Positions 1 to 39,094 of a stretch of 39,094 nt of DNA are shown here, one piece after another (position 1 is the first letter of the stretch; every line of letters begins with the position of its first letter). Location of the stretch: positions 1 to 39,094 of the forward strand of contig WRAZ01000018.1 of NCBI GenBank assembly GCA_009779925.1, read 5' to 3'. The notes beneath the pieces are model-generated. The model saw only the letters and a list, made by a program, of their open reading frames with translations, did no database searches and had not been told where the DNA came from. The DNA comes from Chitinivibrionia bacterium (GTDB lineage: Bacteria > Fibrobacterota > Chitinivibrionia > Chitinivibrionales > Chitinivibrionaceae). The translations under genes and the position numbers were made by a program.

Positions 1-117
1 ATAACCGTAACGCATTTTGACGGTTGCGCCATCTACAACGTAGAAGTCATAGACGGCGAAGACACCACTTGGTCGGTCGGTCTCAACAAAGAAATTCCTT
101 GCCCGAGCGAGGAGTAA
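1..117 (+). CDS. 3' end of an unknown protein
   Basis: Frame 1 is open from the first base of the window to a TAA at 115-117, giving the last 38 residues of a protein that begins outside the window. The tail is acidic (ends PSEE). No domain can be recognised from so short a fragment. A good rho-independent terminator follows 26 bases later, which supports this being a real gene end. Confidence 0.6.
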   Translation: MTVTHFDGCAIYNVEVIDGEDTTWSVGLNKEIPCPSEE

Positions 118-143
118 GTAAATATATTTCTGTTATTTTCAAT

Positions 144-169
144 GGCAAACTTAAGGGTTTGCCTTTTTT
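144..169 (+). terminator. Rho-independent terminator
   Basis: A 7-bp perfect stem GGCAAAC / GTTTGCC with a 6-nt loop is followed by six T residues (164-169). It sits just after the partial gene at the window start and would end its transcript. Confidence 0.8.
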
Positions 170-170
170 A

Positions 171-245
171 TTATTGGTAATGCTTAAATTCTTTTTCAAA
201 CAAATGCGTATAAAAAGGTTCGGATTTCAACGGTTCAGATTTCAT
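171..245 (-). pseudogene. Possible toxin N-terminal remnant
   Basis: A 24-codon ORF (ATG at 245, TAA at 171) follows the antitoxin-like gene by 27 nt on the same strand. Its residues FEKEFKHYQ resemble the N-terminal helix of RelE/ParE-type toxins (pattern F-x-K-E-F-K), then a stop ends it and the terminator at 144-169 begins. I infer that it is the stub of a toxin whose body was deleted. It is too short to assign a family, and chance is a real alternative. Confidence 0.3.
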
Positions 246-272
246 TTAGCAATTCTCCAATCGGACGAAGAG

Positions 273-422
273 TTATTTCACCTCGCGAACAGATTCTCTC
301 AATTCTTCCAAGTACGCCTCGTTCTCGTCGTAAATGTCGCCCAGTCCGACAAACGGCAAATTTTTAAACATCGCTGTCATAAAAGACACTTTGTTTTTTG
401 GGACGTTTATTGTCATAGTCAT
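273..422 (-). CDS. Small antitoxin-like protein
   Basis: A 49-residue protein. I chose the ATG at 422 because a perfect AAGGAGG ribosome-binding site lies 6 nt upstream; a longer reading to 482 would start inside the promoter. The N-terminal pattern TINVPKNKVSF followed by a K-N-L-P-F-V stretch, and an acidic C-terminal helix (YLEELRESV), are typical of small antitoxins paired with RelE/ParE toxins. Family members I recall are about 70-80 residues, so this one looks shortened at its C-terminus. No intact toxin follows, only a 24-codon stub. It has its own promoter-like box at 466-480. Function as an orphan antitoxin is inference. Confidence 0.6.
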   Translation of the reverse strand: MTMTINVPKNKVSFMTAMFKNLPFVGLGDIYDENEAYLEELRESVREVK

Positions 423-465
423 AAGAGACCTCCTTGTTTTAATTTTTCCAAAAATATTATTTTTT

Positions 466-480
466 AAAATACTTTTTGCC
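466..480 (-). promoter_or_regulatory. Promoter box, small antitoxin gene
   Basis: GGCAAAAAGTATTTT on the minus strand, 43 nt upstream of the ATG at 422. It is one member of the recurrent GCAAA-N3-TATTTT box described in the findings. Confidence 0.5.
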
Positions 481-526
481 AAACAAGCAAAGTGCGAGCA
501 AATTATTTTTTTGCCTTTTTTTTGTT

Positions 527-541
527 GGCATAACGTATTTT
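527..541 (+). promoter_or_regulatory. Promoter box, uridylyltransferase gene
   Basis: GGCATAACGTATTTT ends 34 nt before the GTG start at 576. It lies back to back with the divergent box at 466-480. Confidence 0.5.
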
Positions 542-575
542 GGGTGTTAAAAATAATATTTTGAGGTAATTAAAG

Positions 576-1874
576 GTGCTAAAAACTGAAAAAATTCAGC
601 AGAAAATGAGCAAGCTCGGATATGACGAGCGCATAATCGGGCTTTTTTTGCGGTATTACGAAAAACTATCTTCGGGCGACAGAGGAATTATTCGCGAAAG
701 CGAAATCTTGCCCGTTGAATACGGAAGCGTAGAGAAATTTTGCGATATACCCAAAGTTGCCGATACCCAAAATAAAACAGCCGTGATAAAACTAAACGGC
801 GGCTTGGGAACGTCTATGGGAATGGACTTTCCGAAATCGTTTGTGGAAGTTCGCGAGGGGAAGCGATTTATTGACCTTGCGGCAGAAAATTCAAGCGAGC
901 GCACTCCGCTCATCTTTATGAATAGCGCCGCGACAAGAGAAATGACCGACAAATTTATCACAGAAAATCCTCAGATAAAACACGGGAATATTGCTCCTGC
1001 GTTTTTGCAGCATTCTTTTCCGAAAATCTTAAAAGATACGCTTGGATTGGCGGAATTTCCGCAAAATTCGGCTTGCGAATTTAATCCCGCAGGGCACGGA
1101 GACGTGTATATGGCGCTAAATTTAAGCGGAATTTTAGGCGAGCTCTTAAAGGAAAATTTTGACTTTGCGTTTATCTCGAATATTGACAACACGGGCGCGG
1201 TTTTTGACCCGTCAATCGCCGATTATATGGCAAAAAACGGCATTTCGTTTTTGATGGAAGTTTGCCGCAGAGGCGAAATGGACAAAAAAGGCGGACATAT
1301 TGCAAAAACGCGAGAAGAGCGATACATTTTGCGCGAAAAAGCGCAGGTAAACGAGAGCGAAATCGCGGAATTTGAGGATATAAATAAATATTCGTATTTT
1401 AACACGAATTCCGTTTGGGTGGATTTGCGCAAATTGAATGAATATTTGGAGAAAAACGCGGGAATTATTGAGCTTCCGTTTATCGCAAACGAAAAAACGC
1501 TCGACCCCAATAACAAAAATACGCCGAAAGTGTATCAGATAGAGCAGGCGATGGGGGCGGCTATTTCGCTGTTTGACAACGCGCGAATTTTGGAAGTCGA
1601 AAAGGAAAGATTTTTTCCCGTGAAAACCAATAACGACTTATTTTTGCTTCGCAGCGACAGGTTTTATCTGGACGGAGCTAAAGTAAAATCGTTTGACGAC
1701 AATAAATCGCAATGCAACGTGGTGTTAAATCCCGAATTTTACGGGAATTTGGCGGATTTTGAAAAACGCCTCAAAAACGGGGCGCCGAAAATCCAAAAAT
1801 GTACAAAATTGCTTGTAAAAAGCGATGTTTATTTCGACAAAGAAATGGAATTTACAGGCGAGGTGGAATTATGA
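576..1874 (+). CDS. UTP-sugar-1-phosphate uridylyltransferase (UDPGP family)
   Basis: A 432-residue nucleotidyltransferase of the UDPGP family (PF01704, the eukaryote-type UDP-glucose pyrophosphorylase fold), predicted to make UDP-glucose from UTP and glucose-1-phosphate for surface polysaccharides or glycogen. The nucleotide-binding loop KLNGGLGTSMG is at residues 72-82 with the following F-P-K-S. The GHGDVY motif (around 173) and NIDNTGA motif (around 202) are the uridine and metal sites of the family. It is unrelated in sequence to bacterial GalU. The start is GTG at 576, with GAGG 9 nt upstream. The last codons overlap the region just before rseP (gap 43 nt), so the two may be cotranscribed. 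Substrate (glucose versus another hexose or N-acetylhexosamine) cannot be settled from sequence alone. Confidence 0.85.
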   Translation: MLKTEKIQQKMSKLGYDERIIGLFLRYYEKLSSGDRGIIRESEILPVEYGSVEKFCDIPKVADTQNKTAVIKLNGGLGTSMGMDFPKSFVEVREGKRFIDLAAENSSERTPLIFMNSAATREMTDKFITENPQIKHGNIAPAFLQHSFPKILKDTLGLAEFPQNSACEFNPAGHGDVYMALNLSGILGELLKENFDFAFISNIDNTGAVFDPSIADYMAKNGISFLMEVCRRGEMDKKGGHIAKTREERYILREKAQVNESEIAEFEDINKYSYFNTNSVWVDLRKLNEYLEKNAGIIELPFIANEKTLDPNNKNTPKVYQIEQAMGAAISLFDNARILEVEKERFFPVKTNNDLFLLRSDRFYLDGAKVKSFDDNKSQCNVVLNPEFYGNLADFEKRLKNGAPKIQKCTKLLVKSDVYFDKEMEFTGEVEL

Positions 1875-1917
1875 AATTGACAATGAATTTAAAAAAGAAA
1901 AAAGAAGGCGGTTGCTT

Positions 1918-3240
1918 ATGATAAATATGATTTTGGGCATTTTTGTCCTCGGAATTTTGGTGTTTATTCACGAATTGGGGCACTTTTTGGCGGCGAAATT
2001 TTTCAAAATGCCGGTTCTTGCGTTTTCGATTGGTTTCGGACCGCGGATTTTCTCGAAAAAAATAGGGGAGACCGTGTATCAGATAGCGGCAATTCCGTTT
2101 GGCGGCTTTGTTGCTTTGGAAGGGCAAGACCCGAAAGACGGCGAAAAGTTGTCGGACAATGCGTTTTGCTATCATCCGATTTGGCAGAGGGCGGTGGTTG
2201 CGTTTGCGGGACCTGCGTTTAATGTAATTTCGGCGTATATATTCTTGGTGATTGTGTTTATGAACGGAGTGCCGCACGCGCCTTACTTAGACACCAACGT
2301 CGTGGGGCTGGTCAGCCAAAATTCGGTGGCGTACGAGCACGTTCAGCGCGGCGACAAAATAATTTCCATAAACGAAAACGCGGTGGAAAACTGGGTGCAA
2401 ATCACCGAAAGATTGGGCGATTTAAGTCCGCGGCATTCTATAGTTTTGCTTCGCGACGGCGACACCGTTTCGACGAATATTGCCGTTCCGCTTCCAGACC
2501 CGCGAACGCTTGCCACCGAGGGGAGCGGCATTTTTCCGCCTATTCCGCCTGTTATAGGGCGTGTGGAGGCTGGTTCTGCGGCGTATCTTGCGGGATTTTT
2601 GGGCGGCGACAGCATAATTTCCATAAACGGAGAAAATGTTTTGAGCTGGTTTGCGGTTAGCGAGACTATTTCAAATTACGACTATGATTTGGGTGAAATT
2701 TCGGTTGCGGTTGCGCGAGACGGCGTTGTTTTAGACCTTTATGTTGTGCCGAAATTCAGCGTTGAACACGAGCGTTTTATGATAGGAATTGTGATGGCAA
2801 ATCCAAGCACGCAGATAAAAAGTCATCCGTTCGGCGCCGCGCTTGTGTTGGCGTATCGCGACTGTATTCGCTATTCGGTAATGATTTTTGAAACGCTCCG
2901 AAAACTTATAACTCGCCTTATTTCGCCCGAATATTTGTCGGGTCCCGTGGGCATAATGCAGATGTCAGGAGCGGCGGCGCAGAGCGGACTTTCGTCGCTT
3001 TTGCAACTTATGGCGATAATCGGAATAAACCTTGCGATACTGAATTTAATGCCGCTTGTGATAACCGACGGCGGTATTTTGTCGATGCTTTTGATAGAGG
3101 CGATACGCGGAAAACCAATTCCGAACGCCCTGCGCGAAAAGTTATCGTACATAGTTATGATAGGATTTTTATGTTTGGCGCTTTTTGTAACATTTAACGA
3201 CATTATGCGCTTTTCGACTTTGCAACAGTTGTTAAGATGA
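1918..3240 (+). CDS. rseP: Site-2 intramembrane metalloprotease RseP
   Basis: A 440-residue inner-membrane zinc protease that cleaves membrane-bound anti-sigma factors or signal-peptide remnants within the bilayer. The zinc-binding HELGH lies in the first transmembrane helix (residues 18-22). Two PDZ-like domains follow (around 120-200 and 205-290). The second active-site segment is near residue 370 (N-L-M-P-L-V-I-T-D-G-G; the family consensus is NxxPxxxxDGG). Membrane helices lie at the N-terminus, around 95-120, and in the last 90 residues. The ATG at 1918 is preferred because AGAAGG precedes it and HELGH then falls at the usual distance from the N-terminus; an upstream in-frame ATG at 1825 lies inside the preceding gene. 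The target anti-sigma factor is not in the window. Confidence 0.92.
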   Translation: MINMILGIFVLGILVFIHELGHFLAAKFFKMPVLAFSIGFGPRIFSKKIGETVYQIAAIPFGGFVALEGQDPKDGEKLSDNAFCYHPIWQRAVVAFAGPAFNVISAYIFLVIVFMNGVPHAPYLDTNVVGLVSQNSVAYEHVQRGDKIISINENAVENWVQITERLGDLSPRHSIVLLRDGDTVSTNIAVPLPDPRTLATEGSGIFPPIPPVIGRVEAGSAAYLAGFLGGDSIISINGENVLSWFAVSETISNYDYDLGEISVAVARDGVVLDLYVVPKFSVEHERFMIGIVMANPSTQIKSHPFGAALVLAYRDCIRYSVMIFETLRKLITRLISPEYLSGPVGIMQMSGAAAQSGLSSLLQLMAIIGINLAILNLMPLVITDGGILSMLLIEAIRGKPIPNALREKLSYIVMIGFLCLALFVTFNDIMRFSTLQQLLR

Positions 3241-3244
3241 CGAT

Positions 3245-3274
3245 GTAGGGGCAGGTTTGAAACCTGCCCTGTAC
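3245..3274 (+). repeat. GTAGGGGC-type hairpin repeat
   Basis: A near-perfect inverted repeat: GGGCAGGTTT and AAACCTGCCC surround a single G, flanked by GTAG and GTAC. It is the first of two adjacent members of an intergenic hairpin family in the gap between rseP and ftsY. Confidence 0.75.
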
Positions 3275-3284
3275 GCAGAAAACC

Positions 3285-3351
3285 GTAGGGGCGGGGTTTG
3301 CCCGCCCAAACACGAAATCGATAAACAAGGGCGGGCAGATCCCGCCCCTAC
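3285..3351 (+). repeat. GTAGGGGCGGG long inverted repeat
   Basis: Two 23-nt arms (3285-3307 and 3329-3351), starting GTAGGGGCGGG and ending CCCGCCCCTAC, with two mismatches that are G-U compatible in RNA. The loop is 21 nt. The same family occurs at 23462-23537, with truncated forms at 33407-33426 and inside the subtilase gene. It may act as a transcription attenuator between rseP and ftsY. Confidence 0.8.
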
Positions 3352-3375
3352 AAAAAAATAGGAGATACACATATT

Positions 3376-4281
3376 ATGGGACTGTTTTCACGGCTTTTTT
3401 CGGGAATGACCAAGACTCGCGAGCAGATAAGCCAAACCGTCGAGGTGCAAAAAGAGATTACTGAAGAATTTTACGAATCGCTCGAAGACGCGTTGATTTG
3501 CGCGGACGTAGGCGCGGACATTTCGGCGGATTTAATAAAAAAACTGAGACAAGAAGTGAGTTTTCTTGAATACAAAGGCACAAAAGACGCTTACGATTTA
3601 CTGAAAAAGATAATCGCCCGCGAACTTTTGGTGAAAAATCCACCCGAAGAATTTCCGCCCAAACCGTGGACAATCCTCGTTATAGGCGTAAACGGCGTAG
3701 GTAAAACAACCACTATCGGAAAATTAGCAAAAGAATTTCGAGACGACGGCAAAAAAGTAATGCTCGCCGCCGCCGACACTTTCCGCGCGGGAGCTATAGA
3801 GCAACTAAAAGTATGGGCGGACAGGTCGGGCTGTGATTTTGTGTCGCAACACGAAGGAGCGGACGCCGCCTCTGTAGTTTTCGATGCTATGACCGCCGCC
3901 AAAAATCGCGACACCGACGTGCTGATAATAGACACAGCAGGTCGCCTGCACAACAAAACCAACCTTATGATAGAGCTGGAAAAAATTGTCCGCGTTCTGA
4001 AAAAAGCAAACGAATACACCCCCAACGAAGTGCTTTTGGTTCTCGATGCAACAACGGGTCAAAACGCAATGAACCAAGCAAAAGTTTTCAACGAAGCAGT
4101 TCCCTTAACAGGCTTTGTAATAACCAAATTAGACGGTACGGCAAAGGGCGGAATAGCGATAAATCTCACAAAAACTTTCGGCGTTCCCGTACAAAAAATC
4201 GGCGTTGGCGAGGGTATAGAGGACTTGCAGAAATTCGTCCCGAAAGATTACGTTGCGGCAATGTTGGGGGATTTGGCGTAG
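3376..4281 (+). CDS. ftsY: Signal recognition particle receptor FtsY
   Basis: A 301-residue SRP GTPase that docks ribosome-SRP complexes at the inner membrane for cotranslational insertion. The N-domain four-helix bundle covers roughly residues 15-90. The G domain carries the P-loop GVNGVGKTT (104-112), DTFRAGA (134-140), DTAGR (186-190) and TKLDG (250-254). The C-terminal GVGEGIEDLQ segment is characteristic of the family. The acidic A domain seen in enterobacterial FtsY is absent, as in many short FtsY proteins. The start at 3376 has AGGAGA upstream. It is separated from rseP by two hairpin repeats and ends 3 nt before the convergent higB gene. Confidence 0.96.
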   Translation: MGLFSRLFSGMTKTREQISQTVEVQKEITEEFYESLEDALICADVGADISADLIKKLRQEVSFLEYKGTKDAYDLLKKIIARELLVKNPPEEFPPKPWTILVIGVNGVGKTTTIGKLAKEFRDDGKKVMLAAADTFRAGAIEQLKVWADRSGCDFVSQHEGADAASVVFDAMTAAKNRDTDVLIIDTAGRLHNKTNLMIELEKIVRVLKKANEYTPNEVLLVLDATTGQNAMNQAKVFNEAVPLTGFVITKLDGTAKGGIAINLTKTFGVPVQKIGVGEGIEDLQKFVPKDYVAAMLGDLA

Positions 4282-4284
4282 TAA

Positions 4285-4566
4285 TTAGTGATAATCTGTT
4301 AATTCGACGCTTTCCGCACTATTGTTAATCCATACAAAGCAAATTCTGTATTGATTGTTTATGCGAATACTGTATTGTCCTTTGCGGTTGCCGCTAAGTT
4401 TTTCCAAGTGATTTGACGGCGGCTGGCGCAAATCGCTTATATTGGTAGACCTATCCAAAAAGTCTAGTTTTACCATTGCGCGCAATTGTATTTCTGTCGG
4501 AAATTTTTTAGAATGTTCGCCGTCAAAAATTTTTTTAGTTTCTCTGTCTTTGAATGACTTTATCAT
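4285..4566 (-). CDS. higB: HigB-type (RelE superfamily) mRNA interferase toxin
   Basis: A 93-residue basic protein of the HigB/RelE fold, expected to cut mRNA on the ribosome when free of antitoxin. Family signatures seen are the N-terminal F-K-D-R-E-T-K-K-I-F segment, the central LRQPPSNHLEKLSGNRKGQ stretch, and the C-terminal SIRINNQYRICF strand that carries the active-site arginines. It overlaps the upstream antitoxin gene by 4 nt (ATGA), so the pair is translationally coupled. Gene order is antitoxin then toxin, opposite to the original higB-higA arrangement but common in related pairs with this fused-style organisation. Confidence 0.88.
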   Translation of the reverse strand: MIKSFKDRETKKIFDGEHSKKFPTEIQLRAMVKLDFLDRSTNISDLRQPPSNHLEKLSGNRKGQYSIRINNQYRICFVWINNSAESVELTDYH

Positions 4567-4883
4567 ACCGCCGCAACTCTTTGAGCTCGATTGCCGACAA
4601 TAGAAGATATGGTTTTTAATTTGCCGTGTAAATTTCGTTTTGCTAATCGTATATAATAATTATATTGCAGTCCCCAAAAGAAACCATCCGACATACCAAA
4701 GTATTTGGCAAGTTGCAAAGAGACTTCCGCGGTCAAGTCCTTACCGCCGTAAATTATAGACGCCAATTCCCAGTTTGGAATTCCTGTTGCAACAGCAACA
4801 TCATCTACACTTAAATTATACGGCTCAAAAAACTCTTCGCGAATTATTTTGCCGACGGTGCTTAGTTCAAGATATTTTGACAT
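4563..4883 (-). CDS. higA: HigA-type XRE family antitoxin
   Basis: A 106-residue helix-turn-helix protein expected to neutralise HigB and repress its own operon. The HTH covers roughly residues 25-65 (IPNWELASIIYGGKDLTAEVSLQLAKYF), matching the HigA/VapI pattern in which the recognition helix is followed by L-x-K-Y-F-G. A strong AGGAGA site lies 7 nt before the ATG at 4883, and a promoter box lies at 4905-4919, whose TATTTT is only 21 nt from the start, a position where HigA binding could block RNA polymerase. The C-terminal 20 residues are basic and not conserved. Confidence 0.88.
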   Translation of the reverse strand: MSKYLELSTVGKIIREEFFEPYNLSVDDVAVATGIPNWELASIIYGGKDLTAEVSLQLAKYFGMSDGFFWGLQYNYYIRLAKRNLHGKLKTISSIVGNRAQRVAAV

Positions 4884-4904
4884 AATTATCTCCTTTTTTG
4901 ATAT

Positions 4905-4919
4905 AAAATATCATTTGCC
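4905..4919 (-). promoter_or_regulatory. Promoter box, higA-higB
   Basis: GGCAAATGATATTTT on the minus strand. The flanking GATATTTTATATC is nearly palindromic and could double as an antitoxin operator (inference). Confidence 0.5.
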
Positions 4920-4999
4920 AAACAAAAAAGGATAATATAACTTTGCTTATTTATTCTGTTTTCTTGAATATTCAATTTTCTTTTTACTTTTAATTACAC

Positions 5000-5013
5000 G
5001 CAAATATTATTTT
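5000..5013 (+). promoter_or_regulatory. Promoter box of structured RNA copy 1
   Basis: GCAAATATTATTTT followed by ATTG. The same sequence, GCAAATATTATTTTATTG, stands before structured RNA copy 2. Counting about 7 nt from the end of TATTTT places the transcription start at the first base of the RNA's closing stem (5020). Confidence 0.55.
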
Positions 5014-5019
5014 ATTGGC

Positions 5020-5211
5020 GCGAAAATGTCGAAATGCGGGGATTTTATCTCTGCTTTTCGTCTATAACTTATTACCAACAAAGTAATAAGATAAGTTCAA
5101 CCTTTGTGGTTGTTCTGTCTAACTGTCTTATTGCTTTTCAGGTTATAGATAAAATTCGACATTTTCGCAAAAAATATGAATTTTGGCGGAACAGCCTTTT
5201 TCCTCTGTTTC
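5020..5211 (+). ncRNA. Pseudoknotted structured RNA, copy 1
   Basis: Closing stem P1 is 14 bp and perfect (5020-5033 with 5155-5168). Inside it are a hairpin of 8 bp with G-U pairs (5036-5043 with 5047-5054), an 8-bp stem TCTATAAC / GTTATAGA (5061-5068 with 5142-5149), a perfect 8-bp hairpin CTTATTAC / GTAATAAG (5068-5075 with 5083-5090) and a 5-bp hairpin CAACC / GGTTG. The loop strand GGTTGTTCTG (5108-5117) can pair over 10 bp, with two G-U, to CGGAACAGCC (5187-5196) beyond P1, making a pseudoknot. That downstream strand can instead fold with CTGTTTC (5205-5211). Every element recurs in copy 2 at 20480-20680. I do not recognise a known RNA class. The 528-nt gap between higA and the gene at 5412 is otherwise occupied only by the short ORF at 5243. 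Confidence 0.65.
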
Positions 5212-5242
5212 TGTCAATTCTTTAATATAAAGGGGTTGTAGA

Positions 5243-5344
5243 ATGTGTGAAATTAATATTTTTCTGCTTATTTTGCTTGCTATCATAGCAATTCACATAG
5301 GCAAGATATTATGTCGTTTGCTTTCTATTCCGAGCTCGTTTTGA
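5243..5344 (+). CDS. 33-residue hydrophobic peptide, possible signal-peptide remnant
   Basis: ATG at 5243 with AGGGG about 8 nt upstream; 33 codons to TGA. Most of it is one hydrophobic helix (I-F-L-L-I-L-L-A-I-I-A-I) then a basic tail. The start codon lies 47 nt after the pseudoknot of RNA copy 1; in copy 2 the equivalent distance is 51 nt to the start of the beta-barrel gene, and the spacer sequences are alike (CTGTTT, then a T-rich stretch, then ATA-AGG-G). The N-termini are also alike (M-x-x-x-N-x-F, then a hydrophobic core). It is either a small membrane peptide or the leftover signal peptide of a lost barrel gene. Confidence 0.35.
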   Translation: MCEINIFLLILLAIIAIHIGKILCRLLSIPSSF

Positions 5345-5366
5345 AAGTCCTTCTCTTTTTCTCTGT

Positions 5367-5381
5367 GGCGAAACGTATTTT
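5367..5381 (+). promoter_or_regulatory. Promoter box, gene pair at 5412-5950
   Basis: GGCGAAACGTATTTT, 30 nt before the ATG at 5412. Confidence 0.5.
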
Positions 5382-5411
5382 TACCCCAAAAGAGCAAAAA
5401 AGGAGCAAAAA

Positions 5412-5687
5412 ATGAAACACTACTATTCCACAGTTGATAACGTTGTAATGACGCACTCTGATATGGAATACAAAGATACCGGACGAAAAGTCAGAGTGCA
5501 TTTTGAACGTCCGAACGGAAGCGAATTTGATTTTGCCGAGGGAAATATACCGAGTTTTGAGTTTGATAAATCTTACGGTTTTAATCAGAACGAATTGCTT
5601 CAACTGCAAAGATACCTCCGGAATAATTCTTTTTTAATATGGGAATACGCGCAAAAAGGCGGAGGCGAGAAATGCCTAAGGTCTTAG
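5412..5687 (+). CDS. Hypothetical protein paired with a DUF4160 protein
   Basis: A 91-residue soluble protein with AAGGAG before its ATG. I do not recognise its family. It has an N-terminal beta-rich half (VRVHFERPNGSEFDFAEG) and a C-terminal helical half containing GFNQNELLQLQRYLRNN. It overlaps the next gene by 16 nt, so the two are translationally coupled. Small two-gene units of this kind, with a DUF4160 partner, often sit among toxin-antitoxin loci, but a toxin or antitoxin role is only a possibility here. The last residues are basic and read through the partner's ribosome-binding site. Confidence 0.7.
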   Translation: MKHYYSTVDNVVMTHSDMEYKDTGRKVRVHFERPNGSEFDFAEGNIPSFEFDKSYGFNQNELLQLQRYLRNNSFLIWEYAQKGGGEKCLRS

Positions 5688-5950
5688 TTGATTATTTGGG
5701 CTTGGTTTTTTATTTCTGGGCAAACGAGTTTGGCGGAAACAAACTTGAGCCTGTCCACATACACGTATCGCGTGGAAAACAGGAAGAAAATGCAACAAAA
5801 ATATGGATTAAAACCGACGGCAGTTTGGAAGTTGCAAACAATAACAGTAAATTAACGCAAAAAGAATTGTCAAAAGCGCTTGAGTATATAGAAACCAATA
5901 AAAATGATATAATTGCGCAATGGTATATGTTTTTTGGAGCGAGAAACTAA
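5672..5950 (+). CDS. DUF4160 domain protein
   Basis: A 92-residue protein. The ATG at 5672 is chosen because GGAGGCGAG precedes it and the product then begins MPKVLVDYLG, as DUF4160 proteins do. The diagnostic segment is a hydrophobic F-Y-F-W-A-N-E strand followed by E-P-V-H-I-H-V, matching the PPHFHV-type motif of the family. The C-terminal helix (L-x-K-A-L-E-Y-I-x-x-N-K-x-x-I) is also typical. Biochemical function of DUF4160 is unknown to me. It ends 2 nt before ftsW. Confidence 0.8.
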   Translation: MPKVLVDYLGLVFYFWANEFGGNKLEPVHIHVSRGKQEENATKIWIKTDGSLEVANNNSKLTQKELSKALEYIETNKNDIIAQWYMFFGARN

Positions 5951-5952
5951 CA

Positions 5953-7260
5953 ATGAAAAAAAAAGCAGAACCGCTATTTACCGCGGATGGGTTTAATAAA
6001 TGCAATAAAATAATGCTTTCTTGCGCGGCTTTGCTTTTTATTATCGGGATTGTTTTCGTTTTTGAGGCGGACAGGACTGCGATTTTGTCGCGAAACAGCA
6101 AGGGCGTTCTTCAGATTTTCTGGTCTATGCTTGGATTGCTCAGCGCTTCATTTTTCCTTTTGATAAACTACAAAAAACTTGCGAGCGAAAAATTTTTGTC
6201 GATATTTTTGACAATTTTGACGGCAATGCTGGGCGTTTTGGCTGTGTGTTCCATTATAAATATATTCGGCAACGAGGTGCGAATAAGTCTGCCGGGCTTC
6301 GGAATTCGACGAATTAACGGCGCGTATCGCTGGCTTCAACTGGGACCGATTACATTTCAGCCGTCGGTTTTTGTGCAGGTGTTTCTGATATTGTTTATAG
6401 CCTCGCATTTGTCTAAAATAAACGACGATGCCAAGCGCAAAGGAAAGGCAAACGGGGCTCCTTCGCTTTCGGCAAAGAAAAATGCGCAAACTCAAAAAAT
6501 GCACTTTGCGAAAAGTAGCAGCGAACATCTTCCCGAATTCGCCAAAGGGCGCGTCGGCTCCTTTTTGGTAAAATATCGCTCGCAGTGCTTTGCTATATTC
6601 ATTTTTGGATTGGTTTTGGTACAGCCAAGCACTTCGGTCGCCATTTCGGTAATGCTTACGGCGATTGCTATGATGCTGCTGAAAAATCCCAAAATCTTGT
6701 TCAGAAGAATTTCCGCTATAGTTCTTTTGGTGTTTGTTTTGCTTGGCGCAATCGCTTGGAACGCGTTTCCGCATATCCGCGAAAGAATTGTGCGCGGCGG
6801 CGATAATTTCCAGAGCAGACAGGCGGTTTTGGCTATCGGAAGCGGCGGAGTTTTGGGATTGGGGCTTGGAAACAGCGAGGCAAAACATTCGCGCCTGCCC
6901 GAAATTGAGAACGACTACATTTTTTCGCTTATTGCCGAAGAAACGGGTTTTGTCGGCTCGATTTTGTTTATAGGGATTTACGCAATGTTTATTTTGCAGG
7001 GATTTTTGACGGCGATACGAGCGCAGGACGGTTTCGCCAAGCTTGCGGCGTTTGGTTTTACGGTTAATTATGCCTTTGCGTTTTTGGTGCATTTATTCGT
7101 GAATTTGGGATTTATAAGCACGGGCGCGGGCTTGCCTTTTGTAAGCTACGGCGGAACGGCAATGATAGCCGACTCCATCGCGCTCGGAATACTTTTGAAT
7201 ATTTCGGGAACGGGCGCGAGCGCGACAAAACCAACAAAAATCCACCAAAACCAAAATTAA
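5953..7260 (+). CDS. ftsW: FtsW/RodA-type SEDS peptidoglycan polymerase (divergent)
   Basis: A 435-residue polytopic membrane protein of the SEDS family, which polymerises lipid II at the septum or side wall. Recognisable family segments are GPITFQPSVF (around residue 135), QAVLAIGSGGVLGLGLG (around 295), RLPEIENDYIFSLIAEETGFVG (around 317) and LPFVSYGGTAMI (around 393). Differences from typical FtsW/RodA: the usual FQPSE lacks its Glu, the region before GYQ is shortened to G-G-D-N-F-Q so that only one Asp can be the catalytic residue, and about 50 residues rich in Lys and Ser are inserted in a loop (roughly 160-210). MurG is encoded 6 kb downstream. FtsW is more likely than RodA only because of the context; this is uncertain. 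Start ATG at 5953, GGAGC upstream. Confidence 0.82.
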   Translation: MKKKAEPLFTADGFNKCNKIMLSCAALLFIIGIVFVFEADRTAILSRNSKGVLQIFWSMLGLLSASFFLLINYKKLASEKFLSIFLTILTAMLGVLAVCSIINIFGNEVRISLPGFGIRRINGAYRWLQLGPITFQPSVFVQVFLILFIASHLSKINDDAKRKGKANGAPSLSAKKNAQTQKMHFAKSSSEHLPEFAKGRVGSFLVKYRSQCFAIFIFGLVLVQPSTSVAISVMLTAIAMMLLKNPKILFRRISAIVLLVFVLLGAIAWNAFPHIRERIVRGGDNFQSRQAVLAIGSGGVLGLGLGNSEAKHSRLPEIENDYIFSLIAEETGFVGSILFIGIYAMFILQGFLTAIRAQDGFAKLAAFGFTVNYAFAFLVHLFVNLGFISTGAGLPFVSYGGTAMIADSIALGILLNISGTGASATKPTKIHQNQN

Positions 7261-7276
7261 ACCGCAAATCGGCTCA

Positions 7277-7291
7277 ACAATAATGTATTTT
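7277..7291 (+). promoter_or_regulatory. Promoter box, subtilase gene
   Basis: ACAATAATGTATTTT, 62 nt upstream of the subtilase start. It is a weaker member of the family (ACAAT in place of GCAAA). Confidence 0.4.
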
Positions 7292-7353
7292 TAATCGCAG
7301 TAGCAGTAAATATTCTGCTTACTTTATATACCAATTTAACCAAGGAGTAAAAA

Positions 7354-10300
7354 ATGAAAACTTTCTTTCTAATACTCGCAGTTATTTTTGTACTCGTTCC
7401 CGTGCAAACGATAGGAGCGGAAAAATTTGCGTTCAATGCCGACAAAATCAATCTTTTAGACGAAAGAGAATTTCTTACGCAAACGATGGAACTTCTCGCC
7501 CGAACTTCCGAAGCAAGCACGGCGCGAATTGTGGAAAGCAACGGGCAATGCGAATTTGCTTTTTCGCGAATTATTGCAAGAACGCAATCTCACGATGTTT
7601 TGCTTGCAACAAATCCAAGAGAATTTCTTTTCAGAGAAGACGGTCTTAATATTTTGCAATTTGATACTCCCGAAGAAGCGCAGACCGCTTTTAACACGCT
7701 TCTTAAACTTGTAGGCGATAACACTTGTTGCTCTTCATCGAAAACTTGTGCTGTAAATAGTGCGAAAATTTTATGGGTTCACCCCGATAGAGTGCACGAA
7801 AACGACATAATACGGGCTATGGGAACGCTTGAGCAATCTTTGGCGCCTAACGAAAGAGCGGCGCGAAGTATTCCATACACTCCTACTATTCCTGCTAATT
7901 CCGCTGTAGTAAACCAAAATTTTCCGGCGGCAAGTTTTGAGGATTTTTTATCTTGGGGTGCGCCGCGTATGGGTATTCCTGCATATACGCGGTGGCTTAA
8001 ACAGAATAATAATGAAAATGTACGCGCAACAGGAAGAATTACGGTTGCAATTATAGATATGGGAATTGATTTTTCTCACCCGTTTTTTATAAACAGAAGA
8101 AGTCCGTTAGACCACCAAACGCCTTGTAATGCTACGCATGGATTTATGGGACACCACGGTAATGCTATTGCCGGTCCTATTGCCGATTTTACGCGCGGGC
8201 TACCTGTCGATCTTGTGTCGCTTAATCAGCTTCATTCTTCTTTTGGAGGCGATGTCGGCGTTGCCGCCGCTATAGATTGGGCGCGCATAAACGGTGTTCA
8301 CGTGATGAATGTTTCACAAACTAATTTTATAAACAGAGGGGTAATCTGTGTTGCCGTTACAAACGCAATAAACGCAGGTATGGTTGTAGTAGGCGCTGCC
8401 AGTAATAGCACCCAAACCCTTACAGCCGCTAATAGCTGTACAGACGGACACTTGTCGGGCGCCGCAATAGTTGTTGCGGCTTTTGAGCCAAATGAAGTTC
8501 CACGTTCATCAACAAACAGGGGTAGCGCAGTCGATTTTGTTGGTCCGGGACGGGATGTTCGAGTTCCGTTCAGTGATTTTAGGACGCAAGGAGTGGTTAC
8601 CAGACACATTTATGCTATTACTCCATTTGGCGAAACATCTCAGGCGTCGCCTCACATTGCTGCTGCTGCGGCATTGATTTTATTGAATCAACCGCACCTT
8701 ACGCCGGCGCAAGTTAAAGCGGAATTAACAAGAGTTGCGAGTTTTCGTCAAAATCAAGAACATAACCGCACACTTTTCGGCGCAGGGTTTCCCGACCTCT
8801 CGTTGCTTATAGGTAGCGGTGGCGGCGGTAATCCTCCTGTCCATGTTCCCGTAACAAACATAACGGGCGTTATTACAACGGATATGGTTGCCGGCGGAAC
8901 TCGGTCTTTATCGGGCACGGTTATTCCTACGAACGCAACCCATCGTAATATAGTTTGGTCTGTATCAAACGCCGGAACAACGGGCGCGACAATAAGCGGA
9001 AACACGTTGTCAACTCCAAATGCGGGAACCGTTGTAATAACGGCAACTATTACAAACGGAGCAACGGCAACAACTAACTTTACAAGAAATTTCAACATTA
9101 CGGTAAATCCGCAAAGTAGCGGCGGCAGTATTACCATCAGCCGCGTTCGTGTAAATTCTTGGGAAGCCGTAGCCACGGGCGATAGATTTGTGCCTAACAG
9201 TTTGTTTGACGGTAATCCCAATACTTTCTGGCACGCGAGATGGAGCGGAGGCAGCGGGCACGGAAGAGGAGAATCGCTTGTCGATATAGATTTGGGCGGC
9301 GTACAAACAGTAAATCGAATTGAAATTGACAGGCGTTTGGTTTCGGGGCAGAACATAAGGTTAGTGCGTATGTTTACCCATAACGAGCAAGGCGATGAAT
9401 TCCCCAACGGCGAAAGAATACCTGCAACTTTTCCCGCTAACGTCCCGCAAGCCGATATTGACGCGGATTTTGCTATGACCGGCTGGACTGAACTTGGAAA
9501 TGAAGCCCACGGAATCACAGGTCTTAATACGTCCAATTCCGTAGTATTGACCCTGAATGCTCCTATTACGGCGCGTTATATTCGGCTTGGCATAGAGAAC
9601 GGTCCTGTAATCGGCACCGCAGATTTTACGCAAGTCCGCGCAATTCGCGTATTCGGAGAGAGCGGCGGTATTATTGTTATTCCTCCTTGCGAAATCTGCG
9701 GAGAAAATCCGTGCATTTGCATAATACTACCTCCTACGGATTGCCCTGATTGCGGAAACTACCCATGCACTTGTCCCATCGTAACACCCGAAGGCATAGG
9801 TTTGGTTCCTTGGAAACACGCCGAGTGGTCGGCTTATGTGGAAGGCGATCCCTTCGGAATGAACGGAATGCTCGGTTCAAGTGTGAGTATTACTTCCGAC
9901 GGCACAGACGGAGCTATGGTTGCAAGTTTAAAACTCGGAACAAGCGACGGCGCCAACTATCCGTACGTTGGCTTAATGTTATGGTTGGATGACTCCAATA
10001 TTGACTTTTCCGAAGTAACGGGAGTAAAAATCAGCTATACGGCAGACAGACCTTTAAGATTTGTGCTTTCCGACGAAACTTCCACAGGTTATCCGGACTG
10101 GACTCCTGTAGGTCATATACTTGGAGACGGAACACATAATAACGTAATCCTGAGTTTAGAGCAAGTCAGACATAATCGGTCAAGCGCAGTAAATACGAAG
10201 GCGCTGACTTTCTTCCATAACGAGCCGGGACAAACGGTTAATCTTACTGTGCGGGAACTTATTCTTATCGGAGGAAAATTAGAGGAAGGCGGCGGCGGAA

Positions 10301-10644
10301 CCTCAATCCGCGACCGTGCTCCCGTAAGCAACAGATACGGCATTATTCTCGAAAACGCAATAGTTTCGGATTTCGCAAGAATTTCGGTAATCACCCCCGA
10401 ACCCGCACAAATAAATTTGCGAATTATCGATAATTTGGGCAACGTTGTATTCACGGAAACCACCGCCGTACGTACGGGCGGGTTTGTCAAACCCGCCCCC
10501 AACAACGATAACACCATCGTCTGGAATTTAACCAACCGAACAGGCAGATTTGTCGCCAACGGTACCTATCTGATTGTGGTGGAGGCAACAGGTATCAGCG
10601 GTCGAAGATTTACCTATTCGGCGAGGGTTGGAATTAACCGATAA
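7354..10644 (+). CDS. Secreted subtilisin-like (S8) multidomain protease
   Basis: A 1096-residue exported serine protease. Signal peptide 1-22 ends at T-I-G-A. The S8 triad is D235 (VAIIDMGID), H268 (G-H-H-G-N-A-I-A-G) and S429 (E-T-S-Q-A-S-P-H); note Glu where the usual G-T-S-M has Gly. Downstream modules are a bacterial Ig-like domain (about 498-588), a discoidin/F5-8C domain (about 592-770), a short cysteine-rich linker with two C-G-x2-P-C-x-C units (about 778-810), a carbohydrate-binding-like beta domain (about 814-980), and a C-terminal FlgD-like Ig fold (about 990-1096, ending G-T-Y-L-I-V-V-E-A-T-G). The last resembles cell-surface sorting modules of Bacteroidetes/Fibrobacterota proteins. 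A hairpin repeat is inserted in frame inside this last domain. Start ATG with AAGGAG upstream. The likely role is surface or extracellular protein digestion. Confidence 0.9.
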   Translation: MKTFFLILAVIFVLVPVQTIGAEKFAFNADKINLLDEREFLTQTMELLARTSEASTARIVESNGQCEFAFSRIIARTQSHDVLLATNPREFLFREDGLNILQFDTPEEAQTAFNTLLKLVGDNTCCSSSKTCAVNSAKILWVHPDRVHENDIIRAMGTLEQSLAPNERAARSIPYTPTIPANSAVVNQNFPAASFEDFLSWGAPRMGIPAYTRWLKQNNNENVRATGRITVAIIDMGIDFSHPFFINRRSPLDHQTPCNATHGFMGHHGNAIAGPIADFTRGLPVDLVSLNQLHSSFGGDVGVAAAIDWARINGVHVMNVSQTNFINRGVICVAVTNAINAGMVVVGAASNSTQTLTAANSCTDGHLSGAAIVVAAFEPNEVPRSSTNRGSAVDFVGPGRDVRVPFSDFRTQGVVTRHIYAITPFGETSQASPHIAAAAALILLNQPHLTPAQVKAELTRVASFRQNQEHNRTLFGAGFPDLSLLIGSGGGGNPPVHVPVTNITGVITTDMVAGGTRSLSGTVIPTNATHRNIVWSVSNAGTTGATISGNTLSTPNAGTVVITATITNGATATTNFTRNFNITVNPQSSGGSITISRVRVNSWEAVATGDRFVPNSLFDGNPNTFWHARWSGGSGHGRGESLVDIDLGGVQTVNRIEIDRRLVSGQNIRLVRMFTHNEQGDEFPNGERIPATFPANVPQADIDADFAMTGWTELGNEAHGITGLNTSNSVVLTLNAPITARYIRLGIENGPVIGTADFTQVRAIRVFGESGGIIVIPPCEICGENPCICIILPPTDCPDCGNYPCTCPIVTPEGIGLVPWKHAEWSAYVEGDPFGMNGMLGSSVSITSDGTDGAMVASLKLGTSDGANYPYVGLMLWLDDSNIDFSEVTGVKISYTADRPLRFVLSDETSTGYPDWTPVGHILGDGTHNNVILSLEQVRHNRSSAVNTKALTFFHNEPGQTVNLTVRELILIGGKLEEGGGGTSIRDRAPVSNRYGIILENAIVSDFARISVITPEPAQINLRIIDNLGNVVFTETTAVRTGGFVKPAPNNDNTIVWNLTNRTGRFVANGTYLIVVEATGISGRRFTYSARVGINR
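10476..10498 (+). repeat. Hairpin repeat inside subtilase coding sequence
   Basis: Two perfect 11-nt arms, GGGCGGGTTTG and CAAACCCGCCC, separated by one T, read through in frame as part of V-R-T-G-G-F-V-K-P-A-P. It has the same core as the intergenic GTAGGGGCGGG hairpins at 3245-3351. Confidence 0.65.
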
Positions 10645-10659
10645 AATAATAATTTCAAT

Positions 10660-10719
10660 TATTTTTTTGTAGAGACAAGGCACGCCTTGTCTCTTTTTGT
10701 TTTCGGCAAAATATATTTT
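10660..10719 (+). repeat. GAGACAAGGC repeat, copy 1 (terminator plus promoter box)
   Basis: The core is GAGACAAGGC / GCCTTGTCTC with a 2-nt loop (10672-10693), followed by TTTTT, so it works as a terminator for the subtilase. It is preceded by ATTTTTTTGTA and followed by GGCAAAATATATTTTTACC (promoter box, 10705-10719). The whole unit recurs at 12964-13021; the hairpin alone recurs at 12443-12464. Confidence 0.8.
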
Positions 10720-10803
10720 TACCCAAAAATATTTAGGATTTTTTTTCACAAATTCTTCCATTTTTCCGCAAAAAAAACACCAAACCACCGCGCTACCTCA
10801 AAG

Positions 10804-10817
10804 CAAATAGTATTTTC
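10804..10817 (+). promoter_or_regulatory. Promoter box, PBECR-like gene
   Basis: GCAAATAGTATTTT, 44 nt before the TTG start at 10862. The preceding 40 nt resemble those before the box at 11691. Confidence 0.5.
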
Positions 10818-10861
10818 TCGTGAGAAAAAATGCAGAATGGTAACAAAATAAGGAAAATTTT

Positions 10862-11344
10862 TTGCAAGAGCTAATTTCATACACAGACAGAGAAATCGAA
10901 AATTGGGATAATAGTCCAAACATAAATATTGCAAAGAATATTGACGACGTTATTTCTTTTGTGAGCCGTTCTATTAACGGAGAGGTAAACGGGCAAAAAA
11001 TAATGCTTGGAAAAGTAGGAAGCGATTTGGCGGCGCGTATATATAACGAGATAGGCATAAATTTGGAATGGTATAATCTTGAACTTAGAGCCAATGAAAT
11101 AAGGCACAGTTTTAATGAACACGGAAACCAACAAAAAGAGGCAATGAGAGGGCAACAAGCGATTACTACAGAGGATATGGCAAACTTTTCGCGAGTTGTA
11201 ATTGAGTTTGAAACAGTAAGCGCAACAAAAAACAATGGGTTGCAATTTGTTAAAAACATTAACGGGCAAATTATAGTAGTATGCGTTTATGCCAAAGGAA
11301 ACAAGTCCATTTCTCTTAAAACAATGTATAAAAAACAGGGGTAA
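10862..11344 (+). CDS. PBECR-like (phage Barnase/EndoU/ColicinE5/RelE-like) nuclease, with in-frame stop
   Basis: 160 residues from a TTG start at 10862, with AAGGA 8 nt upstream. The middle carries L-R-A-N-E-I-R-H-S-F-N-E-H-G-N (around 79-93), then R-G-Q-Q-A-I-T-T-E-D, a hydrophobic strand ending in a V-I-E-F-E-T segment, and a final S-L-K-T-M-Y-K. That layout, with a conserved H-x-x-N-x-H-G and a closing K-T-M-Y-K, matches the PBECR nuclease families found at the end of phage and polymorphic-toxin proteins. I cannot say which PBECR subfamily. The reading frame continues after the TAA at 11342-11344 for 27 more sense codons to 11428 (K-K-G-S-P, then a Ser/Asn-rich tail like the low-complexity tails of relatives). 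The stop may therefore truncate an originally longer protein, though the nuclease domain itself seems complete. Confidence 0.65.
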   Translation: MQELISYTDREIENWDNSPNINIAKNIDDVISFVSRSINGEVNGQKIMLGKVGSDLAARIYNEIGINLEWYNLELRANEIRHSFNEHGNQQKEAMRGQQAITTEDMANFSRVVIEFETVSATKNNGLQFVKNINGQIIVVCVYAKGNKSISLKTMYKKQG

Positions 11345-11428
11345 AAAGAAAATAAAAAAGGAAGCCCTATCAATAACGCCCCAAGCGACAGTGGTATGAG
11401 CACGGCTGATAATGCTTCCTTTGTATAA

Positions 11429-11690
11429 TATACCAAATCACTGCGCAAAAAGTCAAGGGTAAAATTGAATTTTTATCTTTTTTAGTATTTTTCCCACACC
11501 AAACCACCGCAAACACAAACACCAAAACCGTTCAATCTCCGACTTCCGTCTTGTATGTGGCGTTTGCGCCAAAAACTAATCACTGATTTAATCAGTGATT
11601 AACTAATATATTATCTGTTATTTTTCGGAAACAGAATAAGATACAAACAGAAATCCGCAAAAAATCATCAAACTGCCACCTCGCTCTAAA
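11429..11690. other. Gene-free accessory gap with a 25-bp palindrome
   Basis: I see no credible gene here on either strand. It holds a C/A-rich stretch (11499-11530) sharing CACCAAACCACCGC with 10778-10791, a 25-bp palindrome (11577-11601), and at 11650-11690 a region resembling the sequence upstream of the box at 10804. Confidence 0.5.
11577..11601. repeat. 25-bp palindrome
   Basis: TAATCACTGATT, one T, then its exact complement AATCAGTGATTA. There is no T-run after it. It could be a dimeric-regulator operator or part of a mobile-element end. Confidence 0.6.
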
Positions 11691-11704
11691 GCAAATATTA
11701 TTTT
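11691..11704 (+). promoter_or_regulatory. Promoter box, gene at 11820
   Basis: GCAAATATTATTTT, about 115 nt upstream of the next start codon. The long leader has no clear structure. Confidence 0.45.
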
Positions 11705-11819
11705 CTTTCCGTTCTTTGGCTAAAAAATGAATTTTTCATTTTCTCAAAGGTGAATGTTAAAAAGCGGCGGGGCGGATAATGAAGTTGAACTATACAAAAA
11801 TGAGAAACAAGGTAAAAAA

Positions 11820-12410
11820 ATGAATAAACGGATAATAATATTTATCTTGTTAATATTTTGTATTGGAAAAGCAGGTAGGATTATGGCTGACGATTTTGAA
11901 CATTTAATGTTTTCAAGTGATGAAATGGAAATATTAAATTTAACAATAAATGATATTATGCAGGTAATTCTAATACCGAATAATGAAACAATATTAATAA
12001 ACAGAAATATTAATTTAAGCAGAGTGAACTTAACTACAGGTCTTTGTTCCGCTCAACAAGTGAATTCAAATAATTTTAGAGAAAGATACTTACAAAATAT
12101 TAGTGAAGAATTATGGCAATCATTACACAGTTATAATTCTCATAGATATATTTTTGATTCCAAAACAAGTTTTAATGTGCAAAATTATAGACTTGTAAAC
12201 ATTAGTCCTAATTATATAGGAAATCGTAGGCGTGGTGAACATTATCCTTTATTATCATTTTCCAGAATTGGCTTTAATAATGATAGGACAGAAGCAATAA
12301 TTGAAATAAATTATTTTTTTCCACGTGCCGGAAGTGGATTCATAGTACATTTGAAAAAAGAAAATAATATATGGGAAATTATAAATAGAAGAAGGGTATG
12401 GGTATCATAA
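11820..12410 (+). CDS. AT-rich secreted hypothetical protein
   Basis: A 196-residue protein with an N-terminal signal peptide (M-N-K-R-I-I-I-F-I-L-L-I-F then a cleavage region near residues 18-25). I prefer the ATG at 11820 over one at 11754 because the signal peptide then starts immediately and AAGG lies upstream. The C-terminal third has the pattern L-S-F-S-R-I-G-F-N-x-D-R-T-E-A, then G-S-G-F-I-V-H-L-K-K-E-N-x-x-W-E-I, which recurs in uncharacterised secreted proteins; I do not know a function. The coding sequence is far more AT-rich than its neighbours and uses ATA and AAT codons heavily, which suggests recent transfer. It lies in the repeat- and toxin-rich accessory zone. Confidence 0.7.
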   Translation: MNKRIIIFILLIFCIGKAGRIMADDFEHLMFSSDEMEILNLTINDIMQVILIPNNETILINRNINLSRVNLTTGLCSAQQVNSNNFRERYLQNISEELWQSLHSYNSHRYIFDSKTSFNVQNYRLVNISPNYIGNRRRGEHYPLLSFSRIGFNNDRTEAIIEINYFFPRAGSGFIVHLKKENNIWEIINRRRVWVS

Positions 12411-12433
12411 AATTTATTATATAACATCAATAT

Positions 12434-12470
12434 TTTTTTGCAGAGACAAGGCGCGCCTTGTCTCTTTTTG
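12434..12470 (+). repeat. GAGACAAGGC repeat, copy 2 (terminator)
   Basis: GAGACAAGGC / GCCTTGTCTC with GC in the loop (12443-12464), then TTTTT. The loop change AC to GC keeps the palindrome. This copy lacks the trailing promoter box; the convergent hicA gene starts its 3' end right here. Confidence 0.8.
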
Positions 12471-12472
12471 TT

Positions 12473-12646
12473 TTACGCAAGTTTCTTAATTATACATTTA
12501 GCAAGCATTTCATTTATTTCGGAATGTCGCGGAATTGCTTGTCCGACGCCGGTTTTGGGATTTTTATACCAATCGTGATTTCCGCCGTGTCTTACAAATA
12601 TTGCGCCGTTTTTTGTGATTATCTTGATTAAATCATTTTTCTTCAT
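12473..12646 (-). CDS. hicA: HicA-type mRNA interferase toxin
   Basis: A 57-residue HicA/YcfA protein, an RNA-binding dsRBD-like fold that cleaves mRNA. The sequence reads K-K-N-D-L-I-K-I-I-T-K-N-G, F-V-R-H-G-G-N-H-D-W-Y, then I-P-R-H-S-E-I-N-E-M-L-A-K; the His in R-H-G-G-N-H-D is at the family's catalytic position. Its start lies 3 nt after the hicB stop on the same strand. It is shorter than 60 codons and easily missed by length cut-offs. Gene order is antitoxin first. Confidence 0.88.
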   Translation of the reverse strand: MKKNDLIKIITKNGAIFVRHGGNHDWYKNPKTGVGQAIPRHSEINEMLAKCIIKKLA

Positions 12647-12649
12647 ATT

Positions 12650-12847
12650 TTAAGCGAATTCCAATACCCCGCTTTTATAGCGGACGGAAGAATGTATGTC
12701 GTCAAAAATCATTAAATCGGAATACAGCGATTTCAGCATTTCTTCCAATTCTTCTATTGTCTCCCCTTGTGTTTCATATTCGGGAAAATCGACAAGATGA
12801 CCAACGTAATAGTCGTCGTGTTTTGTGTATATATAATTCAGTTGCAT
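12650..12847 (-). CDS. hicB: HicB-type antitoxin (short form)
   Basis: A 65-residue HicB-like protein with the degenerate RNase H fold: Y-I-Y-T-K-H-D-D-Y-Y-V-G-H-L, F-P-E-Y-E-T-Q-G-E-T-I-E-E-L-E-E. These are the standard HicB signatures. It lacks the C-terminal HTH or ribbon-helix-helix DNA-binding domain seen in longer HicB proteins, so autorepression through this protein alone is doubtful. AGGAG precedes the ATG at 12847, and a promoter box lies at 12880-12894. Partner: hicA immediately downstream. Confidence 0.88.
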   Translation of the reverse strand: MQLNYIYTKHDDYYVGHLVDFPEYETQGETIEELEEMLKSLYSDLMIFDDIHSSVRYKSGVLEFA

Positions 12848-12879
12848 TTTGCCTTACTCCTTTCTTTATAATGTTGTAT

Positions 12880-12894
12880 AATATACCATTTGCC
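12880..12894 (-). promoter_or_regulatory. Promoter box, hicB-hicA
   Basis: GGCAAATGGTATATT on the minus strand, 32 nt upstream of hicB. The -10-like element is TATATT instead of TATTTT. Confidence 0.45.
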
Positions 12895-12956
12895 AAAAGC
12901 CAAAATGAAAATTTTCCCCAAAAACAAAATAATCTCACTCCGCTGTCGCACAAATA

Positions 12957-13021
12957 GTAATTATTTTTTTGTAGAGACAAGGCACGCCTTGTCTCTTTTT
13001 GTTTGCGGCAAAATATATTTT
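12957..13021 (+). repeat. GAGACAAGGC repeat, copy 3 (terminator plus promoter box)
   Basis: Hairpin at 12974-12995 followed by TTTTT, then GGCAAAATATATTTT (13007-13021), the same order and almost the same sequence as copy 1. The promoter box ends 42 nt before murG, so this repeat likely supplies the promoter of the murG operon. Confidence 0.8.
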
Positions 13022-13063
13022 TACCAATGAAAAACGGCGAAATGCGAAAAAAGAGGCAAACTA

Positions 13064-14143
13064 ATGAAAAATGACATAAAAGTTATCCTTGCGGCAGGCG
13101 GAACAGGCGGACACATTTTCCCCGCTATGGCGACCGCCTTGGAAATCCGCGAAAAAAATCCGTCGGCGCAAATTGTTTGGATAACTACAAACCGCTCGAA
13201 CGAAAAAGAAATCGCCGAACGCTTCGACATAAAAATGCTTTCGCTGAACGTGGACGGAATTAAACGCTCTGTCTCTTTGCAACCGATAAAGGCTATCGTT
13301 AAATTGTTTCGCGCTATATCTTTTATGAAAAAATATTTTGCCGCGGAAAAACCCGACGTCGTTGTCGCTTTCGGCGGATATGTCTGCGCTCCCGTTTTAT
13401 TTGCGGCGAAATCGAAAAAAGCGCCGTTTTTTATTCAGGAACAAAATACCGTTGCGGGAGCGGTGAACTACTTTTTTGCAAAATCCGCTAAAAAAATATT
13501 CTTGGGAATGCCTTTAATTAAGGAATTTAACGCCGACAAAAATGCGGTGATTGTCAGCGGAACTCCCGTGAGAAAAATTCAGAATTACACAAATTTTGAC
13601 TTTGAAAAAACAATTGACCCCAAACGGCGCACCGTCCTTATTTGCGGCGGAAGTCAAGGGGCGCAATCGATGAACAAAATCCTTGTTGCGGCGGTAAAAA
13701 ATCTTTCGCAAAAGGGCTTCCAGATAATTTGGCAAACGGGGAGCGCGGGCGAAGAGGAGATAAAACAAGAATTTGCGAACGACAAAAATATTACGGTTTT
13801 CGCTTCTTTGGCAGACCTTTATCCGTATTATTCCATCGTCGAATTTTTGATTGGACGGGCGGGCGCGGGAACTATAAGCGAGGCGCAACTTTTTGCGTTG
13901 CCGTCCATATTTATTCCGCTTCCGTGGTCGGCGGAAAATCATCAGTGGCACAACGCGCAATATGCAAAATCTTGCGGCTGGGCGCTTTGTTTTGAGCAAA
14001 ATTCCGAGGCAAGTCAAAAAATAACGGAGTTTTTTGAGGCTTGCGAAAAAGACGAAAAAATTTACGAAAATATGAAAAAATGCGCTGCGTTAAGCACGGC
14101 GAACGCCGCCGAAATCATTGCCGCGGCAGTGCTTGACGGATAG
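13064..14143 (+). CDS. murG: MurG, lipid II-forming N-acetylglucosaminyltransferase
   Basis: A 359-residue GT28 glycosyltransferase that adds GlcNAc to lipid I on the cytoplasmic membrane face, giving lipid II. The N-terminal glycine loop AAGGTGGHIFPA (around 8-19) and a second glycine loop C-G-G-S-Q-G-A (around 192-198) are intact. The UDP-GlcNAc site segment reads G-R-A-G-A-G-T-I-S-E-A (around 265-275, usually S-R-x-G-A), followed by A-E-N-H-Q-W-H-N-A-Q. Length is normal for the family. AGAGG lies 9 nt before the ATG. It heads a tight run of eight same-strand genes through ridA. Confidence 0.95.
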   Translation: MKNDIKVILAAGGTGGHIFPAMATALEIREKNPSAQIVWITTNRSNEKEIAERFDIKMLSLNVDGIKRSVSLQPIKAIVKLFRAISFMKKYFAAEKPDVVVAFGGYVCAPVLFAAKSKKAPFFIQEQNTVAGAVNYFFAKSAKKIFLGMPLIKEFNADKNAVIVSGTPVRKIQNYTNFDFEKTIDPKRRTVLICGGSQGAQSMNKILVAAVKNLSQKGFQIIWQTGSAGEEEIKQEFANDKNITVFASLADLYPYYSIVEFLIGRAGAGTISEAQLFALPSIFIPLPWSAENHQWHNAQYAKSCGWALCFEQNSEASQKITEFFEACEKDEKIYENMKKCAALSTANAAEIIAAAVLDG

Positions 14144-14159
14144 TGAAACGGAGAAAAAA

Positions 14160-15296
14160 ATGCTGCCGACTTTAATTGACACGACGGAAAATTGCGACTT
14201 GCTTTTTGAAACCCTGAAAAACGAGCCGATTGTTGCTATGGACACGGAATTTGTATGGACGCGCTCTTATTTTCCTTATATAGGCATTATACAAATAGGA
14301 ATTTCGCCCGAAAAATCGTATCTTTTGGACGCGGCGACCCTAAAACAATGCCCGCAATCGTTCAGGGATTTTTTGGAAAACGACAAAATTATGAAGGTTT
14401 TTCACGACGCGTATCAGGACGTTCAGATTGTGAATTTCTATGCAAACGCAATAACAAAAAATGTTTTGGATACGCAACTTGCGGCGGCGTTTGTGGGTTT
14501 TGGACGGGCGGTGCCGTTATCGGAACTCGTAGAAAAAATATGCGGAAAAACCCTGCAAAAGTCCGAAACGCTTACGGATTGGATGAAACGCCCGCTGACC
14601 GTCGCACAGCACGAATACGCCCTTGACGACGTTAAATATCTTGCGGATTGCGCCAAAGAACTCATTCGCCTTGCCGTCGATAGCGGGGTGTGGGAATGGA
14701 TTAAATTCGATTGCGAGGAAGAGCTCGAAATTACGCAACCGTTTTGTTTGCCGAGCGCTGTTGAGCGGTCTTTTTCAAGGGAATGCAGGGGAGTGTCGAT
14801 GGCAAATCGTCCTAAACTTTATCGTTTGTGTTTTGCGGTAGAAAATTTGGCTCGCGAAAAAAATTTACCCCGCTCGTTTTTGTTTAAGCAGGGAATTTTG
14901 GCGGAAATCGTAAATTGCAAAATTGACGAAAACTCTAAAAATGTGAAAAAAACGTCGCTTTCGCCGAAAAGTCAGGAGCGTTGGTCTAAGTTTTTTGCGG
15001 AAAATATTTGCAACGAAAAAATAGCGGTCGATGAAAATGTTGTGAAAAGGAAATCCAATTTCAAAGACAAAAACGCCGTGCTTACGGGAATTTTGGCAAA
15101 AGAAATCGCCGAAAAGATTGACGAAGCGGCGGACGGCAAAGGTATAGCGAGTTCGCGGATTTACAATCGCAAGCAGATAGCGGGTTTAGTGCGCGAAACG
15201 CTCGAAAATAAAAAACTTGCCGAACTTCACGGGTGGCGGAATGTATTTTTAGGCGAAATTTGGAAAAAATTCTGGGAAGATAAAGAAGAGATTTGA
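14160..15296 (+). CDS. rnd: Ribonuclease D
   Basis: A 378-residue DEDDy-family 3'-5' exoribonuclease for tRNA and stable-RNA 3' maturation. Catalytic residues visible: D28 and E30 in AMDTEFVWTRSYFP, D87 in H-D-A-Y-Q-D, and Y153 with D157 in Y-A-L-D-D-V-K-Y-L. The C-terminal half (about 215-378) has the spacing of HRDC domains, including an R-x-x-W segment in each half. The start at 14160 is preferred because GGAG precedes it; an upstream ATG at 14118 lies inside murG. It starts 16 nt after the murG stop. Confidence 0.92.
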   Translation: MLPTLIDTTENCDLLFETLKNEPIVAMDTEFVWTRSYFPYIGIIQIGISPEKSYLLDAATLKQCPQSFRDFLENDKIMKVFHDAYQDVQIVNFYANAITKNVLDTQLAAAFVGFGRAVPLSELVEKICGKTLQKSETLTDWMKRPLTVAQHEYALDDVKYLADCAKELIRLAVDSGVWEWIKFDCEEELEITQPFCLPSAVERSFSRECRGVSMANRPKLYRLCFAVENLAREKNLPRSFLFKQGILAEIVNCKIDENSKNVKKTSLSPKSQERWSKFFAENICNEKIAVDENVVKRKSNFKDKNAVLTGILAKEIAEKIDEAADGKGIASSRIYNRKQIAGLVRETLENKKLAELHGWRNVFLGEIWKKFWEDKEEI

Positions 15297-15320
15297 AAAC
15301 AGGGATTATGGGGGTAAAAT

Positions 15321-15518
15321 ATGAGTTTTTATCATAAAAACGCGCCGAAATTTATGGCGGTCGGGTTTGTTTTGATTGTAGTCGGAGTGGTTTTTGCGCT
15401 TCAGTTGCCGCATTTGCAGATATATTCTTGGATATTTGCGGGCGCCGGTCTTGTGTTCTATGTAGCGGGGCGCGTAGGTATTGTTTTGGCTAAAAACGCC
15501 CGATACGAGGACGAATAA
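15321..15518 (+). CDS. Small two-helix membrane protein
   Basis: A 65-residue protein with two predicted transmembrane helices (about 11-27 and 34-55) separated by a short L-P-H-L-Q loop and ending in an acidic Y-E-D-E. GGGG lies 6 nt before the ATG. It fits exactly between rnd and lolC, with 2 nt before lolC, so it is probably translated with the operon. No family recognised; function unknown. Confidence 0.7.
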   Translation: MSFYHKNAPKFMAVGFVLIVVGVVFALQLPHLQIYSWIFAGAGLVFYVAGRVGIVLAKNARYEDE

Positions 15519-15520
15519 CT

Positions 15521-16756
15521 TTGAAATTTGAAACATTTATTGCTTCGCGCTATCTTAATTTTCGCAAGCGCGGATTTATTTCGCTGATAACGACGATTTC
15601 GATTTTGGGCGTTTTTTTGGGGACTTGCGTTCTCACAATCGCTTTGTCTATTGCCAACGGAATGGAAAACGAAGTCCGCGAGAGAATTACGGGAACTTTT
15701 GCGCACGCACGCATCCAAAAACGCCACAACGCAGTTATCCGCGATTACGAAGGATTGGCGCAAATTGTGCTGAACCATCCCGAAGTCGTTGCGGTTTCTC
15801 CCACGATTATGGGCAAAGGCACGGTAGAGTTCGGAAACGTCCAAGAAGGCGTTATGATAATGGCGGTAAACGACTCTTTGGAGCGCCTTACCACCGACCT
15901 TCACAAGCGGATAATCGAGGGTGATTTTGTTCTGGGCAGAAGCGTTTCGCACAGATTGCGCGAAAATCCCGAAATAATTATCGGAAGCGGAATAGCCAAC
16001 AAATTCGGCATTGGCGTAGGGCACGAACTTGTGCTTATGACCATAGTAAACAGCGACGACGACGGCGACCCGTCTCCCGCAATGATGCGCTTTGTAATTT
16101 CGGGCATTTTTTCGACGGGAATGTTTGAATACGATCAAAATCTGATTTTTATTTCTTTGGACGCGGGCAAAAAATTATTTGAAATAGACGGCGTAGAAAT
16201 GATTTCGTTCAGAGCTCGCGATATTTTCAGAGCGGGCGCGGTTGCCGAAGAAATAGTGGAAAGTCTGGGCGGTCTTCCTTTCCGTTTCACCGATTGGGAA
16301 AGTCAAAATCATTCGCTTTTTCAGTGGATGCGCTTGGAACGGCTAATCGTTTCCATAATAATAATGATTATAGTAATAGTCGCGGCGTTCAACATAACTT
16401 CGACTCTCGTAATGATGATAATGGAAAAACGCAAAGAAATCGGAATTTTGCGCAGTATGGGCGCTTCGCGTTTCAGCATAATGCGAATTTTCTTGCTCAG
16501 CGGCGGACTTATCGGACTTGTAGGCTCGCTTGCGGGAACGATTACAGGCGCAATTCTTTGTTTTGTTCAAGAAAAACACCGAATAATAACGCTTCCCGCG
16601 GAAGTGTACATTATAGATTTCGTCCCGATTTTAACAAAATTCGACGACGTCCTGCTGATTTTCATCGCGGCAAATCTAATTTGCCTTTCAGCGTCGTTTT
16701 ACCCCGCGTGGCGCGCGGCGAATTTGTTGCCCGCCGAGGCGATTAGGTTTGAGTGA
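15521..16756 (+). CDS. lolC: LolC/LolE-type lipoprotein-release permease
   Basis: A 411-residue inner-membrane subunit of the LolCDE ABC transporter, which extracts outer-membrane lipoproteins. It opens with the family signature F-I-A-S-R-Y-L-x-x-R-K-R-G-F-I-S-L-I-T. The first transmembrane helix is about 20-42, a periplasmic domain covers about 45-270, and three helices (about 282-305, 328-352 and 373-395) belong to the FtsX-like permease core with E-K-R-K-E-I-G-I-L-R-S-M-G-A. The start codon is TTG at 15521, following the previous stop by 2 nt. Only one permease gene is present; many bacteria use such a single LolC/E (LolF) homodimer. Confidence 0.92.
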   Translation: MKFETFIASRYLNFRKRGFISLITTISILGVFLGTCVLTIALSIANGMENEVRERITGTFAHARIQKRHNAVIRDYEGLAQIVLNHPEVVAVSPTIMGKGTVEFGNVQEGVMIMAVNDSLERLTTDLHKRIIEGDFVLGRSVSHRLRENPEIIIGSGIANKFGIGVGHELVLMTIVNSDDDGDPSPAMMRFVISGIFSTGMFEYDQNLIFISLDAGKKLFEIDGVEMISFRARDIFRAGAVAEEIVESLGGLPFRFTDWESQNHSLFQWMRLERLIVSIIIMIIVIVAAFNITSTLVMMIMEKRKEIGILRSMGASRFSIMRIFLLSGGLIGLVGSLAGTITGAILCFVQEKHRIITLPAEVYIIDFVPILTKFDDVLLIFIAANLICLSASFYPAWRAANLLPAEAIRFE

Positions 16757-16765
16757 GGTGAAAAA

Positions 16766-17446
16766 ATGATAAAAATAGAAAACTTAGCAAAAACATTCAA
16801 AAGCGGGAGCGAGGAGCTTACCGTTCTCAAAAATCTTTCGTTTGACATTGCCGACGGCGCGCGGGTTGCAATGGTTGGGGCGAGCGGGACGGGGAAGACT
16901 ACGCTTTTGCAGATTATCGGGGGGTTGGATAAGCCGACTTCGGGTAGCGTTTTGATTGACGGGCAGAATATTAACACTATGAAAGAGCGCGAATTATCGG
17001 CGTTTCGTATTAAAAATATGGGGTTTGTGTTCCAGTTTCATCATTTGTTGCCTGATTTTACGGCGCTTGAAAACATTATGATACCGGGACTTGTCGCAAA
17101 AATCGGGCAAAAAACTGCTCAAAAGAGAGCGGCTATGTTGCTCGAAGAAGTTGGGCTCAAAGACAGAGCAAAGCACATTCCCTGCGAATTGTCGGGGGGC
17201 GAAAGACAACGGGTTGCGTTAGCAAGAGCATTATTTAACGAGCCGAACATCATTTTAGCGGACGAACCGACGGGAAATCTGGACTTGGCGAACACAAAAT
17301 TATTTATTGAAACAATTTTCCGCATAAGCGCTGCGAATAAAAGTATATTCCTCATTGCTACACACGACGACGTCGTTGCGAATTCTTTGGATTATCGATT
17401 GTCGTTGTCGGGCGGAGCGCTCGAAAGAAAGGACGGTAAGTTATGA
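16766..17446 (+). CDS. lolD: LolD, lipoprotein-release ABC ATPase
   Basis: A 226-residue ABC ATPase that powers the preceding permease. Walker A GASGTGKTT (around 38-46), Q-loop Q-F-H-H-L-L, signature LSGGERQRVALARAL (around 139-153) and Walker B I-I-L-A-D-E-P-T-G-N-L-D are all intact, with an H-loop at T-H-D. The F-Q-F-H-H-L-L-P-D-F-T-A-L-E-N motif is typical of LolD. It follows lolC by 9 nt and overlaps mcsA by 4 nt (ATGA). Confidence 0.95.
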   Translation: MIKIENLAKTFKSGSEELTVLKNLSFDIADGARVAMVGASGTGKTTLLQIIGGLDKPTSGSVLIDGQNINTMKERELSAFRIKNMGFVFQFHHLLPDFTALENIMIPGLVAKIGQKTAQKRAAMLLEEVGLKDRAKHIPCELSGGERQRVALARALFNEPNIILADEPTGNLDLANTKLFIETIFRISAANKSIFLIATHDDVVANSLDYRLSLSGGALERKDGKL

Positions 17447-18129
17447 TGATATGTGAAAAATGCGGAAAACCTGCGATAAGCCAAATCACTTCGGTAGTCA
17501 ACGGGAAAAAGGAAGAGCGACACTATTGCGGCGAATGTTTCGCTCGTATTGCCCCGTTCGGGAATATTGCGAGCAACTTTAATCTGCCCATAATGCCTAT
17601 AATACAAATAGAAGAAATCAGCCGAAACGAAGAATACGAGGACGACGGGCTTAACGAAAACGGTGTTCCTTACGAATACGATTGCGGCGACGACGAAGGA
17701 TGTTGCGGCGGCGTTCCGGCGTTTTTGCAAAATATGGTGATGTCTTTTGCGGGTGATTTGTTCGGAAGAGCGGCGACGCCTCGTTCAAATAAAGGCGACG
17801 CTTCGCTGGCGAAAAACCAAGCTCCGAAAGGACCGATTATTCAGTGTTCGGGTTGCGGAATTTCTTCGGAAGACGTCGAAAAAATGCAAAAAGCGGGTTG
17901 TGCAAAATGTTATAGCACATTCGAAAATATTCTTATGAAAAAACACAACCGTTTCAGCGAAGGCAAAGCATACAGCGGTAAATATTACAGTCCCAAAATC
18001 GTTTGGAACGACATTGAGCACCTTCAAAGCGAGTTAAATCTTGCCGTGAAAAACCAAAACTTTGAGTTGGCGGCGAAAATTCGAGACGGAATGAAAACTT
18101 TGCAGACAAAGAGGGCAACTGCTGAATGA
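17443..18129 (+). CDS. mcsA: McsA-like zinc-finger protein (UVR domain)
   Basis: A 228-residue protein with four C-x2-C knuckles: C-E-K-C and C-G-E-C near the N-terminus (about 4-30), then C-S-G-C and C-A-K-C (about 131-155). The C-terminal UvrB/UvrC motif N-F-E-L-A-A-K-I-R-D is at about 206-215. This is the layout of McsA, the activator of arginine kinase McsB in Firmicutes. An acidic linker containing a Cys-Cys pair separates the two halves. It overlaps lolD and mcsB by 4 nt each, so lolD-mcsA-mcsB are translationally coupled. Its partner McsB here seems catalytically dead, so the pair may act as an adaptor or scaffold instead (inference). Confidence 0.9.
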   Translation: MMICEKCGKPAISQITSVVNGKKEERHYCGECFARIAPFGNIASNFNLPIMPIIQIEEISRNEEYEDDGLNENGVPYEYDCGDDEGCCGGVPAFLQNMVMSFAGDLFGRAATPRSNKGDASLAKNQAPKGPIIQCSGCGISSEDVEKMQKAGCAKCYSTFENILMKKHNRFSEGKAYSGKYYSPKIVWNDIEHLQSELNLAVKNQNFELAAKIRDGMKTLQTKRATAE

Positions 18130-19280
18130 AGGAAGCCCAATATCTTGTCCGAACGCAACCTAAATGGCTCGAAATCGATAAATCATCAACTAAAAATCCC
18201 GCGATAGTTTTGTCGCAGAAATTCGGTTTATCGCGCAACATAAAAAAGTATCCTTTCCTCGAAAATTCGATTGCTTCAGAGAAAGAGTCTATATACAATG
18301 ACGTTTTGGACGCTATTAAAAAAGCGAAAATCTACAGCGAAGAAGATTTTGTCGAAATGAACCTTTTGACGGGTAGTAATATTATTGAAATGTTGCTTTT
18401 TGAAAAGGATATAATTCCCGCATACACAATGAGTTGCGATTGGATGCGCGGGGCTGTTGCAGGTATGGGAAATACTGCGCCGATTATTTTGGTGAATACA
18501 AAAAATCATTTGGATATTATATCTTTCTGCGACATCGGAAACGAAAAACAAACGCTTGCCAAGCTCAACGAGGCGGATAACGTTTTGGGCGAGGAATTGC
18601 TTTACGCCTACGAGCCCCGTTTGGGTTTTTTGACGGCAAAGCCCGAAGAGTGTGGCAGTGGACTTTGGGTAGAGACTGTAGTTCATCTTCCCGCGCTTGT
18701 ATTGCTTGAAGAAATGACCGAAACCATTAACGGCTTGCTTGTTATGGGAGCGACAATCCAAGGACTTTACAACGAAAGATACGACGCTTGGGGCGGATTT
18801 TTTAAAGTAATGGTCGGCTCGTTTTCGAGCTTGGACGAAGACGGAATTATCGAAAAAACGCGAGAAATTCAAAACGCATTGATAACAGCCGAAACCAAAG
18901 CGAGAAAACGGCTTTTTAAAGAGGCGAAAATCGTTATGGAAGACAAAGTTTTCCGCAGTTTCGGAATGATGAAATATGCAAGAGTTATGCCGCTTTCACA
19001 ACTTTTTAATTTTATGTCGTTGCTTAGACTTGGAAGCGAATACAAAGTTATTCCTATAAATCTGAAAATTCTTAACGTGCTTTTTGAGCGCGGTTTTTCC
19101 GCCAATTTACTTTTGGCTTCGGGCGAAAGCGGCAGTATCGTTTCTCCTGAAGACATAGACGTTGAGCGGGCTAATCTGTATCGCTTTATTCTGAGAAACA
19201 TTGAAGCTCAAATGAATTTCAACGAAAAAAAAGAAAAGCCGATTTCGCGTAAAAATAAAGAAGAAAGAGTGCCGTTTTGA
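18126..19280 (+). CDS. mcsB: McsB-type protein arginine kinase homologue, probable pseudokinase
   Basis: A 384-residue homologue of McsB (phosphagen kinase fold) by clear full-length similarity, e.g. VHLPALVL, M-E-D-K-V-F-R-S-F-G, L-R-L-G, and the closing D-I-D-x-x-R-A-x-L. Against the B. subtilis motifs as I remember them, active-site segments are replaced: S-S-R-I-R-L-A-R-N reads SQKFGLSRN (30-38); N-E-E-D-H-I-R reads NTKNHLD (124-130); the Cys loop C-P-T-N-V-G-T-G-L-R reads KPEECGSGLW (172-181); R-G-x-Y-G-E-G reads Q-G-L-Y-N-E-R (212-218). Phosphagen-binding arginines, both catalytic acids, the loop cysteine at its usual place and the ATP-contact Arg are thus missing. The fold is probably kept and catalysis lost. 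Coupled to mcsA and ridA by overlaps. Confidence 0.85.
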   Translation: MKEAQYLVRTQPKWLEIDKSSTKNPAIVLSQKFGLSRNIKKYPFLENSIASEKESIYNDVLDAIKKAKIYSEEDFVEMNLLTGSNIIEMLLFEKDIIPAYTMSCDWMRGAVAGMGNTAPIILVNTKNHLDIISFCDIGNEKQTLAKLNEADNVLGEELLYAYEPRLGFLTAKPEECGSGLWVETVVHLPALVLLEEMTETINGLLVMGATIQGLYNERYDAWGGFFKVMVGSFSSLDEDGIIEKTREIQNALITAETKARKRLFKEAKIVMEDKVFRSFGMMKYARVMPLSQLFNFMSLLRLGSEYKVIPINLKILNVLFERGFSANLLLASGESGSIVSPEDIDVERANLYRFILRNIEAQMNFNEKKEKPISRKNKEERVPF

Positions 19281-19648
19281 GAGCAATAACAGCAACCGGC
19301 GCGCCGCGCGCTATAGGTCCGTATTCTCACGCGGTTGTTTCGGGCGACTTGGTTTACACGTCCGGGCAAATACCTCTTTCGCCCGAAACAGGCGAAATGA
19401 TAATCGGCGGAATAAAAGAGCAAACAGAGCAAGTAATTCAAAACTTAAAAGCAGTATTGACGGCGGCTGGCAGTGATTTGTCTAAAGTTGTAAAAACCAC
19501 CTGTTTTTTGACGGATATGGCAAATTTTTCAGTATTTAACGAGGTTTACGCCGAGCATTTTACAGGCAAACCAGCCCGTTCCTGCGTTGCAGTTCTCGCC
19601 TTGCCCAAAGGTGCGCTGGTTGAGGTTGAGGTGGTGGCAGTAATATAA
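19277..19648 (+). CDS. ridA: RidA-family enamine/imine deaminase
   Basis: A 123-residue RidA (YjgF/YER057c/UK114) protein, which hydrolyses reactive 2-aminoacrylate and related imines. Seen motifs: A-P-x-A-I-G-P-Y-S-H-A, Y-T-S-G-Q-I-P, G-G-I-K-E-Q-T, and the C-terminal P-A-R-S-C-V-A-V-L-A-L-P-K-G-A-L-V-E-V-E containing the catalytic Arg and Glu. The start is TTG at 19277, overlapping the mcsB TGA. Length is normal. It is the last gene of the run starting at murG; a hairpin terminator follows 3 nt later. Confidence 0.93.
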   Translation: MRAITATGAPRAIGPYSHAVVSGDLVYTSGQIPLSPETGEMIIGGIKEQTEQVIQNLKAVLTAAGSDLSKVVKTTCFLTDMANFSVFNEVYAEHFTGKPARSCVAVLALPKGALVEVEVVAVI

Positions 19649-19651
19649 ATA

Positions 19652-19678
19652 AAGGAACGACTTGTCGAGCCGTTCCTT
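19652..19678. terminator. Hairpin terminator shared by ridA and the barrel gene
   Basis: AAGGAACG / CGTTCCTT stem of 8 bp with an 11-nt loop. On the minus strand it is followed by a T-rich tail; on the plus strand the T-run is weak. It lies between the convergent ends of ridA and the gene at 19707. Confidence 0.6.
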
Positions 19679-19706
19679 ATTAAAAAAATGCTAAAAGCTT
19701 ATTTTC

Positions 19707-20444
19707 TTAAAACAACAAGCTAATACCGAGATTAGTTTTCAAATTAATTGAACTTCTGGACTCATCGCTAAACCCTCTTTCGCGCAACTCTGTTCGTTGC
19801 ACGTTAATAAAACTAAATCCGAAATTTAATGCAACCCAATCACGATAAATACTTATATCGTTGCCAATCGAGTGATTTCTGAATTTAAGCTCTGCGTTGG
19901 AAGCTCCCCAATCTCTTAAATATTTACTGGGCATTGAACCCAAAGCGACCGAATAAATTATACGATATTGCAATTTCATATTTTGGTTAATAAGCCACTC
20001 ATATCCAATTCTTGGCGACAAAACAAATTGCGGAATCCTGTATTCAACTTCTCGCGTCCAATTTCCCATAATTTCATCACCCCATCTGTCAAAATGCCAA
20101 TTACGGTCCATATATCGCCAAGCGCTGAAATTTAATCCGACTTCCGTTCCGACAATTACGTGATTGATAAATTCGTAATGGAGATTAAAACTGATATTAC
20201 GCATAACATCTCTGGTAGTACCGAATTCTTCGTCATACCATAAAGTGTTGGCTCCTAATCCGAATTTAATCCCGAAATCCGAAACGCCTTGTCTTCGTGC
20301 GAAATTAGCCATAAACATCCCGACTTCATTATCTCGCTGAATACCAATACCAATACGATTGTAATTGCCCATTATATCTGCTTTGGCGCACATAACCAAT
20401 GCCAACAATATAACTAAAGCTTTAAAAAAATTAAATTTTCCCAT
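19707..20444 (-). CDS. Outer-membrane beta-barrel protein
   Basis: A 245-residue exported protein. Signal peptide about 1-22 (hydrophobic A-L-V-I-L-L-A-L-V-M-C, then A-K-A-D). The mature part alternates amphipathic strands with aromatic girdles (e.g. N-F-S-A-W-R-Y-M-D-R-N-W-H-F) and ends in L-G-I-S-L-L-F, a C-terminal Phe strand recognised by the BAM machinery. I count roughly eight to ten strands; no family assigned. GGAGG precedes the ATG at 20444. The transcript leader is structured RNA copy 2, ending 35 nt before the start codon, so expression may be controlled by that RNA. Confidence 0.75.
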   Translation of the reverse strand: MGKFNFFKALVILLALVMCAKADIMGNYNRIGIGIQRDNEVGMFMANFARRQGVSDFGIKFGLGANTLWYDEEFGTTRDVMRNISFNLHYEFINHVIVGTEVGLNFSAWRYMDRNWHFDRWGDEIMGNWTREVEYRIPQFVLSPRIGYEWLINQNMKLQYRIIYSVALGSMPSKYLRDWGASNAELKFRNHSIGNDISIYRDWVALNFGFSFINVQRTELRERGFSDESRSSINLKTNLGISLLF

Positions 20445-20479
20445 AATACCAACCTCCTATAAAGTTGAAAAGTTAAAGC

Positions 20480-20680
20480 AAAAACAGCGGGAAAGGCTGT
20501 TCCGCCGGTAATTCGTGTTTTTTTGCGAAAAATGCAGAATTTTCTGTTGTTATTGTTAAACAACCAAAGAGTAAGCAGAACAACCTATAAAGGCAATTCT
20601 ACTCTTGATTGATTTTTTCATCAAGAAATTAACATAACAGAACGCAGAGAAGAAATCTCTGCAATCTGCATTTTTCGCAA
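20480..20680 (-). ncRNA. Pseudoknotted structured RNA, copy 2 (leader of barrel gene)
   Basis: Minus strand. Closing stem P1 is 16 bp and perfect (20665-20680 with 20523-20538). Inside: hairpin GCAGAGA / TCTCTGC (20656-20662 with 20644-20650), an imperfect stem CTGTTATGTTAA with TTAACAATAACAACAG, and hairpin TCTTGAT / ATCAAGA. Loop strand GGTTGTTCTG (20576-20585) pairs with CGGAACAGCC (20495-20504) over 10 bp beyond P1. The same CGGAACAGCC can instead form AACAGC / GCTGTT (20496-20501 with 20483-20488) followed by a T-run, which looks like a terminator. Each part has its counterpart in copy 1, with compensatory changes in P1. This suggests a leader RNA switching between pseudoknot and terminator. 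It explains most of the 426-nt gap before clpB. Confidence 0.68.
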
Positions 20681-20684
20681 CAAT

Positions 20685-20698
20685 AAAATAATATTTGC
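20685..20698 (-). promoter_or_regulatory. Promoter box of structured RNA copy 2
   Basis: GCAAATATTATTTT followed by ATTG, identical to the box before copy 1. A start about 7 nt downstream falls at the GCG that opens the closing stem. Confidence 0.55.
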
Positions 20699-20753
20699 GC
20701 ATATTAAAAAATAGCAGATATAAAAAAATATTAAAAAAAACAGTGTTTTACCC

Positions 20754-20810
20754 GTTTCAATCTGCAACTAAAAATATAGCCGGTTCTCCAAATTTGTTTC
20801 AATTCGCAAC
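20754..20810 (+). repeat. Direct repeat upstream of the sigma-54 promoter
   Basis: GTTTCAATCTGCAAC (20754-20768) and GTTTCAATTCGCAAC (20796-20810), 13 of 15 identical and 42 bp apart, four helical turns. Candidate binding sites for an activator of the promoter that starts 11 nt later. Confidence 0.5.
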
Positions 20811-20820
20811 AAAATTGACT

Positions 20821-20837
20821 TTGGCACGATAATTGCC
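20821..20837 (+). promoter_or_regulatory. Sigma-54 (-24/-12) promoter of clpB
   Basis: TTGGCACGATAATTGCC fits the RpoN consensus YTGGCACGrNNNTTGCW except for the last base; the -24 GG (20823-20824) and -12 GC (20835-20836) have 10 nt between them, as required. Expected start near 20848, 23 nt before the clpB ATG. Confidence 0.75.
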
Positions 20838-20870
20838 CTTTGTAAATAAAAACAAAAGGAGAAGGAAATT

Positions 20871-23450
20871 ATGAACCAAGAAAAATGGACTCAGAAAACT
20901 CAGGAGGCAATCCAAAGCGCTTACGGATACGCGGCGGCGAGCGGGCATCAGGAAATAGGGAATTGGCATATAATTAAGGCGCTTTTTTCCGATAACGACG
21001 GGACGATTGCAACTTTGTGCCAAAAATTAGGATTAAGCGCAAATTCGGTGATTGATTTTGCCGAAACTATGCTCAAAAAACTGCCTGTTGTCAGCGGCTC
21101 TGGAGCAAATTCCACCACTCTTTCGAGAGATGGAATGATTGCTTTGACCAAAGCCGAAGAAAAAGCAAAGAAAAACGGCGACGAATTTTTGAGCGTGGAG
21201 CATATATTTGAGGCGATTTTGGAAAATGCGGCGGACGTGCGCGATTATTTTTCGCGAAACGGAATAACCGCGGCAAACTTTGAGAAAGAATTAAAGGCAA
21301 TTCGCGGGAATAATCGCGTGGTATCGCAAAATCCCGAGCAAACGGACGGAGTTTTGCAAAAATACGCCATCGATTTAACGCAAAAAGCGGCGAAAGGACA
21401 ACTCGACCCTGTAATTGGTCGCGACGACGAAATTAGGCGCGTTATGAGAATTTTGTCGCGCAAAACCAAAAATAATCCCGTGCTTGTCGGCGACCCCGGG
21501 GTCGGAAAAACCGCCATTGCCGAAGGTTTGGCTATACGTATAATAAAAGGCGACGTTCCCGAAGGGCTGAAAGACAGAAAACTTTTGGCGTTGGATATGG
21601 GCGCGCTTATTGCGGGGGCAAAATTTCGCGGCGAATTTGAAGAGCGGCTTAAAGCAGTGCTCAAAGAAGTAAAAGAAAGCGACGGCGGCATAATTCTTTT
21701 TATCGACGAATTGCATACGGTCGTTGGCGCGGGCGCGGCGGAAGGCGCAATGGACGCGGGAAATCTGCTGAAACCTATGCTTGCTCGCGGCGAATTGCAC
21801 TGTATCGGCGCAACTACCAACGACGAATATCGCAAATATGTCGAAAAAGACGCGGCGTTGGAGCGCAGATTTCAGAAGGTTTTTGTGTCGCAACCGAGCG
21901 TTGAAGACACTGTTTCGATACTTCGCGGACTAAAAGAGCGCTACGAAAGCCACCACGGGATTGCTATTCGGGACTCGGCTTTGGTAGCGGCGGCAACGCT
22001 TTCGGACAGATATATCGCCGACAGATTTTTGCCCGACAAAGCTATTGACTTGGTCGATGAAGCGGCGGCGAAAGTTCGCACGGAAATCGATAGTTCACCT
22101 GTAGAAATCGACGAAGTAAACAGAACGGAATTACAGTTGCAGATTGAAATTGAAGGGCTGAAAAAAGAAAAAGACGATGTTTCAAAGCGCCGTCTCGAAG
22201 AAATAAAGAAAAAACTTGCCGAAGTCCAAGAGAAAAAACGAGATTTGACCGCTCGTTGGGAAGTGGAAAAACAGCGCGTGGAAAAATCGCAAAAAATCCG
22301 CAAAACGCTCGAAGAAAAACGTCTCGAACTCGAAAAAGCGGAGCGAAATTACGATCTTAACACGGCGGCGCAACTTAGGCACGGCGAAATACCAACTCTC
22401 GAAGAACAGCTGAAACGAGCGGAAATTGAGGCGGCAAGTCGTGAAAATAATCTTTTGCGCGAAGAAATAAGCGAGGAAGATATTGCCGCAATCGTTTCGC
22501 AATGGACGGGAATTCCCGTGAGCAAGTTGGTGCAAAGCGAAAAACAAAAACTGCTCGCTTTAACGGAACATTTGCACGAAAGAGTTGTCGGACAAGACGA
22601 GGCGGTTGATGTGGTGGCGCAGGCGGTTTTGCGGGCGAGAGCGGGGCTTAACGACCCAAATCGTCCCGTAGGAAGTTTTATGTTTTTGGGACCTACAGGC
22701 GTAGGAAAAACCGAACTTGCACGGGCTCTGGCGCAAAATTTATTCGACAGCGAAAAGGCGCTTATCAGAATTGATATGAGCGAGTATATGGAAAAACACG
22801 CAGTTGCTCGGCTCATAGGCGCGCCCCCCGGATATATCGGTTTTGACGACGGCGGTCAATTGACCGAGGCAGTTCGTCGTCGTCCGTATTCGGTGATTTT
22901 GTTTGACGAAATCGAGAAAGCGCATCCCGATACTTTTAACGTTTTGTTGCAACTTTTGGACGACGGACGACTTACCGACGGCAAAGGGAGAGCGGTGGAT
23001 TTTCGCAATACTATAGTTATTATGACGTCGAATTTGGCAAGCGACGTTATTGCCGAAAATGCGGACAGAGATTCAGTAGAATTTGCGGACGAGATTGACA
23101 ATGTTTTAAAGCAGCATTTCCGCCCCGAATTTTTGAACAGAATTGACGAGCGCGTGATTTTCACGTATTTGGATAAGGAGCAGTTGTCAAAAATTGTTGA
23201 AATGCAGATGGAGAACTTCCGCAAGCGCCTGAAGACTTTGCTCATAGAATTGAAAACCACGCCCGCGGCGCTCGAACTTATCGCCGAAACGGGTTATGAG
23301 CCGCAATACGGCGCAAGACCGATTAAGCGTACAATTCAGCGCCTTGTAGAGACTCCCGCTTCGCGAATGCTTATTTCGGGAGAACTAACGGCAGGAAAAA
23401 CTCTTGCATTAGACAGCAACGGTTTTGAGGTTGTATTGAAAGCGGAGTAA
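20871..23450 (+). CDS. clpB: ClpB protein disaggregase
   Basis: An 859-residue AAA+ disaggregase that works with DnaK to rescue aggregated proteins. Domain order: Clp-N repeats (1-150); AAA-1 with Walker [10 protein letters not shown] (about 207-215), Walker [10 protein letters not shown] and A-T-T-N-D-E-Y-R; the long coiled-coil M domain (about 395-525) containing [17 protein letters not shown], which marks ClpB rather than ClpC; and AAA-2 with Walker [12 protein letters not shown] (about 607-617) and G-A-P-P-G-Y-I-G-F pore loop. No ClpP-docking tripeptide loop is evident. AGGAGAAGG lies before the ATG. A sigma-54-type promoter rather than a heat-shock promoter precedes it, which is unusual. 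The McsA/McsB pair is encoded 1.6 kb away. Confidence 0.96.
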
Positions 23451-23461
23451 TGCGGAAATTG

Positions 23462-23537
23462 TGTAGGGGCGAAAAATCTTTCGCCCAATTACACGGATTT
23501 TGTTTTTAATTTGGGCGAAAGATTTTTCGCCCCTACA
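23462..23537. repeat. GTAGGGGCG long inverted repeat between convergent genes
   Basis: Two perfect 27-nt arms (23462-23488 and 23511-23537) beginning TGTAGGGGCGAAAAATC, with a 22-nt loop. It occupies nearly all the 91 nt between clpB and mlaD and probably stops transcription from both sides. Confidence 0.85.
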
Positions 23538-23541
23538 ATTT

Positions 23542-24450
23542 TTATTGCCAACGTCTCAAGAACAGTCGCAATCTGTGCGCTTCGGAAGTAATTTCTCCGA
23601 GTTCTCTTTGAATGCCTACCAACGATTGGTTGAGCGAGATAATGTCGATTTCATCGAATATGTCCACAAAATTTTGCGCGTCGCCGCCAATTCTTTGAAT
23701 TTTGGCAATATTTACAAGCATAGTATCCGCGACGTCTATAATTGTAGATGTTCTCTCTAAAATATCGGGAAGTTTTTCGTCAAATCTTTGCAAATCGGTG
23801 TTTAGGGTGTTATTAAGATTAGTTATTTTCTCTAAAATTTGCGGCAAATCTTTGTGCATATCAAACGAGAATGTGTTAAGGTTATCAAAAAAGCGGTCAA
23901 GCGTATTTTTGGTGTCGCTTACCCATTCTATAATTGATTTTGTAGTGTCGCTTCCGTGATGAATGTTGCCGACGAAAGCAATTGCAGTGTCAAGAAAATC
24001 TCGGAGTTCCATCATTCTGCCGAGCATATCGGAAATCCCCATAAAATATTCGCCCGAAAGCGTGTCTCTCTGGTTTACCAAAGGCGCGTCGGAAGGTCCG
24101 TTTTCCAAACATACAAGCCGTTCGCCGAAAATTCCCAAATCACCTATAAATAACCTGTATCCCTCGTGAATATCGACTGGTTTGCGCATATATATATCCA
24201 AGATTACGCGGTTCGGACCGAGTACTTTTATGCCCTTTACCATACCGACCTGATATCCGTTTATGGTGAAAGGGTCGTCAAATCTTAAATCGCCGACGTA
24301 TGGAAATTCCAAATGAAGCACATCAACTTTTGTGTTGTGCAGATAAAGCCATACCGCGCCCATACCGAAAATACCTAATATGGTGAATATAACTACGAAA
24401 TATCCGACCAATCGATATAATTTTAAGTTTTCCTGCTCTTCGTCTTCCAT
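23542..24450 (-). CDS. mlaD: MlaD/MCE-domain phospholipid-transport protein
   Basis: A 302-residue protein anchored by one N-terminal transmembrane helix (about 13-35) with a periplasmic MCE domain (about 42-125) showing F-x-x-V-G-D-L-R-F-D-D-P-F-T-I-N-G-Y-Q-V-G-M-V-K and G-I-F-G-E-R-L-V-C-L. The remaining 160 residues are helical/coiled-coil, as in MCE proteins that form periplasmic tunnels. It would bind lipids between the inner and outer membranes. GGAGAC precedes the ATG at 24450. No mlaE or mlaF gene is in the window, so the rest of the transporter may lie elsewhere. Orthology to MlaD itself rather than another MCE protein is not certain. Confidence 0.85.
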   Translation of the reverse strand: MEDEEQENLKLYRLVGYFVVIFTILGIFGMGAVWLYLHNTKVDVLHLEFPYVGDLRFDDPFTINGYQVGMVKGIKVLGPNRVILDIYMRKPVDIHEGYRLFIGDLGIFGERLVCLENGPSDAPLVNQRDTLSGEYFMGISDMLGRMMELRDFLDTAIAFVGNIHHGSDTTKSIIEWVSDTKNTLDRFFDNLNTFSFDMHKDLPQILEKITNLNNTLNTDLQRFDEKLPDILERTSTIIDVADTMLVNIAKIQRIGGDAQNFVDIFDEIDIISLNQSLVGIQRELGEITSEAHRLRLFLRRWQ

Positions 24451-24487
24451 TTGTCTCCAATCAATCCAAATAAAATTACTGTTTTTG

Positions 24488-24514
24488 TAAAGTTTCTCGG
24501 AAAATTGCCGATAA
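24488..24514 (+). promoter_or_regulatory. Sigma-28 (FliA) promoter of fliD
   Basis: TAAA (24488-24491), exactly 15 nt, then GCCGATAA (24507-24514): a perfect match to the FliA consensus. About 80 nt upstream of fliD. Confidence 0.85.
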
Positions 24515-24595
24515 ACACTAATGAATTAGGGATAAAATAATTATTTCCGCTACAAAAAAGGGATAGTTTGCGGAAAAAAAGAAAAGGAGGCTATT

Positions 24596-26380
24596 ATGGC
24601 TATTACTATGACAGGTACTTCGGGGATAGATGTATCAACAATTATTTCGCAACTTACTGCCATAAGGCAACAGGAAGTAACTCGAATTACCGACAGAAGA
24701 ACTACTGTTAACAGACAGTTGGACGCGTTCTCGAGAATGGGTTCGCAGTTGAATGAACTTCAAACCAGAGCCGCGGCGCTCAGTAATGTAAATAGTTTTA
24801 ATCAATTTAGAGCTACTTCTTCAAATGATTCTGCTGTCGGTATAACAACATCAGGTAGCAGTGTAAGTGCGGGATTTTTCTCGGTTCAGGTAACGCAACT
24901 TGCTCAGAGAGAAAAGTTGGGGAGCAGCGGAGAAGGAACCGGCAAGGTAGAAGATACGAATGCCGCGCTTAATATGTCGGGAACATTTAGTATTAACGGC
25001 GTTGAAATAGAAGTTCGCGAAACCGACACTCTCAACGATTTGCGCACAAGAATAAATAACGCTACTTCAACGGACGCAGACGGTAATATTACAAGAACTA
25101 ATGTAATGGCTTCGGTTATCCGTGCGGGTGATGGTGATTTTCGTTTGGTTTTGACCAACAATGATGGGGGAGCGGCAGGTATTGACATTGATGATGTCAG
25201 CGGAAATGTTTTGCAAAATCTTGGATTTTTAGATGCAAACGGCGACAAAGCTACACCTCTTGTAGCGGGGCAGGACGCAATATTCAGTATTAACGGTATT
25301 AATATGACATCAAATTCCAATACCGTAAGCGACAGAATTAACGGAATGACTTTTGAACTAAAAGAAATTACTACCGCTCCGGTTAATATCAACGTTTCCA
25401 GAGACGATCAGGCAATAACAAATAATGTTGAACAGCTTATACAAACCTTTAATGCAATGCTTCGTTTTGAAAGAGACAATACGGGCTTTACTCCGGGTGT
25501 AAATGGTGCAGACCCCACAAGAGGCGCGCTTTTCGGGGATTCTACCGTCAGAAACGTTAACCAAAGTTTGAGGGCGATTTTCCAACAAACCGTTAACTTT
25601 AACGGACAGCAAGTATCGCTTGCGCATTTCGGTATAACAACTAACCCTCAAACAGGCGATTTGCAATTTGACAAAGGCAAATTCGGAGAAATGCTGAGGA
25701 AGGATTTTGATGGTGTTGTTAGCGTTTTTGCAACAAGCGGAGTAAGTAGTAATGACCGTATAAGTCTTGGTAGAAATACAGGTAGCACACAAGAAGGCAC
25801 TTACGAACTCAGAGAGTTTATGGGAACAAGACAAGTTCCGAGAATGACGGGTGCGTATGAAGATGACGGCATTACTCCTCTTTACAAAGACGGTGAGCGC
25901 GTTATGGTTCAAGCTAAAGACGGAGATGACCTGCTTTGGGACGAAGAGCCTGTACAAACTTTCCAAATAAGATTGTTGAACGGCGGCGGAGATTGGGTAA
26001 CAGGAACAAGAAACGGTGAGGTTGTCACTTTTAGCGCAGGTCCTGCGGCAGGTATGTCTATTACGGCACCTATCGGTAGTAGCGGCGGTGTTGACGGTGA
26101 AATTTCTACGCTTACTTTTTCAAGAGGTCTTGCAGGTGCTGTTGAAACCCGCGTCAGACAGTTGACCGATTCCGTTGACGGCGTTATTGTAAGAAAAAGA
26201 GAGTCTCTCAACTCAAGAATAAGAAATATTGACAATCAAGTCGATATGGCACAACGAAGAGTGGACGCTTACAATGCTCGTTTGGTTATGCAATTTGCCA
26301 GAATGGAGCAAACGATGCTGTTGCTTAACAGTCAACAGTCAGCAATGTTTGCACAGTTGCCGCAACGGCAACAACAATAG
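24596..26380 (+). CDS. fliD: FliD, flagellar filament cap (hook-associated protein 2)
   Basis: A 594-residue cap protein on which flagellin subunits polymerise. The N-terminal FliD_N domain includes G-I-D-V-S-T-I-I-S-Q-L-T-A-I-R-Q-Q-E and a heptad-rich helix (about 8-60). The middle shows S-I-N-G-V-E-I-E-V and S-I-N-G-I-N-M-T-S repeats common in FliD, and the C-terminal coiled coil covers about 525-590 (R-R-V-D-A-Y-N-A-R-L-V-M-Q-F-A-R-M-E). AGGAGG precedes the ATG. A sigma-28 promoter lies upstream and a strong terminator downstream, so fliD can be transcribed on its own. Confidence 0.95.
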   Translation: MAITMTGTSGIDVSTIISQLTAIRQQEVTRITDRRTTVNRQLDAFSRMGSQLNELQTRAAALSNVNSFNQFRATSSNDSAVGITTSGSSVSAGFFSVQVTQLAQREKLGSSGEGTGKVEDTNAALNMSGTFSINGVEIEVRETDTLNDLRTRINNATSTDADGNITRTNVMASVIRAGDGDFRLVLTNNDGGAAGIDIDDVSGNVLQNLGFLDANGDKATPLVAGQDAIFSINGINMTSNSNTVSDRINGMTFELKEITTAPVNINVSRDDQAITNNVEQLIQTFNAMLRFERDNTGFTPGVNGADPTRGALFGDSTVRNVNQSLRAIFQQTVNFNGQQVSLAHFGITTNPQTGDLQFDKGKFGEMLRKDFDGVVSVFATSGVSSNDRISLGRNTGSTQEGTYELREFMGTRQVPRMTGAYEDDGITPLYKDGERVMVQAKDGDDLLWDEEPVQTFQIRLLNGGGDWVTGTRNGEVVTFSAGPAAGMSITAPIGSSGGVDGEISTLTFSRGLAGAVETRVRQLTDSVDGVIVRKRESLNSRIRNIDNQVDMAQRRVDAYNARLVMQFARMEQTMLLLNSQQSAMFAQLPQRQQQ

Positions 26381-26406
26381 TGTAATCAGACGTATGATTT
26401 GATATA

Positions 26407-26444
26407 AATTCGGCGATGTACCTATGCAACATCGCCGAATTTTT
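26407..26444 (+). terminator. Rho-independent terminator after fliD
   Basis: A 13-bp perfect stem AATTCGGCGATGT / ACATCGCCGAATT with a 9-nt loop, followed by TTTTT. It separates fliD from fliS. Confidence 0.9.
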
Positions 26445-26486
26445 GGGAAAAGTCGGTTTTAATCGAAAAAATCGCATAAATATGTT

Positions 26487-26501
26487 GCAATAATGTATTT
26501 T
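26487..26501 (+). promoter_or_regulatory. Promoter box, fliS
   Basis: GCAATAATGTATTTT, 33 nt before the fliS ATG, between the fliD terminator and fliS. It gives fliS a promoter independent of the sigma-28 one. Confidence 0.5.
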
Positions 26502-26534
26502 CTCAGTAAATTCTTTGTTAAAGGAGATAAAAAT

Positions 26535-26948
26535 ATGAACCAAGGCTACAACGCTTACAAGTCAGCTAATGTGGAGACCGCCGACAGAGGCAAACTGCTT
26601 GTTATGTGCTATGACGTTGCTATAAAGCACGGTACGGCAGTTTCAGAACTTCCGACGGACTTTAAACATATAGAGCAACGCAATAAGCATCTTTACAAAA
26701 TGAACGACGCTATTACCGAACTTATTTCATCATTAAATTTTGAAGTTGGCGGCGGTGAAATCGCCAATAATCTTTTTCGGCTTTACGAATATATGCAGTA
26801 TAGAATAAATCAGTCGATAGCTCACCCCGAAAACACCCACATAGTAGAAATATTGGGATATTTGACGGAACTTCGCGAAGCGTGGAAAGAAGCCGCACAG
26901 ACAGTAAGAATGTCGGCAAACGGTGATGTTGGATACGCGGCAGGCTAA
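26535..26948 (+). CDS. fliS: FliS, flagellin export chaperone
   Basis: A 137-residue helical-bundle chaperone that holds flagellin C-termini before export. Family pattern: N-A-Y-K-S-A-N-V-E-T-A-D-R-G-K-L-L-V-M-C-Y-D-V-A-I at the N-terminus and L-R-E-A-W-K-E-A near the end. AAGGAG precedes the ATG at 26535; an upstream in-frame ATG at 26493 would lie in the promoter region. The gene follows fliD, the usual order. Confidence 0.92.
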   Translation: MNQGYNAYKSANVETADRGKLLVMCYDVAIKHGTAVSELPTDFKHIEQRNKHLYKMNDAITELISSLNFEVGGGEIANNLFRLYEYMQYRINQSIAHPENTHIVEILGYLTELREAWKEAAQTVRMSANGDVGYAAG

Positions 26949-26972
26949 ATCTGAATTTAAGAAGGAATAAAA

Positions 26973-27344
26973 GTGTATAAAACTCAGTTTGAAATATTGC
27001 AGAAAATAGAAAAATTGTATTCGGACATAGTCCGAATTACAGCGCAAATCGACCTTGACAACGAAGGGTACGAGCAAATTCTCAGGCAAAGAGAAGAGCT
27101 TCTTAATGAAGTGGCACAACTTCAAAAGCAAAGAACGGGGCTTGAACTCGGAGCAAGCCAAGCGCAAATAAGCGAAGTTGAGCAAAAAATTCAAGCGCTT
27201 ATTTTGGCGGCTTTGTCTGATTCTGAGGTACTTATAGAAAAAGCGAAAGAATTGCACGACTCCCTTAAAAAAGAGATTTCGGGCGCGCAAAAATCAATGC
27301 AGGCGGCAAAGGCATACGCCGCCCACAGCAATTATCGTAAATAA
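26973..27344 (+). CDS. Coiled-coil flagellar chaperone-like protein (FlgN/FliT type)
   Basis: A 123-residue, almost entirely alpha-helical protein rich in Glu, Gln and Lys, with heptad-like spacing across about 5-110. The GTG at 26973 has AAGGAA upstream; it lies 24 nt after fliS. Position (fliD-fliS-this gene), size and helical make-up match FliT or FlgN export chaperones, but there is no diagnostic motif. Its stop codon abuts that of the convergent mtnP gene with no base between. Confidence 0.65.
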   Translation: MYKTQFEILQKIEKLYSDIVRITAQIDLDNEGYEQILRQREELLNEVAQLQKQRTGLELGASQAQISEVEQKIQALILAALSDSEVLIEKAKELHDSLKKEISGAQKSMQAAKAYAAHSNYRK

Positions 27345-28100
27345 TTATTGATTTCCGATTTTTGTAATCGTCGCTTCTAAAAGAGTGGTCACTTTACCTA
27401 CATTTTCAGTGAAAATTTCCACTATCGCATCCCACGAAACCGGCTCTTCGTCGGTTTTCCAGCAGTCGTAGTCCGTACTCATTGCAACCGCCGCGTACGG
27501 AACTTCGGCTTCGTTGGCGAGAGCCGCTTCGGTTGCGACAGACATATTTATTATTTCCGCGCCCCAAGAGCGAAACATATTTGATTCCGCGCGAGTTGAA
27601 AAACGAGGTCCTTCTATGGTTATAAGCGTGCCTGTTTTATGGTGTTTATAGCCTAATTTTGATACTTCTGCAATTAAAATGTTTCGCAGGTTTTCGTCAA
27701 AAGGCGTTGCCATCGGACAGTGTTTGGGGCTGCCTACTTCAAATTTTTCGTAGAAAGACATTTTCCGTTGCTTAGTGAAATCAATAAATTGGTCAATAAT
27801 CACCAAGTCGCCGCGTCCTATCTCTTCTTTGAGCGAGCCGACGGCAGTTGTCGCCAAAATGTGAGTGCAACCTGCGCGTTTCAGTGCGTTTATGTTTGCA
27901 CGATAATTTACGGTTGACGGTGTAATAGTATGTTCGCGCCCGTGTCGAGCAATCATAACTACCTTAACTCCGTTAATTGTTCCGTGTTTAAGGGGCGACG
28001 ACGGCGCTCCGTATGGTGTTGTAATAATTTCGTCTTTAGCGTCTTTTAAGATGTCGGGATTGTCAAGTCCGCTCCCGCCGATAATTCCGATAACTGCCAT
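27345..28100 (-). CDS. mtnP: S-methyl-5'-thioadenosine phosphorylase
   Basis: A 251-residue PNP/MTAP family 2 enzyme splitting methylthioadenosine with phosphate in methionine salvage. Motifs: phosphate loop G-I-I-G-G-S-G-L (around 5-12), A-R-H-G-R-E-H (around 52-58), I-T-I-E-G-P-R-F-S-T-R-A-E-S (around 158-171), M-S-V-A-T-E-A-A-L-A and S-T-D-Y-D-C-W-K. The D-Y-D-C-W motif is typical of MTAP rather than plain purine nucleoside phosphorylases. AAGGAG precedes the ATG at 28100. It lies 33 nt downstream of batE and may be cotranscribed with the bat genes. Confidence 0.9.
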   Translation of the reverse strand: MAVIGIIGGSGLDNPDILKDAKDEIITTPYGAPSSPLKHGTINGVKVVMIARHGREHTITPSTVNYRANINALKRAGCTHILATTAVGSLKEEIGRGDLVIIDQFIDFTKQRKMSFYEKFEVGSPKHCPMATPFDENLRNILIAEVSKLGYKHHKTGTLITIEGPRFSTRAESNMFRSWGAEIINMSVATEAALANEAEVPYAAVAMSTDYDCWKTDEEPVSWDAIVEIFTENVGKVTTLLEATITKIGNQ

Positions 28101-28133
28101 AATATTCTCCTTATTATAGATATTGTGTTTTTC

Positions 28134-28964
28134 TCAAATTCTTTCCACAAATTTTGATTGTACCCATCCGCTTAAGCCATTTGGAAGCGAGACAAAATAC
28201 CAATCGCCAGATGTATTTACAATTCTCAGAACCGTGCCTTCGTGCGCAGTGAAAATCGGTGTATTGCCTCTCGGCTCATTTACAGCACTGATTACTTCAA
28301 CCATAATAACAGCGCGAATATTGTTTTTTTGTATTTCGTATTTGATTTTTGCCGAAATTCCCAAAATAAACGTTATGACAAACAAAATCATAATAACATA
28401 AATTTTTAAGTTGCGCCGTTTGGGTGAAAAAAGTACAAAAGCTAAAAGCAAAACCATAAGAGCCGAAAGTGATAAAATAATTATTATCTGCGTTTCAAGC
28501 GTTAGCAAACTTTGAAAATCAATGAAAATTTTCTTAAAAAAGCCTGCTTCCTCTTCGACAAATTTATCGACTGTTTGCCGCCGCAAGAAGTTCAGATTTG
28601 CCAAAATATCGGGGTCTCGGGGCGCAAGGATTTTTGCTCGCTCCAAAAATAAAATCGCCGTACCGATGTCGCCGTTTCTGAACGCGCTGTTAGAAATATT
28701 GTACATAACCGCCGAATTTTCGCCGTGATGCTGTAAAATTTGCTTGTATAAAACAAGCGCGGCGTCGAAGTCTCTTTCGGAATAAAGGCGATTTGCTTTT
28801 TCAAACAGTTCGCGTTTGTCCGGGATTTGTTGTTGTAGCGTTTGTATCTGCAATTCCTGTATTTCGTGATTTTCTTGTATTGGCAATGCTTCGGATAAGT
28901 CTTGCGCTGAGACGTTAATCAACGCTAAAAACATCGTTAAAAGAAGCAGTGTTTTCTTTCTCAT
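28134..28964 (-). CDS. batE: BatE-like TPR/SH3 protein
   Basis: A 276-residue protein: signal peptide (about 1-21, ending V-S-A), two or three TPR motifs (about 50-135), two transmembrane helices (about 160-180 and 190-215), and a C-terminal SH3-like domain (V-I-S-A-V-N-E-P-R-G ... G-L-S-G-W-V-Q-S-K-F-V-E). The start at 28964 has AAGGAG and overlaps the batD stop by 4 nt (ATGA); a longer reading runs into batD. BatE works with the other Bat proteins in aerotolerance and envelope stress, mechanism not settled. Confidence 0.85.
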   Translation of the reverse strand: MRKKTLLLLTMFLALINVSAQDLSEALPIQENHEIQELQIQTLQQQIPDKRELFEKANRLYSERDFDAALVLYKQILQHHGENSAVMYNISNSAFRNGDIGTAILFLERAKILAPRDPDILANLNFLRRQTVDKFVEEEAGFFKKIFIDFQSLLTLETQIIIILSLSALMVLLLAFVLFSPKRRNLKIYVIMILFVITFILGISAKIKYEIQKNNIRAVIMVEVISAVNEPRGNTPIFTAHEGTVLRIVNTSGDWYFVSLPNGLSGWVQSKFVERI

Positions 28965-30718
28965 TTTATCTCCTTGTCGATGTTTTTCAAAATTTCGATA
29001 CTTTCTTTTGAGTGGTTTTTCTGTAAGTCGGATGACGCGTATCGTGCCATTTCTACGTTTCTGAAAAATGCGGTTAATTTTTGACAGACGGATTTGCTTA
29101 CGTTTCGGCTTTCGAGCAACTTTTCTATTTCGTCGTATTTCATTGAGCCGCACTCAACGCCTGTTTTGGCGCTTAAATATTTTAGAATTGCCGAAATTTC
29201 CGAGATTTTTCCTTTGTTTATGTCGCGAATTGCCGCCGAATATGCTTTACTGCGCTTTTGTTCGCTTGCGTCTTTCACGAAAAATATCGTTTTAAGTTTT
29301 GCTGAAATCAGAATTAAAGCAACCGCCCAAATTGACAAAAATACGTAAAAAAGCGTGCGCAACTCAAATTTTTGCCGAATATCGTTTGTGGAAAATTGCG
29401 TTTTTATGTAGCGAATATCGTCGCCCAGTGTTGCTATTTCGGTCTGTGTTAGGTGTCTTCTTGCCACGACCCTTTCTTCGTTGTTGCCTACAGCCTTAAC
29501 TGTGAAACTACCTGCGGAGGTTGTTCTGAATGTTGCGCTGTTTGGGTCAAACCACACAATATCGCGTATAGGAATATTAAAAGTTCCCTCTCTTTGAGGA
29601 ATTATTATCCACGAAAAATTTTTTGTAGTCATAATTCCGTTTTCGGTTGTGTCGCGTGTAATTCTTCGTTCGGGAGCAAAAATATTCAGGTTGGGAATTC
29701 TCTCCAATTCTATGTCGCCCAACATTGCGCTCGGCATTCTTCCGCTTAATGTCGCTCTCAATGTTATTGCTTCTCCGACGGCAACCGAGTCGGTGTTTAC
29801 GCTTGCAGTAAGCCGCACTTCGCCGACTATTCCGCTGAAATTTGCGGGGCGCGGGCGCGGAACATCGTTTACAGTAAACGAAAGCGATGGCGAATTTGTA
29901 CTTGTCTGCCTTTGACGAACGTTAAACATCCCGCCGAAAAAGCCGTCGAACGGGTCGCGCCCACCGCTTCTTTCTTCTGTGATATACGAAAGTTGTAGCG
30001 GCGGAACAGTAAATCTGCCCGTATCAAGCGGCACAAGATTGAACGGTAAATCATAGACAACGTGCGGCACTCCGTTTATGACTTCCTGCCTTGTTGCAGG
30101 CGAGTTGACAAGCGCGGATATGGTAAAATTTCCCGAAAGCGCTTCTTGTATGGAGTTCAAAAATCGGACATATCCATCGTTTGTAAGTTGAGCGCCCGAG
30201 CCTGCGCGAACTTGAATGCGCACGGTCATTCTTGCTTGTTCGCCCTTAAAAAGTGTGCTTCTTTCACGGATAAATCTAACGCTAACGGGACCAAGCTGTG
30301 CCGCAGGACGTTCGCCCGTGCTTACGTTAAACGTTATTGAATTGCTCGTCATTTGATTTCCGCCGATGTTAAGAGAAAGCGGCGGCAAGGTAATTTGCCC
30401 TTGCGAATTAAAGCGAATTTGATACATAAAGCGAGTGGTTGTGGTGTTTTCGGTAGTCCTTCTTCCGTTTACAATTGAAATGTTGGTCGAAGTTGATTGT
30501 GTTCTGTTTGCACTCAATACCGAAAAATTCTCGTTTTCGGCAAACTGCGGAATATTTACGGAAACCGCTCCGTTTGTTTGAAGTTCAAGCATAACCGAAG
30601 CGACATCGCCGACAGACGCATTTGTGTTGTTTGTTGTCATAGCAAAGCGTCTTACATCTTGGGAAAACACAAGTCCGACAAACAAAATTACTGCAAAAAT
30701 TATTTTCGCCATTCTCAT
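28961..30718 (-). CDS. batD: BatD-like protein
   Basis: A 585-residue exported protein: signal peptide (about 1-19), repeated Ig-like beta domains with the BatD pattern (G-D-V-A-S-V-M-L-E-L ... F-S-V-L-S; L-P-P-L-S-L-N-I-G; V-G-E-A-I-T-L-R-A-T-L-S-G), one transmembrane helix (around 455-475) and a cytoplasmic tail. The ATG at 30718 is chosen since it falls 1 nt after the batC stop and begins directly with the signal peptide. Length is normal for BatD (about 550-600). Confidence 0.88.
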   Translation of the reverse strand: MRMAKIIFAVILFVGLVFSQDVRRFAMTTNNTNASVGDVASVMLELQTNGAVSVNIPQFAENENFSVLSANRTQSTSTNISIVNGRRTTENTTTTRFMYQIRFNSQGQITLPPLSLNIGGNQMTSNSITFNVSTGERPAAQLGPVSVRFIRERSTLFKGEQARMTVRIQVRAGSGAQLTNDGYVRFLNSIQEALSGNFTISALVNSPATRQEVINGVPHVVYDLPFNLVPLDTGRFTVPPLQLSYITEERSGGRDPFDGFFGGMFNVRQRQTSTNSPSLSFTVNDVPRPRPANFSGIVGEVRLTASVNTDSVAVGEAITLRATLSGRMPSAMLGDIELERIPNLNIFAPERRITRDTTENGIMTTKNFSWIIIPQREGTFNIPIRDIVWFDPNSATFRTTSAGSFTVKAVGNNEERVVARRHLTQTEIATLGDDIRYIKTQFSTNDIRQKFELRTLFYVFLSIWAVALILISAKLKTIFFVKDASEQKRSKAYSAAIRDINKGKISEISAILKYLSAKTGVECGSMKYDEIEKLLESRNVSKSVCQKLTAFFRNVEMARYASSDLQKNHSKESIEILKNIDKEIK

Positions 30719-30719
30719 T

Positions 30720-31520
30720 TTACCACTCTTTTCCGCCTGCCGCAGGTTGCGCAATTTGTTGAGGCGGTCTTTTCAGTTCGCTTGCGTCGTCGGCAAAAAG
30801 TTCAATAAGACGGTTAGCGTCCTCTATTCTTTCTTCCATTTCGCGCTGTTGTTGCTCTCGTTCGCGCTCGCGTTCTTCTTCGTTCTGACGATTTTGCTCG
30901 TCGTTGTTCTGCTCGTTTTCATCATTATTTTGCTCGTTTTGGTTGTCGCCGTCTTGGTTTTCATTTTCGTCGTTTTGGTCTTGATTATCGTCGCCGTCTC
31001 CGTCTTGATTTTCGTCTTGCTCGTTTTCGGGCAATTCTCTTATTTTGTTCGATAAATTCTCAATTCGCGCCTTTATGTAATTTCTGTGATTTTGCCTTCT
31101 CGGCTCTAAATCAAGCGCTTGTGAATAAAATGCGCGCGCGTTTTGGTAGGCAGTCCGCGCTTTGTTAAAATCGGGTTGTGCTTCGTTTTGTGCGAAAAGG
31201 TCGCCTATTGCTTCCGAAATCTTTGCTCTCAAATTAAGAACTTGGATATTTTGCTCGCTGTTTTCAAAATTTAATTCGGATAAAATCGCCTCGGTTTCCT
31301 CTATTTTTCCCATATACGAAAGCGCAAGGGCTTTATTGAATTTTGCCTCATTGCTTTCGGGATTTCTTTCGACCGCCGCGCTGAAATGCTCAAGCGCCCG
31401 CTCGACGTTGCCGCGCCTGAGCGCCGAAGTTCCTCTGTTTGTGAGCGTGCGAAGTTCGTCGGCAAAAGTCATTGCCGAAAACATAAATAATAATGAAATT
31501 AAGCACAATTTTATTCTCAC
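30720..31520 (-). CDS. batC: BatC-like TPR protein
   Basis: A 266-residue protein with a GTG start at 31520, chosen because GGAGG lies 10 nt upstream and a signal peptide (about 1-20, ending T-F-A) follows. TPR repeats cover about 25-140. A low-complexity stretch of Asp, Glu, Asn and Gln (about 165-225) is followed by an Arg/Glu-rich helix and a short C-terminal tail. TPR plus an acidic Q/N-rich tail is what BatC proteins show. Gene order batC-batD-batE matches Bat operons, but batA, batB and the MoxR ATPase do not precede it; ribD is divergent instead. Confidence 0.82.
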   Translation of the reverse strand: MRIKLCLISLLFMFSAMTFADELRTLTNRGTSALRRGNVERALEHFSAAVERNPESNEAKFNKALALSYMGKIEETEAILSELNFENSEQNIQVLNLRAKISEAIGDLFAQNEAQPDFNKARTAYQNARAFYSQALDLEPRRQNHRNYIKARIENLSNKIRELPENEQDENQDGDGDDNQDQNDENENQDGDNQNEQNNDENEQNNDEQNRQNEEEREREREQQQREMEERIEDANRLIELFADDASELKRPPQQIAQPAAGGKEW

Positions 31521-31549
31521 TGTTCTATTACCTCCAAGAATTTGCGGAT

Positions 31550-31567
31550 AAAATACGTTTTTTTTGC
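31550..31567 (-). promoter_or_regulatory. Promoter box, batC-batD-batE
   Basis: TATTTT on the minus strand, 29 nt before the batC GTG, preceded by ACG and an A-run with GCAAA 7 nt away. The spacing is longer than in other members. Confidence 0.35.
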
Positions 31568-31590
31568 TCTTAGTTGCAGAATTTTTTGTG

Positions 31591-31604
31591 GGAAATAGTA
31601 TTTT
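31591..31604 (+). promoter_or_regulatory. Promoter box, ribD
   Basis: GGAAATAGTATTTT, whose TATTTT ends only 8 nt before the ATG at 31613, so the transcript may be leaderless. A TTGCAG lies 19 nt upstream of the hexamer. Confidence 0.5.
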
Positions 31605-31612
31605 CACTCATT

Positions 31613-32692
31613 ATGGAAGCAAAATTTATGGAAATTGCGCTTGAATGCGCTAAAAAAGTCAAAGGAAAGACCGCGCCCAACCCCGCAGTCGGAGCAATTA
31701 TCGTGAAAGACGAGCAAATCATCGGCAAAGGTGCGACGGGAGCGGTCGGCGAAAACCACGCCGAAATAAACGCGCTTCTTGGCGCGGGCGAACTGAGCGA
31801 TGGCGCAGATTTATACGTCTCTCTTGAACCGTGCAGTCATTACGGCAAAACTCCGCCTTGCACCGACGCCATAATAAAAGCAGGAATAAAGCGCGTTTTT
31901 ATCGCCTGCCTTGACCCCAATCCGCAAGTCGCAGGCAGAGGAACAGAAAAATTACGCGCCGCAGGAATAGAAGTTGAAACAGGAATTTTGGCAGATGAAG
32001 CAACCCGCTTAAACGAAGATTTTTTTTGGTATATAACGCGCAAAAAACCGTTTGTAGCGGCAAAACTTGCGCTTACATTAGATAACAAAATCGCAGATGA
32101 TTTCGGCAACTCGCAATGGATAACCTGCGAAAAATCACGCCAACACACGCATTTTCTGCGCTCGATTTATTCGTCGATAGCAGTCGGAAACGGCACGCTT
32201 TCGGCAGACAATCCGCAACTTACCGTGCGGGGAATAGAGGGTGCAAAAGACCCTGTCCGTATAGTGTTTGCCTCCGACAAAAACGCAGGACAAGGCAGTT
32301 TCTTTCGCCAAAACGCCAAAAATCACCGCTCGATTTTAGTTTTGCGCGGCATCGATAAATATCGTGAAATAGACAAGGACGGCGTAGAAATCTGGGCGAC
32401 GGGGGAGAGCGATTACAAAGACGTATTTTTGTCTTTTTTGGAGATTGCCGGGAGCGAGGAAATCGACAGTGTTTTATTAGAGGGCGGCTCAAAACTAATC
32501 GCAAACGCATTAGAAGCACGCGCAATAAATCGTCTTTTTTTATTTTACGCCACAAAAATTCTCGGCGGAAATGCGCACGGGCTTCAATTAAACAGTCCCC
32601 TGCAACTTTCAGCGCCGATAACTTTAGAAAAAACCGAAACGCAAACCCTCGGAAGCGATATTTTGCTGAGCGGACTTGTACGGTATTCGTAG
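31613..32692 (+). CDS. ribD: RibD, bifunctional riboflavin biosynthesis deaminase/reductase
   Basis: A 359-residue enzyme for two successive riboflavin steps. The N-terminal zinc deaminase domain has H49-A-E51 and P-C-S-H-Y-G-K-T-P-P-C (C74 and C83), the standard metal and proton-transfer residues. The C-terminal DHFR-like reductase covers about 148-355 (A-A-K-L-A-L-T-L-D-N-K-I-A; L-L-E-G-G-S-K-L). I chose the ATG at 31613 since MEAKFMEIALECAKK matches the usual N-terminal helix; an ATG at 31628 has a better ribosome-binding site (GGAAG). No FMN riboswitch is visible. Other rib genes are not in the window. Confidence 0.93.
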   Translation: MEAKFMEIALECAKKVKGKTAPNPAVGAIIVKDEQIIGKGATGAVGENHAEINALLGAGELSDGADLYVSLEPCSHYGKTPPCTDAIIKAGIKRVFIACLDPNPQVAGRGTEKLRAAGIEVETGILADEATRLNEDFFWYITRKKPFVAAKLALTLDNKIADDFGNSQWITCEKSRQHTHFLRSIYSSIAVGNGTLSADNPQLTVRGIEGAKDPVRIVFASDKNAGQGSFFRQNAKNHRSILVLRGIDKYREIDKDGVEIWATGESDYKDVFLSFLEIAGSEEIDSVLLEGGSKLIANALEARAINRLFLFYATKILGGNAHGLQLNSPLQLSAPITLEKTETQTLGSDILLSGLVRYS

Positions 32693-32727
32693 AAAAATAA
32701 GCGAAAAAATGTATAGAGCGAAATTTT

Positions 32728-32799
32728 CTAATGAATTGCAACTTGCAAATTTTGCTCGGCAAGGGCAAACCACTGCCTTAATTCTTCGTTTCTATCCAT
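32728..32799 (-). pseudogene. Truncated HEPN-domain gene
   Basis: ATG at 32799 overlaps the end of the MNT gene (ATGGATAG), the normal coupling in MNT-HEPN pairs. The 23 residues contain E-L-R-Q-W-F-A-L-A-E-Q-N-L-Q-V-A, which is the start of HEPN proteins (W-x-x-x-A-E-x-D-L-x-x-A), then a TAG. A full HEPN protein is about 110-130 residues; the rest is missing, with ribD ending 35 nt further on. Confidence 0.6.
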
Positions 32800-33127
32800 A
32801 AATTTTTATTCCGTCTCTTGTAATTTTTCTTTCCATTGTGGTATCGCTTGCCCTGTCCCAAAAACGATTTTTCTTTAACGCTAATACATCAACGGGTTTT
32901 CCTAATCTACGTCTTATTCTTCCAAGATTTACTGCGGTCATAGCGTCTAATTCCCGCATATTTGCATCGTCTTTCATAACAATATAAATGTCAATATCCG
33001 AATTTTTATGCGGAGTTCCGTAGGCATACGAGCCGTAAAGATAAATCTGTTCGGTTGGGACATTTTTAATAATTATGTCCTTTAATATCTCTAACTCGTT
33101 TTTTATTTTGTCGATATGCGGTTTCAT
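32792..33127 (-). CDS. MNT-type minimal nucleotidyltransferase
   Basis: A 111-residue protein of the MNT family (Pol-beta-type nucleotidyltransferase). The motif G-S-Y-A-Y-G-T-P-H-K-N-S-D-I-D-I-Y-I (around 32-49) contains the G-S-x10-D-x-D site, and a third acidic residue is in P-V-D-V-L-A (around 87). In HEPN-MNT modules the MNT protein AMPylates the HEPN toxin. Here the HEPN partner is cut to 23 codons. A promoter box lies 30 nt upstream. The ATG at 33127 has GAGG within about 10 nt. Confidence 0.85.
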   Translation of the reverse strand: MKPHIDKIKNELEILKDIIIKNVPTEQIYLYGSYAYGTPHKNSDIDIYIVMKDDANMRELDAMTAVNLGRIRRRLGKPVDVLALKKNRFWDRASDTTMERKITRDGIKIYG

Positions 33128-33157
33128 AAATTTACCTACCTCGTTTCTGTTATCTGA

Positions 33158-33172
33158 AAAATACGTTATTGC
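33158..33172 (-). promoter_or_regulatory. Promoter box, MNT gene
   Basis: GCAATAACGTATTTT on the minus strand. Confidence 0.45.
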
Positions 33173-33406
33173 AAGAAATGAAAACCGAAAAAAGCGCTTT
33201 GTTATGTATTTTTCAAAAAACTAAACAAAAAATAGAATAATCTATCAAATTTCTGAGTTTGTTCAATGCCAAATATTATTTTACATCAGTAAACAAGGTT
33301 GTAAAACGAAAATTCTGTTGCGGAGAAGTTTCATTTTGCTTTGAAAAAAATGCACCTCGCTTGAATTTTCGTGGTGTTTTCTTTTTTTCTTCTAGTTGTT
33401 TTTTTC

Positions 33407-33426
33407 GGGCGAATGAAAATTCGCCC
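33407..33426 (+). repeat. Short GGGCGAAT hairpin, degenerate repeat
   Basis: GGGCGAAT (33407-33414) and ATTCGCCC (33419-33426) with a GAAA loop, followed by CTATTG. It looks like the inner part and right end of the GTAGGGGCG repeat family. Confidence 0.55.
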
Positions 33427-33438
33427 CTATTGTTCGGC

Positions 33439-33452
33439 GCAAATAGTATATT
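33439..33452 (+). promoter_or_regulatory. Promoter box, Phd-like/YoeB pair
   Basis: GCAAATAGTATATT, 21 nt before the ATG at 33474. The same close spacing is seen at higA. Confidence 0.5.
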
Positions 33453-33473
33453 ATTGTAAAAAAGGAGAAGTAT

Positions 33474-33767
33474 ATGCTTGTAATCAGTCCGACCGAATTC
33501 AAAAAAACGCCGGTGAAATACTGTGAAATGGCGACTAATGACAACGTATTTGTGCAATACGCAGATAGTTATATTAAATTAACTTTGGTGAAACGCCTAC
33601 CCAGAAAGCCAAATAAACCAAATAATCCAAGTCCGAGCGGAGACCCTTGGTTCGACAACCCGCGAAATTTGGCGATAGTTGAAGAAGGTATCAAAAACCT
33701 TGGAAAAAAGCAAGGAACTTTAATAAAAGGCGAACATGCCTTAGAAAGATTTCTTGATAGTTTATGA
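33474..33767 (+). CDS. Phd/YefM-like antitoxin
   Basis: A 97-residue protein. The N-terminus (V-I-S-P-T-E-F-K-K-T-P-V-K-Y-C-E-M-A, then V-F-V-Q-Y) follows the Phd/YefM fold. The middle is rich in Pro and Asn, and the helical C-terminus (L-A-I-V-E-E-G-I-K-N-L ... A-L-E-R-F-L-D-S-L) would wrap the toxin. AAGGAG precedes the ATG. Its stop overlaps the YoeB start by 4 nt (ATGA). The assignment rests partly on the strong toxin partner. Confidence 0.75.
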   Translation: MLVISPTEFKKTPVKYCEMATNDNVFVQYADSYIKLTLVKRLPRKPNKPNNPSPSGDPWFDNPRNLAIVEEGIKNLGKKQGTLIKGEHALERFLDSL

Positions 33768-34036
33768 TTTACGACCTGTTTATTCCTGACGACATAAAAC
33801 AACAAATTCGCGAATACAAAAAAGCAGGAAACCTCTCTGCTTACAAAAAAATTGCCGGTTTTCTTTTGGAACTGGAAAGACACCCAAGAAGCGGGACAGG
33901 AAAACCTGAACGCTTAAAGTATAAAAAAGGTGAGGTTTGGTCGCGCAGAATAAATCACGAACATCGCCTTGTATATTCGATAATGGACGAAATTATAACC
34001 GTTGAAATTATTTCAGCAAAGGGACATTACGAATAA
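33764..34036 (+). CDS. yoeB: YoeB/Txe-type mRNA interferase toxin
   Basis: A 90-residue RelE-superfamily ribosome-dependent endoribonuclease. Clear YoeB features: G-K-P-E-R-L-K-Y-K-K-G-E-V-W-S-R-R-I-N-H-E-H-R-L-V-Y (around 46-71), containing the catalytic Glu and Arg, and the C-terminal A-K-G-H-Y, the site of the catalytic His-Tyr. The N-terminal 40 residues are less typical (F-I-P-D-D-I-K-Q-Q-I). Length is normal. A multi-hairpin stretch and a terminator follow. Confidence 0.9.
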   Translation: MIYDLFIPDDIKQQIREYKKAGNLSAYKKIAGFLLELERHPRSGTGKPERLKYKKGEVWSRRINHEHRLVYSIMDEIITVEIISAKGHYE

Positions 34037-34047
34037 GTAAAAACAAA

Positions 34048-34102
34048 GCGGAAAAACATGCCGCACCGAGCAATCGGTTAAACAGAAAGGCAAGTTTTTG
34101 CC
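34048..34102 (+). other. Three small hairpins in the yoeB 3' region
   Basis: GCGG / CCGC (34048-34064), CCGA / TCGG with a GCAA tetraloop (34066-34077), and GGCAA / TTGCC (34089-34102) follow each other directly before the terminator. They may form a structured 3' end or a small RNA; there is no promoter box of its own. Confidence 0.35.
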
Positions 34103-34105
34103 AAT

Positions 34106-34155
34106 AGCGCAGTCGCTTAGTAGGTTTTACCTCGAAAATCGACTGTGCTTTTTTT
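34106..34155 (+). terminator. Terminator between yoeB and malic enzyme
   Basis: AGCGCAGTCG / CGACTGTGCT (one G-U) 10-bp stem enclosing a smaller AGGT / ACCT hairpin, followed by seven T residues that run into the malic enzyme stop codon. Confidence 0.8.
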
Positions 34156-35437
34156 AATTGTTTATCCTCTCCGCCAACTCAACCAATTCCGCCTCGTATT
34201 TCGCCCAATCGGCTTTCGGTTCTTCTGCCACACCGCTTTTTACTGCTGCTTTTGCCACCGCCAAACTTACATCGACCAAAACGCGCGGGTCGAGTGGCTT
34301 GGGGATTATGTAATCTTTGCCGAACTCCAGTTTTTCTACGTTGTATGCTTCCAAAACCGACTGTGGGATATCGCCTTTTTTGGTTAGTTTTGCCAATGCG
34401 AGAGTTGCGGCGAGTTTCATCTCTTCGTTTATGTCTTTTGCGCAGACGTCTAACGCGCCGCGGAAAATAAAGGGGAAGCCCAAAACGTTGTTTACCTGAT
34501 TTGGATAATCGCTTCTTCCGGTTGCCATAATGCAATCGGGGAAAACCGATTTTGCGTCTTCGTAAGTTATTTCGGGGTCGGGGTTTGCCATTGCGAAAAT
34601 AATAGGGTTGGTGTTCATTTTTGATAACATTTCTTTGCTTACAATTCCGCCTGATGACAGTCCCGCAAAACAGTCCGCGCCGACTAATGCCTCGGCGAGA
34701 GTGCGCGCGTTGGTTTTGACGGCAAATTCTTCTTTTGGAGTGCCGAGAATGTCTTCGCGACCGTCATAAATCACGCCTTTTCTATCGCACATAAAAAGAT
34801 TTTCCTTTTTTACGCCAAGCGCAATATAATGCTTTGCGCAACTAACTCCCGCCGCGCCTGTACCGCTGAAAACAACTTTCATTTTGGAAATATCTTTCCC
34901 CAAAATTTCTGCCGCGTTAAGAAGAGCCGCCCCCGAAATTATCGCCGTTCCGTGCTGGTCGTCGTGGAAAACGGGGATTTTCATACGTTTTTTAAGTTCG
35001 GTCTCTATGTAAAAGCAATCGGGAGCGCTTATATCTTCCAAGTTTATGCCGCCGAAAGTTGGCTCCATTAGAGCAACCGCGTCAATAAATTTATCTTTGT
35101 CGCGAGTGTCCAGTTCTATGTCGAAAACGTCGATGTCGGCAAAGCGTTTGAACAGAATTCCCTTGCCTTCCATAACGGGTTTTCCTGCAAGCGCACCAAT
35201 GTCGCCAAGTCCTAAAACGGCAGTTCCGTTGGTTATAACCGCTACCAAGTTTTGGCGCGCTGTGTAGATATTTGCAAGTTTCGGGTCTCTGTAAATTTCG
35301 CGGCAGGGCTCAGCAACTCCGGGTGTGTAGGCAAGCGATAAGTCCTTTTGTGTTTTGCACGGTTTGCTTGAGATTACCTCAATTTTGCCGTGTCGTCCGT
35401 TTTTATGATATAACAGCGCCTCTTCTTTGCTAATCAT
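34154..35437 (-). CDS. Malic enzyme (malate dehydrogenase, decarboxylating)
   Basis: A 427-residue NAD(P)-dependent malic enzyme converting malate to pyruvate and CO2. Motifs: [12 protein letters not shown] (around 33-44), [11 protein letters not shown] (metal/substrate region, around 71-81), F-H-D-D-Q-H-G-T-A (around 152-160) and the Rossmann loop [11 protein letters not shown] (around 184-194). It is the short bacterial form without the phosphotransacetylase-like C-terminal domain of MaeB. GAGGG lies 6 nt before the ATG. It is divergent from citrate synthase, with back-to-back promoter boxes in the gap. Cofactor preference (NAD or NADP) is not evident. Confidence 0.94.
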
Positions 35438-35486
35438 TTTTCCCTCTTTTTGTAAATTTTTTGAATTATTTTAATAAATTAACCGA

Positions 35487-35501
35487 AAAATACATTATTG
35501 C
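35487..35501 (-). promoter_or_regulatory. Promoter box, malic enzyme
   Basis: GCAATAATGTATTTT on the minus strand, 49 nt before the start. Confidence 0.5.
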
Positions 35502-35506
35502 GTGTG

Positions 35507-35521
35507 GGAAAATTGTATTTT
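35507..35521 (+). promoter_or_regulatory. Promoter box, citrate synthase
   Basis: GGAAAATTGTATTTT type (GGGAAAATTGTATTTT), 43 nt before the start; only 5 nt from the divergent malic enzyme box, so the two promoters probably interfere. Confidence 0.45.
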
Positions 35522-35564
35522 CGTTTGAAAAAGAAAGCAAAATATAATAAAAAGGGCAAGATAA

Positions 35565-36872
35565 ATGGACGGTACACCTAATACATCTACGAGCAGCGCG
35601 CGTCTGCAAATAGGGGACAAGGTTGTCGAACTTCCGATAATTTCGGGAACAGACGGAAATTTGGGTATTGATATTGCAACGCTTCGTTCACAAACGGGCG
35701 CAATCGCTTATGATAACGGATTTAATAACACGACTTCGGCGGTAAGTTCGATTTCGTTTATCGACGGAGATAAAGGAATTTTGCGTTATCGGGGCTATTC
35801 GATAGAGGATTTGTTTAACCGCGCTTCTTTCAGAGAAGTCGCATATTTAATGGTAAACGGCAAACTTCCCAACGAGCAGGAAGTAACACAATTCAGCGCA
35901 TTTCTTACAAAACATTCTATGATAGACGAGGATATGCACCACTTTTTTGCGGGATTTCCAAGGAGCGCGCACCCAATGGCGATTTTGGCGGCGATGGTAA
36001 CTTCACTATCGTCGTTTTATCCGCAAATTAATCACGACGACACCAACTTCGACGAAACGGCGGCGCGTCTTATTTCTAAGGTACGCACGATTGCGGCATT
36101 TTCGTATAAAAAATCTATGGGTTATCCTGTGGTTTACCCTATGGCAAACCTCTCGTACGTAGAAAATTTCCTGAATATGATGTTTGACACGCCGAACTCT
36201 CCTTACGATATAAAAAGCGCGGAGCATCAACTTCACGCGAAAATTTTGGATAAAACTCTTGTTTTACACGCAGACCACGGGCAAAACTGCTCTACAACGG
36301 CGGTAAAATTGGTCGGCTCGACCCGCGCGAGTTTGTATGCTTCCGTTTCGGCTGGCATCTGCGCGCTTTGGGGACCGCTTCACGGCGGGGCAAATCAAGC
36401 GGTTGTAGAAATGCTCGAAAACATTGAAAGAGACGGCGCAAACGTTGAAAAATACATAGAAAAAGCAAAAACAAATAAAGATTTTCGCTTAATGGGCTTT
36501 GGGCACGCGCTTTACAAAAGTTATGACCCTCGCGCGGCGCTTGCCAAAAAACTCCTCGACGAGCTTTACGAAAAAGGCGGCGTAAAAGACCCGCTTTTCG
36601 ACATTGCGCAAGATTTGGAGCGACGAATTATGGCTGACGAATATTTTATTTCGCGAAAACTTTACCCGAACATCGATTTTTACACGGGAATTATCTACAA
36701 AGCAATCGGAATTCCGACAAATATGCTTACGGTTATGTTTGTTTTAGGTCGTTTGCCCGGTTGGATAGCCCAGTGGCGCGAACTTATGGGACACGGAATT
36801 AAAATTTTCCGTCCCCGCCAAATCTATATGGGACCGGGCGCTTTGGATTACATTCCGTTGGAAGAAAGATAA
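35565..36872 (+). CDS. gltA: Citrate synthase
   Basis: A 435-residue hexameric-type (type II) citrate synthase. Catalytic regions: W-G-P-L-H-G-G-A-N (His of the first site), L-M-G-F-G-H-A-L-Y-K-S-Y-D-P-R-A (second His; the Arg that usually follows it is Ala here), P-N-I-D-F-Y-T-G-I (Asp), and the GWIAQWRELM tail. The N-terminal beta domain is present. AAAGGGC lies about 7 nt before the ATG. It is followed by queF after 6 nt. The A in place of R next to the second His is unusual but the other oxaloacetate-binding Arg residues seem present. Confidence 0.95.
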   Translation: MDGTPNTSTSSARLQIGDKVVELPIISGTDGNLGIDIATLRSQTGAIAYDNGFNNTTSAVSSISFIDGDKGILRYRGYSIEDLFNRASFREVAYLMVNGKLPNEQEVTQFSAFLTKHSMIDEDMHHFFAGFPRSAHPMAILAAMVTSLSSFYPQINHDDTNFDETAARLISKVRTIAAFSYKKSMGYPVVYPMANLSYVENFLNMMFDTPNSPYDIKSAEHQLHAKILDKTLVLHADHGQNCSTTAVKLVGSTRASLYASVSAGICALWGPLHGGANQAVVEMLENIERDGANVEKYIEKAKTNKDFRLMGFGHALYKSYDPRAALAKKLLDELYEKGGVKDPLFDIAQDLERRIMADEYFISRKLYPNIDFYTGIIYKAIGIPTNMLTVMFVLGRLPGWIAQWRELMGHGIKIFRPRQIYMGPGALDYIPLEER

Positions 36873-36878
36873 TTTTTT

Positions 36879-37334
36879 ATGGCAAAAAACGAGACAATTT
36901 TGCTTGAAGAAGCGGTAAAAAACGGCGAATTACCCGAATTGGAATTTTTTCCGTCGCCGTTTTCTGCAGAAAATTCAAATTCTGTGGTAAAGATAGTTTT
37001 TCCCGAATTCACCTGCCTTTGCCCTAAAACAGGCTATCCAGATTTTGCTTCGATAGAAATTTATTATTTGCCCGACCAAAAATGCGTAGAGCTGAAATCG
37101 TGGAAACTATACCTGAATTCATTCAGAAACTTAGGGACATTTCACGAAAGAGTAATAAATTTCCTCTTTGACGAATTAAACAAGCAACTTGAACCCAAAT
37201 GGCTGAGGGTTGTCGGCGATTTTTTCCCGCGCGGTAATGTAAATACCACTGTCGTTGTGGAGAGTCCAAACGGTCGTCCTCAGTGTGCTGAAAGTGTTTT
37301 TGAAAATTCAAAGTCGCACGCGAGAGGGTTTTGA
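36879..37334 (+). CDS. queF: QueF, 7-cyano-7-deazaguanine (preQ0) reductase
   Basis: A 151-residue unimodular QueF that reduces preQ0 to preQ1 with NADPH in queuosine synthesis. Catalytic Cys is C48 in E-F-T-C-L-C-P-K-T-G-Y-P-D-F-A, with D55; the NADPH motif E-L-K-S-W-K-L-Y is around 72-79. A second Cys at position 46 replaces the usual Ser. The gene starts 6 nt after citrate synthase, so it is probably cotranscribed. No preQ1 riboswitch is visible. Other queuosine genes are not in the window. Confidence 0.93.
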   Translation: MAKNETILLEEAVKNGELPELEFFPSPFSAENSNSVVKIVFPEFTCLCPKTGYPDFASIEIYYLPDQKCVELKSWKLYLNSFRNLGTFHERVINFLFDELNKQLEPKWLRVVGDFFPRGNVNTTVVVESPNGRPQCAESVFENSKSHARGF

Positions 37335-37510
37335 GAACGAAATGTCCCTATTTCTCAAATTTCTTCCCGTTTCCTAATGTCTGCAAAAACAACGCTCTCA
37401 TCACCCGCAACATTGCATTAATCAAACCCAACGCCATTCTTCACGCGCCGCAACCGCGAACACGTTCGCATAAAAACCGACAAATCACGAATTTTCTTCC
37501 AATTTCTTTC
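37335..37510. other. C-rich intergenic stretch
   Basis: About 220 nt to the next start codon without a credible gene. It is C-rich on the plus strand and includes the palindrome GCGAACACGTTCGC (37456-37469). Confidence 0.4.
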
Positions 37511-37525
37511 GGCAAATATTATTTT
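37511..37525 (+). promoter_or_regulatory. Promoter box, Rpn-type pseudogene
   Basis: GGCAAATATTATTTT, 30 nt before the ATG at 37556. The promoter is intact though the gene is not. Confidence 0.5.
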
Positions 37526-37555
37526 CTTAAGAGAACAAAATAACTTGGAGTAAAA

Positions 37556-38007
37556 ATGGCAAAACTTGAATACACATTTAAGACTGATACACTATTTAAG
37601 ATGATATTTGTAAAGTATCCCGATTTGCTAAAACGGCTTGTTGCAGAACTATTGGGCAAGAGAATATTCGACCGCACTTGGCGAGGGGAAAGATTATTCC
37701 AAATTGCCACAAACAATAGTTGTCAGTATGGCTTGCATTGTTTAAGGCAAACACGGAAGAAGAGTTAGAAAAATTAGTATCAATAGGAGGTGAAGTTATG
37801 GCACAAGCAGTAGAAGCATATCGCAGCGTTTCTGCAACGGAAGAATTCCGAATGCTTGAACGTATGCGCCAAGATATGTTGTATAATGAAGTAACTGCGC
37901 TTAATCGTGCGAGGCGTGAAGGACAAGCAGAAGGGCAAGCGGAGTTGATTTCGCTGTTAGAGGAGGGGCTTTCTTTGGCGGACGTAAAAAAACGTCTTGG
38001 TATATAA
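37556..38007 (+). pseudogene. Rpn/PD-(D/E)XK nuclease-family transposase gene with internal deletion
   Basis: The N-terminal part (M-A-K-L-E-Y-T-F-K-T-D-T-L-F-K-M-I-F, from 37556) is the start of the PD-(D/E)XK nuclease transposase family (PF12784). The C-terminal part in another frame (from about 37720: W-L-A-L-F-K-A-N-T-E-E-E-L, then M-A-Q-A-V-E-A-Y-R-S-V-S-A-T-E-E-F, then A-R-R-E-G-Q-A-E-G-Q-A) is the end of the same family. Intact members are around 290-300 residues; here about half, including the nuclease core, is gone and the halves are out of frame. The short tail near residue 35-70 of the first half has no counterpart in the family. Confidence 0.75.
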
Positions 38008-38136
38008 ACAAGCCAAAAAGAAATTCGCTTTCGCGTAGGAAAATCTGCGCGGAAGCGTAAAAAAATATTTAGTAAAAAAACTAAAAAAGAATGGGCAAAA
38101 AAAATGCGGAAAAATGGGCAAACCCCCTCTAAACAC

Positions 38137-38166
38137 TTGACAAATACGTTGCGCAAAACGTATTTT
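38137..38166 (+). promoter_or_regulatory. Promoter of the GLUG surface protein
   Basis: TTGACA (38137-38142), 18 nt, TATTTT (38161-38166), with GCAAAACG just before the hexamer. This is the only member of the box family with a good -35 at normal distance; it indicates that TATTTT is the -10 element. Confidence 0.6.
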
Positions 38167-38213
38167 ATACCTATATTTAAGAGAAAAAGCGAAATCTCGG
38201 AAAACGGAAAAAA

Positions 38214-38273
38214 TTCTCTTCTCTTCTCTTCTCTTCTCTTCTCTTCTCTTCTCTTCTCTTCTCTTCTCTTCTT
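38214..38273. repeat. CTCTT pentanucleotide microsatellite
   Basis: Eleven perfect CTCTT units (38216-38270) with partial units at both ends. It lies about 50 nt after the promoter and 112 nt before the start codon of a surface protein gene. On the minus strand it can be read as R-E-E-K-R repeats, but this is not a gene. The 377-nt gap before 38385 holds only this and the promoter. Confidence 0.95.
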
Positions 38274-38384
38274 GAAGTAATTGTATCTATAAATAGATTT
38301 TTCAGACGGCTCAATTTTTTTGTGCCGTTATTTGTCGCATTGTCTTTGGAAAAACGAAAAACTAATAAATAAAAGGTGGTCAAA

Positions 38385-39094
38385 ATGAAACGAAATTTGT
38401 TTTTAGCGGTGATGTTTACCGCGAGTGTAGCGTTGGCGGAAATTGATTGGTCAAATGCAAACAACATCACAATAACAACCGAAGCCGAATTACGAGAATT
38501 GGCGAGAAAAACTAATCTTGGCGAAAGAAACGGCTTTGAAAATGTAACATTTACGCTCGCAAATGACATTGACCTTAACGGCTGTGATATAAATCAGTGG
38601 ATTCCGATTGGGAATTCTACAAACCAATTTTCAGGCACATTTGATGGTGGGAACAATGTTATTAGAGGTGTTTTTATAAATATGCCTGATGGAGAACAAC
38701 AAGGATTGTTTGGAAATAGTTTCGGGGCAATTAGAAATCTTGGCGTTTATGTGAATATTATAGGGCGAAGTCGTATAGGCGGAGTTGTTGCCCGAAATTT
38801 TGGCTCTATTCAAAACGTGTATTCAAGCGGCAATATTACAATAATCGGTCTTCCTGCAGTAGCAACGTGGGGGGCAGGAGGTGGGTTAACAGGGGAAAAT
38901 TCCGGCTTTATTCAAAATTCTTTTTCAAGAACGAATATCGACAGACTGGATAATAATATGGCGAGGGCAATAGGCGGGTTGGTTGGCGGGAACTTTGGTC
39001 TGATCAGCAATTCTTATGCTTTCGGAGATATTGGAGAGCATAGCGGCATTAATAGTGTTGGTGGTTTAGTAGGCTACAATAGTTCTAGTGGCTC
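38385..39094 (+). CDS. GLUG-repeat secreted/surface protein (5' part)
   Basis: Open from ATG 38385 (AAGGTGG upstream) to the end of the window: 236 residues, continuing beyond. Signal peptide about 1-18 (ends V-A-L-A). Then a W-I-P-I-G segment followed by F-S-G-T-F-D-G-G-N-N-V-I, the standard lead-in to GLUG repeats, and several GLUG-type units (G-L-F-G; G-G-V-V-A-R-N; G-G-L-V-G-G-N-F-G; G-G-L-V-G-Y-N). Such proteins form beta-helical surface or adhesin-like structures. The microsatellite in its leader suggests variable expression. Confidence 0.85.
   Translation, partial: MKRNLFLAVMFTASVALAEIDWSNANNITITTEAELRELARKTNLGERNGFENVTFTLANDIDLNGCDINQWIPIGNSTNQFSGTFDGGNNVIRGVFINMPDGEQQGLFGNSFGAIRNLGVYVNIIGRSRIGGVVARNFGSIQNVYSSGNITIIGLPAVATWGAGGGLTGENSGFIQNSFSRTNIDRLDNNMARAIGGLVGGNFGLISNSYAFGDIGEHSGINSVGGLVGYNSSSG

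Follow-up and report, generated by a model that had tools for sequence, protein, structure and literature searches.

The 39,094-nucleotide window analysed here, which is the whole stretch of DNA under study (contig WRAZ01000018.1 of a Chitinivibrionia bacterium), carries on each strand a copy of a sequence with the look of a folded RNA. The question raised by this locus is whether the two copies represent a genuine class of regulatory RNA that has escaped description and, if so, how such an RNA might act upon the genes that follow it.

Anatomy of the element

The features of the two copies are listed below in window coordinates, with helices P1 to P6 named in order.

5000-5017, plus strand: promoter-like block of copy 1, GCAAATATTATTTTATTG, read from the sequence
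5008-5013, plus strand: -10-like TATTTT of copy 1, 12 nt before P1
5020-5168, plus strand: P1-closed domain of copy 1, from folds and from covariation of P1, P2 and P4 over 80 copies
5020-5033/5155-5168, plus strand: P1 of copy 1, 14 bp
5036-5043/5047-5054, plus strand: P2 of copy 1
5060-5070/5140-5150, plus strand: P3 of copy 1, from the minimum-energy fold and seen copy by copy in folds
5080-5093/5124-5137, plus strand: P4 of copy 1, the conserved central stem, 14 bp
5098-5112, plus strand: P5 of copy 1, a weakly supported apical hairpin (CAACC/GGTTG) competing with the pseudoknot
5108-5119, plus strand: 5' strand of the pseudoknot, GGTTGTTCTGTC, in the apical loop, pairing with 5185-5196
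5185-5196, plus strand: 3' strand of the pseudoknot, GGCGGAACAGCC, outside P1
5183-5217, plus strand: P6 hairpin of copy 1 (5183-5191/5209-5217), which uses the pseudoknot 3' strand and hence excludes the pseudoknot
5229-5238, plus strand: ribosome-binding site of copy 1 with GGTTG extension, AAAGGGGTTG, read from the sequence
5243-5344, plus strand: predicted small hydrophobic open reading frame after copy 1, 33 aa, MCEINIFLLILLAIIAIHIGKILCRLLSIPSSF
20681-20698, minus strand: promoter-like block of copy 2, the same 18 bases as in copy 1, with TATTTT at 20690-20685
20495-20680, minus strand: leader RNA copy 2, model match of 76.4 bits, E 6e-18
20680-20665/20538-20523, minus strand: P1 of copy 2
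20606-20599/20574-20567, minus strand: P4 of copy 2
20585-20574/20506-20495, minus strand: pseudoknot of copy 2
20450-20458, minus strand: ribosome-binding site of copy 2, AGGAGGTTG
19707-20444, minus strand: gene after copy 2, 245 aa, with a hydrophobic signal-like N-terminus, MGKFNFFKALVILLALVMCAKA, and no Pfam family

The first-pass annotation had described in copy 1 the 14-bp closing stem, an apical hairpin, an inner stem and a complementarity between the loop 5108-5117 and positions 5187-5196. All four are present, the inner stem taking the form of P3 in the minimum-energy fold and the complementarity reaching 12 bp when extended to the pseudoknot strands listed above. Also found as described were copy 2 on the minus strand, the compensated change in the inner half of P1 between the two copies and the identical promoter-like block upstream of both (5000-5017; 20698-20681). 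An 8-bp hairpin at 5068-5090 does exist in copy 1, but it did not hold as a family feature: when 58 copies were tested for pairing of the P4 5' arm with upstream sequence, the mean z was 0.03. Family-wide, the 3' arm of this hairpin belongs to P4, a stem that had been overlooked.

Across the family, P1 closes the structure with 10-22 bp. Inside it lie a hairpin and a central stem of some 11 bp, and a pseudoknot of 12 bp, GGYUGUUCUGYC/GGCRGAACAGCC, completes the anatomy.

Copy number and distribution

Two copies had been reported at first, and this number falls far short: the host genome (2.5 Mb; Chitinivibrionia, Fibrobacterota) holds about 59 dispersed copies and G001, the sole other species of the genus examined, about 19, as counted in selected loci with the covariance model R1, two weak extra matches in one locus (L131) being left out. 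R1 spans 167 positions and was built from 28 copies aligned on their helices, the variable linkers being set to N. Run over the whole host genome it returned 54 matches at E <= 0.01, and a DNA search of the same genome returned 30 places.

Beyond the genus, no match to the leader RNA was obtained at E <= 0.001 under strict filters in the other genomes among 168 of the phylum, and a more sensitive search of three genomes of the same family gave chance-level matches and nothing more. Elsewhere in the family and order, other genera were set aside as carriers, their matches being at chance level and the best one in the family (G004, E 0.023) resembling coding sequence. Exact pattern scans of genome contigs and viral contigs yielded 28 and 2 stretches respectively; scored with the model, these loci were strong in two Chitinivibrionia cases (68.5 and 75.5 bits), and the others did not exceed 14.6 bits.

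Many dispersed copies in a single genus, with several clustered on one contig (C24), would suit a MITE-like mobile repeat or an element of DNA-level recombination, with hairpins that act in movement and not in regulation. The copies, however, share a median pairwise identity of 66%, keep their helices by two-sided changes, are oriented to gene starts at a set distance and contain G-U pairs in all helices (4.8% in P1, 17% in P2, 9% in P4), as RNA would. The near-identical copies inserted regardless of genes that such an element would leave were not found, and we regard this explanation as highly improbable.

The host is presumably of termite-gut origin, judging from the isolate series to which its congener G001 belongs. 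The 16S family search of its assembly came out blank, yet a 118-base 16S end is present on contig C79.

Evidence for a conserved RNA structure

The leader is a conserved secondary structure maintained by compensatory changes. In the alignment of 80 matches (A4), standard pairs occupy 95.5% of cells against 57.8% after shuffling and two-sided changes number 696 against 190 ± 16 in shuffles, figures which lean towards structure because A4 was obtained by fitting to the model, whose training helices had been picked as the best ones; the pairing signal collapses once partners slide by one column. A P1 of at least 12 bp arises in 0.1% of dinucleotide shuffles and in 28/28 copies tested (12-21 bp), while P4 is weaker on its own, 14% of dinucleotide shuffles reaching 8 bp. 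Among close paralogues (eight copy pairs), P1 showed 94 unchanged pairs, 13 two-sided changes, 6 one-sided changes and 8 broken pairs, and in the same sequence-only alignment P4 was poorly kept, with 25 broken.

The two pseudoknot strands pair in almost every copy, their complementarity having been among the selection criteria of the 71-copy set, and vary mainly by G-U exchanges, with a two-sided change from G-C to A-U in one copy (L132). For this reason the support for the pseudoknot comes less from covariation than from conserved complementarity. The pseudoknot is also the sole long stretch with almost invariant letters, the stems varying freely, and this concentration of conserved letters fits one common partner; a common factor recognising the pseudoknot is thereby suggested as the trigger of strand exchange.

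Position and downstream genes

In 55/71 copies the first base of a TATTTT/TATATT-like box stands 11 or 12 nt upstream of P1, and a ribosome-binding site with an open frame follows within 150 nt downstream in 67/71, the start codon lying 16-144 nt (mostly 39-117) after the pseudoknot. The element thus appears, from these sequence signals, to lie between a promoter-like box and a gene start on the same strand, and the earlier proposal that it is a leader is well supported. The predicted transcription start is the first base of P1.

It might instead be supposed that the leader gives rise to a separate small RNA, or forms a platform for a global RNA-binding protein such as CsrA, with its target elsewhere or with several targets. 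One CsrA gene is present in the host genome, GGA stands beside the loop in some P2 hairpins and one copy (L093) seems to precede a broken gene. However, not all P2 hairpins have GGA, which sits in the paired arm, 67 of the 71 copies keep their downstream ribosome-binding site, and Hfq, considered as a partner, was not detected in the host genome; we hold this supposition to be very unlikely.

The proteins encoded directly downstream of the leaders are mostly of the surface or secreted kind. A hydrophobic N-terminus (signal-peptide, lipoprotein or membrane type) was found in 51/67 of them and in 46/176 other genes of the same loci (p = 2e-12), the classes being assigned by a simple hydropathy rule and not by a trained predictor, with a greater length demanded of the controls and with doubt about a few of the chosen starts. 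The Pfam scan of nine downstream proteins includes OmpA, GLUG, leucine-rich-repeat, LpoB-like and glycine-rich proteins.

Several smaller observations were made at these loci. The large leader-linked proteins (L009, L021, L024, L026, L097, L103) share near-identical signal peptides, MGKF.KVLAA, and a common C-terminal domain of about 100 aa, ..SGRFVANGTYLIIVEATGISGRRFTYSARIGV, which is possibly an export or anchoring tail. At least six leader copies are clustered at 10.5-29 kb of host (G000) contig C24 (L011, L099, L101), where two of them precede near-identical 27-aa hydrophobic peptides. Within the window, what looks like a toxin-antitoxin pair, composed of a HigB-like toxin gene and a helix-turn-helix gene, occupies 4285-4883 of the minus strand, immediately upstream of copy 1. 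The gene after copy 2 lies between genes for an McsB-like ATP:guanido phosphotransferase (18126-19280, plus) and a Clp ATPase (20871-23450, plus).

Comparison with known regulatory RNAs

A search of 4227 Rfam families, including T-box, c-di-GMP, Termite-flg and 6S, gave no match in the window at the gathering score, and at E <= 5 in nine loci nothing was found at the leader element. A SAM-II match of 30.9 bits (L004, positions 668-726) was discarded, being below the cut-off of 44 and situated between two gene ends. The literature search, confined to open-licence papers in which absence is weak evidence, returned no description of the leader RNA. The initial suggestion of an undescribed structured regulatory RNA class is supported by the dozens of covarying homologues which the covariance-model search recovered and by the lack of a matching Rfam family for the element even at a relaxed E-value. 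Among cis-regulatory leader RNAs, a kind already known, the leader is best read as forming a new class, set apart by its unusual copy number and freely changing stems.

Typically, in preQ1, SAM-II, fluoride and ZTP riboswitches the 3' pseudoknot strand adjoins the expression platform. The present RNA resembles these types in being a 5' leader with the 3' pseudoknot strand outside the closing stem, a competing hairpin and a ribosome-binding site nearby, but it is without an Rfam match or a known aptamer core and its stem sequences are near-free. T-box leaders occur in many copies per genome with divergent stems, a short conserved 3' sequence and mutually exclusive pairings, all of which recur here; their targets, however, are aminoacyl-tRNA synthetase or amino-acid genes, whereas the present targets are envelope proteins and the leader has no Rfam T-box match. 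In genomes that use many c-di-GMP riboswitches one class controls many, often surface-related, genes, and the present leader is likewise one class placed before many surface-related genes, in a host genome with eleven GGDEF proteins; its architecture nevertheless differs, and the element finds no counterpart in Rfam. Termite-flg (RF01729) and Termite-leu (RF01730) are structured RNAs known only from the termite hindgut (PMC2864571). The leader shares with them a structured RNA and, given the presumed origin of its host, a termite-hindgut link, but unlike these two Rfam families it matches no Rfam family at a relaxed E-value.

Ribosome-binding site and competing pairings

The ribosome-binding site that follows the leaders is itself particular to them. 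GGUUG is found in it in 32/67 leader-linked genes and in 2/148 controls (p = 3e-17), though it could be kept for another reason. The site is also predicted to be less accessible after leaders, at 0.41, than the 0.57 obtained for control genes (p = 8e-5). Beyond what composition would give, the site is complementary both to the strand before the loop (z of the mean -8.7) and to the pseudoknot 3' strand (z of the mean -9.0), and local hairpins around it are frequent.

A constitutive leader that senses nothing, and merely stabilises the mRNA or loads ribosomes by means of a 5'-end stem blocking 5'-end-dependent decay, would agree with several traits of P1: its length (median 17 bp), its start at the base where transcription is predicted to begin, and its scarcity of G-U pairs. 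Such a device would have no need of a near-invariant 12-bp pseudoknot or of a leader-specific ribosome-binding site, and we consider it unlikely.

P5, the pseudoknot and P6 constitute three competing pairings. The mean score of P5 lies above shuffles, but individually it passes the 95% level in only a third of copies and is weakly supported; P6 passes that level in half of the host-genome copies. Together with the complementarity of the ribosome-binding site and the frequent local hairpins, this competition suggests translation control by strand exchange. P6 is missing in most G001 copies, where the 3' part is different, and this counts against the translation-control explanation.

The same hairpin could be viewed as a terminator or pause hairpin, with the pseudoknot as antiterminator, in a control of transcription. 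P6 does use the pseudoknot 3' strand, beats shuffles in half of the host copies and is followed by a U-rich stretch. On inspection, however, no clean U-run was seen directly after P6, a canonical hairpin with TTTTTG exists in the same genome downstream of copy L093, and the absence of P6 from most G001 copies weighs here too; transcription control appears quite unlikely.

Upon the structure, copy number, position, target class and leader-specific, less accessible ribosome-binding site computed here, the reading that we favour, with belief and doubt in about equal measure, is that of a 5' leader RNA acting in cis, which serves a large regulon made up mostly of surface or secreted proteins and would exert its control mainly on translation, through mutually exclusive pairings. 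Transcription would start at the first base of P1 and the RNA would fold into the P1-closed domain containing P2, P3 and P4, whose apical loop, GGYUGUUCUGYC, would reach across P1 and pair with GGCRGAACAGCC just outside. The pseudoknot 3' strand could alternatively form P6 and its 5' strand P5, while the downstream ribosome-binding site, AGGAGGUUG, would often be held in local hairpins and could also pair with the conserved ACARCC strands to which it is complementary. A common signal, be it one protein, a small molecule or a physical condition, would shift the pseudoknot against its alternatives, and the shifted balance would change ribosome access to the start site. We infer both the two-state switch and the existence of the signal, whatever its nature.

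Locking the pseudoknot in the folding model lowered the accessibility of the site from 0.38 to 0.30; a scheme in which the pseudoknot opens the ribosome-binding site is therefore not supported. Branch migration between P1 and P2 was also rejected as a general mechanism, as the inner P1 and the P2 base overlap by at least 3 bp in only 18/71 copies, and no single strand exchange is common to all copies.

A more specific and tentative proposal, in keeping with the riboswitch-like nature first suggested, is that of a new riboswitch class, in which a small molecule, perhaps a second messenger, would bind at the pseudoknot or junction and set the translation of nearly 60 genes, mostly for surface and secreted proteins. 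If this proposal is true, the cis-RNA regulon would belong to a single class and to one bacterial genus, and its size would be unusual for a genome of 2.5 Mb. Nearly 60 leaders in such a genome, with free stems and a fixed 12-bp pseudoknot, beside which the ribosome-binding site often stays fixed too, would point to genus-specific global control of the cell surface. The roughly 80 natural variants of one RNA form a resource for finding its ligand or protein partner, as well as material on the spread and diversification of a regulatory RNA within one genome.

Two further hairpins were observed between leader and gene. A second recurring hairpin, GGCAANNAGCNNNNNGCUUUUUGC, lies between the leader and the ribosome-binding site, 32-76 nt after the pseudoknot (L019, L095, L104, L114, L122, L123, L133); in the loci read it occurs only downstream of leaders and it is common in G001, where it replaces P6. 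In a subset of copies (L011, L012, L013, L017, L021, L097, L099, L106, L107, L109, L113) a hairpin CTTTGCCG..CGGCRGAAAGG stands just before the start codon, its 3' arm containing the ribosome-binding site, and apparent compensatory changes can be seen in it by eye.
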